Shown here: in pieces, positions 1 through 64,000 of the stretch
How the letters are laid out: the number at the start of each line of letters is the position of its first letter
Position numbering within the stretch: the first letter of the stretch is position 1
DNA from: Microcella humidisoli
GTDB lineage: Bacteria > Actinomycetota > Actinomycetes > Actinomycetales > Microbacteriaceae
Assembly: GCF_024362325.1 (NCBI RefSeq)
Contig: NZ_CP101497.1
Span: forward strand, 868,001-932,000
Length of the DNA: 64,000 nt
Direction: 5' to 3'
Program-made: the position numbers and the translations under genes
The notes under the pieces: model-generated
What the model was told of the DNA's origin: nothing
Seen by the model: only the letters and a program-made list of their open reading frames with translations
The model's database searches: none

Positions 1-1220
1 TGCGGCTTATGCACCGTCACCTCGGTCTGCCACACGGCGCCGTGCCGCAGCACGACGCCCGCGACGCGCTCGGCGACCGTCTCGATGAGGTCGACAGGGT
101 CGGTCTCGACGGCGGCCACGACCTGCTCAGCGAGTTCGCCATAGTGCACGGTTGAGGCGAGCTCGTCGTAGGCGGCCGCGCCGCGCAGGTCGAGGTGCGC
201 GGTCACGTCGATCACGAACTCCTGCCCGTCGCGCCGCTCGTGGTCGAAGACGCCGTGGTGCGCGAAGGCGCGCAGGCCCGTGAGGGTGATTCGATCGGAC
301 GCCGGACGGTCGCCGCGGGTGGCCGCCTCGGCCGGGGGGCTCGCGGTGTACGAGCCGCCGAACACCGGGGTCTGCGCGGCCCCGGCGGCGATCGACTGCC
401 ACACGTCGAGAGCGCGGGCGCTCGAGCGCACGTCGTGCACGCGCAGAGCATCCACGTGCCCCGCCGCGAGGGCCGAGATCACCGCGGTCAGCAGATCGCG
501 CTCCTCGACGGCGGCATCGTCGGGCAGCAGCGCGCCGAGGAACCGCTTGCGCGAGGCGCCCAGCAGCACGCGCGCGCCGATCGAGCGCAGTGTGCCGAGC
601 TCGGCGAGCAGCTGCCAGTTGTGCTCGGCGCGCTTGGCGAAGCCGAGGCCGGGGTCGACCCAGAGCCGCTCGGGCTGCACGCCGGCCTCGAGCGCGGCGT
701 GCCAGCGGCCCAGCAGCTCGTTGGTGACGTCCTGCGGCGCCCAGGTGTAGTCGCTCACCGTGTGCCAGGTCTCGCTCGGCCCGCGCCAGTGCATGAGCAC
801 GTATGGCGTGCCGAGCTGCGCGACGGTATCGAGCATCGCGGGGTCGGCGAGCCCGCCGCTCACGTCGTTGACGATCGCGGCCCCGGCCTCGACGGCGGCC
901 GCCGCGGTGCTCGCGTTCATGGTGTCGATCGACACGCGGATGCCCTCCGCGGCGAGCGCCGCCACGACGGGCAGCACGCGCTCACGCTCGACCTCCGGCG
1001 CGACGGGTTCGGCGCCCGGCCGGGTCGACTCGCCGCCGACGTCGATGACGGACGCGCCCTCGGCGATCAGCCGCCGCCCCTGCGCGAGAGCCGCCTCGGG
1101 GTCGACGAAGCGCCCGCCGTCGCTGAACGAGTCGGGCGTGACGTTGAGGACCCCCCAGAGTTGTGGGCGCGCCGCCGCTCCTGCGGCGCGCAACTCCGGG
1201 CGCGGGTTTAACCCGGTCAC
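1..1220 (-). CDS. folP-folB: fused dihydropteroate synthase - dihydroneopterin aldolase (partial, runs off window start)
   Basis: Folate pathway. Residues 1-282 are a complete FolP: LNVTPDSFSDGG near 25-36, GGESTRPGA at 62-70, the SIDT strand at 97-100, and the GASRKRFLG signature at 221-229. The frame continues without a stop through a low-complexity Ala/Pro linker (about 283-308) into FolB, which starts at ITLTGLRAF (311-319) with AHHGVFDHER and later VHYGELA. FolB has no ATG of its own at the junction; the nearest in-frame GTG lies inside the FolP tail. FolP condenses pABA with the pterin pyrophosphate, and FolB makes the pterin precursor by retro-aldol cleavage. The GTG start overlaps the folE stop (GTGA), so the genes are translationally coupled. 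The 3' end is outside the window, so a further FolK fusion cannot be excluded. The domain calls are firm; that it is one polypeptide follows from the open frame. Confidence 0.9.
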   Translation of the reverse strand, partial: MTGLNPRPELRAAGAAARPQLWGVLNVTPDSFSDGGRFVDPEAALAQGRRLIAEGASVIDVGGESTRPGAEPVAPEVERERVLPVVAALAAEGIRVSIDTMNASTAAAAVEAGAAIVNDVSGGLADPAMLDTVAQLGTPYVLMHWRGPSETWHTVSDYTWAPQDVTNELLGRWHAALEAGVQPERLWVDPGLGFAKRAEHNWQLLAELGTLRSIGARVLLGASRKRFLGALLPDDAAVEERDLLTAVISALAAGHVDALRVHDVRSSARALDVWQSIAAGAAQTPVFGGSYTASPPAEAATRGDRPASDRITLTGLRAFAHHGVFDHERRDGQEFVIDVTAHLDLRGAAAYDELASTVHYGELAEQVVAAVETDPVDLIETVAERVAGVVLRHGAVWQTEVTVHKP

Positions 1221-1801
1221 GCGACGCCTCCGCCGATGAGCGCCATCACCTCGGCGCGGCGCACGGGGTCGGCGAGCGCCCCGCTCGCGGCGACCGTGAC
1301 GGTCGTGCTCTCGGCCTGCCGCGGGCCGCGGGCTCCGACGCAGCCGTGCCGCGCGTCGATGACGACGAGGGCGCCCAGCGGCGCGAGGGCCGCGTCGATC
1401 GCGGCGACGATGTCCTCCCCGAGGCGCTCTTGCAGCTGCGGGCGCGAGGCGAGCGTCTCAACGGTGCGGGCGATGCTCCCGAGGCCGACGAGGCGCTCGG
1501 CGGGCAGGTAGGCAACGTGCGCCACGCCCGTGAAGGGCAGCAGGTGATGCTCGCAGATCGAGCGCAGCGCGATGTCGCGCAGCAGCACGATCTCGCCGCG
1601 CTGTTCCGGCGCATCCTGCGTCGCGAGCTCATCCCGCAGCAGCGGAACGGGGTCGACGCCGACACCGGCGAAGAACTCGGCGTAGGCCTCGGCGACCCGC
1701 TGCGGGGTCGTCAGCAGGCCGGGGCGCTGCGCATCCTCACCGATGGCGGCCAGGATCTCGGCGACGGCCGCCTCGATGCGACCGGTGTCGATGGGGGGCA
1801 C
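1217..1801 (-). CDS. folE: GTP cyclohydrolase I
   Basis: First enzyme of tetrahydrofolate synthesis; it converts GTP to 7,8-dihydroneopterin triphosphate. About 194 residues, the usual size. Visible family motifs are the ICEHHLLPF zinc/active-site segment, GVAHVAYLP, the GLGSIARTVE helix, and the C-terminal VIDARHGCVGARGPRQ with the second zinc Cys and the substrate-binding His/Arg. The start is a GTG eight bases after the ftsH stop; longer in-frame versions would run inside ftsH and lack homology. The stop overlaps the folP start. The gene sits in the tilS-hpt-ftsH-folE-folP operon, the standard order in this lineage. Confidence 0.95.
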   Translation of the reverse strand: MPPIDTGRIEAAVAEILAAIGEDAQRPGLLTTPQRVAEAYAEFFAGVGVDPVPLLRDELATQDAPEQRGEIVLLRDIALRSICEHHLLPFTGVAHVAYLPAERLVGLGSIARTVETLASRPQLQERLGEDIVAAIDAALAPLGALVVIDARHGCVGARGPRQAESTTVTVAASGALADPVRRAEVMALIGGGVA

Positions 1802-1809
1802 GGTGCGGC

Positions 1810-3819
1810 TCAGTCGCGCGCGGCAGGCGGGGCGTCGGTCGTGGCGTGCGTGGCCGCACCCGGTGCCGCTGCGTCGTGCGCCGCGTTCGCGAGCGCCGCG
1901 GCCTCGACGGGCGCCTTCGTCGGCATCGGCACCGGCGGCAGGTCGGGCAACGGGCGCTTGCTGCTCGAGAGCCACTGCGGGCGCTCGGGCAGGCGCTTGA
2001 CGTCGGCGAAGATCTCGGCGAGCTGCAGGTGGTCGAGCGTCTCCTTCTCGAGCAGCTCGGTCGCCAGGCGGTCGAGGATGTCGCGGTTGTCGTTGATGAC
2101 CTGCCACGCCTCGTCGTGCGCCTGCTCGATGAGTGCGCGCACCTCGGCGTCGACGCGCTCGGCGAGCTTCTCGCTGTAGTCGCGCTGGTGGCCCATGTCG
2201 CGGCCGAGGAAGACCTCGCCGCTCGACTGCCCGAGCTTGATGGCGCCGACGTCGGTGCTCATGCCGTACTCGGTCACCATGCGGCGCGCGATGGCCGTGG
2301 CCTTCTCGATGTCGTTCGAGGCGCCGGTGGTCGGGTCGTGGAAGACGATCTCCTCCGCGACACGGCCGCCCATGGCGTAGGTGAGCTGGTCGAGCAGCTC
2401 GTTGCGCGTCACCGAGTACTTGTCGTCGATCGGCAGCACCATCGTGTAGCCGAGGGCGCGCCCGCGCGGAAGGATCGTGACCTTCGTGACCGGGTCGGTG
2501 TTGCGCATGGCGGCGGCCGCGAGGGCGTGGCCGCCCTCGTGGTAGGCGGTGATGAGCTTCTCGTGGTCGCGCATGATGCGCGTGCGGCGCTGGGGGCCGG
2601 CCATGACGCGGTCGACGGCCTCGTCGAGCGCCTGGTTCGTGATGATCTCTTCACGCGCACGGGCCGTGAGCAGCGCGGCCTCGTTGAGCACGTTGGCGAG
2701 GTCGGCGCCCGTGTAGCCCGGCGTCTTGCGCGCGAGCACCTCGAGGTCGACGTTCTCGGCCATGGGCTTGCCCTTGGCGTGCACCTGCAGAATCTTCTCG
2801 CGCCCCTTCATGTCGGGAGCATCCACCTGGATCTGGCGGTCGAAGCGTCCCGGGCGCAGCAGGGCGGGGTCGAGAATGTCGGGGCGGTTCGTCGCCGCGA
2901 TCATGATGACGTTGGTGTTGGGGTCGAAGCCGTCCATCTCGACGAGCATCTGGTTGAGCGTCTGCTCGCGCTCGTCGTGGCCGCCGCCCATGCCGGCGCC
3001 GCGGTGGCGGCCGACGGCGTCGATCTCGTCGACGAAGATGATCGCCGGCGCATTCTCTTTGGCCTGCGTGAAGAGGTCGCGCACGCGGCTCGCGCCGACA
3101 CCCACGAACATCTCGACGAAGTCGGAGCCCGAGATCGAGTAGAACGGCACGCCCGCCTCGCCCGCGACCGAGCGGGCGAGCAGGGTCTTGCCCGTGCCGG
3201 GAGGGCCGTAGAGCAGCACACCCTTGGGGATGCGCGCGCCGACCGCCTGGAACCGCGTCGGGTCTTTCAGGAAGTCCTTGATCTCTTCGAGCTCTTCGAT
3301 GGCCTCGTCAGCGCCCGCCACGTCGGCGAAGGTCACCTGCGGGGTCTCCTTGCTGACGAGCTTGGCGCGCGACTTGCCGAACTGCATGACGCGGCCGCCA
3401 CCGCCCTGGAGGCGGGTGAGCAGGAAGTAGAAGATGATGCCGATGATGAGGAACGGGATGATGAGCCCGAGCAGGCTGACGAAGAAGTTGGTCTGCGGCA
3501 CCTCGTCGGTGAACTCGTCGTCGACGTTCGCCGCGTCGACGGCCTCGACGATCGCGGCCCCGCGAGGCGCCACATAGTAGAACTGCACGTTCTGGCCGAA
3601 CTCCTCGTCGGCTTCAGCAAGCACGATGTCGACGCGCTGCTCGCCGTCGACGATCTTCACGCTCGTCAGCTGCTCCTCGGCGAGGAACTCGAGGCCCTGC
3701 TGCGTGCTGATCTGCCGGAAGCCGCCGATGCCGCCGAGCAGGGCGAAGCCGATCCAGAGCACGAGGGCGCCGGCGACGATGTAGAGGAACGGTCCTCGAA
3801 CGAGTTTCTTGAAGTTCAT
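1810..3819 (-). CDS. ftsH: ATP-dependent zinc metalloprotease FtsH
   Basis: Membrane-anchored AAA+ protease that degrades misassembled membrane proteins and short-lived cytosolic regulators. Two transmembrane helices (about 11-29 and 114-134) flank a small extracytoplasmic domain. The AAA core has Walker A GPPGTGKT at 205-212, Walker B IIFVDEID at 260-267 and the second region of homology around 315-325. The protease zinc site HEGGH is at 427-431. At 669 residues it is normal length; the C-terminus is a non-conserved Pro/Ala-rich tail. It lies 109 bp downstream of hpt and 8 bp before folE, so it is probably part of one operon. Confidence 0.97.
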
Positions 3820-3928
3820 GGGCTGGCGGGCTGGCGGCCCCGCACCTTTCTTCCGGTGGAACGTGCCTGTCAGGCTATCGCGCAGTCTGTTGGCAGCCGC
3901 TGGATGTTCGCGCGGAGCGGAGCGCCGC

Positions 3929-4483
3929 TCAGTCGCCGTACACGTGCGGCGCGAGCACGCCGACGGCCCGCAGGTTGCGGTACTTCTCGGCGTAGTCGAG
4001 GCCGTAGCCGACGACGAAGGCGGGCGGAATGTCGAAGCCGACGTACTCGACGTCGACCTGCACCTTGGCCGCCTCGGGCTTGCGCAGCAGGGCGAGGATC
4101 TTGACGCTCTTCGCGCCGCGCGACTCGAGGTTGGCCCGCAACCACGAGAGCGTGAGCCCCGAGTCGATGATGTCCTCCACGATGAGCACGTCGCGCCCGG
4201 CGATCTCGGTGTCGAGGTCTTTCAGAATGCGCACGACGCCGCTCGACTCGGTGCTCGCGCCGTAGCTCGAGACGGCCATCCAGTCCATCTCGACGTGCAC
4301 CGACAGTTCGCGGGCGAAGTCGGCCATGACCATGACCGCGCCCTTGAGCACGCCCACGAGCAGCGGCGGGGTGTCGCCGTAGTCGGCCTCGACCCGGCGC
4401 GCGAGCTCGGCGAGCTTCGCGTGGATCTCCTGCTCGGTGACGAGCACCTCGGTCAGGTCGGAACGGATGTCTTCGACGTCCAC
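3929..4483 (-). CDS. hpt: hypoxanthine phosphoribosyltransferase
   Basis: Purine salvage enzyme that joins hypoxanthine or guanine to PRPP. 184 residues, normal for the family. The PRPP-binding loop [13 protein letters not shown] is clear, as are the [16 protein letters not shown] segment and the C-terminal hood residues around [20 protein letters not shown]. The gene lies 10 bp after tilS. The tilS-hpt-ftsH linkage is a widely conserved bacterial gene order, which supports the assignment. Confidence 0.95.
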
Positions 4484-4493
4484 GGGCTACTCC

Positions 4494-5564
4494 TCAACTT
4501 CGGTCGGGGGCGAGGGCGAACACGATCAGCCCGGCTGCGCGTTCCACCCTAATGCTGGGCAGATGCACCGGGCCCTGGCCGTGCCAGTCGGTCACGAGCC
4601 GGGCCACCTCGAGGGTCTGCACGCGGCTCAGCGCGACCCCGAACTCGGCGCGCGCGACGAGCCGGATGAGCCGGTGCCGCAGCGCGGCAGGGTTCGCGGC
4701 GAGCCACGCGACCGGCACGGCGCAGCCGCCCTCGGCGAGCTCGACGACTTCTTCCGCGATCTCGTCGACCATGTGGTCGAGCGCCTCGGCGTCCTCCCGG
4801 GCGATCGCGGCGGTGCGGGCGAGTGCCTCGACGATGCCCGCATCGAGGTCGCGTTCGAGCAGGGGCAGGATGCTGCGCCGCACCCGCACGCGCGCGAACC
4901 GCTCGTCGCTGTTGTGCGGATCGGTCCACGGCTCGAGCCCCTGATCGGCGCACGCCTGGGCAAGGACGGCTCGGCGCAGCCCGAGCAGCGGTCGGCGGTA
5001 CAGCCCCGCGACGGCGGCCATGCCCGCGATGCTGAGCGTGCCGCTGCCGCGCGCGAGCCCCAGCAGCACGGTCTCGGCCTGGTCGTCGAGCGAGTGCCCG
5101 AGCAGCACGGCCGCGGCATTGTGCTCGACGGCCGCGACCTCGAGCGCGGCGTACCGGGCCTCGCGCGCTGCGCCCTCGGGCCCGCCCGCGCCGCCGGTTG
5201 CTCTGATGTGCTCGTCACCGCCGACCGGGGTGGCGCCGCCGAACTGCTCGACGCGCACGCGCTCGACCTGAATCGGGTCGAGCCCGAGCGCCCGTGCCGA
5301 CAGCGCTGCGCGTTCGGCCACCGCGCCGGAGTCGGGCTGCAGACCGTGGTCGACGATCATCGCGCCGACGCGCAGCCCGAGCCGGGGCGCTTCGAACCCG
5401 GCGGCCGCGGCGAGCGCCAGCGAGTCGGGGCCTCCGCTGAGGGCGACGAGGGCGAGCGAGCCCGCCGGCAGGTCGCCGAGCGACTCGCGCACCGCGCGAC
5501 GCGTGTCGGCGACCGCGGGGGTGAGCCGGGGCCGTCGGGCGTCCGGATCGGGCTCGGAGGGCAT
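4494..5564 (-). CDS. tilS: tRNA(Ile)-lysidine synthase
   Basis: Modifies C34 of the CAU anticodon of tRNA-Ile2 to lysidine, which changes both aminoacylation and decoding from Met to Ile. The N-type ATP pyrophosphatase P-loop SGGPDS is at residues 43-48, and a later [17 protein letters not shown] segment is typical of the family. 356 residues. The ATG is preceded at short distance by TAACCT, which resembles a -10 element, so the transcript may be leaderless; this is an inference. It is divergent from ppa and probably the first gene of the operon running to folP-folB. Confidence 0.93.
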
Positions 5565-5633
5565 CCACTAAGGTTAGAGCCGCGTTCGCGCACCCGTCTT
5601 TCTCCGCTCTCCCCTCTTCAAAGGAGCACGCCC

Positions 5634-6125
5634 ATGGGCGCCTATCCCGTCGTCATCGAGATTCCTCGCGGCAGCCGCAACAAGTACGAGGTCGACCACG
5701 AGACGGGTCGCGTCTTTCTCGACCGCGTGCTCTTCACGCCCTTCGTGTACCCCACCGACTACGGCTTCTTCGAGAACACGCTGGGCCTCGACGGCGACCC
5801 GGTCGACGCGCTCGTGCTGCTCGAGTTCCCGCTGTTCCCGGGCGTCGGCGTGCAGGTGCGCCCGGTCGGCGTCTTCAACATGACCGACGACGGCGGCAGC
5901 GACGCCAAGGTCATCTGCGTGCCGGCGAAAGACCCGCGCTGGGCGCACATTCAGGACATCTCGGATGTTCCCGAGCAGACCCGCAAAGAGATCGAGCACT
6001 TCTTCGAGCACTACAAAGACCTCGAGCCCGGCAAGTGGGTCAAGACCGAGGGCTGGGGCGACGCCGACGAGGCCGAGGCGATCGTGCAGGCCGGCATCGC
6101 CGCCTACGTGCCCGGCGCCCACTAA
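5634..6125 (+). CDS. ppa: inorganic pyrophosphatase (soluble, family I)
   Basis: Hydrolyses pyrophosphate released by biosynthetic reactions. 163 residues. It contains the family I metal-site motif [10 protein letters not shown] and the flanking [11 protein letters not shown] and [10 protein letters not shown] segments. The ATG at 5634 follows an AAAGGAG ribosome site. It is divergent from tilS and convergent with the NlpC/P60 gene, 12 bp apart. Confidence 0.96.
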
Positions 6126-6137
6126 CAGCGGGCGACG

Positions 6138-7520
6138 CTAGCCGCTCGGCCGCGCGACGACCGGGATGCGGTCGTACGTGCGCACCGGCACGATGCGCAC
6201 GGGCTTGCCCGGCGACGGCGCCTCGATCATCTGCCCGTTACCGAGGTAGATGGTGACGTGATATTTCGATCCGGATGCTGAGCCGCCGTAGCTGTAAAAG
6301 ATGAGGTCGCCCGGCAGCGCCTGGCTGTACGACACGAGCAGGCCGCGAGAGGCCGCCCGGTTGTACTGCGCCGAGACGGAGTGCCCGCCGATCGCGAGCC
6401 CGCCCGCCGAGTAGGCCATCATCGTGAGTCCTGAGCAGTCCCACGAGTTCGGGCCGCTCGCCCCGTACTGGTAGGGCTCGCCGAGCTGCGCCCTCGCGAA
6501 GGCGATCGCGGCGGTGACGATGGCCGGCTTCGGGGTGGGTCCGGATGCGGCAGGCGGCGGGCTCGGCGTCGGAGCCGGGGGGCTCGGCGCGGGTGTCGGA
6601 GCCGGGCTGCTCGGCGACGGCGCCGGCGCCGGCGTGCTGGGCCGCGGGGTCGGCTGGCTCGGCGTGGGCGCGGGAGTGCTGGGGCTCGGGCCGGGAGCAG
6701 GCGCGCTCGGGCTCGGCGAGGGCTGGCTCGGCTGGCCGGGCCCGGGGTTCGACGGCGGTTCGGCATGCTCGAGCGAGTCGAGGTAGGCGCGCTCGAGGGC
6801 GGCCGAGCGGCCGGTGAGGGTGGCGAGCTTGACCGAGAGCTCGTCGAGCAGCGCGCGCTGCTGCGCGGCCTGCGCCTCGGCTTGCTGGGCGGCGTCCGCG
6901 GCGGCGGCGTAGACGGCTTCGGCTTCGGCCACCGCGTCGGCGTGGGCGTCGCGCGCGACCGCGGCCTGATCGCTGAGGGAGTCGGCGACGTTGCGGTCGC
7001 GCAGGGCCCGCGCCAGCACGGCGTCGGTGCGCGCGCTGAGGGCGCTCATGGTTCCGAGCCGGTAGAGCAGGTCATCCGCATCATCGCCGCTGACGATGAG
7101 GGCCATCGTGATGTCGCCGCTGCCCGCCCGCGCGAGCAGGGCCGCGAGCTGGGCGGCCTGCTGCCCCGAGGCGCTCGCGCGTTCGAGGGCTGCATCGCGG
7201 CGGCGGTCGGCCGACTGCATGGTGGTCTCGGCCTCGTCGAGCGCGATCGTGGCCTGCTGGTGCTCTTCACCGGCCATGAGCGCCGCCGTGCGCAGCTGCT
7301 CGAACTCGGCGTTCACCTCGGCGACGGTGTCGAGAATGCGCGCGATGGCGATCTCGGTGGCCTCGACGTCGCCCTTCGCTTCCTGCACGTCGTCCCACGA
7401 GGGGCCCGACGGTGCGGCGAGCGCGGTGGTCGGGCGCTGCAGGCCTGCGGCCCCGAGCGCGAGAACCAGAGCCGTCACGAGGGTGACGGCTCCGATCACG
7501 CGGCGCCCGGGGCGTCGCAT
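6138..7520 (-). CDS. secreted NlpC/P60 peptidoglycan endopeptidase with coiled-coil and Pro-rich linker
   Basis: Predicted cell-wall hydrolase (D,L-endopeptidase class). It has an N-terminal signal peptide (about 1-36, ending ALAAP) and an Ala/Glu-rich coiled coil over about 45-250. A Pro/Ser/Thr linker, about 75 residues of repeated APAPSPS-like sequence, follows. The C-terminal NlpC/P60 domain has the catalytic Cys in WDCSGL (Cys362) and the His in KYHVTIYLG (about 421). The architecture resembles RipA-like daughter-cell separation hydrolases, in which the coiled coil keeps the enzyme inactive; that role is inferred. The next gene upstream, M23, is 9 bp away and has the same signal-coil-catalytic plan, beginning with the same SWDDV element, so the pair may share a regulator. 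Confidence 0.9.
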   Translation of the reverse strand: MRRPGRRVIGAVTLVTALVLALGAAGLQRPTTALAAPSGPSWDDVQEAKGDVEATEIAIARILDTVAEVNAEFEQLRTAALMAGEEHQQATIALDEAETTMQSADRRRDAALERASASGQQAAQLAALLARAGSGDITMALIVSGDDADDLLYRLGTMSALSARTDAVLARALRDRNVADSLSDQAAVARDAHADAVAEAEAVYAAAADAAQQAEAQAAQQRALLDELSVKLATLTGRSAALERAYLDSLEHAEPPSNPGPGQPSQPSPSPSAPAPGPSPSTPAPTPSQPTPRPSTPAPAPSPSSPAPTPAPSPPAPTPSPPPAASGPTPKPAIVTAAIAFARAQLGEPYQYGASGPNSWDCSGLTMMAYSAGGLAIGGHSVSAQYNRAASRGLLVSYSQALPGDLIFYSYGGSASGSKYHVTIYLGNGQMIEAPSPGKPVRIVPVRTYDRIPVVARPSG

Positions 7521-7529
7521 CAGAGCCGG

Positions 7530-8786
7530 CTACCCAATCGCGAGACCTTTATTGCGCAGGTACGTCACGGGGTTGGTGGTGCCGCCGTTCTGCCGCACCT
7601 CGAAGTGCAGGTGGTTGCCCGTCGAGCTGCCGGTCGTGCCCATGCGGGCGATGTTCTGACCGACGACGATCTCTTGGCCCATCCGCACGAGAATGCCGCC
7701 GTTCTGAATGTGCCCGTACGAGGTGGTGAGGCCGTTGCCGTGGTTGATGCGGATGAAGTTGCCGTACCCACCGTTCCACCCGGCGTACTCGACGACGCCG
7801 CTCGCGGCCGCGTAGATGGGCGTGCCGGCCGCGTTCGCGATGTCGACACCGGCGTGGAACCGCACCGCACCGCTGATGGGGTGCACGCGGTAGCCGTAGC
7901 CCGAGCTGATGTAGCCGTTGGTCGGCACCGCCCAGCCGTTCTTGATCTGCCCGGCGCCGAGGCTCGAGCCCGAGCCGTACTGCGCGGCGATGCCGGCGCG
8001 GTAGTCCTTCTCGGTCGCCGCGCGGTTCTTGATGAGCACGTCGAGCTGGGCTTCGAGCCGCGCCTGGTTCTCCTGCTGCGCGATGAGGGCATTCTGCGCC
8101 GCCTCGGCCGCGACCTGCGCCGCTTCGAAGGCGGCCTGCGCCTCGAGCCGCAGCTCGTCGCGAATCTCCTTGGCGACGTTGGCCTGGTCGGTGAGCGACT
8201 GCGCCGCGTTCTGGTCTTGCAGCGCCGCGGCGTAGATGCCCTCGGCCTGCTCGGTGATCTTGCTGGCGAAGCCCAAGCGCGAGAGCAGCTCGTCGGCGTT
8301 GCCGGGGTTCGTGAAGAGCGAGGCCGAGAGGTCGCCGCCGCCCGATCGCGCGAGCTCGGCGACGAACTGGCCGGCGCGCGAGCGCGACTCGTCGGCGCGG
8401 GCCTGTGCCTCGTCGGCCTGGGCCTGCAGCTGGTCGGCCGTGAAGGCGGCCTCGTCGAAGGCGAGCTGCGCCTCGTAGTAGATGTCGCCCTTCTCCTGGG
8501 CGATGGCCTGGGTGCGCTCGACCTCGGCGGTGATGGCGGCGATGGCCGCGCGAATCTCCTTGATCTTGGCCTGCGCCCGCGCCACATCGCGGCGGGCGTC
8601 GAGCACGTCATCCCAGCTCGGGTAGTCGACGGCCGAAGCGGGATGCTCGGTGACGGCGATCGAACCGCTCACGAGCAGAGCCACGGCCGCGATTGCAGCG
8701 ATGAATGCGCTCGCGCGACGGCGCCGCGGACGGTCGGCGGCATCCCGTGCCGTCACGACCGGCGGCATGGCCGTCGTCTCCGTCAT
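7530..8786 (-). CDS. secreted M23-family peptidoglycan endopeptidase with coiled-coil
   Basis: EnvC/NlpD-like murein hydrolase. About 418 residues: a basic N-terminus and transmembrane signal segment (roughly 20-45), a long coiled coil (about 50-285), then an M23 domain. Zinc residues are seen in FHAGVDIA and HLHFEVR, with the YGNFIRINHGNG strand and TSYGH between them, so the domain looks catalytically competent. The ATG at 8786 is chosen because a GGGGGAG ribosome site precedes it; a further upstream in-frame ATG lacks one. It is cotranscribed with the NlpC/P60 gene. Confidence 0.9.
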   Translation of the reverse strand: MTETTAMPPVVTARDAADRPRRRRASAFIAAIAAVALLVSGSIAVTEHPASAVDYPSWDDVLDARRDVARAQAKIKEIRAAIAAITAEVERTQAIAQEKGDIYYEAQLAFDEAAFTADQLQAQADEAQARADESRSRAGQFVAELARSGGGDLSASLFTNPGNADELLSRLGFASKITEQAEGIYAAALQDQNAAQSLTDQANVAKEIRDELRLEAQAAFEAAQVAAEAAQNALIAQQENQARLEAQLDVLIKNRAATEKDYRAGIAAQYGSGSSLGAGQIKNGWAVPTNGYISSGYGYRVHPISGAVRFHAGVDIANAAGTPIYAAASGVVEYAGWNGGYGNFIRINHGNGLTTSYGHIQNGGILVRMGQEIVVGQNIARMGTTGSSTGNHLHFEVRQNGGTTNPVTYLRNKGLAIG

Positions 8787-9052
8787 CGTCGCGCTCCCCC
8801 AGCGTTCTGCTGACCGCATGATGTCTCCCCGAACCGGTGTTTGTGCGTTATGTCACAACTTCCACACGAGCACCATTGACCACAGTACCAACGGATGCCG
8901 CGTTCGGCCAGGCATCGCACCGCACGCGTCACAGGGCGCTCTGTCGGCAGGGCGCCCGCATCCTTGCCGCGACGCTAACCCGCACGGCCACGCCCGCCCG
9001 GGAGGCGGGTCGGATCGTCGCCGAACCCGCGCGCCCGCCGGCGGCCGCCGGT

Positions 9053-9082
9053 TTGGCATTCCCGGGGCTCGACCCGTATGCT
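9053..9082 (+). promoter_or_regulatory. candidate promoter of the tRNA cluster
   Basis: TTGGCA (9053-9058) and TATGCT (9077-9082) are separated by 18 bp and lie about 34 bp before tRNA-Glu. They are close to sigma-70-type consensus and correctly spaced for a stable-RNA promoter. The rest of 8820-9115 shows no coding signal. Confidence 0.6.
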
Positions 9083-9115
9083 TGTGCCTCGGTTGCTCTG
9101 CGGCTCGCGCCACCT

Positions 9116-9194
<79 letters not shown>

Positions 9195-9220
9195 GCAGCA
9201 CCACACAATTGAATACGTTT

Positions 9221-9297
9221 GGCCCTGTAGCGCAGTTGGTTAGCGCGCCGCCCTGTCACGGCGGAGGTCGCCGGTTCAAGTCCGGTCAGGGTCGCCA
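9221..9297 (+). tRNA. tRNA-Asp (GTC)
   Basis: 77-base cloverleaf with encoded CCA. The acceptor stem is 9221-9227 with 9287-9293, the anticodon GTC lies in the CTGTCAC loop, and the T-arm is GGTTCAAGTCC. It starts 29 bp after tRNA-Glu, so it is probably on the same transcript. Confidence 0.97.
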
Positions 9298-9306
9298 CGG
9301 CGACGG

Positions 9307-9326
9307 GCCCTCTCTTCGGAGGGGGC
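9307..9326 (+). terminator. hairpin with TTCG loop after tRNA-Asp
   Basis: Eight base pairs (9307-9314 with 9319-9326, including one G-T) close a TTCG tetraloop, followed by CTTGTTCC. Placed directly after tRNA-Asp, it is a likely terminator or processing signal. This would leave tRNA-Phe on its own promoter or on read-through. Confidence 0.55.
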
Positions 9327-9356
9327 TTGTTCCGTAGTGGGGCATCATCGCCCTGC

Positions 9357-9432
9357 GGCTCTGTAGCTCAGTTGGTAGAGCGCACGACTGAAAATCGTGA
9401 GGTCACGGGATCGACGCCCGTCGGAGCCACCA
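9357..9432 (+). tRNA. tRNA-Phe (GAA)
   Basis: 76-base cloverleaf with encoded CCA. The acceptor stem is 9357-9363 with 9422-9428, the anticodon GAA lies in the CTGAAAATC loop, and the D-arm is AGCTCAGTTGGTAGAGC. No duplicated 3' end was noticed elsewhere, so there is no sign that it served as an integration site here. Confidence 0.97.
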
Positions 9433-9505
9433 CACAACTCTCTTCTCTCATCGCCGTGCGCCCTTGTCGGCGACCTCTGCTCACGGTGCTGTCACGCCTC
9501 GCGAC

Positions 9506-11710
<2,205 letters not shown>

Positions 11711-11739
11711 CCGCTGTTTCGTCCGGCTGCAGGATGCTC

Positions 11740-11769
11740 GGGCCGGGGTCTCTTCGGAGGCCCCGGCCC
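11740..11769 (+). terminator. strong terminator of katG
   Basis: GGGCCGGGG plus TCTC (11740-11752) pairs with GAGG plus CCCCGGCCC (11757-11769) across a TTCG loop, a 13-bp stem. It lies 30 bp after the katG stop. It also marks the left border of the accessory island. Confidence 0.85.
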
Positions 11770-11842
11770 TTCCCGTCGACTGACATGTCGGAGCAGGTTG
11801 GCTGAAAACAGCTACCTTCCGCGCGAGATCACATGAATGTTT

Positions 11843-11875
11843 GGGTTGTGTGATTTCGGATAGTCCCCACAACCC
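11843..11875 (+). promoter_or_regulatory. 8-bp inverted repeat upstream of unknown gene pair
   Basis: GGGTTGTG (11843-11850) and CACAACCC (11868-11875) form a perfect 8-8 inverted repeat around a 17-bp spacer, 37 bp before the ATG at 11913. A second small hairpin, CCGAAG/CTTCGG at 11894-11908, sits right before that ATG. The first may be an operator and the second may modulate translation; both roles are inferred. Confidence 0.4.
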
Positions 11876-11912
11876 CTTGCCGACATAGAAGTGCCGAAGT
11901 ACCTTCGGGTTC

Positions 11913-12434
11913 ATGGCGGAGTTGCCGGACACTTGGTGGGGCTGGTCCCTGTCAAACGCCCTTTCAGCCGCGCAACTCTTGTTCACCGTCCTCGGGTTCG
12001 TCGCAACCGTCATCGCGCTTGTGGCGAATCGTTCAGCAGTGAAGGAAGGCACGCAGGCTACGCAAAGCTTGCGTGAGACGTTCCAGGTGCGGCGGGTGGC
12101 TGAACTCGTAGGCGCGCTACATGCCCTTGAAGAAAGCGTCGACGACCAGATCAGAATTAGGGACCGAGATGCAACTGGCGCTGCTCTGCTTGATTATGCA
12201 AACCGAGCAGATCGATCCACAGCCTTGCTCCGTGAGCTTGAAGACGAGGCTTCTCGGCGACTCGCCGACGCCCTGGAGAGCGCGTCGCTTACTGCGCGAC
12301 GTGCGAAAGACTCGCTTGCGAGGAACAAACGTGAGCCTGTGCAGGACCTGACAAGAACGGCCTCGGAGAAGATCACCGAAGCTGGGCAACTTGCTGCGCA
12401 GTACCTTGAGTTGAACGCATGGAAGGGGCCTTGA
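11913..12434 (+). CDS. membrane-anchored helical protein of unknown function
   Basis: 173 residues, not recognised. One strong transmembrane helix is seen at about 16-40 (LLFTVLGFVATVIALVA), preceded by a Trp-rich start with WWGW. A cytoplasmic, charged, mostly helical region follows, with likely coiled coil over about 45-165. It is followed one base later by a second unknown gene, so the two are coupled. Base composition is visibly lower in GC than the surrounding core genes, and the pair sits beside a restriction-modification system. A role as a membrane effector in defence is possible but unproven. No ribosome site is obvious. Confidence 0.7.
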   Translation: MAELPDTWWGWSLSNALSAAQLLFTVLGFVATVIALVANRSAVKEGTQATQSLRETFQVRRVAELVGALHALEESVDDQIRIRDRDATGAALLDYANRADRSTALLRELEDEASRRLADALESASLTARRAKDSLARNKREPVQDLTRTASEKITEAGQLAAQYLELNAWKGP

Positions 12435-12435
12435 G

Positions 12436-12813
12436 GTGAGCTTGGTTTCGAATGATGCGCTGCGATCTGCTATCGGGAGAATGCTTGAACTCACCGAAGC
12501 AAAGTCCCAGCGATGGACTCGATTTGAGGCGTCTGACGACGAGTACCAGACCGAAACGGAGAGTTTCGTCTTCTTCGTGCGGTCTCGCGACGATGACGGC
12601 AACGCCCCCTACGTACTCGAAATCGCTAGAAAGATCCCGAGTCATGAGCGTCTGATCAAGGTTCTCCGATACGTAACTGGTGGCCCAACCATCGTCTGGG
12701 ACCAGTTCGAAATCGACGAAACGGTGGAAAGGCTTTATGAGCTTGCGAAGGCAAGCGCATGGGGTCTGGAAGAAACCGAGTCTGAGTTGCTCAAGGAACT
12801 TGGAGTGGATTAG
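12436..12813 (+). CDS. small cytosolic protein of unknown function
   Basis: 125 residues, not recognised. No signal peptide or membrane helix. It is acidic, with an aromatic-rich central strand region (SFVFFVRSRDDD), a VLEIARKIP segment and a C-terminal helical tail. The GTG start lies one base after the stop of the membrane gene upstream, which implies stoichiometric co-expression. The 3' end overlaps by 4 bp the convergent HNH nuclease gene. It may be the soluble partner of the membrane protein. Confidence 0.65.
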   Translation: MSLVSNDALRSAIGRMLELTEAKSQRWTRFEASDDEYQTETESFVFFVRSRDDDGNAPYVLEIARKIPSHERLIKVLRYVTGGPTIVWDQFEIDETVERLYELAKASAWGLEETESELLKELGVD

Positions 12814-13568
12814 TCGAGTTCGACCTCTTCGGAGAGGATCGCCATTAGCTCGATGCGTTGAGAGATCGGCAGTCGAGCCCAGTCCGTGAATACCTTCTCT
12901 TTGTCGGTTAGGGGCCGACTACCGCGTTGCATCCATTGGAACAGCTCGAGCTTGTCAGCGCGACCTCCTACGTTCCGGACCCTGTTCAGGACCTCGTACT
13001 TGTCGGGGGGATTCAGTGTCGCGTCGCGCGACTCTTCGTTGCAGCGCTGGCACTCAGTACGAAGGTTCTCGTCGTCATCGGTACCGCCGCGCGCAACTGG
13101 GATGATGTGACCGATTGTGAGTCGCGCAAGCTTGCCCGGTGCATCGGCAAACTCACTCCCGCCGGCGGTAAAGCAGACCTGACAGGTATTGCCATCACGG
13201 TCGAAGATCCGACGGCGTTTGGGGCCGGAGATCACCTTCCGCCCGACAGCCACTGACGGCTTTTCGCCCAGATCGACGCGAACACCGATCGTCCGCACGA
13301 GATACTCATCGGGCTTCAGGGAAGGGTTGTTCTTGTAGTTGTCGATCGTCCAGCCGATTTCACGAAGGTCGCGCATACGTCGGTCGGCCTGGGCAACCCC
13401 AGGCACGGCATGCAACATCTCAAGCTTCGAGAACTTGTTGCCCTCGCCGACAGACGCGACGAATGCGGCGACCCTCGCCTTGGAGGACTTTTGGCGCAGC
13501 GGGTCGACAGTCAACGGAATCTCCTCGGTATCAACATGAGACGCAATTGGATTCTGGTGCATCATCAC
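12810..13568 (-). CDS. HNH restriction endonuclease (type II, partner of adjacent C5 methyltransferase)
   Basis: 252 residues. The C-terminal half holds a zinc-stabilised HNH fold: Cys129/Cys132, catalytic His154 in TIGHIIPVARGG, Asn168, and Cys173/Cys176 followed by Asn177. The N-terminal part (about 25-100) is predicted to be a winged-helix-like DNA-binding domain ending in EYLVRTIGVRVDLG. It lies divergent from a DNA cytosine methyltransferase with 183 bp between them, the layout of a type II R-M pair. The recognition site cannot be read from sequence. A perfect SOS-type palindrome lies 27 bp upstream of the ATG. GC content is lower than in flanking genes, a sign of transfer. Alternative: a stand-alone homing-like HNH protein, less likely given its neighbour. 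Confidence 0.82.
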   Translation of the reverse strand: MMMHQNPIASHVDTEEIPLTVDPLRQKSSKARVAAFVASVGEGNKFSKLEMLHAVPGVAQADRRMRDLREIGWTIDNYKNNPSLKPDEYLVRTIGVRVDLGEKPSVAVGRKVISGPKRRRIFDRDGNTCQVCFTAGGSEFADAPGKLARLTIGHIIPVARGGTDDDENLRTECQRCNEESRDATLNPPDKYEVLNRVRNVGGRADKLELFQWMQRGSRPLTDKEKVFTDWARLPISQRIELMAILSEEVELD

Positions 13569-13594
13569 TCAATTGTCTGGGCGGTCATCTACAT

Positions 13595-13610
13595 TCGAAC
13601 TCGGGTTCGA
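13595..13610. promoter_or_regulatory. predicted LexA (SOS) box before the restriction endonuclease
   Basis: TCGAAC-TCGG-GTTCGA is a perfect 6-4-6 palindrome matching the Gram-positive SOS box CGAAC-N4-GTTCG. On the minus strand it lies just upstream of a possible -10 (TAGATG, 13583-13588) of the HNH gene, where bound LexA would block transcription. It is about 140 bp from the methyltransferase start. Confidence 0.7.
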
Positions 13611-13751
13611 CTCGCTCCTGGCCCTGCCACAATCGCACACCAACCAAGGATGAGCGTCGTAACACAGTGGGCGACGAAGTGGGTCAGTGGTGCAAGTGGC
13701 AGCACAATAGGACCAACGAGACCTCGCGTCTCAGGAGTGGGAGAGTGACTT

Positions 13752-15002
13752 GTGAGCCACCTCGAAGTGGTCGAAATCTGCGCCGGTGCCGGTGGCCAGG
13801 CCTACGGACTCCACCGCGCAGGTTTCCATCATGCGTTGGCAGTCGAGCTCGACGCACAGGCGGCAGCGACCTTGGAAGCAAACTCGAACTGGCGTGTTGC
13901 CGTCGGCGACGTTGCGGACCCAGCCGTCTGGGACCCCTCCGAGTACAAGGGGATTGCGCTTCTCGCCGGCGGCGTACCTTGCCCCCCGTTCTCCATGGCA
14001 GGCAAGCAACTCGGCTCCGCCGATGAACGGGATCTCTTTGCTTGGGCGGTTGAGCAAGTGGGAATCTTGAAGCCACGTGCCCTGATGCTCGAGAACGTGC
14101 GCGGTCTTGCTGCACCGAGGTTTGCGGCCTACCGCCAGCACGTTCTCGACAGGTTGGCGGAGTTCGGCTACGTCGGGGACTGGCGGTTGCTCACGTCGGC
14201 AGACTTCGGCCTACCCCAGCTTCGACCGCGATTCGTCCTTGTCGCGATGAAGCCAAAAGACGCCGCATACTTCCGGTGGCCGGAACCAATGGCCCGACGG
14301 TTGACCGTGGGAGAAGCGCTCGGCGACCTTATGGCGGAGAACGGCTGGCCTCACGCTCGGGAATGGGCCGCCTTCGCCAACGGTATTGCTCCCACACTCG
14401 TCGGCGGAAGCAAGAAGCACGGAGGGGCGGACCTTGGCCCGACGAGGGCGAAGCTTGCTTGGTCCAAGCTCGGCGTCGATGCAAAGGGAATAGCGGAGGA
14501 GGCCCCGGGGCCTGACGCTCCGCACTTCTCCCTCCGCGCGCCGCGCTTGACAATCCCAATGGTGGCTCGGCTGCAGGGATGGGGATCCGACTCGGGTTGG
14601 ATCTTCACCGGACGAAAGACTTCTCAATACCGACAGATCGGCAATGCCTTCCCGCCGCCGGTTGCCGAAGCAGTCGGACGCGCGATCAAGAGCGCCCTGT
14701 TGCATGAAGGGACACCCCACCAGGTTCCCGAGCTCGTCAGCGATCTACACGACCCGATCTACCGAGAGCTCTCGCGCGCGGCTGACTTCGTATCCCTTGA
14801 ACGGCTCGTAGCAGCCATGACTGTGGGGACCGAGTCGTTGGTGCAGCGACAGCTGGCGGTGCTGGCGCGGGACTTCGAGCTCGAGGAACTCCAGACGGCG
14901 AACGGCCCGATGTACAGGCTCGGAGACTTCAAGGGCTTCACGGGCGAGTCTTCACACCCCCGTAACGAGTACATCGCCCAGCACCGAAACCGCGTCAGCT
15001 GA
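13752..15002 (+). CDS. DNA (cytosine-5-)-methyltransferase with C-terminal extension
   Basis: Modification enzyme of the R-M system. 416 residues. Motif I is EICAGAGGQAYGL. Catalytic Cys77 is in GGVPCPPFS (motif IV). Motif VI ENV is at 114-116, motif VIII QLRPR at 156-160, and motif X QYRQIGNAFPPPVA at 292-305. The target-recognition region lies between about 165 and 285. Residues 322-416 form an extra domain, possibly a winged helix, not part of the minimal enzyme; it may help sequence recognition or autoregulation. The GTG start follows an AGGAGTGGGAGAG ribosome region. Confidence 0.92.
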   Translation: MSHLEVVEICAGAGGQAYGLHRAGFHHALAVELDAQAAATLEANSNWRVAVGDVADPAVWDPSEYKGIALLAGGVPCPPFSMAGKQLGSADERDLFAWAVEQVGILKPRALMLENVRGLAAPRFAAYRQHVLDRLAEFGYVGDWRLLTSADFGLPQLRPRFVLVAMKPKDAAYFRWPEPMARRLTVGEALGDLMAENGWPHAREWAAFANGIAPTLVGGSKKHGGADLGPTRAKLAWSKLGVDAKGIAEEAPGPDAPHFSLRAPRLTIPMVARLQGWGSDSGWIFTGRKTSQYRQIGNAFPPPVAEAVGRAIKSALLHEGTPHQVPELVSDLHDPIYRELSRAADFVSLERLVAAMTVGTESLVQRQLAVLARDFELEELQTANGPMYRLGDFKGFTGESSHPRNEYIAQHRNRVS

Positions 15003-15050
15003 CCCGGCTGTCATAGAGGTCCAACCCTGTCCAGGTCTACTCTGGGGCGC

Positions 15051-15509
15051 ATGGCTGAGGGCAGAGCATCCACCGGCAATGACGGGTTCACCGCGGACGA
15101 GCGCGCCGCGATGAAGGAGCGGGCGGCCGAGCTGCGCGCGCAGGCGAAGCGGGCCAAGGGCGCGGCGAAGGCCGAAGCCGAGCTCAACGACCTGCTCGAG
15201 GCGATCGCGAAGCTTCCTGACGAGGGCGACCGAGCGCTCGCCACGACGCTGCACGAGGTGATCATGGCGGCGGCTCCGCAGCTGGCGCCGCGCACCTGGT
15301 ACGGCATGCCTGCCTACGCGCTCGACGGCAAAGTGCTGTGCTTCGTGCAGCCGGCCAGCAAGTTCGACACCCGCTACACGACGCTCGGCTTCAACGACAC
15401 CGCGCAGCTCGACGACGGCGCCATGTGGCCGGCGTCGTTCGCGGTCACCACGATCGGGCCGGCCGAGAAGACGCGCATCACCGAGCTGGTCACGCGCGCG
15501 GTCGGCTGA
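15051..15509 (+). CDS. DUF1801 (YdhG-like) domain protein
   Basis: 152 residues. A charged Ala/Lys/Glu N-terminal helix (about 12-50) precedes a compact domain with PRTWYGMPAYALDGKVLCF, typical of the DUF1801/YdhG fold whose members have been called iron-chaperone-like. No membrane segment. It marks the return to high-GC core sequence after the R-M island. Precise function is unknown. Confidence 0.75.
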   Translation: MAEGRASTGNDGFTADERAAMKERAAELRAQAKRAKGAAKAEAELNDLLEAIAKLPDEGDRALATTLHEVIMAAAPQLAPRTWYGMPAYALDGKVLCFVQPASKFDTRYTTLGFNDTAQLDDGAMWPASFAVTTIGPAEKTRITELVTRAVG

Positions 15510-15545
15510 GCCGACGGCCGACGGACGACCGCGGCGCCGCATCCC

Positions 15546-15905
15546 CTATTCGAAGATGACGTAGACCTTCTTCAGCGGCTCGGTGACCTCCCAGAAGCCC
15601 TGCCATCCGATCGGGAAGATCACCAGATCACCGGGCTGGATGTCCTGGGGCTCCTTGCCGTCTTCGGTCACCGTCATGCGGCCCGCGATCACGTAGATGA
15701 CCTCGCCGCTGTCGGTGAACTCCCACCGCGAGCGACCCGGGTCGGTCTCCCAGATGCCGACGTCGAGCGAGCTCGCCGTGCCGGAGAACACCTCGAGGTA
15801 GGTGGTGGCGATGTCGGCGCCGAGCGGGTCGGCCAGCGGCAGCTCGAGCGGGGTGTGAGTCTGGTCAGCGCGGGTGATCGAGCCGGTGCGGCACACGATG
15901 GCCAT
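15546..15905 (-). CDS. cupin domain protein (cupin_3/DUF861 type)
   Basis: About 119 residues forming a single cupin barrel: SRWEFTDSGEVIYVIAGRM, a turn at EDGKEPQDIQPGD, and FPIGWQGFWEVTEPLKKVYVIFE. This subgroup includes ureidoglycine aminohydrolase-like and other small-molecule cupins. The full set of canonical metal His residues is not seen. The ATG at 15905 has a GAAAGG ribosome site; a GTG 21 bp upstream is possible. No partner genes point to a substrate. Confidence 0.8.
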   Translation of the reverse strand: MAIVCRTGSITRADQTHTPLELPLADPLGADIATTYLEVFSGTASSLDVGIWETDPGRSRWEFTDSGEVIYVIAGRMTVTEDGKEPQDIQPGDLVIFPIGWQGFWEVTEPLKKVYVIFE

Positions 15906-16009
15906 GAGGGGTTGCCTTTCGTTCACGGGACGTCGTGACGGGACACTATCGCGACCGGCCGACGGACAGGGGCTTGGGCGAGTCCGCCCCGATCCGGCAC
16001 ACTGGGGGC

Positions 16010-16909
16010 ATGAGGTCGAGAACGAGAAGCGCTCGCGTTCTTCTCGCCGTCAGCGTGCTGCTGAGCGTCGCTGCGCCGGGTGCCGCAATCGCTGCGCCCG
16101 CCGACCACACCCAGCCCGCCGCGGCGGAAGCCGTCACCGACCTGACCTTCGCCGTCGGCACGGCCTGGATGGATCCGACGCAGGGCGACTCTCTCGGCCG
16201 ACCGTACTTCGCTGTTCCCTTCACCTTCCCGCCGTATCCCGAGGGTCTGGGCGTGGTGGCTAACAGCAAGTCGACGCGTGAGTTCGGCTTCGCCGCCGAA
16301 TGCGAGTTCACTCGGTTCGTTCCGGCCGCGGGCGAAGGCGAACTGACGTGCACGCTCGTCGACGACCTCGAGCCGGCCAACCACGAGCTGATGGTCTATC
16401 TCAAGAGCGATCGATCGGCCAACTACCAAGCGCGCCTGTTCATCGAGCTGTGCCCCCTCACCGGCTGCAGCCCGCTGTTCTCGGTCACCGCCGTGCAGGC
16501 TGCGGCGATCGAGGTATGCCCCGGTGACGCGTTCAGCGGGTCGTTCACCTACGACTTCAATCTGCCCTGGAACGCGCGCGGGGCCGCCCTCGGCACCGGG
16601 GCACCCGCGGGCGTCGCCCTCGACGCCGGCCCGGTGCGCGACGGGGGCGCCTTCAGCATCGCGGGGTCGCTCTCCGAGCCGGGCGAGCAGAGCATCCCGA
16701 TCATCGTCACCGACGAGTTCGGCGGCGAGCACCCGACAGCGGTGACGGTCACCGTGCGCGACGCCGCCACGGTCGCCTGCGGGATGCTCGCCGCGACCGG
16801 CCCGTCACCCCTCGGCCCGCCCGCCGCCGTCGCCGCGCTCGCGTTGCTGCTGGCCGGGGCGCTCACCCTGCACCGCGCCCGGCGCGGCACCGTCACGCCG
16901 CGCGACTGA
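16010..16909 (+). CDS. secreted protein with LAATG-type cell-wall sorting signal
   Basis: About 299 residues. A signal peptide (about 1-27, ending AAIAAPA) is followed by an extracellular region with six or so cysteines and beta-rich stretches. The C-terminal sorting signal is LAATG, a hydrophobic helix (PPAAVAALALLLAGALTL) and the basic tail HRARRG, typical of class E-like actinobacterial sortase substrates. No sortase is encoded in the window. The ATG at 16010 directly begins the signal peptide. The external domain was not recognised. Confidence 0.8.
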   Translation: MRSRTRSARVLLAVSVLLSVAAPGAAIAAPADHTQPAAAEAVTDLTFAVGTAWMDPTQGDSLGRPYFAVPFTFPPYPEGLGVVANSKSTREFGFAAECEFTRFVPAAGEGELTCTLVDDLEPANHELMVYLKSDRSANYQARLFIELCPLTGCSPLFSVTAVQAAAIEVCPGDAFSGSFTYDFNLPWNARGAALGTGAPAGVALDAGPVRDGGAFSIAGSLSEPGEQSIPIIVTDEFGGEHPTAVTVTVRDAATVACGMLAATGPSPLGPPAAVAALALLLAGALTLHRARRGTVTPRD

Positions 16910-16958
16910 GCATGCTCGCGCGTGCAGCAGCACGGTCGCGCCCGATTAGCCTTGACCA

Positions 16959-17789
16959 GTGATCGTCGGCCTCGGCACCCTGCTCAATGTCACGACGATC
17001 GTCGTCGGAGCCGCCATCGGCGTGCTCATCGGCAACCGCCTGCCCGAGCGCACCAACCGCGTCGTCACCGATGCCCTCGGCCTCATCACGATCGTGCTCG
17101 GCGGCCTCAACCTCGTCTCGCTCACCAACAGCGACTTCGTCGGGGCGGTCGGCGCCGGCGGCACCTTCCTCGTCGTCATCGGCGCCTTGCTCATCGGCAG
17201 CATCGTCGGCTCGCTCGCCGGCATCGAGCGCCGGCTCGAAGGCTTCGGGGGCTGGCTGCAAGACCGGCTGACGCGGCGCGGCCGCAGCGCAGCATCCGTC
17301 GCCGAATCGGCGCCCACGCGCGCATCAGAAACAGCCGACAGCCTCGTGGATGCTCGCCTCGCGATCAGCCCCCGCGAGAAATTCATCAACGGCTTCGTCG
17401 ACGCGTCGCTCGTGTTCGCGATCGGGCCCCTCGCGATTCTCGGAGCGTTCCAAGACGGCACGGGTCAGGGCATCGACCAGCTGGCCCTCAAGTCGACGCT
17501 CGACGGCTTCGCCTCGATCGCCTTCGCCGCCTCGCTCGGCTGGGGTGTTGCGTTCTCGGCGATCCCCGTCGGCATCTGGCAAGGGCTGCTGACCGTGCTG
17601 GCCTTCGCCCTCGGCTCGGTCATGTCGGGCGCGGCGATCGCGGCCCTCACGGCGACGGGCGGCGTGCTGCTGCTCGGCGTCGGCCTGCGCCTGCTCAACC
17701 TGCGCGCGGTCGCCGTGGCCGACATGCTGCCCGCGCTCATCGTCGCGCCGCTGCTGACCGTCGGCATCGCGGCGCTGCTCGGCAACTAG
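16959..17789 (+). CDS. DUF554 family membrane protein
   Basis: 276 residues, about seven hydrophobic segments. It begins with the typical GLGTLLNVTTIVVGAAIGVLIG helix and carries the family's FINGFVDASLVFAIGPLAILGAFQDG stretch. Relatives (YdfK/YqgA) are inner-membrane proteins of unknown transport function. A polar loop at about 100-140 is Ala/Arg-rich. GTG start, unlinked to its neighbours. Confidence 0.85.
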   Translation: MIVGLGTLLNVTTIVVGAAIGVLIGNRLPERTNRVVTDALGLITIVLGGLNLVSLTNSDFVGAVGAGGTFLVVIGALLIGSIVGSLAGIERRLEGFGGWLQDRLTRRGRSAASVAESAPTRASETADSLVDARLAISPREKFINGFVDASLVFAIGPLAILGAFQDGTGQGIDQLALKSTLDGFASIAFAASLGWGVAFSAIPVGIWQGLLTVLAFALGSVMSGAAIAALTATGGVLLLGVGLRLLNLRAVAVADMLPALIVAPLLTVGIAALLGN

Positions 17790-17798
17790 TCGCGCACG

Positions 17799-18233
17799 TC
17801 AGCCCGCGACGTTGGTGAGCGGGTCGATCGGGCGCACGACCGCGCCCCGGGCATCCTCGACCGGGTAGCCCTCGCGCGCCCAGTACTCGAAGCCGCCGAT
17901 CATCTCCTTCACCGGAACTCCGAGGCGCGCGAGCTCGAGCGCCCCCTTCGCGCCGCCGTTGCAGCCGGGCGACCAGCAGTAGACGACGACGGGGATGCCC
18001 TCGCCGAGTTCGGCGACGCGCGCAGCCAACTCTTGCCGCGGGATGTGCAGCGCCCCGGCCGCATGCCCCTGATCCCAGGCGGCCTGCCCGCGCACGTCGA
18101 CGAGGTGGAACACCTCGCCGGCCTGGCGCGCGGCCCACACGTCGGAGGCATCCGTCTCGACGGCGAGCTTCGCGGCGTAGTGCGCGGCCGTGGTGGCCGG
18201 GTCGTCGAAGCTGCCGAGCGCCGAGCCGGTCAT
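17799..18233 (-). CDS. rhodanese-like sulfurtransferase
   Basis: 144 residues, single rhodanese domain. VFHLVDVRG and the active-site loop YCWSPGCNGGAKGA are present, with persulfide Cys86 in place and a second Cys five residues on. The ATG overlaps the upstream membrane-protein stop (ATGA), so the two are coupled. It probably handles sulfane sulfur; the partner membrane protein gives no clear clue. Confidence 0.88.
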   Translation of the reverse strand: MTGSALGSFDDPATTAAHYAAKLAVETDASDVWAARQAGEVFHLVDVRGQAAWDQGHAAGALHIPRQELAARVAELGEGIPVVVYCWSPGCNGGAKGALELARLGVPVKEMIGGFEYWAREGYPVEDARGAVVRPIDPLTNVAG

Positions 18234-19342
18234 GCTGCGGCCACCGCGGGCGCGGGCGCAGCATCCGGAGCCGTCTGCTCGGTGAAGGCGCTGATGTAGC
18301 GGATGAAGACGGCGATCCACGCGAAGATGATCGCGAAGGCGACGAGCTCGAACGCCGTGAGGTTCCAGTACTGCACCGGGTAGAAGAGCACCGCGCCCAC
18401 GATGAGCGCGGCCGCGAAGCCGAAGCTCACGAGGAAGAAGCGCCCGGGCAGTCCCTTCAGCAGCCACGGAGACGCGAAGAGCAGCACGAGGAACGTGACG
18501 GCCATGCCTGAGGCCGAGAGGTTGTGCAGCAGGATGCTGACCGTGAGCGGGAAGATGCCGACGCACGACAGCATGACGCCCATGATCACGAAGATGATCG
18601 ACACCGTGCGCGGGGCGCTCGCCCGCGACAGAACGCCGCGGTCGACGAGCAGCTGCAGATCGCGCTGCAGGTAGAGGGCGAACGTCGTCACGAGGAAGCC
18701 CGCGATGATGAGCGTGAGGTTGAACAGGCTGCTCGAGCGGTCGCCGAAGGTGCCGAGCTGGCTGAAGTGGTACTCCCACCAGGCCGGGTCGCTCGCGGTC
18801 GCCATGGCCGTGATCGTGCCGAACGTCATGAAGAGCACGAGCAGGCTCGAGAGCTTCGGGGTCGTGATCGACGAGACCGAGAGGTAGATCCAGTACGCGC
18901 CGAGGGCCGTGACCGTCGCCATGGCGATCGTCGTGAAGGGAGCATCCAGCGTCACGCCCTGGAAGCTGCGCTGCAGCAGCAGGAACGTCGCGATCGCCGC
19001 GAGCACCGCGAGCACGGCGTGCACGAAGGCCACCGAGGTGGCGTCGACGATGAACTTCCACGACGCGAGCTCGAGCCGCCACTGCTGACCGAGCACGCTT
19101 CGGCTGCGCCAGTAGCCGACGTAGGCCACGATCACGCCCGCCACGAGGATCGACCCGGCGCTCGCGACGCCGAGCGAGACGCCGCCCCAGATCGGCGGGT
19201 TCGTGCCGGCGAAGAGCACGCCGCCCACGATGAGGGTCACGGCGCCGACGGCGAGGGCGACCGCGAAGGCCTCCGACTCGACGTCGAGCGGGGTGCGGAC
19301 AGGCGCGGTGGTGCCGGTGGGCGCGGGGGCGGCGGTGCTCAT
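18230..19342 (-). CDS. polytopic membrane protein (DUF998-like)
   Basis: 370 residues with about nine or ten hydrophobic helices and short loops. It resembles DUF998-type membrane proteins by its spacing and Gly/Ser-rich helices, but no catalytic motif is visible. The start follows a Pro/Thr/Ala-rich cytosolic N-terminus of about 25 residues. It is translationally coupled to the rhodanese downstream. Confidence 0.7.
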   Translation of the reverse strand: MSTAAPAPTGTTAPVRTPLDVESEAFAVALAVGAVTLIVGGVLFAGTNPPIWGGVSLGVASAGSILVAGVIVAYVGYWRSRSVLGQQWRLELASWKFIVDATSVAFVHAVLAVLAAIATFLLLQRSFQGVTLDAPFTTIAMATVTALGAYWIYLSVSSITTPKLSSLLVLFMTFGTITAMATASDPAWWEYHFSQLGTFGDRSSSLFNLTLIIAGFLVTTFALYLQRDLQLLVDRGVLSRASAPRTVSIIFVIMGVMLSCVGIFPLTVSILLHNLSASGMAVTFLVLLFASPWLLKGLPGRFFLVSFGFAAALIVGAVLFYPVQYWNLTAFELVAFAIIFAWIAVFIRYISAFTEQTAPDAAPAPAVAAA

Positions 19343-19424
19343 GCGGTCAGTCTAGAGACGGCGGTGGATGCTCGACAGGGGCCGTTCGGGAAGAACTCAC
19401 GCACGACCGTGGTTGGCTTGAGAC

Positions 19425-19685
19425 ATGACCGACTCACTTGCTCCCGCCGCCGGCACGATCACGATGTACGGCGCCGACTGGTGCCGCGACTGCCGCCGCA
19501 CCGAGGCCCTGCTCAACGACCTCGGCGTCGAGTGGACCAAGGTCGACGTGGAGGCCTCGGCCGACGCCGCCGCGCAGGCGCAGGCCATCAGCGGCCGCAT
19601 GAACATTCCCGTCGTCGTCTTCCCCGACGGATCGCACCTCGTCGAGCCCAGCGACGACGCCGTGCGCACAGCGCTCGGCCTCTAG
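19425..19685 (+). CDS. glutaredoxin/mycoredoxin-like protein
   Basis: 86 residues, thioredoxin fold. Active site C20-R-D-C23 in YGADWCRDCRR, the cis-Pro segment NIPVVVFPDG, and a C-terminal LVEPSDDAVRTALGL helix. Actinobacterial homologues act as mycoredoxins that reduce mycothiol mixed disulfides. The CRDC active site differs from the CGYC of classical Mrx1, so the redox partner is uncertain. The stop codon is inside a perfect 8-bp hairpin (19672-19692). Confidence 0.85.
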   Translation: MTDSLAPAAGTITMYGADWCRDCRRTEALLNDLGVEWTKVDVEASADAAAQAQAISGRMNIPVVVFPDGSHLVEPSDDAVRTALGL

Positions 19686-19746
19686 CCGAGCGCAATCAGC
19701 ACAGCGCTGGGCGTCTAGCCGAGCGCATCAGCACCGTGCTCGGCGT
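19667..19746 (+). repeat. imperfect tandem duplication of the glutaredoxin gene end
   Basis: A 33-base unit starting CACAGCGCT and ending CGCAATCAG (19667-19699) is repeated almost exactly at 19700-19731, with a decayed third partial unit after it. Each unit carries a CTAG-containing GCTCGGC/GCCGAGC-type arm. The first unit holds the real stop codon, so the rest is a non-coding echo of the gene end. Confidence 0.75.
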
Positions 19747-19795
19747 ACCCTCGGCTTAAGGGCCCGTTCCGGCTCCCCAATGTAAGGAGAGCCCC

Positions 19796-19942
19796 ATGGG
19801 CGAGAAGTCCGCACGCAAGAACAGCCCGAAGACCGCGGCGGCGAAGACGCTGAAAGAGAAGCGGGTCGCGAAGGCCGACAAGAAGGCCTCGAACGGCCGC
19901 TCGCAGAACTCCGACGCGGTGACGAACGCCACCCACAAGTAG
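19796..19942 (+). CDS. small basic conserved-type protein (48 aa)
   Basis: 48 residues, extremely Lys/Ala-rich (KTLKEKRVAKADKKASNG) with a polar C-terminus ending THK. A near-perfect TAAGGAGA ribosome site sits 8 bp before the ATG, which argues that it is real despite its size. Similar short lysine-rich proteins occur in related actinobacteria. Nucleic-acid or ribosome association is a guess based on charge only. Confidence 0.75.
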   Translation: MGEKSARKNSPKTAAAKTLKEKRVAKADKKASNGRSQNSDAVTNATHK

Positions 19943-19946
19943 CGCG

Positions 19947-21203
19947 CTAGGCGCTGCGTGCGCTGCGTCGGGTCGTGAGGGCGAGACCGCCGAGCGTCAT
20001 GAGGGCGAGACCGGCGGCGAGCATCCCGCCATTGACCTCGCTCGCACCGGTCGCCGCGAGGCTGCTCGCTTCGAACCAGATCTCGACCGTGCCCGTCTCG
20101 TCTTCTCCGAACGCCGCCGGCACCAGCCCGCCCTTGGTGTCATCGAGGGCGTCGCCGGGGGTCGCGGCAGCGGCCGCCACTGACGTGACGTCGAACTCGC
20201 TCTCGTCGTCGTACGACGTGAGGACGAGCGTGTAGGTGCCCGGCTGAAGCTCGACCGTGAACTGCGAGTAGCGGTCGCTCATGACGGTGCCGCTGCTCGT
20301 CAGGTAGTAGTCGCCGTAGTCGTCGAGGTCGGAGTCGTCGTTGCAGCCGACGACGCCGAGGTGCGCGTTCGCGGGGTCGAAGGTGCTGTACAGCGCGAGG
20401 AACGGGTCGGTCATGTACCGATCGGGCTGGCGGAAGTCGACGTCGCTGCTGATGGGGTCGAGGTCAGAGACTCGGAAGCTGTAGAAGCCGCGCGTCTCGA
20501 CGACGACCTCGCTCGAAGCCCAGAAATGGTTGCCGTCGGTGATGCCGCAGTCGGTGACACCACCGAGCTCGAGGTCGTCGAACTCGTCGTAGTACTGCGG
20601 GTCGTCCGCCACGACCATGTCGGCGTCGGCGTCGCCCGGAATGGTGAGGTCGAGCTCATCGACACGGTCGCCCTGCGGGTCGGCGACATCGACCAAGAGC
20701 TCGACGTCGATGACGAAGTAACCGGTGGGGTCGTCGCCGTCGAGCACGATGAACTCGGTGTTGGGCCCGACCTCGTACTCGGTGGCGGTGAGCGGGTCGA
20801 TGTCGCCCGACTCCCAGTCGGTGCCGAGCACCTGTGCCTCACCGGCATCGGGGCCGTCGAGCGGCGTGTACTGCGGCGTCACTCGCGGGTCGTCGCTGTT
20901 GGAGTAGAGCTCCACCGAGACGCAGTTCAGGACCGAGACCGTCACGACCCCGTCGGCAGGGATCGGCAGGTCGGCGTAGTCGAACTGCGTGTCGTAGTCG
21001 TAGGTGACGTCGTCAGGAATGAGCGAGCAGTCGATGTCGACGAGATAGTCGGGGTCGGCCAGCGTTCCGACGTTCGCGAAGTCGACGCCCGGCGGCAGCG
21101 AGCGCGCCGTGAAGGCGGCCGCCGGCGACGCGGCGACGAGTCCCGCACCCACGAGGACGGCGGTGAGAGAGAAAGCGGCGACACCACGGACGGAACGCGA
21201 CAT
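19947..21203 (-). CDS. acidic secreted protein with LAATG cell-wall sorting signal
   Basis: About 418 residues. Signal peptide (roughly 1-30, ending SPAAAF), then a strongly acidic Asp-rich ectodomain with paired cysteines. A C-terminal half (from about residue 240) resembles bacterial pre-peptidase C-terminal/beta-sandwich domains: DPFLALYSTFDP, VVGCNDDSD, FTVELQPGTYTLVLTSYD. It ends with LAATG, a hydrophobic helix and RRSARSA, a sortase signal like that of the gene at 16010. Start at the second in-frame ATG, closest to the signal peptide. Likely wall-displayed and Ca-binding; function unknown. Confidence 0.8.
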   Translation of the reverse strand: MSRSVRGVAAFSLTAVLVGAGLVAASPAAAFTARSLPPGVDFANVGTLADPDYLVDIDCSLIPDDVTYDYDTQFDYADLPIPADGVVTVSVLNCVSVELYSNSDDPRVTPQYTPLDGPDAGEAQVLGTDWESGDIDPLTATEYEVGPNTEFIVLDGDDPTGYFVIDVELLVDVADPQGDRVDELDLTIPGDADADMVVADDPQYYDEFDDLELGGVTDCGITDGNHFWASSEVVVETRGFYSFRVSDLDPISSDVDFRQPDRYMTDPFLALYSTFDPANAHLGVVGCNDDSDLDDYGDYYLTSSGTVMSDRYSQFTVELQPGTYTLVLTSYDDESEFDVTSVAAAAATPGDALDDTKGGLVPAAFGEDETGTVEIWFEASSLAATGASEVNGGMLAAGLALMTLGGLALTTRRSARSA

Positions 21204-21292
21204 AGCAGGCCTCGGCAATGATCGGGCAACGAAGGGGAAAGCGGTTCAGTATTGCAGTCGGATCGTCGCCGCGAAAGACCCCCGCCCTGAGG

Positions 21293-22024
21293 TCAGCCGA
21301 CGAGCGTGCGGCGGAAAAACCCGTCGATGCGCGCCCACGCGTCCTCGGCCTCGACGGGCCGGTGGCCGAGGCCCATCATGGGCTTCATCATGACGCGCGT
21401 GAGCGTCGAGCCGGCGGCGTGCGCGTTCAAGAACCCGTGCCCGGCCTCGGGGTACTCGACCACGTCGTGCTCGATGCCGCGCGCGACCAGGGCGGCCTCC
21501 AGTTTCTCGGCCGCGCCGGGCAGGCTGCGATCGCGGCCGCCGAACGTGCCGACCACGGGGCACGCGCCGTCGAGCGTGGCGTCGAGGTCGGCGGGCAGCA
21601 TCCCGTAATTGATGGATGCGGCGCCGAAGCCGCCCTGCCCCGCGAGCAGCAGCGCGAAACCGCCGCCCATGCAGAAGCCGATGACGCCCGCGTGCTCGGT
21701 GGTGTCGTCGCGGGCGAGCAGGTACTGGCGCGCCGCCTCGATGTCGTCGAACGCCGCGCCCGTGCCGGCCCGGAGCGCGCGGAACGTGGCCACCAGGCAG
21801 CGCCGCGCGCCGCCGCGGCTGAACAGGTTCGGCATGACCACGAGGTAGCCGAGGCGCGTGAGCCGCTCGAGGTGGTCGCGCATCGCTTCGTCGATGCCGA
21901 ACACCTCGTGCACGACGACGAGGGGCACGAACGGGCCGGGGCCCTCAGGCACGCCGAGCACCGCGGTGAGCTCACCGCCGCGCGGGTCGCCGGGCTGCGG
22001 GATGACGACGTCGGTGAGGGCCAT
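21293..22024 (-). CDS. dienelactone hydrolase family protein
   Basis: 243 residues, alpha/beta hydrolase. Nucleophile Cys118 in GFCMGGG, acid Asp in GGRDRSLPG, His in AGHGFLN, giving the Cys-Asp-His triad of dienelactone hydrolases. HEVFGIDEAMRDH is also typical. In the chlorocatechol pathway it opens dienelactone; no such pathway genes are nearby, so the natural substrate is open. Confidence 0.9.
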   Translation of the reverse strand: MALTDVVIPQPGDPRGGELTAVLGVPEGPGPFVPLVVVHEVFGIDEAMRDHLERLTRLGYLVVMPNLFSRGGARRCLVATFRALRAGTGAAFDDIEAARQYLLARDDTTEHAGVIGFCMGGGFALLLAGQGGFGAASINYGMLPADLDATLDGACPVVGTFGGRDRSLPGAAEKLEAALVARGIEHDVVEYPEAGHGFLNAHAAGSTLTRVMMKPMMGLGHRPVEAEDAWARIDGFFRRTLVG

Positions 22025-22047
22025 GCCCGCACTCTAACCCGCGATCA

Positions 22048-22548
22048 TCAGGTGCGGATGCGCCCGACTTTCGGGACGAGCCGGCCGACGCGAGCGGCGT
22101 AGGCCGCGTAGTCGGGGTACTGGTCGGCCAGCATCCGCTCTTCGAACCGCGACTTGGCCATGAGCACGCTGAGGAGCGCGACCCAGGCGATGAGGTGCAG
22201 CACCGAGGCGCCGATCACGACGAGCCCGAGGCCCAGCACGAGCAACCCGGAGTAGATGGGGTGGCGCACGAGTGCGAAGACGCCGCTGGTGACGAGCTGC
22301 CCGTCGGCCTTCGGGATCGGGCTCGGCGTGAGCGTGCGGCCGAGCCCGGCACCCGCGGCGAGCGCGATGCCCACCCCGAGCGCGACGAGCGCCAGCCCGA
22401 GCACGATGGTGCCGACGCCTCGGCTCCACAGCGCGCCCCACGGCAGGAAGCCGAGCAGCAGCAGGAACACGAACTGCGCCCCGACGAGCGCCCACGCCGC
22501 AGCGGGATGCAGGCGGAACGGCGGCGTCGTCGCGGCAGGGTCGCTCAT
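22048..22548 (-). CDS. isoprenylcysteine carboxyl methyltransferase-like membrane methyltransferase
   Basis: 166 residues, four to five transmembrane helices. The C-terminal signature VRHPIYSGLLVLGLG, then FEERMLADQYPDYAAY, matches the ICMT/PEMT superfamily that binds SAM at the membrane. Bacterial members methylate lipids or small molecules; the substrate here is unknown. It lies 23 bp upstream of the dienelactone hydrolase in the same direction, so it may be cotranscribed. Confidence 0.85.
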   Translation of the reverse strand: MSDPAATTPPFRLHPAAAWALVGAQFVFLLLLGFLPWGALWSRGVGTIVLGLALVALGVGIALAAGAGLGRTLTPSPIPKADGQLVTSGVFALVRHPIYSGLLVLGLGLVVIGASVLHLIAWVALLSVLMAKSRFEERMLADQYPDYAAYAARVGRLVPKVGRIRT

Positions 22549-22575
22549 GCGAGCGACCCTACGCCCGCCGCACCG

Positions 22576-24684
22576 TCAGCGGCGAGCCTTCTTGGCGGCC
22601 AGCAGGTCTTTCTCGTCGATCGGCGCGAGGCCGCGAGCACGCTGGTCGGCGTAGTAGGCCCGCGCCTCCTCCTGGCGCTCGCGCTCCTGCCCCGACGCGA
22701 TGTCGGCGCGGATGTGCTCGGGCGCGAACTCGAACGCCTCGGTGAGCGCGAGCGCGTGCGGACGCAGGCGGGGCAGCAACCGGCCGTCGATGTAGTCGGT
22801 AATCGCCTGCGCCCGGTGGTCGCTGAGCCGGCCGTGGATGACGTACCAGGCCAGGTTCTTCTCGATGAGCCCGAGCCCGAAGAGATCGCGCAGCCACGTG
22901 AGCACCTGGCGGTTGCCCTCGTGCTCGATCGTCGCGAGCGCCTCGGTGAAGGCCTCCCACTGCAGCAGCTCGCCGTGGGCCTTCGCCGTCTCGATGAGGG
23001 CGTTCTGGTGGCGGTTGAAGAGAGCGGCGGCCTCGGCCTTCGGCAGCTTGGATGCGCTGCGCAACTTGCCCGCCAGCTCGGCCACCATCGTCTCGACCCG
23101 GTCGGTGAGCAACTGCCGCTGCGACTCGGTGTCGCGCACGTAGCCCACCGAGCGCGCGGTCGATCCGAAATCGACGACCGACTGGGCCAGTCGGCGCAGG
23201 CCCGAACGGTTGACGACGGCCTCGTTCACCTGGTCGGCGACGTAGTGGGCCATGACGCCCGCGTCGGCCTTGGCGAAGGTGCGCGAGTAGTCGGTGAGCA
23301 GGCGCTTCGCCACAAGCTGCAGCAGCACGTTGTTGTCGCCCTCGAAGGTCGCGTAGATGTCGAGGTCGGCGCGAAGCTGGGTGAGCCGGTTCGCGGCGAG
23401 GAAGCCCTGGCCGCCGCACGCCTCGCGCGCCTCCTGGATGATGTCGAGCGCGCCCCACGTGCTGAGCGACTTGAGCGCGGCGGCGAGGGTCTCGAGATCC
23501 TCGCGGTCGGCATCGGTGTCGGTAGCACCCGAGAACACGGCGTCGAACTTCTCGAGGAAGACCTCGTGCGCGAACGACATGGCGTAGGTCTGCGCGAGGC
23601 GCGGCAGCAGGCGGCGCTGGTGGCGCTGGTAGTCGAGCAGCACGACCTCGTTCTCGTCACCGCCCGCGAACTGGCGACGCTCGGTGCCGTAGCGCACGGC
23701 GATCGTGAGGGCGAGCTTGCTCGCCACGACGCAGGCGCCGTCGAGCGAGACGCGGCCCTGCACGAGCGTGCCGAGCATGGTGAAGAAGCGGCGACCGGGG
23801 CTCTCGATGGGCGAGGTGTACACGCCGTTCTCGTCGACGTCGCCGTAGCGGTTGAGCAGGTTGGTGCGGGGAACGCGCACGTTCGTGAAGTGCAGGCGGC
23901 CGTTGTCGATGCCGTTGAGCCCGCCCTTAAGACCGTCGTCTTCGCCGCCGATGCCGGGCAGGAAGGCGCCGGTCTCATCGCGCAGCGGAACGTAGAAGGC
24001 GTGCACGCCGTGGTTGACCCCGCGCGTGATGAGCTGCGCGAACACGACGGCGGCACGGCCGTGGAGGGCGGCGTTGCCGAGGTAGTCCTTCCAGGCGGCA
24101 CGGAACGGCGTGTGGATGACCCACTCATCGGTCGCCGCGTCGTAGCTGGCGGTCGTGCCGACGGCCGAGACGTCGCTGCCGTGGCCGGTCTCGGTCATGG
24201 CGAACGCGCCCGGCGTCGTGAGGGTGAGCGCGTCGGGGAGCCAGGCCCGGTGGTGCGACGCGGTGCCGAGGTGCAGGATCGCCGAAGCGTAGAGGCCCCA
24301 CTGCACGCCCGACTTGATCTGCATGCTCGGGTCGCCGAGCAGCAGCTCTTCGAAGCTCGCGATGAAGCCGCCGAAGTCGTCGTCGCCCCCGAACTCGGCG
24401 GGGAACGCGCGGTGCACGTCGCCGCGCTCGACGAGCAGCTTGAGCTGCCCGAGCACGCGCTCGCGGTGCTCGACCATGCCGAGGCTGGGGTCGCGGTGGA
24501 AGGCGGAGTCGCGCATGAGCGCGCGCGAGGCGCGGCGGCTGTCGGCCCAGCGGCCCATGAGCTGCTGACCGAGCACGGCCACGTCGAGGGCGACCGGCGG
24601 CGCGGTCGCGGCGGCAGCGGTCGGCGACGTCGCGGGGCTCGTGGCCGGCGTCGTCTCGGGGGCAGGCATCTCGATCGTGCTCAT
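22576..24684 (-). CDS. acyl-CoA dehydrogenase/oxidase family protein
   Basis: About 702 residues, the length of acyl-CoA oxidases rather than short dehydrogenases. Visible: AMTETGHGSDV flavin/substrate segment, FFTMLGTLVQGRVSLDG, and EACGGQGFLAANRLTQLRADLDIYATFEGDN with the likely catalytic acid near the end. It oxidises acyl-CoA to the enoyl-CoA using FAD. The N-terminal 35 residues are Thr/Ala/Pro-rich. The ATG at 24684 has TAGCGT seven bases upstream, suggesting a leaderless transcript; a GTG at 24693 is the alternative start. A palindrome at 24722 may control it. Confidence 0.88.
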   Translation of the reverse strand: MSTIEMPAPETTPATSPATSPTAAAATAPPVALDVAVLGQQLMGRWADSRRASRALMRDSAFHRDPSLGMVEHRERVLGQLKLLVERGDVHRAFPAEFGGDDDFGGFIASFEELLLGDPSMQIKSGVQWGLYASAILHLGTASHHRAWLPDALTLTTPGAFAMTETGHGSDVSAVGTTASYDAATDEWVIHTPFRAAWKDYLGNAALHGRAAVVFAQLITRGVNHGVHAFYVPLRDETGAFLPGIGGEDDGLKGGLNGIDNGRLHFTNVRVPRTNLLNRYGDVDENGVYTSPIESPGRRFFTMLGTLVQGRVSLDGACVVASKLALTIAVRYGTERRQFAGGDENEVVLLDYQRHQRRLLPRLAQTYAMSFAHEVFLEKFDAVFSGATDTDADREDLETLAAALKSLSTWGALDIIQEAREACGGQGFLAANRLTQLRADLDIYATFEGDNNVLLQLVAKRLLTDYSRTFAKADAGVMAHYVADQVNEAVVNRSGLRRLAQSVVDFGSTARSVGYVRDTESQRQLLTDRVETMVAELAGKLRSASKLPKAEAAALFNRHQNALIETAKAHGELLQWEAFTEALATIEHEGNRQVLTWLRDLFGLGLIEKNLAWYVIHGRLSDHRAQAITDYIDGRLLPRLRPHALALTEAFEFAPEHIRADIASGQERERQEEARAYYADQRARGLAPIDEKDLLAAKKARR

Positions 24685-24721
24685 GTCGGTCACGCTAGAA
24701 CCGGCCGGAACCGCGCGGGGT

Positions 24722-24743
24722 TTCGTGGTGCGCGCTCCACGAA
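24722..24743. promoter_or_regulatory. 22-bp palindrome upstream of acyl-CoA oxidase gene
   Basis: TTCGTGG-N8-CCACGAA is a perfect 7-8-7 inverted repeat, 38 bp upstream of the proposed ATG. A second repeat, CTTGTG-N8-CACAAA (24769-24787), follows at nearly the same spacing. They look like TetR-type operators. No regulator gene is adjacent. Confidence 0.5.
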
Positions 24744-24860
24744 GGCCGCGCGGCGGCCAGGCCGGGGTCTTGTGGATGACCTCACAAAGCTGGGCGTTGC
24801 CATAGTGGAGAGGCTCAGCACCGCGCGCGGAGCATCCCGTGCCCCGTTCGCCTCGAGAGA

Positions 24861-24876
24861 ATACCCCCCAGGGTAT
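24861..24876. promoter_or_regulatory. ATACCC-N4-GGGTAT operator before thioredoxin
   Basis: Perfect 6-4-6 palindrome 26 bp upstream of the thioredoxin ATG. The pattern matches operators of the CsoR/CstR family of copper or persulfide sensors (general form TACCC-N4-GGGTA). No CsoR-like gene is in the window, so control would be in trans. Confidence 0.6.
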
Positions 24877-24901
24877 CTGCGACCTGTGGCATCATGGACG
24901 C

Positions 24902-25285
24902 ATGGCAACCGTGACCCTGACTGCCGCAGATTTCGAGCAGACCGTGACGAGCGAGGGCATCACCCTCGTCGACTTCTGGGCCGAGTGGTGCGGCCCCTGC
25001 CGTCAGTTCGGCCCCATCTTCGAGAAGGCGAGCGAGCAGCACACCGACGTCACCTTCGGCAAGGTCGACACCGAGGCCGAGCAGGCGCTCGCGGCGGCGG
25101 CCAACATCCGCTCGATCCCGACGCTCATGGCGTTCCGCGACGGCATCCTCGTCTTCGCCCAGCCCGGTGCGCTGCCCGCGCCCGCGCTTGAGCAGGTCAT
25201 CACGGCCGTCAAGGGCCTGGACATGGACGAGGTGCGCAAGCAGGTCGCCGCGGCAGAGGCCGAAGCGGGCGGCGCGCCCGCGTAA
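24902..25285 (+). CDS. trx: thioredoxin
   Basis: 127 residues. Classical active site WCGPC (Cys30, Cys33), IPTLMAFRDG with cis-Pro, and a C-terminal extension of about 20 Ala/Glu-rich residues. Cytosolic disulfide reductase. Start chosen at MATVTLT, where the fold begins; a longer in-frame version would run through the palindromic operator. The CsoR/CstR-like box upstream suggests induction by metal or sulfur stress (inference). Confidence 0.93.
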   Translation: MATVTLTAADFEQTVTSEGITLVDFWAEWCGPCRQFGPIFEKASEQHTDVTFGKVDTEAEQALAAAANIRSIPTLMAFRDGILVFAQPGALPAPALEQVITAVKGLDMDEVRKQVAAAEAEAGGAPA

Positions 25286-25318
25286 TCCCGCGGCGCTCAA
25301 GAGGAGTAGCGTCAGCGC

Positions 25319-26953
25319 GTGACCTCACCGCGCACCCGCTGGATCGGGCTCTTCGTCATCAGCCTGGCCGTCTCGCTCATCATCGTCGACTCGACGATCG
25401 TCAACGTCGCCGTCCCCTCCATCGTCGACGAGCTCGGCATCACCTCGACCGAGGTGCAGTGGGTGCAAGAGAGCTACACGCTCGTCTTCGCGGCCCTGCT
25501 GCTCGTCTTCGGCACGCTCGGCGACCGCTTCGGCCGACGACGGATGCTCGTCATCGGCGTCATCATCTTCATGCTCGCCTCCGTGTGGGCGGCGTTCGCC
25601 GACTCGGGCTCGGCGCTCATCATGGCCCGCGTCGTGCAGGGCGTCGGTGGCGCGATGATCCTGCCCTCGACACTCTCGACGCTCAACGCGACCTTCCAGG
25701 GCCGCGAGCGCGGCATCGCCTTCGCGGTGTGGGGCTCGACGATCGGCGGCATGGCCGCCGTCGGTCCGCTGCTCGGCGGGTGGCTCACGACCGCGTACTC
25801 GTGGCGGTGGGCCTTCGGCATCAACGTGCCGCTCGGCATCATCATCCTGGTCGGGCTCATGCTCTTCGTCGTCGCGACGAAGGACGAGCATCCGCAATCG
25901 ATCGACTGGACGGGCGCGCTGCTGTCGGTCGTCACGAGCGCCTTCCTCGTCTTCGGTCTCATCGAGGGGCGCACCTACGGCTGGTGGCTCGCGGCCGACG
26001 GACTGAAACTCGGCGACTGGGAGTGGCCGATCGCCCTCAGCCCCATCCCGATCTCGTTCGCGATCTCGCTCGTCGCGGGGGCCCTGTTCGTGTGGTGGGG
26101 GCTGCGGCGTGAGCGTGCGGGCAAATCGACCATGCTCGCGTTCTCGCTGCTGCGCATCGGCTCGTTCCGCAACGGCAACGTCGCCGCGCTCATCGTGTCG
26201 ATGGGCGAGTTCGGCATCATCCTCTCGCTGCCGCTGTGGCTGCAGAACGTGCTCGGCTACGACGCCCTGCAGACCGGAACCATCCTGCTCGCGCTCGCCG
26301 GCGGCTCCTTCCTCGCGAGCGGCGTCGGCGGCTCGCTGAGCGGCCGCGTCTCCGCCGTCGCGACCGTGCGGGCGGGCATCGCCGCCGAGATCATCGGCCT
26401 CATCCTCATCGGCCTCGTCATCGCCGTCGACACCCCCTGGTGGTCGGTCGCGCTCGGTCTGCTCGTCTACGGCGTCGGCGTCGGCCTCGCGACCGCGCAG
26501 CTCACGGGCGTGGTGCTGCAGGATGTTCCGGTGCAGGCGAGCGGGCAGGCCTCGGGCACCCAGTCCACGGCCCGCCAGATCGGCTCGGCGCTCGGCATCG
26601 CCGTGCTCGGCACCGTGCTCTTCACCTCGCTCGGCAGCACCCTCGACAGCCGGCTCGACGCCGCGGGCCTGCCGCCCGAGGCGCGCGACGGCATCGTCTC
26701 GGCCGTCGTCGACAGCGCGGGCTCGGCGATTCCCGGCCTCGAGGCCGAGTCGCCCGAGGTCGCGGCCGAGGCACGCCAGGCCTTCAGCGATGCCACGCGG
26801 TTCGCGGCGTTCACGGCGGCCGGGTTCCTCGCGATCGGCCTGCTCGCGACCCTGCGCCTGACGGCACCCGTGCCGGGGGCGGCAACGGGGCGTCGGCCGG
26901 ACGACGAGCCGGCGGTTGCGTCGGGCGAGTCGTCCGACAGCGATCCCGCCTAG
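25319..26953 (+). CDS. MFS drug:H+ antiporter, DHA2 (14-TM) family
   Basis: 544 residues with 14 predicted helices. The EmrB/QacA signature is visible at the N-terminus (SLIIVDSTIVNVAVPSI), with GDRFGRRRMLVIG as the loop 2-3 motif A and GGAMILPSTLSTL as motif C. Likely multidrug or antiseptic efflux; substrate unknown. GTG start 33 bp after the thioredoxin stop, so the two may be cotranscribed from the ATACCC-controlled promoter. Its Asp/Ser-rich C-terminal tail is cytosolic. Confidence 0.9.
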   Translation: MTSPRTRWIGLFVISLAVSLIIVDSTIVNVAVPSIVDELGITSTEVQWVQESYTLVFAALLLVFGTLGDRFGRRRMLVIGVIIFMLASVWAAFADSGSALIMARVVQGVGGAMILPSTLSTLNATFQGRERGIAFAVWGSTIGGMAAVGPLLGGWLTTAYSWRWAFGINVPLGIIILVGLMLFVVATKDEHPQSIDWTGALLSVVTSAFLVFGLIEGRTYGWWLAADGLKLGDWEWPIALSPIPISFAISLVAGALFVWWGLRRERAGKSTMLAFSLLRIGSFRNGNVAALIVSMGEFGIILSLPLWLQNVLGYDALQTGTILLALAGGSFLASGVGGSLSGRVSAVATVRAGIAAEIIGLILIGLVIAVDTPWWSVALGLLVYGVGVGLATAQLTGVVLQDVPVQASGQASGTQSTARQIGSALGIAVLGTVLFTSLGSTLDSRLDAAGLPPEARDGIVSAVVDSAGSAIPGLEAESPEVAAEARQAFSDATRFAAFTAAGFLAIGLLATLRLTAPVPGAATGRRPDDEPAVASGESSDSDPA

Positions 26954-26980
26954 CGCGACCGCGCGCTCGAGCGGGAGCGC

Positions 26981-27691
26981 CTAGAGCTCGGCCCGCGTGC
27001 GGAAGAAGCGACGCACGCGCTCGCGAACGGTCGCGGGCGGCGGCTCGTTGTACTGGTCGACGTATTCCTGACCCGACATGCTCTGGATGCGCGCCATGAT
27101 CGCATCGGTCGCGTGCCGCCGAGCGCGACCCGAGGCGGCCGGCCCGAAGGCGCTGATGTCCATCGGCTCGCCGAACTCGATCGTGATGCGGGCGAGCCGC
27201 ACACGCTTCGAGCCGACGGGCTGCAGGTTCTGCGTGCCCGTCAGGGCGACGGGGACGACCGGCGCCCCGGCAGTGAGCGCGAGCCATGCCACGCCGGTCT
27301 TGCCGCGGTAGAGCCGCCCGTCGCGCGAGCGGGTTCCCTCCGGGTAGATCGAGAAGGCCTGGCCCGCCTGCAGCTTGGCGAGGCCGGCGTCGAGCGCGTC
27401 CTGCGCGGCCTGGCCGGCACCGCGCTTGACGGGAATCGCCCCGACTCCCGAGAAGAATCCGCGGGAGATCGCGCCTCTGATGCCCTTCCCGGTGAAGTAC
27501 TCCTCTTTGGCGAGGAAACTCACGGGGCGACGAGCGAGCAGGCTGATGACGATCGAGTCGATGAACGAGAGGTGGTTGCTGGCGACCACCACCGGGCCCT
27601 CCGCGGGCATGTTCGAGCGCCCGATGATGGTGGGCCGCCAGACCACTCGCGCGATGGGGCCGAGGAAGGCCCGGGCGAGGAAGGTCAGCAC
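26981..27691 (-). CDS. plsC: 1-acyl-sn-glycerol-3-phosphate acyltransferase
   Basis: 236 residues. HX4D catalytic motif NHLSFID (His40, Asp45), the FLAKEEYF loop, and the substrate motif YPEGTRSRDG. Makes phosphatidic acid from lysophosphatidic acid. Normal length, membrane-associated N-terminus. It lies 12 bp after recQ on the same strand. Confidence 0.93.
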   Translation of the reverse strand: MLTFLARAFLGPIARVVWRPTIIGRSNMPAEGPVVVASNHLSFIDSIVISLLARRPVSFLAKEEYFTGKGIRGAISRGFFSGVGAIPVKRGAGQAAQDALDAGLAKLQAGQAFSIYPEGTRSRDGRLYRGKTGVAWLALTAGAPVVPVALTGTQNLQPVGSKRVRLARITIEFGEPMDISAFGPAASGRARRHATDAIMARIQSMSGQEYVDQYNEPPPATVRERVRRFFRTRAEL

Positions 27692-27703
27692 CGCCCTATC
27701 GTG

Positions 27704-29638
<1,935 letters not shown>

Positions 29639-29648
29639 TCGCCCCAGG

Positions 29649-31307
29649 TTAGTCGGCAGGGCTGACCGTGCCCGCCGCCTGCTCGCGCGCGATGTGCGAA
29701 CGGGCATGCTCGACTGCCGTCTCGAGGGAGGCGACGAGGTGGTTGGGGTGCCGCAGCGCTCCGACGACGCCCACCCGGGTCGCGAGCGTCAGGTGCCGCT
29801 CTTGAATGCCCTTGATGATGACGGTGATGCCGCGGCGCTCGAGCCCCTCGATGAGCTCGACGATGACGCGCGCGCCCGTCGCGTCGAGGTCGCGGATCTG
29901 CGAGAGGCGCACGATCACGACGCTCGCCCCCGTCGTGTCGCTGATGGCGTCGGTCAGGCGTTCGGCCGCCCCAAAGAACAGCGCACCGTCGAGCCGGAAC
30001 AGCGCGATGCGCTCATCACCCGGCTTCGGGTCCCCCGGCAGCGGCTCGCGGATGACCCCGCTCGAGGCGGCGAGCGTGCGCAGCGCGATGACGCCCGCCG
30101 CGAGGATGCCGATGCCCACCGCGATGATGAGGTCGAAGGCGATCGTCACGACGGCGGTCGCCACGAAGATGAGCGCGTCCGACCGCGTCGCCGTCACGAT
30201 GCGCCGAACGGTCGGCACCGAGACCATGCGCACGGCCGTGACCATGAGCACACCCGAGAGCGCCGCCAACGGAATGGTCGCGACGATCGTGCTGGCCAGA
30301 TAGACGACGCCCACGAGCACGATCGAGTGGATGATCGCCGCGAGCCGCGACCGCCCTCCGGCCCGCACGTTCACGGCCGTGCGCGCGATGGCGCCCGTCG
30401 CAGGCATGCCGCCGAAGAGTCCCGAGGCGACGGAGGCGAGCCCCTGGCCGACGAGCTCACGGTCGGGGTCGAGGCGGCCCGTGTCGGCGAGCGATGCGCC
30501 GACGCGCGCCGACAGCAGCGACTCGATGGCGGCGAGCGCCGCGATCGTGGCCGCCGGAATGAGGAGCGCCGCGACATCCACCCCCGACAGGCTCGGAAGA
30601 GCGGGCGCGGGCAGGGCGGCGGGCAGCGTGCCGATGGTCTCGACCGGCAGGGCCAGCCACGTCGAGACGACCGTGACGACGACGATCGCGATGATCGAGC
30701 CGGGCACCCACGGCCGCACGAGCGGTGCGAGCACCATGATCACCGCGACGACGGCGACGATCGCGAGCGGAACGAGCGCCGCAGCCCAGTCGGTCGCCGC
30801 GACGGTCTGCACGGCGGCGACCAGCGAGTTGGGGCTCGGGCCCGCGGGGGCGCCGAGAGCCGAGGGCACCTGCTGCAAGAAGATGATGACGGCGATGCCG
30901 AGCGTGAAGCCCTCGATGACCGGCCACGGAATCACCGCGACCGCGCGCCCGAGCCGCAGCACCGCGGCGATGAGCACCATGACGCCCGCCATGATCGTCA
31001 CGAGCGCGACGACGCCCGCGCCCTGCGCCGCGACGATGGGGCCGAGCACGACGACCATCGCCCCGGTCGGGCCGGAGACCTGGATGTTCGAGCCCCCGAA
31101 CACGGCCGCGACGAGCCCGGCGACGATCGCCGTGATGAGCCCCGCCTCAGCGCCGGCGCCCGAGCTGACCCCGAACGCCAGGGCGAGCGGCAGCGCGACG
31201 ATGCCGACCGTGAGACCGGCGATGAGGTCGCCCTTCCACGTGCGGCGCAGCATTGCGTAGTCGGAGCGCCTCGGAAGAAGGGAGGTGACGCGTCCGACCG
31301 CGCTCAT
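29649..31307 (-). CDS. SulP-family anion transporter with STAS domain
   Basis: 552 residues, about 11 helices and a cytosolic STAS domain (about 445-540: [27 protein letters not shown]). The transport-domain signature [20 protein letters not shown] and [15 protein letters not shown] segments match SulP. Its start overlaps the cysE stop (TGATG), so in context it is probably a sulfate importer feeding cysteine synthesis; SulP proteins may also carry bicarbonate. Confidence 0.88.
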
Positions 31308-31873
31308 CAGATGTGGATCGCCGGGTCGACGAGGAAGCCGTCGGCCCCCGTGCCGCGTGCGCCGCGGTCGAGGGGGCGGGAGGTCGCGGGGATGCCGGTC
31401 GCGACGGAGTCGGCCGGAACATCCTTCGTCACGAGGGCGAGGGCGCCGATCTGCGAACGATCGCCGATCGTGACCGGGCCGAGCACGGTGGCGTTGGCAC
31501 CGATGAGCACGCCGTTGCCGACCGTCGGGTGGCGCTTGCCCTTCTCGAGGCTGCGGCCGCCGAGCGTGACGCCGTGGTACAGCATGACGTCATCGCCGAT
31601 CTCGGCCGTCTCTCCGATGACGACGCCCATGCCGTGGTCGATGAAGAGGCGCTTGCCGATCGTCGCCCCGGGGTGAATCTCGATGCCCGTCCACCACCGC
31701 GCGCCCTGCGCGACCATGCGGCCGAGCAGCTTGAACCCGTGCCGCCACAACCAGCTCGCGATGCGATGCCACCACACGGCGTGCAGCCCCACCGAGGTCA
31801 GGAAGACCTCGAGGCCCGAGCGCGCGGCGGGGTCGCGCAATCGGGCGGTGCGGATGTCCTCCCGCATGCCCAT
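31307..31873 (-). CDS. cysE: serine O-acetyltransferase
   Basis: 188 residues, left-handed beta-helix of hexapeptide repeats ([52 protein letters not shown]). Acetylates L-serine with acetyl-CoA. The catalytic His is in IDHGMG. It is the short form without the long N-terminal helical domain of the E. coli enzyme. It sits directly after cysK with no gap and overlaps the SulP start. Confidence 0.94.
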
Positions 31874-32809
31874 CTACGCGCGCAGGTCGTCGTAGAGCAC
31901 GCTCGACAGGTACCGCTCGCCGTAGCTCGCCACGATGACGACGATCGTCTTTCCGGCGTTCTCGGGGCGCTTCGCCAGCTCGACGGCGGCGTGCACCGTG
32001 GCGCCCGACGAGATGCCGGCGAGGATGCCCTCCTCCGCCGAGAGACGACGGGCCATGCTGACGGCCTGCTCGATGTTCACGTCGATGACCTCGTCGTAGA
32101 CCTCGCGGTCGAGCACGGCGGGCACGAAGTTGGCGCCGATGCCGGCGATCTTGTGCGGGCCGGGGGCGCCGCCGTTGAGGATGGGGCTCTCGAGGGGCTC
32201 AACCGCAACGACCTGCAGGCCGGGCTTCTGCTCTTTCAGATACTGACCCGTGCCCGTGATGGTGCCGCCCGTGCCCACGCCCGCAACGAAGATGTCGACG
32301 GCGCCGTCGGTGTCGTTCCACACCTCGGGGCCGGTCGTGCGGCGGTGAATCTCGGCGTTCGCCGCGTTCTCGAACTGGCGGGCGAGCACCGTGCCGGGGC
32401 GCTCGGCGACGATCTTCTCGGCGGCTGCGACGGCGCCCTTCATGCCCTCGCTGCCCGGCGTGAGGATGAGCTCGGCGCCATAGGCCTTGAGCAGCATCTT
32501 GCGCTCGTTGCTCATGGTCTCGGGCATCGTCAGCACGGTCTTGTAGCCGCGCGCCGCGCCGATCATGGCCAGGGCGATGCCCGTGTTGCCGCTCGTCGCC
32601 TCGACGATCGTGCCGCCGGGCGTGAGCTCGCCGCTCTTCTCGGCAGCCTCGACGATCGCGAAGCCGAGGCGGTCTTTGACGCTCGCCGAGGGGTTGTAGA
32701 ACTCGAGCTTGGCGAGCACCGTCGCGCCCGCGCCGTCGGTGACCGTGTTGAGCGTGACGAGCGGAGTGTTGCCGAACACCTGCGTGATGTCGGAGTAGAT
32801 GCGAGCCAT
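31874..32809 (-). CDS. cysK: cysteine synthase A (O-acetylserine sulfhydrylase)
   Basis: 311 residues, PLP enzyme. Lysine for the Schiff base is Lys45 in [11 protein letters not shown]; the substrate loop TSGNTG follows, as does the phosphate-binding GTGGTITG. Makes cysteine from O-acetylserine and sulfide. ATG at 32809 chosen for homology and an AGGAGACC ribosome site. First gene of cysK-cysE-SulP. Confidence 0.97.
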
Positions 32810-32926
32810 GAGGGTCTCCTCGGTGAGGCTGGTCGTGTCGGCCGCCGTCGGCAGGCCGCGTTCCAGGGTACGGGGGCGCGCCGTTCGGCGCGCGATTGTG
32901 ACGCGAAGGCGCCACGGAAGACAACG

Positions 32927-32960
32927 ACGGCGGGGCGGGAGTATTCCCCCGCCCCGCCGT
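32927..32960 (-). terminator. terminator of the nuclease/5'-nucleotidase gene
   Basis: A 13-bp GC-rich stem (32927-32939 with 32948-32960, ACGGCGGGGCGGG against its complement) closes an 8-base loop 12 bp after the stop of the giant gene. On the minus strand it is followed by CGTTGTCTTC. It separates that gene from cysK. Confidence 0.8.
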
Positions 32961-32972
32961 TGGTGGTGACCG

Positions 32973-35900
32973 CTAGAAGACGAACACCGGAACCGGAACC
33001 AGCGTGGTCGACCCGCGCACGGCATCCGTGCCCGCGAATTGCGCGGTCAGCAGGTGGATGCCCCGCCCGAGCCCGCTGATCGCCAGCGTGCCCCGGCCGC
33101 CGTCGCCGGCCTCGAGCTCGATCGTGCCGACGACGCGGCCGCGGTCGAGCACGGAGACCGTTCCGACCGGCTCGACACCCTCGGCGACAACCTGCACCGT
33201 GTAGGTGACCGTGCCCCGCGTGGTGGTGAACAGCCGGTCAGGAGCGCCGACCGTGAGCGAGCGCGCGGCCGTGACCGCGCGATCGTTGCTCGTGGCGGTC
33301 ACCGAGGCGAAGCCCTCAGCGCTCGCCGTGACCTGCACCGAGAGGCGCGCACCGGCATCGGCGGCGGTCACCCGGTAGGTCGCGGCGGTCGCACCCTCGA
33401 TCGGCGCCCCGTCGCGCAGCCACTGGTAGCTGCGCTCGACGTCGTCGACCGAGAAGCGGCCGCCGTCAGTGCGCAGCGTGCGGCCCACGACGGCACCGCC
33501 CTGCAGGCGGGGGTCGCGCTCGACCGTGATCTGCTCAAGCTGCGTGGTGATCTCGAACGGCACGGTCGCCTCGGTGCCGTTGTCGGGCACCGTGATGACG
33601 AGCTGCTGGGCTCCGCTGATGCCCTCGGGCACCGTGAACGTGACGGTCGCGCGGCCGGTCTCATCGGTGCGACCGACGATCGTCGCATCGATCGGCGCCG
33701 AACCGAGCACCTCGCCGCCGAGGCTCACGAGCACCTCGGCCTCGCGGTCGCCCTGATTGGTGAACAGCAGCGAGCTGAGCGCGAGCGTGACCTCGTCGCC
33801 GGCGGAGTAGCCGTCGGCGTCGGGGGCGCTGATCGCGACACCGACCGAGCGCTGCGCGAGGTCGGGGCTCACGGGCGAGAACTCGCCCACGTAGTCGACG
33901 AACGCCTGCAGGTCGATCCGGCCCGAGTCGGCGCGCTGCGTGCCCTGCGCCAGGGTGGCGAAGTTGTCGCCGCCTGCCGCGAGGAACGAGTTCACCACGG
34001 TGCGGATCTGCTGATCCGCGGCCACCGGCACGCCGTTGAGCAGCATCGTGCCGATGCGCTCGCCGCGCGGCTTCGTCGGGTCGTAGTCGTAGGTGAGCGA
34101 CTCCGAGACGCCGAGCTTGAGGAACGGACGGCTGCTGCCGTCGGGCTGCCACTGCTGCTCGAGCACCGAGCGCAGCTGCGCACCCGTGAGCGTCATCACC
34201 ACGAGGGTGTTGGCGAACGGCTGCACGTTGGCGGCCTCACGGAAGGTGAGGTTGCCCGCCGGGTCGAGCGCACCGCTCGAGACGTAGAGCAGGTTGGCGC
34301 GCAGGCCGCCCGGGTTCATGAGCGCGAGCTCGGTTCCCAGGTCTTGCGTGGCCCACAGCTGCGCGTCGGCGACGACGTTGCCGAGCGTCGACTCCGCACC
34401 GCGGTTCTCGTTCTGCGCGCCGTTCTGGCCCGTGAAGTCGATGCCGCGGAGGAAGTCGTCGGTGATCGCACCGAGGCTCTCGTTGCCGGCGACGGCCGCG
34501 AAGGCGACCGCGTCGGCCACGATCGCCGCGATCTCCGGGTCGGGCTGCGCGGCGCCCACGAGCGGCTTGACGCCGGCCGTGATGCTCAGCAGCTCGTTCG
34601 ACCGGGGGTCGACCGCGAGCTCGAGGTGACCGTAGGCCTCGCCGTACTGCCCGCCCTGGATGAGCGGCATGACCTCGTCGGTGCCCGGAACCGGAACCTC
34701 GAGGTCGTACTGCAGGTGGGTGTGGCCCGACACGACCGCATCGACCTTGCCGAGCACGCCCGTGATGAGGTCGCCGAACTCGGTGTCGCCCGTGGCGGCC
34801 TCGAGCGTCGTCGTCGGGGCACCCTCGTGCGCGATGAGGATGACGACATCCGCCTCGCCGTTCGCCGCGTCGCCGTCTTGCAGCTGGTCAGCCACGCGCA
34901 CCGCGGCGGCCGTCATGTCGCCGAAGTCGAGCGTCGCGATGCCCGTCGGGCTCACGAGGGAGGGCATGCTCTCGGTGAGCACACCGATGAAGCCGATGTC
35001 GACGCCGTCGACCTCGATCACCTCGTACTCCTGGTACGCGGGGGTCTGCGTGCCCTTCTCGTAGATGTTCGCGCCGAGGTAGGGGAAGTCGGAGTTCGGG
35101 ATGACCCGATCATCGACGTCGGCCCGGCCCTGGTCGAACTCGTGGTTGCCGAGCGCGCTGAGGTCGAGCCCCATCGCGTTGAGGGCGTCGAGCGTGGGCT
35201 CGTCGTTCTGGATGAACGAGGTGAACGTCGACGCGCCGATGCTGTCGCCCGCCGAGATGAACAGGGTGTTCGGGTTGGCGGCGCGCGTCGCCTCGACGAG
35301 CCCGCCGAGCACGGCGACGCCCGCGGCCGGCGGTGCGGCCTCGAGTCGGCCGTGCAGGTCGTTGATCGTCAGGATGTCGATCTCGACGGGCGGGGGCGTC
35401 GTGCTGAGGCCGACGACCACGGGGTCGTGGTCGCTCGAGCGGTAGGGGCTCGACGGGTCGACCGCGGCGCCGAAGTAGCCGCGCTCACTCCACTCGGCGG
35501 CGTTGATGGCCCAGACCCCGGCACCCGTGACCTGCGCGGTGAGCGCGGGGCTCGCGAGGGCGTGGTCGAGCGAGCCGAGCTCGCCGTCGAACGTGTAGGT
35601 GTACTGGCCGTCGGTGCGGTCGGCGACGAGGTCGCTCCAGCCCGCGTCGGTGAAGACCTCGATCGGGTCCTCTTCGCTGTAGGCGTTGAAGTCGCCGAGC
35701 AGCAGCACGTGCTCGCTGCGCTCCGCGTCGTCGGCCAGGTCCTCAGCGAAGGCCTTGAGCGCCTGCGCCTGCTCGACGCGCTCGGCGTTGAATCGGCCTT
35801 GACCGTCGGCGGGCTCGGCTCCCGAGCCGCTCTTCGACTTGAAGTGGTTGGCGACGACCGTGAAGACGAAGCCGTCGGCGTCGAAGGTCTGGGCGATCGG

Positions 35901-37256
35901 CTCGCGCGCGATGTCCCACACGGTCTCGTCGATCTGCGTCGCGCTCGCGCCGATCGGGTCGACGGACGCGGTGCGGTAGATGATCGCGTTGGTGATCGCG
36001 TCGACGATGGCCGCGTCCGTGAGTGCGGCGGGGGTGGGCACGAAGCTCCAGGTTCCCGCTCCCGCATCGGCGTTGAGCGCATCGACGAGCGCGTCGAGCG
36101 CCTCGTCGACCGGCTCGCCGAGCTTCACCGAGTTCTCGATCTCTTGCAGCGCCACGACGTCGGCGTCGAGGCCGTTGATCGCCGCAACGATCTTCGACTG
36201 CTGCGCGGCGAACTGCTCGGCCGTGTCGGCTCCGCGGGCGTCGGCATTCTCGCTCGGGAGCGTCGTGAAGTAGTTGAAGACGTTGTAGGCCGCGACGCGC
36301 ACGTCGCCCCCGACCGCCGGCGGGCTGGCCGGCCGCTCACCGCGGGCATCGAAGCCCGCGACCTGCGCGGCGGGCCCGGTGCTCGTGATGGGCAACTGCG
36401 GCTGCAGGCGCCAGTCGTCGAAGCCGAAGCTCAGCACCATGCCGCCGGCCGGGAACTCGACGGCGTCGCCGAGGCGCACCACGTCGCCCGCCGTGAAGTA
36501 AGGCTGCTCGCCCACGTGGGCGGGGTTGCTGATCTGCGCGTTGTACCCGTCGTCGAGCAGCAGGCGCGCCGCGCGGTTGGCCGCAGCGAGAGCGGTGGCC
36601 TCGGGCCCGGCTCCGATCTGCTCGGTGCTCTTGACGGCGAGCTGCCCGGGGCTGAGCCACAGGGTGCCGAAGTTTCCGAGCTGGTGGGTCGAGGAGACGA
36701 GGTAGTCGCCGGTGGGTGCGACGAGCATCCCTTCGAGGGCTTCGCGCTGCGAGCCGACGACGCTCGTCGGCAGCGGCGCGGGGGCGGGCACGGACACGCC
36801 CGACTCGACGAGCGTGATGGCGCCGGCGGCGCTCGCCGTCACCTGGGTGAGGCCGTTGAACTCGCTCACCGGGCCGGTCACCTCGACGAGGTCGCCGATG
36901 GCGACGCTCGGGTTGGCGCTGTTGAGGAAGACGAAGAGGGCATCGGATGCTCCGGGCGTCGCGTCATCAGCGCCACCCGATCCCTGCGTCTGGATGTAGA
37001 GGCCGCGGTAGGCGGCGCTGCCGCGCAGGTCGGCGGTGACGACGCCGCGCACGGTGACGACGGTGCCGGTGGCGAGCGGCGACGCGGATCCGGTGCCCTG
37101 CACGTCGGCGATCGCGACCGGCTCGGCCGAGGCCGGCACGGCCGTCAGTGTGACGAGGCCGAGCGCGACGGCGAGCGCGGTCGACATGGCGGCGGTGCGC
37201 CGGAAGGCGGTGCCGGGCGCGACGATGCGATGACCGCCTGGAGTGGAAAACGGCAT
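32973..37256 (-). CDS. giant secreted protein: ExeM/NucH-type nuclease fused to UshA-type 5'-nucleotidase
   Basis: 1427 residues. Signal peptide (about 1-44, ending VPASAEP), an OB/lamin-like N-terminal region (about 45-290), and an endonuclease/exonuclease/phosphatase domain (about 318-632: [41 protein letters not shown]). A calcineurin-type phosphoesterase follows (about 642-870: [25 protein letters not shown]), then a 5'-nucleotidase C-terminal domain (about 905-1090) and two Ig-like repeats to the end. It would cut extracellular DNA and dephosphorylate the nucleotides, releasing phosphate and nucleosides. No LPXTG anchor, so probably released or wall-bound through the Ig-like domains. This fusion occurs in relatives. 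It has its own promoter with palindromes and its own terminator. Confidence 0.9.
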
Positions 37257-37287
37257 GACGAAGAGTCCCCCCTGAGTGAAACAACGT

Positions 37288-37324
37288 CAGATGTAGACAC
37301 ATCTGTTTACCCCCGAATGGGGGT
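37288..37324. promoter_or_regulatory. two palindromes in the promoter of the nuclease/5'-nucleotidase gene
   Basis: CAGATGT-N4-ACATCTG (37288-37305) and ACCCCC-GAAT-GGGGGT (37309-37324) are both perfect and three bases apart, 31-68 bp upstream of the ATG. They are good operator candidates, perhaps for phosphate or nutrient control. No PhoP-type direct repeats were recognised. Confidence 0.5.
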
Positions 37325-37445
37325 CACCCGGCCGACTCTAGACGACGATGCGCGCGCGCGTCGAGTGCTCACATGAGTGGTCGACGATTCGTTGCTCGGC
37401 GTTCACCCGCGCGACCTGCGAAGATCGACGCGGGAGGTGCGCGAC

Positions 37446-38450
37446 GTGCTCACTGTGGTTCTCGGGCTCGCGGGCGCGCTCGTCTACGGCGCTGCCGACT
37501 TCTTCGGCGGTCTGGCCGCGCGACGCATCTCGGCCCTTCGCGTGACCGCGGTCGGCGCCCTGTCGGGCGTTGTGCTGCTGATCGCCGGCACGCTCGTGGT
37601 GCCCGGGCGCTGGTCGCCCGAGGCTCTGCTGTGGGGCGGGATCTCGGGCGTGACGGGCGCCGCCGCCATCGCGCTGCTCTACGCGTGCCTCGCGATCGGG
37701 CCGATGAGCATCCTGTCGCCCCTGACGGCCGTGACCTCGGCGATCGTTCCGCTCACGTGGGGGCTCGTCACGGGCGCCGAGCTCGGAGCGATCGCATACC
37801 CGGCCTTCGCGCTCGCCCTCGTGGCCGTCGTTCTCGTGGGCTTCGTGCCCGCGAAGGAGGCGGTGCGCCCCACGCTTCCCGGCCTGCTCATGGCGACGGT
37901 CTCGGGCGTGCTGATCGGCGCGTTCTACATCCTCATCGACCAGACGCCCGACGACAGCGGACTCGTGCCCCTCGTCGCCAACCGCACCGTGAACGCCACG
38001 ATCATGATCACGCTCATCGTCGTGCTGGCGGTCATCGCGGGCCGACGTCACGTGCGGGCGACGGATGCTCCGCTCGCCGTGCTCGACGGAGCCCACGGAG
38101 CACCGCACGCCCTCGGGGCCGCGCCGGCCCGGCCTGCGTCTGCACCTGCACCTGCGGCTGCACCCGCGCGCGACGGGCTGCTGCGCGCGAGCGCGGCCGC
38201 TCTGCGCGGCGGATGGCGGGGCGGGTTCGTGCTCGCCGTCGGCTGCGGACTGCTCGACGCGATCGCCAACATCATCGTGCTCGTCGGCCTGCGGGTCGGC
38301 GATCTGACGATCGTCTCGGTGCTGACGGCGCTCTACCCGGCCGGCACGATCCTGCTCGCCGCGGTCGTGCTGCGCGAGCGCATCGCGCGGCTGCAGTGGG
38401 TGGGCCTGGGGCTCGCGCTCGCGGCGAGCGCGATGCTCGCGGCGGCCTGA
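37446..38450 (+). CDS. EamA/DMT-family membrane transporter
   Basis: 334 residues with ten helices in two EamA halves (LVYGAADFFGGLAARRI at the start, LTALYPAGTILLAAVVLRE at the end). A polar Ala/Pro-rich loop at about 205-255 separates the halves. Likely exports or imports a small metabolite; substrate unknown. GTG at 37446 chosen because GGAGGT lies 7 bp upstream and the first helix follows; an in-frame GTG at 37377 would add a non-membrane tail. Confidence 0.85.
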   Translation: MLTVVLGLAGALVYGAADFFGGLAARRISALRVTAVGALSGVVLLIAGTLVVPGRWSPEALLWGGISGVTGAAAIALLYACLAIGPMSILSPLTAVTSAIVPLTWGLVTGAELGAIAYPAFALALVAVVLVGFVPAKEAVRPTLPGLLMATVSGVLIGAFYILIDQTPDDSGLVPLVANRTVNATIMITLIVVLAVIAGRRHVRATDAPLAVLDGAHGAPHALGAAPARPASAPAPAAAPARDGLLRASAAALRGGWRGGFVLAVGCGLLDAIANIIVLVGLRVGDLTIVSVLTALYPAGTILLAAVVLRERIARLQWVGLGLALAASAMLAAA

Positions 38451-38487
38451 GCGCGGCGGCGCGCCGCCGGACGCCGCGGCCGCGGCT

Positions 38488-38533
38488 GCAGCGCCCAGCG
38501 TTGCTCGGCGGCAGCGCCCAGCGTTGCTCGGCG
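38488..38533 (+). repeat. 23-bp tandem repeat, two copies
   Basis: The 23-bp unit GCAGCGCCCAGCGTTGCTCG plus GCG occurs exactly twice (38488-38510, 38511-38533), with a truncated third copy. Non-coding, in the gap between the EamA gene and the helicase terminal region. Confidence 0.85.
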
Positions 38534-38562
38534 GCAGCGGCGTGGGTGTTCCCCTGATTCGT

Positions 38563-38624
38563 TCCCGAATTGTAGGAAGTGTCGACGACTCGGTCGCGCC
38601 AGTCTCCTTCAATTCGGGAGTCTG
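38563..38624. repeat. inverted copies of a dispersed CCCGAATTGAAGGA repeat
   Basis: TCCCGAATTGTAGGAA (38563-38578) and its near complement CTCCTTCAATTCGGGA (38604-38619) form an inverted repeat with 25 bp between. The right copy, extended to 38624, is identical over 20 bases (38605-38624) to 54538-54557. The left copy shares AGGAAGTGTCGACGA with the 54541 region apart from two bases. It may act as a terminator between convergent genes or be a small mobile palindrome. Confidence 0.75.
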
Positions 38625-38711
38625 CCGAGAGATGCACGTCGGGGCCGGCGCGCGGGGGCGCGACCGGCCCCATCGAGGTGGTGTCGAGAAGGCGCTGCCG
38701 AGAAGGCGGTG

Positions 38712-40997
38712 CTAGAGCGCGGCGAGGCGGTCGAGGAACGCGTCGCCGACACGCACCTCGGTGGTCTCGGCCTCGATCTCGGCGCGCTCGAGCAGCTCGC
38801 CGAAGCGGCGGGCGCGCGGGCGCGTGATGAGCGTGACGACCGTGCCGACCTTGCCCGCGCGGCCCGTGCGGCCCGAGCGGTGCAGGTAGGTCTTGTACTC
38901 GTCGGGCGCGTCGGCCTGAATGACGAGCGAGATGTCGTCGACGTGGATGCCCCGGGCCGCGACATCCGTCGCCACCAGTACGTTCACCCGACCGCTCGTG
39001 AGCTTCTCGAGGTTGCGCGTGCGGCGTGCCTGGTTGAGGTCGCCGTGCAGGCTGACGGCCGGAATGCCGGCGTCGTCGAGCTGGTCGGCGAGCTCTTCGG
39101 CGAACGCACGAGTGCGCGCGAAGATCAGCGTCTTGCCATCGCCGGCCGCGAGCTGCTCGATGATGCCGCGCTTCTCGCGCTGGTCGACGAGCAGCACCTT
39201 GTGGTCGATCGTTGACGACTCCTGGTCCTCGCCGGCCACCTCGTAGACGGCGGGCTTGTCGAGGAACTCGGTGACGAGGCTTGCGACACCCGAGTCGAGC
39301 GTGGCCGAGAACAGCAGGCGCTGCCCGTTCGGCCGCGTACGACGGATGATGCGCTGCACGGGCTCGAGGAACCCGAGCTCGCACATGTGGTCGGCCTCGT
39401 CGAGCACGACGATCTCGATCTGGCTGAGGTCGAGGCGACCCTGCTCGATGAGGTCTTCGATGCGACCGGGCGTTCCGATGATGATGTCGACACCGCGCTG
39501 CAGCGCACCGACCTGGCGGCCCTGCGGCACGCCGCCGTAGATCTGTGTCGTGAAGAGTCCGACGCTGCGGGCGATCGGCTGGACGGTGCGGTCGATCTGC
39601 AGCGCCAGTTCTCGCGTCGGCGCCAGGATGAGCGCGCGCGGCGCGCGGCCCATCTGACGCTTCTTGCCCCCGCCGTTCTCCATCAGTCGCTCGACCAGGG
39701 GAGCCCCGAACGCGATCGTCTTGCCCGACCCGGTGCGGCCGCGGCCGAGCACATCCTTGCCCGCGAGCACGTCGGGGATCGTCGCGGCCTGGATCGGGAA
39801 GGGAGCGCTCGCGCCCTGCTCCTCGAGCTCGCGCACGATGTTGGCGCCGAGGCCGAGGTCGGCGAAGGTGACGCCCTCGACGTCGGTCGCGAGCACGGCG
39901 TCGGCCGTCAGGCGGTCGAGCACGACGTCGTCGACCTTGGCGGCCTTCGCGTCGCGGCTCGGGTAGAAGCTCGACTCGCGGCGCTCGGTCGGGCGCTCGT
40001 CGCGATCGAACGAACGGGCCGGACGCGCATCGCGATCGAACGAACGCGGGGCGCGGTCGTCACGGGTCGGACGGGCGTCGCGGTCGTACGAGCGCGGGGC
40101 ACGGTCGTCACGATCGAAGGAGCGCGCGGGACGCGCGTCCCGGTCGAACGAGCGCGGGGCACGGTCGTCGCGATCGAACGAGCGCGCGGGACGCGCATCC
40201 CGATCGAACGAACGCGGGGCGCGGTCGTCACGCGCGGGACGCGCATCGCGGTCGTACGAACGCGCGGGGCGCCCGGTGCTGGCGGCGCCGGTCTGCGGGC
40301 GCCAGTCGGGACGGTGGGTCGCGCGGCCGGTGCCGGTTCGGGGGGCGCCGTCGCGCGAGTCGCCGTCACGCGCGGGGCGGGCCGGGCGGCCGCCGGTCGC
40401 GGCGGCGCGGAAGCCGCGGTCGTTGCTGTACCGGTCATCGCGAGCCGGACGCGCGGCACGGTCATCGCGAGCCGGACGCGCGGCACGGTCATCGCGGGCC
40501 GGACGGCCGGTGCGGTCGTCGCGCTGCGGGCGCGCGTCGCGGTCGAACGAGCGCGCCGGGCGCGCGTCGCGGTCGAACGAGCGCGGTGCGCGGTCGTCGC
40601 GCGCGGGGCGAGCCCCTCGGTCGTCGCGGGCCGGACGGCCGGTGCGGTCGTCCCGCTGCGGCCGCGCATCGCGGTCGTACGAGCGGGCAGGGCGCGCATC
40701 GCGATCGAAGGACCGCGGGGCGCGATCGTCGCGCGCCGGGCGGGCAGCCCGATCGTCGCGCGCCGGGCGATCGTCGCGCTCGGGGCGCGCGCGCTCGGGG
40801 GCGTGCCCGCGGTCGACGCGCTCGTCGCGGCTCCAGCGCGCCTTCTTCTCGGGCGCGGCGGCCTCGTCGGGGCGGTAGCCGCGGTGCTTGGGGCTGCGGG
40901 ATCCGGGCGCGGCGGCGCGGGACGCGGCCGATCGCGGGGCAGCGGAACGGGAATTCTGGGGCGCGCGCGCAGCGCCGCCCTTGTTGTTCTGAGGCAT
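38712..40997 (-). CDS. DEAD-box RNA helicase with long Arg/Asp repeat N-terminus
   Basis: 761 residues. The first 350 are disordered; residues about 68-340 repeat RSFDRDARPAR, RDDRAPRSF and RDDRTGRPAR units more than 20 times. The helicase core then runs from about 375: Q-motif FPIQAATIPD, Walker A RGRTGSGKT (about 419-427), DEAD in VLDEADHMCELGF, SAT in LFSATLD, and motif VI HRSGRTGRAGK. Probable RNA chaperone or ribosome/decay helicase. Charge-patterned repeats of this kind drive RNA binding and phase separation in other helicases (family knowledge, inferred here). The start is MPQNNKGG with an AGAAAGAACC ribosome region; the long upstream in-frame extension has no codon support. Confidence 0.93.
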   Translation of the reverse strand: MPQNNKGGAARAPQNSRSAAPRSAASRAAAPGSRSPKHRGYRPDEAAAPEKKARWSRDERVDRGHAPERARPERDDRPARDDRAARPARDDRAPRSFDRDARPARSYDRDARPQRDDRTGRPARDDRGARPARDDRAPRSFDRDARPARSFDRDARPQRDDRTGRPARDDRAARPARDDRAARPARDDRYSNDRGFRAAATGGRPARPARDGDSRDGAPRTGTGRATHRPDWRPQTGAASTGRPARSYDRDARPARDDRAPRSFDRDARPARSFDRDDRAPRSFDRDARPARSFDRDDRAPRSYDRDARPTRDDRAPRSFDRDARPARSFDRDERPTERRESSFYPSRDAKAAKVDDVVLDRLTADAVLATDVEGVTFADLGLGANIVRELEEQGASAPFPIQAATIPDVLAGKDVLGRGRTGSGKTIAFGAPLVERLMENGGGKKRQMGRAPRALILAPTRELALQIDRTVQPIARSVGLFTTQIYGGVPQGRQVGALQRGVDIIIGTPGRIEDLIEQGRLDLSQIEIVVLDEADHMCELGFLEPVQRIIRRTRPNGQRLLFSATLDSGVASLVTEFLDKPAVYEVAGEDQESSTIDHKVLLVDQREKRGIIEQLAAGDGKTLIFARTRAFAEELADQLDDAGIPAVSLHGDLNQARRTRNLEKLTSGRVNVLVATDVAARGIHVDDISLVIQADAPDEYKTYLHRSGRTGRAGKVGTVVTLITRPRARRFGELLERAEIEAETTEVRVGDAFLDRLAAL
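39978..40796 (-). repeat. coding tandem repeat of the helicase Arg/Asp tail
   Basis: Imperfect 27-33 bp units encoding RSFDRDARPAR/RDDRAPR alternate across 819 bp. They are in frame and largely synonymous, so the repeat evolves as coding sequence. Unit-number variation among strains is expected. Confidence 0.85.
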
Positions 40998-41222
40998 GGT
41001 TCTTTCTGGGGTAACGCAAGGTGCTTCGTCGGCGCGCACGCCGCGATCCCAGGCATTCGTAGGCTGGGGGCCGTCACAACTCGAGGTGATTTCCGCACCG
41101 CCGATCGGCGGGGGAATACCGGCCCGGAGACGCACACGTTCACGGGGCAACCCCCGCTTCGTCTCTAGCCGACCCTTCAGGGTACCCGACGCACGCCCCG
41201 ACGGGCATATTCTGGGCGCATC

Positions 41223-41681
41223 GTGACCACCGTGACCGTCGAAGACCCTCGCCAGCCCGAGATCGAGGCGATGCTGCGGGCCGGTGACGCCTACGCTCTG
41301 AGCCTCTACCCGGCCGACAGCTGCTACATGCTCGACCTCGACGAGCTGACCGCCGAGGGGGTGACCGTGTTCGTCGCGCGCGACGGCGCGGGCACGGCGA
41401 CCGGCATGGCGGCGCTCGTGAATCGGGGCGACGCGACAGGCGAGCTGAAGCGACTGTTCGTGGCCGAGAACGGGCGCGGTCAGGGCGTCGCAACGGCGGT
41501 GATGGATGCTCTCGAGGCGGCCGCGCGCGCGCAGAGCATCCACACCCTGCAGTTGGAGACCGGCCCGAAGCAGCTGGCCGCGATCGCGCTCTACGAGCGG
41601 CGCGGCTACCACCACATCGAGAACTTCGGGCCCTATGTGGGCGACGAGTTCAGCGTGTGCATGGAGAAGCCGCTCACCTAG
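41223..41681 (+). CDS. GNAT family N-acetyltransferase
   Basis: 152 residues. The acetyl-CoA site ELKRLFVAENGRGQGVATAVM is typical, followed by AIALYERRGYHHIENFGPY. GTG start just after a short intergenic region. Acetyl acceptor unknown. Confidence 0.9.
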   Translation: MTTVTVEDPRQPEIEAMLRAGDAYALSLYPADSCYMLDLDELTAEGVTVFVARDGAGTATGMAALVNRGDATGELKRLFVAENGRGQGVATAVMDALEAAARAQSIHTLQLETGPKQLAAIALYERRGYHHIENFGPYVGDEFSVCMEKPLT

Positions 41682-41687
41682 CGCGGC

Positions 41688-42767
41688 TCAGGCCACGGCC
41701 CAGTCGAGCGCGGCGGTGACCGCGTCGAGGTCGAGCGAGAACGGTGCGGCGCTCGGCCCCATGTCGCGCGGCGCGTCGTCGGAGCGGCCGATGACGGCGC
41801 CGTAGCGCAGGTCGCCCGCCGCGGCGAGCGAGCAGTAGTAGCCGTAGAGGTGCGCGTCGCTGAACAGCTCGACGACGGCGGTGCCGGGCGCGCAGTGCAC
41901 CAGGCCCGTGAGGGCCGAGCCGCTCACGCCCACGACGACGGCGGCGGCGGCGAAGTCGGCCGCCTGGTCTGCGCTCTGCATGGGGTCGTACAGCTCGAAG
42001 CCCCGATCGAGGGCGAGCTGCTCGATCGCCGCTTGCTCGACCGGCTCGCGCTCGTAGCCGCGCCGCACGACGAGCAGCCGACGGGTACCCGGGGCGGGGT
42101 CGCCGAGGCTCGCGCGGAACAGCCGGGGAACCATCGGCAGGTACTGCCGCCGCAAGCCCGGCAGGGTCGGCGCGAGCACCCGGTCGGCTCGCACCTGCTC
42201 GCCGCGGGCGAGGCGCACCAGGCGGTCGTCATCGAGGCCGAGGCGGCGCAGCACGCGGTCGCCCTCGGCCGACCGGTGGTCGGGAACCACGATCGTGTCG
42301 ATCTGGTCGAGATCGATGCCGGCCGCGCGAACGACGGCGAGCCGACCGAGCGCATCAGGTACGAAGTGGCCGTAGTGCTCGCCCCACGTGCTCATGAGCA
42401 CGAGCGCCGTGCCCCGCCGTCGGCGAGCGCGCCGGTCGGGCAGCGGCGGCGCCTCGGGGTCGGTGATGAGGTCGGCGCGCGAACCGAACCACGTGAGCTC
42501 GTGCAGGCCTCGGCCCGCCGCATCGAGCACCCAGCCACCCGAACCGACGATGGTGGCCGCGGGCACCTCGAGCACGCCGCGCTCGGGCATGTGCGGCTCG
42601 AAGAACTGCTCGACGGGCACGGCGCGGTCGCCGAACTGCTGCGGTGCCGGCAGAGGATACGGCGCGGCATCGGTCGCGCGATGCCAGACGGCACCGTCGG
42701 CCGTCGACTCGTCGATCGTGCGCAGGCGCGCCCGCCAATCGTCGTGCGTGCGTCGGAACAGGCCCAT
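41688..42767 (-). CDS. glycosyltransferase family 61 (DUF563)-like protein
   Basis: 359 residues. The C-terminal segment ADFAAAAVVVGVSGSALTGLVHCAPGTAVVELF matches the donor-site region of GT61 enzymes. STWGEHYGHFVPDALGRL is the upstream motif with the conserved His. Likely transfers a sugar in cell-wall or surface glycan synthesis. ATG at 42767 is 11 bp from the stop of the gene upstream, so it may be in the operon with the channel genes. Confidence 0.8.
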   Translation of the reverse strand: MGLFRRTHDDWRARLRTIDESTADGAVWHRATDAAPYPLPAPQQFGDRAVPVEQFFEPHMPERGVLEVPAATIVGSGGWVLDAAGRGLHELTWFGSRADLITDPEAPPLPDRRARRRRGTALVLMSTWGEHYGHFVPDALGRLAVVRAAGIDLDQIDTIVVPDHRSAEGDRVLRRLGLDDDRLVRLARGEQVRADRVLAPTLPGLRRQYLPMVPRLFRASLGDPAPGTRRLLVVRRGYEREPVEQAAIEQLALDRGFELYDPMQSADQAADFAAAAVVVGVSGSALTGLVHCAPGTAVVELFSDAHLYGYYCSLAAAGDLRYGAVIGRSDDAPRDMGPSAAPFSLDLDAVTAALDWAVA

Positions 42768-42778
42768 GCGCCGAGACG

Positions 42779-43993
42779 TTACACGGGTGCGACCGCGCTG
42801 GCCGTCGCCCCCTCCGTCATGAGCACCTCGGCGACGACGATCAGCCCGAGCACGAGGGCGGCACTGCCGAGCACGGTGGCGATCGAGAGGGGCACGATGA
42901 GCAGCGCGGGCAGCGAGCCGAGGGCGAGCAGGGCGAAGCGCATCATGACGCGCTCGGTGTGCATCCACTCGCCGACGCGGCCGAGCGAGATGCCCGCCCG
43001 GGCGCGCGCGGCACGCGCCGAGTCGAGCCCGCGACCCACGGTCTGCCGCGCGGCGGTCGCCGAGGTCGAGGCCCCGAGCCACCAGCCGACGAGCGCGGCG
43101 AGCACCGCGAGCACGAGCAGCCCGCCGATGATCGACGTGGCGTAGCCGAGCACCGCGTCGTAGATGACGCCGACGAGCGTCGACGACGTGGGCTCGACGA
43201 GCGCGGTCAGCACCGTGCGCCCCACCGCGAACCCCACCGCGAGCAGGCCCGTGACAACGGCCGCGAGCACGCCGAGCGTGCTGAGCATGAGCGGCCGGCG
43301 CCGGCTCAGCAGCAGGGCGCCGACGAGCAGGCCGGCGCAGATCCACGGCAGCCACGTGCCGATCGAGATGCCCACCTGGTAGACGGCGCGCGCGAGCGCG
43401 AGGTTCGGCACTTCGGCGATGACGATCGCGCGGTCGACCTCGGGGATCGCGGCCGCGAAGGGCACGCCTTGCGCGACCAGCGACGCGCGCACCTCGGCGA
43501 CGATGGGCCCGAGCGGCAGGCTCAGCGTGCCGTCGCGATCGAGGGCCAGCAGCGAGTCGGGGTCGCCCGCGAGCAGCCGAATGCTCTGCGCGTGCAGCAC
43601 CTCCACCGAGCCTGCCCATGCCGAGGCGAAGGCCGGCGAGCGCACGACCTCACCCACGACGTCCTCGACGAGCGCGCGGATGCCCGCGGCGATCGGCTCG
43701 CTCACGAGCCCGAGGGCGTCTTGTGCGCGCGGCCCGAGGTCGAGCGCCTCACCGAGCCCGCTCAGCAGCTCGGCGGTGACGGTCGAGATGTCGAGCTGGT
43801 CGTCGACGAGCGCCGTGACCTCGACGATGATGCGGTCGTGCACGGCGGGGTTCTCGGCGAGCGGTGCGAGCGCGGCGACGAAGCGCTCGGTCTGGGCGAG
43901 CTGCACCGTCGCCCAGTGGGACATGATTGCGGCGGGAAGCAGCAGCAGCGCGAGCGTCGCCAGGGCGCCCGCCGCGAACCGCCGCCCGCGCAT
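42779..43993 (-). CDS. polytopic membrane protein of unknown function
   Basis: 404 residues, not recognised. One N-terminal helix (about 7-27) is followed by a roughly 170-residue extracytoplasmic region rich in helices, then four to six more transmembrane segments (about 205-390). The ATG overlaps the stop of the ion channel (TGATG), so both are made together; it may be an accessory subunit, but nothing else supports this. Confidence 0.7.
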   Translation of the reverse strand: MRGRRFAAGALATLALLLLPAAIMSHWATVQLAQTERFVAALAPLAENPAVHDRIIVEVTALVDDQLDISTVTAELLSGLGEALDLGPRAQDALGLVSEPIAAGIRALVEDVVGEVVRSPAFASAWAGSVEVLHAQSIRLLAGDPDSLLALDRDGTLSLPLGPIVAEVRASLVAQGVPFAAAIPEVDRAIVIAEVPNLALARAVYQVGISIGTWLPWICAGLLVGALLLSRRRPLMLSTLGVLAAVVTGLLAVGFAVGRTVLTALVEPTSSTLVGVIYDAVLGYATSIIGGLLVLAVLAALVGWWLGASTSATAARQTVGRGLDSARAARARAGISLGRVGEWMHTERVMMRFALLALGSLPALLIVPLSIATVLGSAALVLGLIVVAEVLMTEGATASAVAPV

Positions 43994-44973
43994 CAGCGGG
44001 CCGCGGCCTTCAGGCGGTCGATCTCGTCGCGGATGCGCCGGATGTGGTCGGGGGATGCGGTGCCCGCGCCCGCCACCCCGTCGAGCTCGGTCGCCAGGGC
44101 GTCGAGGTCCGCGTGCGAGGTGTGAGCATCCCGTGCCGATGCCGGCACGTGGATGGTGCCCGTCGCCGTCGGCAGCCCCTCTTTCGCCCGGTCGGCCGTG
44201 ACTTCCTCGCGCGCCTGGTCCATGGCGGTGATGACGATGCCGATGAGGATGTTGAGCACGGTGAAGACGATGAAGAACATGTAGCTCAAGAAGTAGAGCA
44301 GGGCCCACGGCGTGACCTCGAGCCCGCCGAGGAACGAGTCGGGGAAGTTCTCGAGGGTCAGCATGACCGTGAGGGTCACCATGGCGGTGCCGATGTCGCC
44401 CCAGCGCTCGGGCACGGCATCGCCGAAGAGGTACACGCCGGCCATGGCGTAGATGAACATGAGGAACCCGATGAGCACGCCGAGGCTCGCGAGCGGCGCG
44501 ACCGACTTGATCATCGAGAGCATGAGGATGCGCGCTTCGGGCAGGAAGCGGAAGATGCGCAGGATGCGCAGCAGGCGCACGAGTCGGAAGATGACGGTGC
44601 CGCCGTCGAGGAACGGGATGAGCACGACGATGAGGAAGTCGAAGACGTTCCACGGGTTGCGGAAGAACATCCACGGCTTCGCCCCGTACGAGACGATGCG
44701 CAGCACGACCTCGATCGTGTAGAACACGAGGGCCGCCCGGTCGATGGCGATGGCGACGGCGGCCACGCCGGGCGCGACATCGTCGTAGGTCAGGATGGCG
44801 AGCGCGGCCGCGTTGGCGATGATGACCGCGATGACGACGATCTCGAAGGCGTTGCCGTACATGAGGCGCGCGAGCCACTGGATGCGGTACGGCGCGAGCT
44901 GCACCGTCGCGGTGGTGAAGACGCCGGGTGAGACCGTCGTGGCGGCGGAATCAGCGGGGGCGGGAGCGGTCAT
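43993..44973 (-). CDS. voltage-gated cation channel (bacterial NaV/CaV-like)
   Basis: 326 residues, six helices. S4 carries five Arg at every third position (Arg130, 133, 136, 139, 142; FRLVRLLRILRIFRF). The pore loop between S5 and S6 has filter TLENFPD at 206-212, where known bacterial sodium channels have TLESW-type filters. S6 is YMFFIVFTVLNILIGIVITAM. The C-terminal cytosolic helix IRRIRDEIDRLK could form the tetramer bundle seen in this family. Ion selectivity cannot be read with certainty; see the finding. Coupled to a downstream membrane protein. Confidence 0.88.
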   Translation of the reverse strand: MTAPAPADSAATTVSPGVFTTATVQLAPYRIQWLARLMYGNAFEIVVIAVIIANAAALAILTYDDVAPGVAAVAIAIDRAALVFYTIEVVLRIVSYGAKPWMFFRNPWNVFDFLIVVLIPFLDGGTVIFRLVRLLRILRIFRFLPEARILMLSMIKSVAPLASLGVLIGFLMFIYAMAGVYLFGDAVPERWGDIGTAMVTLTVMLTLENFPDSFLGGLEVTPWALLYFLSYMFFIVFTVLNILIGIVITAMDQAREEVTADRAKEGLPTATGTIHVPASARDAHTSHADLDALATELDGVAGAGTASPDHIRRIRDEIDRLKAAAR

Positions 44974-45049
44974 GGCGAATCGCTTTCGGTCGGGGTGTGC
45001 TCACGCTAGCAACACCCCGACCGGCCACGAAACGGGCTCGGGCTCCCCC

Positions 45050-48000
45050 TTACGCGGGGGCTCCTGTGGCGGCGGCCGCCTTCTTCGCCCGACGGTCTTC
45101 GCGGCGCTCTTTCGCGCCCTCGACGACGTAGTACAGGGCCGGCAGCACGACGAGCGTGAGCAGGGTCGACGAGATGAGTCCGCCGATGACGATGACGGCG
45201 AGCGGCTGCGAGATGAACCCGCCGCTGCCGGTCAGGCCGAGGCCCAGCGGCAGCAGCGCGAAGATCGTCGCCGCGGCGGTCATGAGGATCGGCCGCAGTC
45301 GGCGCGACGAGCCCTCGATGATCGCCTCGCGGGCGCGCATGCCGCGCTCGCGGTACTGGTTGACGAGGTCGATGAGCACGATCGCGTTCGTCACGACGAT
45401 GCCGATGAGCATGAGCACGCCGATGAGCGAGGGCACACCGAGCGGAATGCCCGAGATGACCTGCAGGCCGATCGCCCCGGTCGCCGCGAACGGCACCGAG
45501 ATGAGCAGCAGCAACGGCTGGCGCAGGCTCTTGAAGGTCGCGACCATGACGACGTAGACGATGAGGATGGCCGCGAGCAGCGCGAGCCCGAGCTGGCTGA
45601 ACGCGTCGCCCTGCTGCGCGGTGACGCCGCCGAGGCTCGCCGAGGCGCTGTCGGGCAGGTCGAGCTCGTCGACCGCGGCCTGCACGAGCGCCGAGGCCGT
45701 GCCGGTGTCATCGGTGCCGGGCGTGACGGTCACCGTCGCGCTGCGCGTGCCGCGGATGGTCGTGATGCTCGCGGGCCCCTCCTGCTCGTCGACCGTCGCG
45801 AGCTCAGAGAGCGGCTGCGGGCCGATGGCGGTCGGGATGCTGAAATCACGCAGCTCTTCCGCCGTCGTGGGCGCATCGGGGTTGGGCAGGAAGATCGAGA
45901 GGTTCTTCTCGTCGAGCACGACCGACCCGACCGAGGCGGGGAACATCGCCGCGGTCACGATGCCGCCCACGGCGACCTCGCTCAGGCCGAGCTCGGCCGC
46001 GCGCTCGCGGTCGACGCGGATCGCCAGGTAGGGCTGCGTCTCGGCGAGGTTGCTCGTGGCCTCGGCGGTCACGTCGAGCTCGCGCACGGCGTCGAGCACG
46101 TCTTGCGCCGCGGCTTCGAGGTCGGCACGGTTCGCGGCCGTGATGTCGACCTCGATGTCGCTCGAGCCGAAGCCGCCGCCACCGCCCGAGGCCTGCACGC
46201 TGATCTCGCCGGCGTCGCTGATGTCAGCGAGAGCATCCCGAACCGTCGCCTGGAGGGCGTCCTGGTCGGCGTCGGCGTCGGTCGTGATGGAGAAGGTGAT
46301 GTCGCTGCCGCCGCCGAAGATCGCGGCGAGCGAGCCCTGACCCGAGCCGATCGAGGCCTGCACGGTCTCGATGCCGTCGATATCGAGCAGCGTCGATTCG
46401 ACGGTCGTGGCGGCCTCGTCGAGCGCTTCGAGGCTCGCGCCGTTCTCGAGCGTCTGCGTGACGGTGAGGGTGTTCTGGCCCGAGTTGCCGATGAAGGTCG
46501 TCTTGAGGCCCGTGGCGAGGAAGCCCGTGCCGACGAGGATGAGGATCGACATGAGCAGGGTGATGGCCGGGAACTTCAGAGTCCAGCGGATGACCGGCAG
46601 GTAGCCGCGCTGCAGCAGCGTCGGGCGGGCCGACTCCTCGTCGATCGAGAGCGGCGCGGCCTCGACGGCCTCGTCGGGTGCGGCGTGCGCGCCGACCTTC
46701 TTCGGCTTGGGGGCGCGCAAGAACCAGTAGGCCAGCACGGGCACGATCGTGAGCGAGACGAAGAGCGAGGCGGCGAGCGCGATCGTCGTCGTGAGGGCGA
46801 AGGGCCGGAAGAGCTCGCCCGTGACGTCGCCGACGAGGGCGAGCGGCAGGAAGACGGCGATCGTTGTGACGGTCGAGGCGGTGATCGCCGTGGCGACCTC
46901 CTTGACGCCCGTGAGGATGGCGGTCTTCTTGTCCTCCCCGAGGCCGAGGTGGCGCTTGATGTTTTCGACGACGACGATCGAGTCGTCGACGACGCGACCG
47001 ATCGAGATCGTCAGCGCGCCGAGCGTGATGATGTTGAGCGAGTAGCCCGCGACCTGCATGCCGATGAAGGTCAGCAGCACCGAGGTGGGGATCGAGATGG
47101 CCGTGACGAGCGTCGAGCGGATCGACAGCAGGAACACGAGGATGACGATGACGGCGAAGACGAGTCCGAGCACGCCCTCGACCGCGAGCGACTCGATCGA
47201 CTTCTCGATGAACGGCGCCTGGTCGAACACGATCGTGAACTCGGTGTTCGAGCCGATCGCGTCGGCGATCGCCGGCAGCGCTGCCTGCACCGCGCGCGAC
47301 ACGTCGACCGTGTTGCCCGCGGGGGTCTTGGTGACACCGATCGTCAGGGCGTCCTCGCCGTTGACGCGGCTGTAGTTGGTGACGGGGTCGTCGACGATCG
47401 CGACCTCGGCGACGTCGGCGATGGTCGTGATCTCGGCGCTCTCGGCGCCGATGAGCGGCAGGGCGGCGAGCTCGTCGAGCGAGGCGATGCGCACACCCGA
47501 GAGCACGACGAGGGTGCGGCCGTCTTCCGTGATCGATCCGGCGGGCAGCAGCACGCCGTAGTCCTCGAGCGCATCGGTGATGTCGACGTTCGACAGGCCG
47601 AGGCTGCGCAGCTCGTCGGCGTCGGGCGTGATCGTGACGCGCTGACCGAGGGCACCCTGCACCGAGACCTCGCGCACGCCGACGAGGTCGGTGAGGTCGG
47701 GCACGGCCTGGTTCTCGAGTGCGGCGTCGAGGTCGGCCGCGCTGAGGTCGCTCGTGACGGCGATCTGCAGCACGGGCAGGTCGTCGATCGAGCCGACGAT
47801 CACCTGCGGCTCGACGTCGGCCGGCAGGTCGAGGCGGTTGACGGCGAGCTGCACGCGCTGCTCGGCGCGCACGATGTCGGCACCGAAGTCGAACGAGGCC
47901 GAGACGACCGAGAAGCCCGTGCTCGAGGTCGCGTTCGAGGCGTCGAGCCCGCTGACGCCCTGAATGGCCGTCTCGATCGGGGTCGAGACGTCCTGCTCGA

Positions 48001-48178
48001 CGATCTCCGGAGCCGCGCCCGGGTACTGCGTGACGATGACGATCTGCGAGGCCGAGATCGTGGGAATCAGCTCTTGCTTGAGCGTCGTGAGTGCGAGCCC
48101 GCCGAACAGGCCCACGACGATCGTGACCAGAGCGATGAGCGCACGGTTGCGCAGGCTGAACACCGAGAGGAGGTGCAC
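45050..48178 (-). CDS. RND superfamily efflux transporter
   Basis: 1042 residues, AcrB-like topology with 12 helices and two large extracellular loops. The proton-relay helix ISIGRVVDDSIVVVENI and the paired R-like helix are present. It resembles the single-protein RND pumps of Gram-positives such as SwrC/YerP; no membrane-fusion partner or outer channel is present. Substrate likely an amphipathic compound or lipopeptide. GTG start with a TetR-like palindrome in its upstream region. Confidence 0.92.
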   Translation of the reverse strand: MHLLSVFSLRNRALIALVTIVVGLFGGLALTTLKQELIPTISASQIVIVTQYPGAAPEIVEQDVSTPIETAIQGVSGLDASNATSSTGFSVVSASFDFGADIVRAEQRVQLAVNRLDLPADVEPQVIVGSIDDLPVLQIAVTSDLSAADLDAALENQAVPDLTDLVGVREVSVQGALGQRVTITPDADELRSLGLSNVDITDALEDYGVLLPAGSITEDGRTLVVLSGVRIASLDELAALPLIGAESAEITTIADVAEVAIVDDPVTNYSRVNGEDALTIGVTKTPAGNTVDVSRAVQAALPAIADAIGSNTEFTIVFDQAPFIEKSIESLAVEGVLGLVFAVIVILVFLLSIRSTLVTAISIPTSVLLTFIGMQVAGYSLNIITLGALTISIGRVVDDSIVVVENIKRHLGLGEDKKTAILTGVKEVATAITASTVTTIAVFLPLALVGDVTGELFRPFALTTTIALAASLFVSLTIVPVLAYWFLRAPKPKKVGAHAAPDEAVEAAPLSIDEESARPTLLQRGYLPVIRWTLKFPAITLLMSILILVGTGFLATGLKTTFIGNSGQNTLTVTQTLENGASLEALDEAATTVESTLLDIDGIETVQASIGSGQGSLAAIFGGGSDITFSITTDADADQDALQATVRDALADISDAGEISVQASGGGGGFGSSDIEVDITAANRADLEAAAQDVLDAVRELDVTAEATSNLAETQPYLAIRVDRERAAELGLSEVAVGGIVTAAMFPASVGSVVLDEKNLSIFLPNPDAPTTAEELRDFSIPTAIGPQPLSELATVDEQEGPASITTIRGTRSATVTVTPGTDDTGTASALVQAAVDELDLPDSASASLGGVTAQQGDAFSQLGLALLAAILIVYVVMVATFKSLRQPLLLLISVPFAATGAIGLQVISGIPLGVPSLIGVLMLIGIVVTNAIVLIDLVNQYRERGMRAREAIIEGSSRRLRPILMTAAATIFALLPLGLGLTGSGGFISQPLAVIVIGGLISSTLLTLVVLPALYYVVEGAKERREDRRAKKAAAATGAPA

Positions 48179-48317
48179 GGTTACTCCGGTCGTACGGCGG
48201 GCAGGAGAGCCCGAGGTGGCTGTGTGGGGGCAGGTCGATGCGCGACGATGCGCGGGTCAGCATCCCAGCGCACGCTGAGTATTCACACAGCGAACGATAG
48301 ATGCGCACCCCGAATCA

Positions 48318-48329
48318 GACCGATCGGTC
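48318..48329. promoter_or_regulatory. 12-bp palindrome upstream of the RND pump
   Basis: GACCGATCGGTC, a perfect palindrome 140 bp upstream of the RND start and 11 bp before the MocR stop. The form ACCGATCGGT is common in TetR-family operators. No TetR gene is in the window. Confidence 0.45.
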
Positions 48330-48345
48330 AGGATGCCCGCTCACG

Positions 48346-49797
48346 CTACACGACCGCCGCGAGCAGCTCCTCCGAGGCCGCGATCGGCTCGCGCGTGCCC
48401 ACACGGTGCCACGCGCGCTGCAGCAGGTCGAGGGCCGGGATCGTCACCTCGGCCGGGTGGCAGAACGGCAGCCGCACGAAGCGCTCGAAGGCGCCGTCGA
48501 GGCCGAAGCGCGGGCCGGCGCCCACGAGCAGCCCTTCGGCGCGCGCGGCGAGCGCGAGCTGCGAGCTGACGGGCGCCCCGAGGTTCACCCACAGACTGAG
48601 GCCGCCGTCGACGTGCGGCACCGACCAGGTGGGGAAGCGCTGGCGCAGCTCGGCGAGCATGAGGGAGTGGCCGGCGCGCAGCTGCTCGCGGCGGGCATCC
48701 AGCACCCGGTCGTAGCTCTCGAGCAGGCGCAGCAGCACGAGCTGCTCGAGCACGGGCGACCCGAGGTCGCCGGCGAGGCGCGCGAGCGAGAGGCGCGTGA
48801 TGAGGTCGCGCTCCGCACGGATCCAGCCGAGGCGCACGCCGCCCCAGATGCTCTTGCCGACCGAGCCGACCGTGACGACGCTCGCCCCGCGCTCGGCCGC
48901 GCCGACGGCGAACGGAGCGGGCTGCTCAGCGCGGTCGAAGCCGAGCTCGCTCATGGTCTCGTCGACGAGCAGCAGGGTGCCGTGCGCGGCGGCGAGCTCG
49001 TGCAGTCGGGCGCGCTGCTCGGGAGGCATCGTGCGGCCGGTGGGGTTGTGGAAGTCGGGCATGAGGTAGGCGAGCGCGGGCGCCGTGCGGGGCACGACCT
49101 GCTCGAGCACCTCGTCGTTCCAGCCCTCGTCGGTCGTGACGGGCACGGTGACGAGGCGCGCGCCGGCGAGCTGCAGGGCTTCGACGGCGTGCGGGTAGCT
49201 CGGCGCTTCGACGAGGGCGCGGTCGCCGCGCGAGAGCACGGTGCGCGCGATGAGCGCGATGGCGTGCTGGGCGCCGAGCGTGATCATGACCTCGTCGGCC
49301 TCGGTCGGCAGGCCGCGGGCGGTGTAGCGGTCGGCGATGGCCTGGCGCAGCACGCGCAGGCCCACCGGGTCGAATCCGCTCTCGTGCAGGTGGGCGGGCA
49401 GTAGCTCGGCCGCTTCGCGCGCGGCTTCGGCGACGATGGGGATGGCGGGAAGGGTGGCCTTCGAGAGGTCGAGCATGCCGGGTCCGGCGGTCTCGCCGAG
49501 CGCGGGCACGCCGTCCGTGAAGCCGCGCGGCAGCCGGGCGACGGTGCCCGAGCCGCGCACGCTCTGCGCGTAGCCGAGCTCGCGCAACCGGGCGTAGGCG
49601 CTCGCGACCGTCGTGCGGCTGAGCGACTCGTGCTCGGCGAGCAGGCGCTCGGCGGGCAGGCGGGTGCCGAGCGTGATGCGGCCGTCGAGGATGAGCAGGC
49701 GGATGCGATCGGCGAGCGCCTCGTAGATCGGCGTCGTGCCGCTCGGGCGCCACGCCCCCAGTTGAGAGGCCAATGCGCGGGCAGACAGGGTCGTCAT
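48346..49797 (-). CDS. MocR-family transcriptional regulator (GntR HTH + aminotransferase domain)
   Basis: 483 residues. N-terminal GntR winged helix (about 15-85: LPAERLLAEHESLSRTTVASAY) joined to a fold-type I PLP domain with the cofactor Lys in GSVGKSIWGG and Asp/Asn in MPDFHNPTGR. MocR proteins sense PLP or amino-acid metabolites. ATG at 49797 (MTTLSARAL) is where the HTH begins. Divergent from a YczE-type membrane gene, the usual MocR/YczE pairing. Confidence 0.93.
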   Translation of the reverse strand: MTTLSARALASQLGAWRPSGTTPIYEALADRIRLLILDGRITLGTRLPAERLLAEHESLSRTTVASAYARLRELGYAQSVRGSGTVARLPRGFTDGVPALGETAGPGMLDLSKATLPAIPIVAEAAREAAELLPAHLHESGFDPVGLRVLRQAIADRYTARGLPTEADEVMITLGAQHAIALIARTVLSRGDRALVEAPSYPHAVEALQLAGARLVTVPVTTDEGWNDEVLEQVVPRTAPALAYLMPDFHNPTGRTMPPEQRARLHELAAAHGTLLLVDETMSELGFDRAEQPAPFAVGAAERGASVVTVGSVGKSIWGGVRLGWIRAERDLITRLSLARLAGDLGSPVLEQLVLLRLLESYDRVLDARREQLRAGHSLMLAELRQRFPTWSVPHVDGGLSLWVNLGAPVSSQLALAARAEGLLVGAGPRFGLDGAFERFVRLPFCHPAEVTIPALDLLQRAWHRVGTREPIAASEELLAAVV

Positions 49798-49813
49798 GCG
49801 GCCACTGTACCCG

Positions 49814-49840
49814 AATTGGCATCTTGTGGGCAGTCCAATT
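49814..49840. promoter_or_regulatory. inverted AATTGG/CCAATT pair between MocR and YczE genes
   Basis: AATTGG at 49814-49819 and CCAATT at 49835-49840 are exact complements, centred 21 bp apart, about two DNA turns. They sit within the 62-bp divergent promoter region and are the best candidate for the MocR operator. Confidence 0.65.
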
Positions 49841-49859
49841 GGGCGAGCAGGATGGGGCC

Positions 49860-50495
49860 ATGATCGCAACCGGCACGGCACCGCGCCGCATCCTCGTCCG
49901 CCGCTGGGGGCAGCTGCTCCTCGGGCTCTTCTTCTACGGGATCGCCGTCGCGCTGCTCATCCGGGCCGATGTCGGCCTCGACCCGTGGACGGTCTTCGCC
50001 CAGGGCCTCGAGGTGCAGACGGGCTGGTCGATCGGCCTCATCGTCGTGCTCATCGGGGCGGCCGTGCTGCTGCTCTGGATCCCCATCCGCCAGAAGCCGG
50101 GCATCGGCACCGTGCTCAACGTGCTGCTCATCGGGCCCGTGCTCGACCTGGCGATGCTCGTGATCGAGACCCCCGAGGGGCTGTGGGCGCAGTGGCTCAT
50201 GTTCGCCGGCGGCCTCGCGCTGCTCGCCGTGGCCACGGGCCTCTACATCGGGGCGCGCTTTGGACCGGGTCCGCGCGACGGCCTCATGACGGGCGCGCAC
50301 GCGCGCTTCGGCTGGAAGATCTGGAAGGTGCGCACGGGCGTCGAGGTGACGGTGCTCGCGATCGGCTGGCTGCTCGGCGGCACGGTCGGCTTCGGCACGG
50401 TCGCCTTCGCGCTGCTCATCGGCCCCATGGTGGGCGTCACGCTGCCGCTGTTGCGCGTTCCGGAACCGTCGCGCCCGACGGCGGTGACCGCATGA
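49860..50495 (+). CDS. YczE/YyaS-type membrane protein
   Basis: 211 residues, five hydrophobic helices. FFYGIAVALLIRADVGLDPWTVFAQGL and YIGARFGPGPRDGLMTG are hallmarks of this family. In many bacteria it lies next to a MocR regulator and may be a transporter linked to vitamin B6 or related metabolites; transport has not been shown. Its stop overlaps a small downstream gene (ATGA). Confidence 0.85.
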   Translation: MIATGTAPRRILVRRWGQLLLGLFFYGIAVALLIRADVGLDPWTVFAQGLEVQTGWSIGLIVVLIGAAVLLLWIPIRQKPGIGTVLNVLLIGPVLDLAMLVIETPEGLWAQWLMFAGGLALLAVATGLYIGARFGPGPRDGLMTGAHARFGWKIWKVRTGVEVTVLAIGWLLGGTVGFGTVAFALLIGPMVGVTLPLLRVPEPSRPTAVTA

Positions 50496-50632
50496 TCTCG
50501 CTCACGATCGCGCTTGGCGGCCTCGCCCTGTGGGCGGTCATCGCCACGATCGAGGTGGTGGCGAGGGACGGGTACGGGCCCATACCCGTCCGCTCGCACC
50601 ACGGGTTCTACGCGAGCTCGCTCGCCGCGTAG
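50492..50632 (+). CDS. small membrane protein (46 aa) coupled to YczE-type gene
   Basis: 46 residues: one helix (SLTIALGGLALWAVIATI) then EVVARDGYGPIPVRS and a polar tail. The ATG overlaps the upstream stop as ATGA, a strong coupling signal. Its 3' end overlaps the convergent MerR gene by 25 bp. The VARDGYG motif after a single helix recurs in small proteins of related actinobacteria. Function unknown. Confidence 0.7.
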   Translation: MISLTIALGGLALWAVIATIEVVARDGYGPIPVRSHHGFYASSLAA

Positions 50633-51354
50633 ACCCGCATCGCATCGCGCACGTACTCGGCGCCCTCGGCGCCGCCGTAGTGCTTCGCGAAGCGCGGATC
50701 GGCGACGTACATGTCGCCGAGCCCGAGGTACGCCTCCGCGCTCGGCGCTGAGTCGCCCCAGCCCGCGCTCGCCCAGGCGTAGTGCCGGGCGATGAGGCCC
50801 TGCACCGCCGGGTCTGCGACGGGCGCGCCGGATGCGCGGGCATCCCGAAGCCCCGCCTCGATCGCGGCGGCCTCGGCCCGGAAGGCCGCTTGGCCGTCCG
50901 CGCCGAGCCCCCGCCACCAGCGGTCGCTCGTGGCGTAGGCCTCGGCGCCCCAGCGCTGCTCGACCTCGTCTTTGTAGACGGTGTGGTCGAAGCCGTCGAG
51001 CATCTCTTCTGCCATCAGTTGTTCACCTCCTTCCATCTTGAGAATCGTCGTGGTCACGCTCGCGATCTGGCGGTCGACCCGATCGCGCTCCTGCTCGAGC
51101 CAGCGCAGGTGCGCCTCGAGCGCCGCAGCGTCGTCGGTCTGCCCGGCGAGCACCTCGGCGATCGCGGGCAGCCCGAGCCCCAGCTCGCGCAGAAGCAGGA
51201 TTCGCTGCAGCCGTGTGAGCGCCGCCTCGTCGTAGTACCGGTAGCCGTTGGCGCCGATGCTCGTCGGAGGCAGCAGGCCCAGGTCGTCGTAGTGCCGCAG
51301 GGTGCGGCTCGTGGTGCCCGACAACCGGGCGATCTGCTGAATGGACCACTGCAT
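50608..51354 (-). CDS. MerR family regulator with TipA-like C-terminal domain
   Basis: 248 residues. N-terminal MerR HTH (WSIQQIARLSGTTSRTLRHYDDLGLLPP), a coiled linker, and a C-terminal TipAS-like domain (about 115-248, with VEQRWGAEAYATSDRWW and HYAWASAGWGD) that binds cationic or thiopeptide-type drugs in relatives. ATG at 51354 sits just after its own MerR-type promoter, so autoregulation and a leaderless transcript are likely. Confidence 0.92.
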   Translation of the reverse strand: MQWSIQQIARLSGTTSRTLRHYDDLGLLPPTSIGANGYRYYDEAALTRLQRILLLRELGLGLPAIAEVLAGQTDDAAALEAHLRWLEQERDRVDRQIASVTTTILKMEGGEQLMAEEMLDGFDHTVYKDEVEQRWGAEAYATSDRWWRGLGADGQAAFRAEAAAIEAGLRDARASGAPVADPAVQGLIARHYAWASAGWGDSAPSAEAYLGLGDMYVADPRFAKHYGGAEGAEYVRDAMRVYAASELA

Positions 51355-51361
51355 GCGACTC

Positions 51362-51392
51362 ACGGTAGAGGTTGACGCAGCGTCAAGGTCAA
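51362..51392 (-). promoter_or_regulatory. MerR-type promoter/operator of the tipA-like gene
   Basis: On the minus strand: -35 TTGACC (51387-51392), a 19-bp spacer, -10 TACCGT (51362-51367). The spacer contains the perfect palindrome TTGACGC-A-GCGTCAA (51372-51386). A 19-bp spacer is the hallmark of MerR-activated promoters. The ATG at 51354 falls where transcription would start. Confidence 0.8.
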
Positions 51393-51430
51393 GCGCGCGT
51401 GTCGATTCGGTGCTTGCGCTCACGAGAGAC

Positions 51431-51468
51431 GCGATATATCGTGACTTCTCGAGAACGCGATATATCGC
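51431..51468. promoter_or_regulatory. two GCGATATATCG operators upstream of DUF4097-padR
   Basis: GCGATATATCGT (51431-51442) and the perfect palindrome GCGATATATCGC (51457-51468) lie 26 bp apart, 52-89 bp before the DUF4097 gene. AT-rich TATATCG palindromes are typical PadR operators, and the downstream gene is a PadR regulator. Confidence 0.75.
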
Positions 51469-51519
51469 GACATGGATGCCCGGCGCAGGTTCGCGTCCGG
51501 CACGAGCGAGGAGCACCGC

Positions 51520-52392
51520 ATGGCCCAGCAGACTTGGATCGTCACCGAACCGACCGTCATCGATCTGGAGCTCGTGCGCGCGCTCAAGGTCGGTCTGATC
51601 GGCGGGCAGATCGATATCGTCGCCCACGACGAGCCCGGCGCACGCGTCGAGGTGCACGCCGTGGCGGGTCGCGACCTGAAGGTCGCGCTCGAGGGCGACA
51701 CGCTCGTGGTCGACCACCCGCAGTTGAAGTGGGAGACCTTCTTCGACAACTTCCGCCTATTCAGCGGCAAGGCGCGGGCCGAGGTGAGCATTCTGGTGCC
51801 GCGCAGCATCGCGCTGAACTTCAACGTGGTGTCGGCGGAGGGGCTCATCAGCGGCCTGCACAGCAGCGCCTCGATCAACACGGTCAACGGCGACATCGTG
51901 CTCGATCGCATGGTGGGCGACCTCTCGATTCACGCGGTGAGCGCCGAGATCTCGGTGCGGGCGCACGAGGGTGAGTTGAGCATCCAGACGGTGGGCGGCG
52001 ACGTGACGGCGTCGGGCACGATTCCGCGGTTCACGTGCGACGGGGTCTCGGCCGACGTCATCATCGATCTGCACGGAGCTCCCGATCGAGTGCGCAACAG
52101 CACGGTGTCGGGCGACCTGACGGTGCGGCTCGATGCGGGGCGGCCGACGCAGTATTCGATCAGCACGCTCACCGGGCGGCTGCAGCTCGATGATGCGCAG
52201 ATCAGCGGCGTGAAGGGCAAGTACACCGGACGCTACGGACAGCTGGCCGGCTCGTTCACCGAGGTGCGCGCCGACTCGGTGTCGGGCGATGTGTCGGTGG
52301 TGCACGCCGACCGGGCCGGTGCAGCCGGCGCGTCTGCCTCCGACGCCGCTGCCTCGGACGCCGCTGCCTCGACGTCTGAGGCGTCGGCGTGA
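51520..52392 (+). CDS. DUF4097 domain (toast-rack/adhesin-like) protein
   Basis: 290 residues, no signal peptide or membrane helix. The repetitive beta structure is visible as recurring SISAE/NGDIVLDRMVGDLSIHAVSAEISV and TVSGDLTVRLDAG-like blocks, giving a parallel beta-solenoid. The C-terminus is a low-complexity ASDAAASDAA tail. ATG at 51520 follows a GCGAGGAG ribosome site. Coupled to padR by GTGA overlap; such DUF4097-PadR pairs are common in actinobacteria and are thought to sense membrane or cell-envelope stress, but the target is unknown. Confidence 0.85.
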   Translation: MAQQTWIVTEPTVIDLELVRALKVGLIGGQIDIVAHDEPGARVEVHAVAGRDLKVALEGDTLVVDHPQLKWETFFDNFRLFSGKARAEVSILVPRSIALNFNVVSAEGLISGLHSSASINTVNGDIVLDRMVGDLSIHAVSAEISVRAHEGELSIQTVGGDVTASGTIPRFTCDGVSADVIIDLHGAPDRVRNSTVSGDLTVRLDAGRPTQYSISTLTGRLQLDDAQISGVKGKYTGRYGQLAGSFTEVRADSVSGDVSVVHADRAGAAGASASDAAASDAAASTSEASA

Positions 52393-53081
52393 GCCCCGCG
52401 GTCTTCGGCCACGGGCACCTGCGGCTGTATCTGCTGTTCGTGCTCGATGAGCGGCCGATGCACGGCTACGAGATCATCCAGGCCTTGAGCGATCGCTTCG
52501 GGGGGACGTATGTGCCCTCGGCGGGCACGATCTATCCGCGGCTGGCGAAGCTCGAGGCGGAGGGTTTGGTGACGAAGCAGTCGGATGGCCGCAAGACGGT
52601 CTACGCGATCACCGAGGCGGGGCGCGCCGAGCTGAACGACCGGCGCGACGAGCTCGAGGGCATCGAGAACGGCATCGGCGATTCGGTGCGGCGCTTGGCC
52701 GATGAGGTGCGGTCGTCGGTGAGCGAGGCGATGTCGACGCTGCGGGCCGAGCTCGCGGCGGCCGCGCGAGAGACGCGCGACGACGCCCGGTTCGCGGCGG
52801 CGGATGCGCGGGGTGCCGGTTCGTCTGCGAGTGCAGCGGGGGCCGCGGCGCAGGCGGTGCGCGACGCGACGACGTCGCTGCACTCGACGATCTCCGAGTC
52901 CCGCTCCGACAGTCGTGCACAGGTGCAGCGGGCCGAGGTGCTGCTGGCCGAGTTCCGGCAGGACCTGCGCACCGAGCTCCGCAGTGCTGCCGCCCGTGGG
53001 GCCGACCTGCGCGCAACGGTCGACGAGCTCGAGTCGCGCCTCTCGCGCCTGCGCGCCGACATCGGTTCGCAGGTGGGCTGA
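52389..53081 (+). CDS. PadR family transcriptional regulator with long helical C-terminus
   Basis: 230 residues. PadR winged helix (about 1-85: LLFVLDERPMHGYEIIQALS, AGTIYPRLAKLEAEGLV). The remainder is a long, mostly helical, Ala/Arg/Ser-rich region (90-225), longer than in typical PadR proteins, ending in a probable coiled coil. GTG start overlaps the DUF4097 stop. Likely represses its own operon through the GCGATATATCG boxes. Confidence 0.9.
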   Translation: MSPAVFGHGHLRLYLLFVLDERPMHGYEIIQALSDRFGGTYVPSAGTIYPRLAKLEAEGLVTKQSDGRKTVYAITEAGRAELNDRRDELEGIENGIGDSVRRLADEVRSSVSEAMSTLRAELAAAARETRDDARFAAADARGAGSSASAAGAAAQAVRDATTSLHSTISESRSDSRAQVQRAEVLLAEFRQDLRTELRSAAARGADLRATVDELESRLSRLRADIGSQVG

Positions 53082-53083
53082 GC

Positions 53084-53160
53084 GGGGCGGACGGGGCCGG
53101 GCCGACGGGACGGGGCCGACGGGACGGGGTCGAGGGGGCCGGGCCGACGGGGCCGGGTGG
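53084..53160 (+). repeat. G-rich imperfect tandem repeat after padR
   Basis: Repeated GGCCGACGGGACGG-type units fill the 77 bp after the padR stop, with many GGGG runs on the plus strand. It could form G-quadruplex-like structure or simply be replication slippage. Confidence 0.7.
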
Positions 53161-53222
53161 ACACGGCCGAACGGAATCGGGCTCGGCCGCCACTGTCCCT
53201 GCGGCCCGGTCCGTCACGGCGA

Positions 53223-53279
53223 CTTCCAGAAACGCGGAACTTCAAGAATCGGATTCATAAAGTTCCGCGTTTCTGGAAG
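53223..53279. repeat. perfect 20-bp inverted repeat with 17-base loop
   Basis: Left arm 53223-53242 (core CCAGAAACGCGGAAC) is exactly complementary to right arm 53260-53279. It sits between the convergent padR and 53407 genes and may serve as a bidirectional terminator. The loop itself holds GAATC-G-GATTC. The AT content is higher than its surroundings. The rest of the 325-bp gap (53280-53406) shows no further signal. Confidence 0.8.
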
Positions 53280-53406
53280 CCTGCCCACAGCATTGATCCG
53301 CCCGCCTCGTGGTCCGCCCGCCTCGTGGTCGGCCCGCCTCGACGGGGGTCCGGGTGCCGGGCTCCCGTTCGGGCCGGCTCAGTCGAGTCAGCGCGGGCGG
53401 GTCCGC

Positions 53407-54054
53407 TCAGTCTGCCCAGCGCAGGGGCAGGTAGAGGTCTTGCACGCGGTCGCCCGCGGCGGTGTGGTCGTTGCGCGTGTAGAGGCCGCACGGGTCAGCC
53501 GCGCAGTCGACGACGCCGTCGGTCACGGGCGGCAGCTCGATGTAGGCGGTGAAGGCGCCCGACTGGGTGTCGTCGAAGCTGCGGGCGCCGAAGAGGCGCC
53601 AGGCAAAGGCTTCGTTGATCCAGTTCGACGGCGCCCACTGCACGACGCCCTCCTCGAACTGCTCCACCTCTTGCGAGCCCACGCCGCCGAGGCACGGGCC
53701 GGGCTTGCCGTTGATCTCGTCGGGGATGCGGCACACGGCGACGTAGAGCCCGCGGTCGCCGTCGTAGCCGGCGCCGGTGACGACGAGGCGGTCGCCGGCC
53801 GCCACGGCGCCCAGGTCGGGCAGGGCACCGTCGTCGGTGGTCACGGCGAGGGTGCGCATCCGGTCGTCGTCGCCCGTGGCGGTGACCTCGGTCGGGTACT
53901 CGCCGGCGGGCACGCGCGCCTGACCCGATGAGCCCTGCGGCGCGTGCAGCACGATCGGCAGCGCGATCGCGGCGATGACGCCGAGCAGCACCACGACGGT
54001 GGCGGCGACGATCCAGGGCCAGCGTCGACGGCGGGCGGGCGGGGCGTCGGTCAC
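53407..54054 (-). CDS. membrane-anchored extracytoplasmic protein of unknown function
   Basis: 215 residues. One N-terminal helix (about 12-35) after a basic RRRR stretch, then an ectodomain of about 175 residues with four Cys. Motifs such as DRLVVTGAGYD, GLYVAVC and CGLYTRNDHTAAGDRVQDLYLPL recall actinobacterial neocarzinostatin-like or HtaA-associated beta-sandwich domains. Function not known. Confidence 0.7.
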   Translation of the reverse strand: MTDAPPARRRRWPWIVAATVVVLLGVIAAIALPIVLHAPQGSSGQARVPAGEYPTEVTATGDDDRMRTLAVTTDDGALPDLGAVAAGDRLVVTGAGYDGDRGLYVAVCRIPDEINGKPGPCLGGVGSQEVEQFEEGVVQWAPSNWINEAFAWRLFGARSFDDTQSGAFTAYIELPPVTDGVVDCAADPCGLYTRNDHTAAGDRVQDLYLPLRWAD

Positions 54055-54129
54055 GCGCTCAGTCTACGGAGCACACGCCGACGGCACCCTGGGCCGATGG
54101 TCCCGCATCTCGCCGCTAGGCTCGCGCTC

Positions 54130-54566
54130 GTGACGGTCGAGGCGCGCAGCAGGGTGGGCGCCTCGCGGCGCGATCTGCTCGCCGTGTTCGTCGGCGGCCT
54201 CATCGGCACCACGCTGCGGGTGTCGCTCGACCTCGCGATCGTGCACGACCTCGACGAGTTCGCGCTCAGCACGCTGCTCGTTAACGTCGTCGGAGCCTTC
54301 GTGCTCGGCCTGCTCGTCGCGGCCCTCTGGCCGCGCGTGCCGGGCTGGGTGCGCGTGGGGCTCGGCCCGGGCATCCTGGGGTCGTTCACGACCTTCTCTG
54401 CCCTCGCCATCTCGGTCGTGGCGCTCGCGCAGAGCGGCGAGATCGTCGGCGCGGTGCTGTCGATCGTGCTCAGCATCGGGTTCGGGATGCTCGCCGCGTG
54501 GGCTGGCCTCGCCCTCGGTGCCCGGCTCACCCCTGGCCAGACTCCCGAATTGAAGGAAGTCGACGA

Positions 54567-54570
<4 letters not shown>
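54130..54570 (+). CDS. crcB: fluoride ion channel subunit CrcB/Fluc (first copy)
   Basis: 146 residues, four helices. LLAVFVGGLIGTTLRVSLDL, TLLVNVVGAFVLGLL and GILGSFTTFSALAIS are Fluc signatures. Expels fluoride as a dual-topology dimer. The GTG at 54130 has TAGGCT seven bases upstream, so it is probably leaderless; an ATG at 54097 would add 11 residues. The last ten codons coincide with a 20-bp dispersed repeat. Overlaps crcB2 (GTGA). Confidence 0.88.
54538..54557 (+). repeat. solo copy of the dispersed CCCGAATTGAAGGA repeat inside crcB
   Basis: Twenty bases identical to the complement of 38605-38624. In the reading frame it supplies residues QTPELKE just before the crcB stop. Chance identity of 20 bases within 64 kb is very unlikely. 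Confidence 0.75.
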
Positions 54571-60944
<6,374 letters not shown>

Positions 60945-60975
60945 GGCGGGCTTCCGGTCGGGGGGTGGGGAGGAG

Positions 60976-63042
60976 CTACGGCTGGGGGGCGAGCACGATG
61001 AGCCACGACGTGAGGTCGTACTCGCCGAGCGGCACGAGCCCGCCCTCGAGCAGCTCGATGCCCGTGGTGCGTCGCGGATCAACGTCGGCCAGGTCGGTCA
61101 CGGTGTAGATCGTCTCGGGTTCGAGCCCGCGCGGCCAGAACTGCCGGGGCCGCGCACCGCCGTCGAGCACGAATCCGGCGACGAGCACGCGGCCGTCGGG
61201 GTGGGTGATCTGGATGCTCGGGGCACGCTCGCCGTACCCGCCGCGCTCGGGGCTCTCGCTCAGGGGCAGCAGCACGCCCTCGCGCACGAAGGGCTCGAGT
61301 TCGCGCTGGAAGAGGTCGACGTGCACGCGCAGGCGCTCGAGCAGCTCGGGCCGCAGTTCGGGCAGGCGCAGGCTCACGCCGAACCGGTGCAACATGGCCG
61401 CGCGCAGCGTGGTGTCGAAGTCGTCGGCGCTCAGGGTCTGCCAGTCGAGCCACGAGGGCGGGTAGTCGCCCCGCCACTGCGACCACGACCAGTGCAGAAT
61501 GCCGATGGGCGGCAGCAGGTGGCGCACGCCCCACAGCACCTGCAGGTGGTGCTCGGTGTAGTCGGGGTCGCTCAAGAAGAAGCCGTGCACGTGGCGCGCG
61601 AGGCCGAGGTCGATGCGCAGGCCACCCGACGAGCACGCCTCGAGCATGATCTCGGGGTGCCGCGCGCGCACCTCGTCGAGCACGGCGTAGAGGCCTTCGT
61701 AGTGCCGCAGCAGGCCGTCGCCCGCGCCGTGGCCGTGGTCGGTGCGCGTGCAGCCGGCGTCGGGGTCGATGTTGAAGTCGAGCTTGATCCAGCGCGCGCC
61801 GGTCGTGGTGATGAGCGTGCTCATCGACTCGAGCACGTGGGCGCGGCCCGCGGGCGAGCCCATGCAGACGTAGCCCAAGAAGGTGGGGTCGTCGGGGTCG
61901 AGCGATTCGGTCTGCACGCGGTACGAGGGGTCGGCGCGTCGGCCCTCGACCGAGTGCGCCATGGCCTCGGGGTGCGCGGCGCGCAGCTTCGAGTTCGCGC
62001 CGACGGCTTCGGCTTCGATCCACATGCCCGGTAGCACGCCGGCGTCGCGGATGCTCTGCCCGAGCGCCTCGAGCCCCGAGGGGAACCGCGCGGTGTTGAC
62101 GCTCGACCAGTCGCCGCGCTGCTCTTGCCAGTAGCTCGTGGGGTCGGCGGCGCCGAACCAGCCGGCGTCGACGGTGGCCACCTCGATGCCGAGCAGCTGC
62201 GCGATGCGCGCGTTGTCGACGATGACGTGCTCGTCGACCTCCTGGTCTTCGTAGGGCCACCAGTGGTTCCACTCGACGGGCAGCGCGTCAGTGAACGGGG
62301 TGCGCGGCAGCCAGTCGGCGGCGACGGCGCGCTGCAGGGCGAGGCTCGCCGTATCGAGCGACGAGGCCACCGTCAGCACGACGCTCGGAGCGGTCACCGA
62401 CTCGCCCGGCGCAAGGTCGACCCAGAACTGCCAGGGCGAGATGCCCGCGGTGACGAACCCGCCGGCCATCGCGTGAATGTGCCAGTTGCCGCTGTAAGCG
62501 GGGGCGATGGTCAGGGCGGCGGGGGGTTCGCCGTCGCCGGGCCCGCGGCGCACGCCGGGGGCGACGTAGCCGCCGCGCTCGAGTCCGAGCCACGGAATCT
62601 TGCCGTGCGAGCTGCGCCCCGACCGGCTCTCGAGCACGAGGTGGTGGCCGGCGTGGCCGCGCAGCGGGCGAAACTCGTCGCCCCACGCGCTGTGGAATCC
62701 GTGCGTGCGCCACTCGGCGCCGACGTTAAGCGAGAGCGGGTCCATGCGCGTGATCGTCACGGGATGCTCGCCGTCGTTGCGCAGCGTCAGCGCGAGCTCC
62801 CACACGGGCTGGTCGGCCACGCGGCGCGCGCTCCACGCGGCGTGCAGGGTCGTGCCCGCGAGCGTGCCGTCGATGGTCACGAGGTCAGCAGAGTTCGAGA
62901 CGCTCGGCTCGAGCCAGCGGTCGACCGGCTGCCGGTCGATCTCTACCAACAGCGGAGAGGTATCGCTCAGAATGGTGTCGGCGAGGGCGACATCGAGCCG
63001 CCCGCCATCGTTGGGGCGGGCGCGCAACACTGCGTCGGTCAT
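60976..63042 (-). CDS. alpha-galactosidase (glycoside hydrolase family 36)
   Basis: 688 residues. Nucleophile Asp422 in WIKLDFNIDP, acid/base Asp492 in FFLSDPDYTEHH, and NHWWPYEDQEVDE with VDAGWFG ahead. Cytosolic enzyme for terminal alpha-galactosides (raffinose-type sugars, galactomannan fragments). ATG at 63042 has a GGTGAGGAA ribosome site. First gene of the three-enzyme operon, with a TATGAT -10 in the promoter. Confidence 0.94.
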   Translation of the reverse strand: MTDAVLRARPNDGGRLDVALADTILSDTSPLLVEIDRQPVDRWLEPSVSNSADLVTIDGTLAGTTLHAAWSARRVADQPVWELALTLRNDGEHPVTITRMDPLSLNVGAEWRTHGFHSAWGDEFRPLRGHAGHHLVLESRSGRSSHGKIPWLGLERGGYVAPGVRRGPGDGEPPAALTIAPAYSGNWHIHAMAGGFVTAGISPWQFWVDLAPGESVTAPSVVLTVASSLDTASLALQRAVAADWLPRTPFTDALPVEWNHWWPYEDQEVDEHVIVDNARIAQLLGIEVATVDAGWFGAADPTSYWQEQRGDWSSVNTARFPSGLEALGQSIRDAGVLPGMWIEAEAVGANSKLRAAHPEAMAHSVEGRRADPSYRVQTESLDPDDPTFLGYVCMGSPAGRAHVLESMSTLITTTGARWIKLDFNIDPDAGCTRTDHGHGAGDGLLRHYEGLYAVLDEVRARHPEIMLEACSSGGLRIDLGLARHVHGFFLSDPDYTEHHLQVLWGVRHLLPPIGILHWSWSQWRGDYPPSWLDWQTLSADDFDTTLRAAMLHRFGVSLRLPELRPELLERLRVHVDLFQRELEPFVREGVLLPLSESPERGGYGERAPSIQITHPDGRVLVAGFVLDGGARPRQFWPRGLEPETIYTVTDLADVDPRRTTGIELLEGGLVPLGEYDLTSWLIVLAPQP

Positions 63043-63059
63043 TCTCGGTTCCTCACCTG

Positions 63060-63079
63060 TAGGCTTTACATCATACCTA
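63060..63079 (-). promoter_or_regulatory. promoter of the glycosidase operon
   Basis: On the minus strand, TATGAT (63070-63075) is a near-consensus -10, 27 bp upstream of the alpha-galactosidase ATG. It is framed by TAGG/CCTA half sites (63060-63063, 63076-63079). A sugar-responsive repressor could bind there; no regulator gene is within the window. No convincing -35 is seen. Confidence 0.5.
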
Positions 63080-63135
63080 AAGGGCGCCTGCTCGCGGCAC
63101 CCCGCAGCCGTTCCTCTCACCGAAAGAAACCGCCC

Positions 63136-64000
63136 GTGGCATCCTCCCCCTCCGCCGGCCCGGCCTCCCGTTCTTCCTCCCCAGGCACCCCCTTGCGCGT
63201 CGGCGTCGTCGGCCTCGGCATGGGCTCAGTGCACGTCGAGGCCTACGCGGCCATGCCCGACGTCGAGGTCGTAGCCCTCGCGGGCAAAGAGGTCGACCGC
63301 CTCGCCGAGCTCGGCGCGCAGTACGCCGTGCCGCACCTGCTGGCCGACTGGGCCGACCTCGTCGCGTTGCCCGACCTCGACATCGTCAGCATCGCCACCC
63401 CCAACGCGCTGCACCACCCCATCACGATGGCCGCGCTCGCGGCCGGCAAGCACGTGTTCTGCGAAAAGCCGCTCGCCCTCGACACCGCGCAGGCCCGCGA
63501 GATGGTCGCGGCTGCGGTCGAGCACGACCGCGTGCTCGAGGTGGCCTTCAACCACCGCCGCCGCGCCGACGTGCAGTACGCCAAGCGCTACCTCGACGAG
63601 GTCGGCATCGGCCGCATCTACCACGCGCGCGCGTCGTGGAAGCGGCGGGCGGGTATTCCGGGCCTGCGGTCGTGGTTCACGAGCAAGCGCATGGCGGGCG
63701 GCGGGGCGCTCATCGACCTGGGCCCGCACGTGCTCGACTCGTTGCTGTTCCTGCTCGGCGAGCGCAAGGTCGTCGCGGTGAGCGCGGTCGCGCACGGCGA
63801 GCTCGGCCGCGCGGGTTACGGCGCGATGGATCGCAGCGAGCAGATGGCCTCCGACACCGGGGCCTTCGAGGTCGAAGACCTGGCGAGTGCGCTGTTCCGC
63901 TTCGACGACGGCTCGAGCGCCGCCTTCGAAATCACGTGGGCCGGGCACACGGTCGACGACGAAGACATCTCGATCGAGCTGCTCGGCGTCGACGGCGGCC
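63136..64000 (+). CDS. Gfo/Idh/MocA family oxidoreductase (partial, runs off window end)
   Basis: First 288 residues. After a Ser/Pro-rich N-terminal stretch comes the NAD(P) site VGVVGLGMGSVHVEAY, then SIATPNALHHPITMAALAAGKHVFCEKPLA with the catalytic Lys in CEKP. Substrate-side GGGALIDLGPHVLDSL gives the conserved Gly-Asp-His pattern. It probably dehydrogenates a sugar or inositol-type compound freed by the glycosidases. GTG start with GAAAGAAAC upstream; divergent from the operon. Confidence 0.92.
   Translation, partial: MASSPSAGPASRSSSPGTPLRVGVVGLGMGSVHVEAYAAMPDVEVVALAGKEVDRLAELGAQYAVPHLLADWADLVALPDLDIVSIATPNALHHPITMAALAAGKHVFCEKPLALDTAQAREMVAAAVEHDRVLEVAFNHRRRADVQYAKRYLDEVGIGRIYHARASWKRRAGIPGLRSWFTSKRMAGGGALIDLGPHVLDSLLFLLGERKVVAVSAVAHGELGRAGYGAMDRSEQMASDTGAFEVEDLASALFRFDDGSSAAFEITWAGHTVDDEDISIELLGVDGG

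Follow-up and report, generated by a model that had tools for sequence, protein, structure and literature searches.

Restriction-modification (R-M) systems must spare their host when repair leaves unmodified DNA and upon their own arrival in a new cell. Known answers to this problem of self-protection include C proteins, promoter methylation, and the proteolysis of type I enzymes. SOS control of R-M genes is already known, as cglIM and cglIR of Corynebacterium glutamicum are named in the LexA regulon, with M-values under ciprofloxacin of 3.41 for cglIM and 1.38 for cglIR (available text of PMC5055667). In Caulobacter, a C5 methyltransferase of the motif YGCCGGCR is tied to the SOS response in the ScmA/VsrA system, with a LexA-type motif reported inside vsrA (available text of PMC12907096). 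For type I systems, UV-induced restriction alleviation acts via ClpXP, by which the host is spared its own restriction after damage (available text of PMC12707154). HNH proteins also appear among SOS-responsive genes, and five putative HNH endonucleases of Mycobacterium tuberculosis respond in a RecA-dependent manner (available text of PMC8151990).

The LexA motif described for Streptomyces is tCGAAC-N4-GNNCGa, with the listed boxes at positions −14 to −199 and one at +91 (available text of PMC9380542), and a putative SOS box overlaps a −10 element at sigH of C. glutamicum (available text of PMC3489674). The main text of the S. venezuelae LexA-regulon paper (PMC9380542) contains neither “methyltransferase” nor “restriction,” and the available text of a review of R-M regulation (PMC3874152) mentions LexA twice, for toxin-antitoxin systems and SOS and for symE, and not for R-M. 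The open-licence literature yielded no description of NaeI-type methyltransferases under SOS control, nor any paper in which NaeI, LexA, methyltransferase, and SOS occur jointly. A preliminary description of the locus studied here held that an SOS box at an R-M nuclease was a layout without a widely described case. This statement has to be qualified in view of the C. glutamicum genes and of the RecA-dependent HNH genes of M. tuberculosis.

The locus lies in a stretch of 64,000 nucleotides from Microcella humidisoli, referred to as the window. Its features are as follows.

12810 to 13514, minus strand: HNH nuclease of 234 amino acids from a TTG start, assigned from PF01844/PF14279, PADLOC REase_II, its relatives, an alignment, and a structure model.
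13590 to 13595, plus strand: −10-like hexamer TACATT, an inferred promoter element that overlaps the box by one base, its final T.
13595 to 13610, no strand: LexA (SOS) box TCGAAC-TCGG-GTTCGA, assigned from its perfect half-sites, its count in the genome, and its recurrence at related loci.
13752 to 15002, plus strand: C5 cytosine DNA methyltransferase of 416 amino acids, assigned from PF00145 (E = 7e-55) and PADLOC DruM2/MTase_II.

The perfect box claimed in the preliminary description was confirmed, and the two open reading frames (ORFs) said to flank it, an HNH ORF on the minus strand and a C5 methyltransferase ORF on the plus strand, are both present. The sequence TCGAACTCGGGTTCGA occupies exactly positions 13595 to 13610, between the divergent genes. 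The perfect 16-mer occurs at 5 places in the 2,653,678-base genome, versus 0 for the reversed control pattern. With up to two mismatches, the counts are 470 and 146, respectively, and such sites, being common genome-wide, were therefore excluded as evidence. In the window, CGAAC-N4-GTTCG with one mismatch allowed was found 5 times versus 4.45 expected, which is chance level. The half-sites fit the actinobacterial LexA motif, as those of an operator in a LexA/SOS regulon would, and the core TCGG is atypical, since this box is one of only 2 among 16 boxes compared that do not have the purine..pyrimidine core found in the other 14. As read from the sequence, the assignment of 13595 to 13610 as a putative LexA operator at an R-M locus is supported.

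The genome also provides the context of a LexA/SOS regulon, as it encodes both lexA and recA, each with its own box at one mismatch. That of lexA (TCAAACATCTGTTCGA) lies 85 bp upstream of the ORF, and that of recA (TCGAACATCTGTTCGC) lies about 210 bp upstream. Another perfect copy is found at an imuB-type (PF00817) locus, and yet another lies 16 bp upstream of an ORF leading into a DUF222 gene, of the HNH type named 13E12. The two remaining perfect copies adjoin genes without a discernible SOS tie.

The HNH ORF as listed extends from 12810 to 13568 on the minus strand (252 amino acids), and PADLOC REase_II matches residues 53 to 183 of this form with an E value of 1e-10. Because the eight closest relatives are proteins of 234 amino acids, the start was placed at the TTG at 13514, which is preceded by GAGGAG and is probably the start used. 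With this start, 81 bp separate the box from the HNH gene and 142 bp from the methyltransferase gene, and the intergenic region measures 237 bp instead of the 183 bp given by the listed ORFs. Close relatives (P0001 to P0012) are 75 to 89% identical, and among the relatives listed, the closest one named by organism comes from Microcella (P0010, 85%). The alignment indicates a C-terminal zinc HNH whose motif is intact in the window protein; some relatives are without the HNH motif yet retain the N-terminal region and the zinc cysteines, as judged by eye, and the locus of one relative (L160) also carries NaeI. The structure model of the protein has a pLDDT of 84 but a pTM of 0.45, and a structure search with it returned nothing at E ≤ 0.001, the best match being EcoKMcrA (6ghc; E = 6e-3, TM 0.24). 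A sequence search of the PDB gave weak HNH matches only, and a viral search gave partial matches only, at 30 to 55% identity. By its profile matches and relatives, the HNH protein is the likely candidate for the restriction enzyme of the locus.

In the methyltransferase, the catalytic domain (PF00145) expected of a type II R-M system spans residues 5 to 313, and the match to the PADLOC profile of the Druantia methyltransferase DruM2 is strong; the two ORFs beyond the HNH gene have no PADLOC match. Of the 81 methyltransferase rows compared, 30 have a NaeI-family gene no more than 3.5 kb away, and the methyltransferases beside NaeI are 48 to 67% identical to that of the window. The query used for NaeI is securely identified as such (PF09126, E = 1e-109; PDB 1ev7, E = 1e-75). 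In other rows the neighbors are Vsr (PF03852), HNH_2, or relatives of the HNH protein of the window. Between positions 6000 and 22000 of the window there is no NaeI homolog, and the sole nuclease match is the HNH gene. The NaeI site is GCCGGC, and by analogy, from the NaeI association and this site, GCCGGC is the predicted target of the window's methyltransferase. This hexamer is not depleted in the window (112 observed versus 118 expected). No viral relatives of the methyltransferase were found in viral_contigs.

Relatives of the methyltransferase were collected from three overlapping genome samples, of 398 genomes for the family, 394 for the class, and 396 for the order, each being a subset of about 400 genomes per rank. 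Matches were kept at E ≤ 1e-60, and one Rhodococcus opacus plasmid was added. The pooled count comprises 76 loci with the window and 75 when it is set aside, and one genome (G578) contributes two. The count excludes L112, the additional methyltransferase of G239 (39% identical), as well as 12 further places that had no locus assigned; wider stretches around these 12 contained no box with up to one mismatch within 500 bp.

With the window excluded, a box with at most one mismatch is found within 300 bp upstream of the methyltransferase in 15 of the 75 loci (23,250 bp), versus 7 boxes in the 278,791 bp of the rest of the same loci, from which about 0.6 would be expected upstream. This corresponds to an odds ratio of 26 (Fisher p = 2e-12, with loci treated as independent despite their relatedness). 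Upstream, 179 permuted half-sites gave a mean of 0.03 and a maximum of 1. Since these permuted forms also occur about eleven times less often elsewhere in the loci (mean of 0.6 versus 7), they exaggerate the enrichment, and the within-locus comparison is the fairer one. A chance match of the box was rejected by these two controls across the methyltransferase loci. For the first 54 loci, that of the window included, the 600 bp upstream hold 13 boxes with at most one mismatch (5 of them perfect) in 32 kb, and elsewhere in the same loci there are 3 in 182 kb, with 0 for the reversed control. The later order sample contributed 22 new loci, counted among the 75, with two perfect and two one-mismatch boxes in 11.5 kb upstream, and no perfect and two one-mismatch boxes in 73.6 kb elsewhere. 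One of its four upstream boxes, that of L239, is at a distance of 420 bp and seems to fall inside a vsr-like gene.

In the genomes sampled, the box at related loci is enriched, though not universal. Its conservation at homologous R-M loci, which the preliminary description proposed to check, holds in part, the box being about 26 times as frequent upstream as in the remainder of these loci and absent from 60 of the 75 at the same threshold. In the clade of the window, 5 of 8 rows are boxed, with L116 and L118 among those that are not. On a tree of the methyltransferases, from which L182 (unreadable start) was excluded together with rows that lacked an identity value or had one below 38%, the box label changes 9 times versus 12.1 in shuffles, and 3 of 500 shuffles were as low. 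The box is therefore either optional or has been gained or lost repeatedly.

When the upstream region is extended to 500 bp, 14 of the 81 methyltransferase rows carry a box with at most one mismatch, and what lies across the box differs among them. A divergent HNH gene is found there in the window, L113, L115, and L160, a divergent NaeI gene in L117, and a divergent vsr gene close by in L148 and L149; in L117, L148, and L149, the divergent gene is 23 to 56 bp from the box. In L077, the nearest upstream box falls within the terminal part of a vsr-like gene, at a distance of 487 bp from the methyltransferase and 174 bp from an HNH start. Six of the 14 have no close nuclease or vsr gene across the box, which speaks against the earlier assignment of the box to the nuclease and not to the methyltransferase: four (L114, L078, L150, and L151) show no nuclease or vsr match there, and in L152 and L153 the nearest match is an HNH relative 2.3 to 3 kb away. 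Counted from the nucleases, 8 of 92 nuclease or vsr starts, that of the window included, have a box within 350 bp, and every one of these boxes is also upstream of a methyltransferase start. A box tied to the nuclease was rejected because none of these 92 starts is boxed within 350 bp independently of a methyltransferase start. The partner changes, being HNH, NaeI, HNH_2, or an SNF2/ParB cluster, and the box remains upstream of the methyltransferase. From this recurrence across changing nuclease partners and positions, the box tracks the methyltransferase, and its main target of control would accordingly be this protective enzyme and not the nuclease.

The sequence adjoining the box points in the same direction. 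In the orientation of the methyltransferase, 6 of the 16 boxes are preceded by a TANNNT hexamer whose last base coincides with their initial T, against a background of 2.4%, and in the reverse orientation none of the 16 has such a hexamer adjoining it. The six loci concerned (the window, L113, L114, L115, L117, and L237) are the boxed loci with at least 64% methyltransferase identity to that of the window and a box within 300 bp. The pattern was noticed post hoc in five of them, and L237 came later. A sigma-70 consensus promoter is found on neither strand between 13400 and 13800, so that the likely −10 of the HNH gene, beside which the box had been placed, finds no support there, and the recurring −10-like hexamer points to the methyltransferase.

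We consider it probable that the box is a LexA operator in the methyltransferase promoter of a type II-like R-M locus, where damage would induce modification and thereby alleviate restriction from the modification side. In the undamaged cell, LexA bound to the box beside the methyltransferase −10 would hold transcription at a maintenance level. DNA damage, fork collapse, or the entry of single-stranded DNA by conjugation would generate RecA-bound single-stranded DNA and trigger LexA cleavage, upon which more methyltransferase would be made. Unmodified sites, arising from repair synthesis or present on incoming DNA, would then be methylated before the partner nuclease cuts them. Given its place between divergent genes, the box of the window may also serve to repress the HNH gene. 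What the sequences show directly is the box, its enrichment upstream of this methyltransferase family whatever the type and position of the nuclease, and the adjoining −10-like hexamer; that LexA binds, that it represses, that damage induces, and that the host is protected thereby, we infer. Weighing against this reading are the core TCGG of the window's box, the lack of a consensus promoter near it, its closeness to the HNH start, the unboxed majority of family loci, and the upstream boxes of L077 and L239 that are located in vsr-like genes.

The opposite reading, in which LexA mainly represses the HNH nuclease and damage turns restriction on, we regard as rather improbable. It draws on the position of the box in the window, where the HNH start is the closer of the two, and on its location on the HNH side in four divergent relatives with close HNH homologs (L113, L115, L077, and L160); in L077, too, the HNH start is the closer one. 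HNH-type genes linked to SOS do exist, both in the same genome, where the DUF222-type gene is just downstream of a perfect box, and in the M. tuberculosis precedent. In these four relatives, however, the HNH start is 165 to 206 bp from the box, and TTGAC-type −35 motifs, identified by eye and unscored, are separated from it by roughly 100 bp or more in L113, L115, and L077. None of the 92 nuclease or vsr starts has a box that is not shared with a methyltransferase, and the Streptomyces HNH relative L036, a single case with no methyltransferase match in its 10.7-kb locus, has no box. Damage-triggered restriction, as originally proposed, probably has the direction wrong; modification induced by damage is the better fit, and the divergent HNH gene may share this control. 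A single LexA dimer could instead repress both divergent genes, with damage inducing both and their ratio being kept. The divergent layout of the window would allow this, as would the short distance from the box to the divergent vsr or NaeI gene in L148, L149, and L117, and cglIM and cglIR of C. glutamicum both rise with ciprofloxacin, though their consecutive locus tags, in the text available, suggest neighbors rather than divergent genes. We nevertheless find such dual control unlikely: the TANNNT hexamer is absent from the other side of the box.

It is very unlikely that the palindrome serves another regulator, such as a C protein or cognate promoter methylation, or that it is a relic without binding. 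The atypical core of the window's box could be taken in this sense, but the same motif is present at lexA, recA, and imuB of this genome, and it recurs upstream of family members despite divergent surrounding sequence. GCCGGC does not occur between 13501 and 13760, which makes promoter methylation at the inferred site unlikely, and this candidate was rejected on that ground.

If damage does act through the methyltransferase, it would temporarily strengthen modification and not restriction, contrary to the first reading of this locus, and a methyltransferase wired to SOS would add a simple solution, open to testing, to the known means of self-protection. More tentatively, the arrangement may represent a theme across Actinomycetota, in which a NaeI-associated C5 methyltransferase family would carry a LexA operator in its own promoter at a sizeable minority of loci, whichever nuclease module accompanies it (HNH, NaeI, HNH_2, or an SNF2/ParB/NOV_C cluster). 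The operator would then provide SOS-timed self-protection and an establishment switch doing the job of a C protein, and damage or the entry of single-stranded DNA would raise modification ahead of restriction. As judged from the literature found, a recurrent SOS operator that follows one NaeI-associated methyltransferase family across nuclease partners appears to be new.

Compared with described systems, damage-induced modification as proposed here differs from ClpXP-dependent alleviation, which removes the nuclease by proteolysis, in that the predicted response is a transcriptional rise of the methyltransferase. The LexA-linked HNH genes of the DUF222/13E12 type in Actinomycetota represent an SOS-linked HNH type, and the DUF222 copy of this genome is not beside the R-M locus. 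Caulobacter ScmA/VsrA resembles the family studied here in that vsr often neighbors the methyltransferase (29 vsr matches) and in that the box of L077 lies in a vsr end; it differs, in the text available, by another LexA motif, a solitary methyltransferase, and a box carried by the vsr-like gene and not by the methyltransferase. The NaeI systems share related methyltransferases with the window, in which the HNH gene is the sole nuclease match between 6000 and 22000. The likeness to CglI, as far as the text available describes it, lies in the combination of a C5 methyltransferase and a restriction gene in the LexA regulon, with the methyltransferase induced more strongly, whereas the nuclease of the window is an HNH protein encoded in the divergent orientation.

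A gene cluster of four components recurs close to members of the methyltransferase family of the window or to relatives of its HNH nuclease. The components are as follows:

Component 1, a relative of the HNH protein of the window
Component 2, a ParB-like protein of ~470 aa (our own label; it has no Pfam match)
Component 3, an SNF2 helicase of ~610 aa
Component 4, a NOV_C-domain protein

Two or more of these components occur together in 13 of 72 loci (L078, L082, L083, L116, L152, L153, L162, L170, L191, L198, L201, L259, and L260). The NOV_C-domain protein is present in 7 of these 13 loci, and a SOS box (LexA-type palindrome) lies within the locus in 5. The HNH Pfam match is absent from the HNH-protein relative in the two that were scanned (L116 and L078). 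PADLOC retrieved only weak matches for the cluster, which is possibly an undescribed defence module.

Elsewhere in the genome of the window, at ~1.767 Mb, a DUF222-type gene (locus L033, 62-1485) lies directly downstream of a perfect SOS box. As judged by eye, this gene seems broken across two reading frames, the second of which carries a PF02720 match.

In L115 (genome G488), eight imperfect NGCCGAA repeats (6534-6615), spaced by 10 to 13 bp, lie around the promoter region of the HNH gene, between the SOS box and that gene, with similar words also found in L077 and L036. These repeats of L115 are perhaps an operator for another regulator of the nuclease.

Two further genes accompany the R-M locus of genome G106 (L077), as follows:

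8225-8701, vsr-like gene, between the methyltransferase and HNH genes
10047-10709, serine resolvase gene, adjoining the R-M locus

A second perfect SOS box (10851-10866) lies ~140 bp upstream of the resolvase gene, and the island's mobility may be linked to SOS. L113 contains a similar resolvase but no comparable SOS box anywhere in its 15 kb. The one-mismatch SOS box of L077 sits within the 3' end of the vsr-like gene, which recalls the arrangement of Caulobacter vsrA, where a LexA-type motif is reported within the gene itself (PMC12907096).
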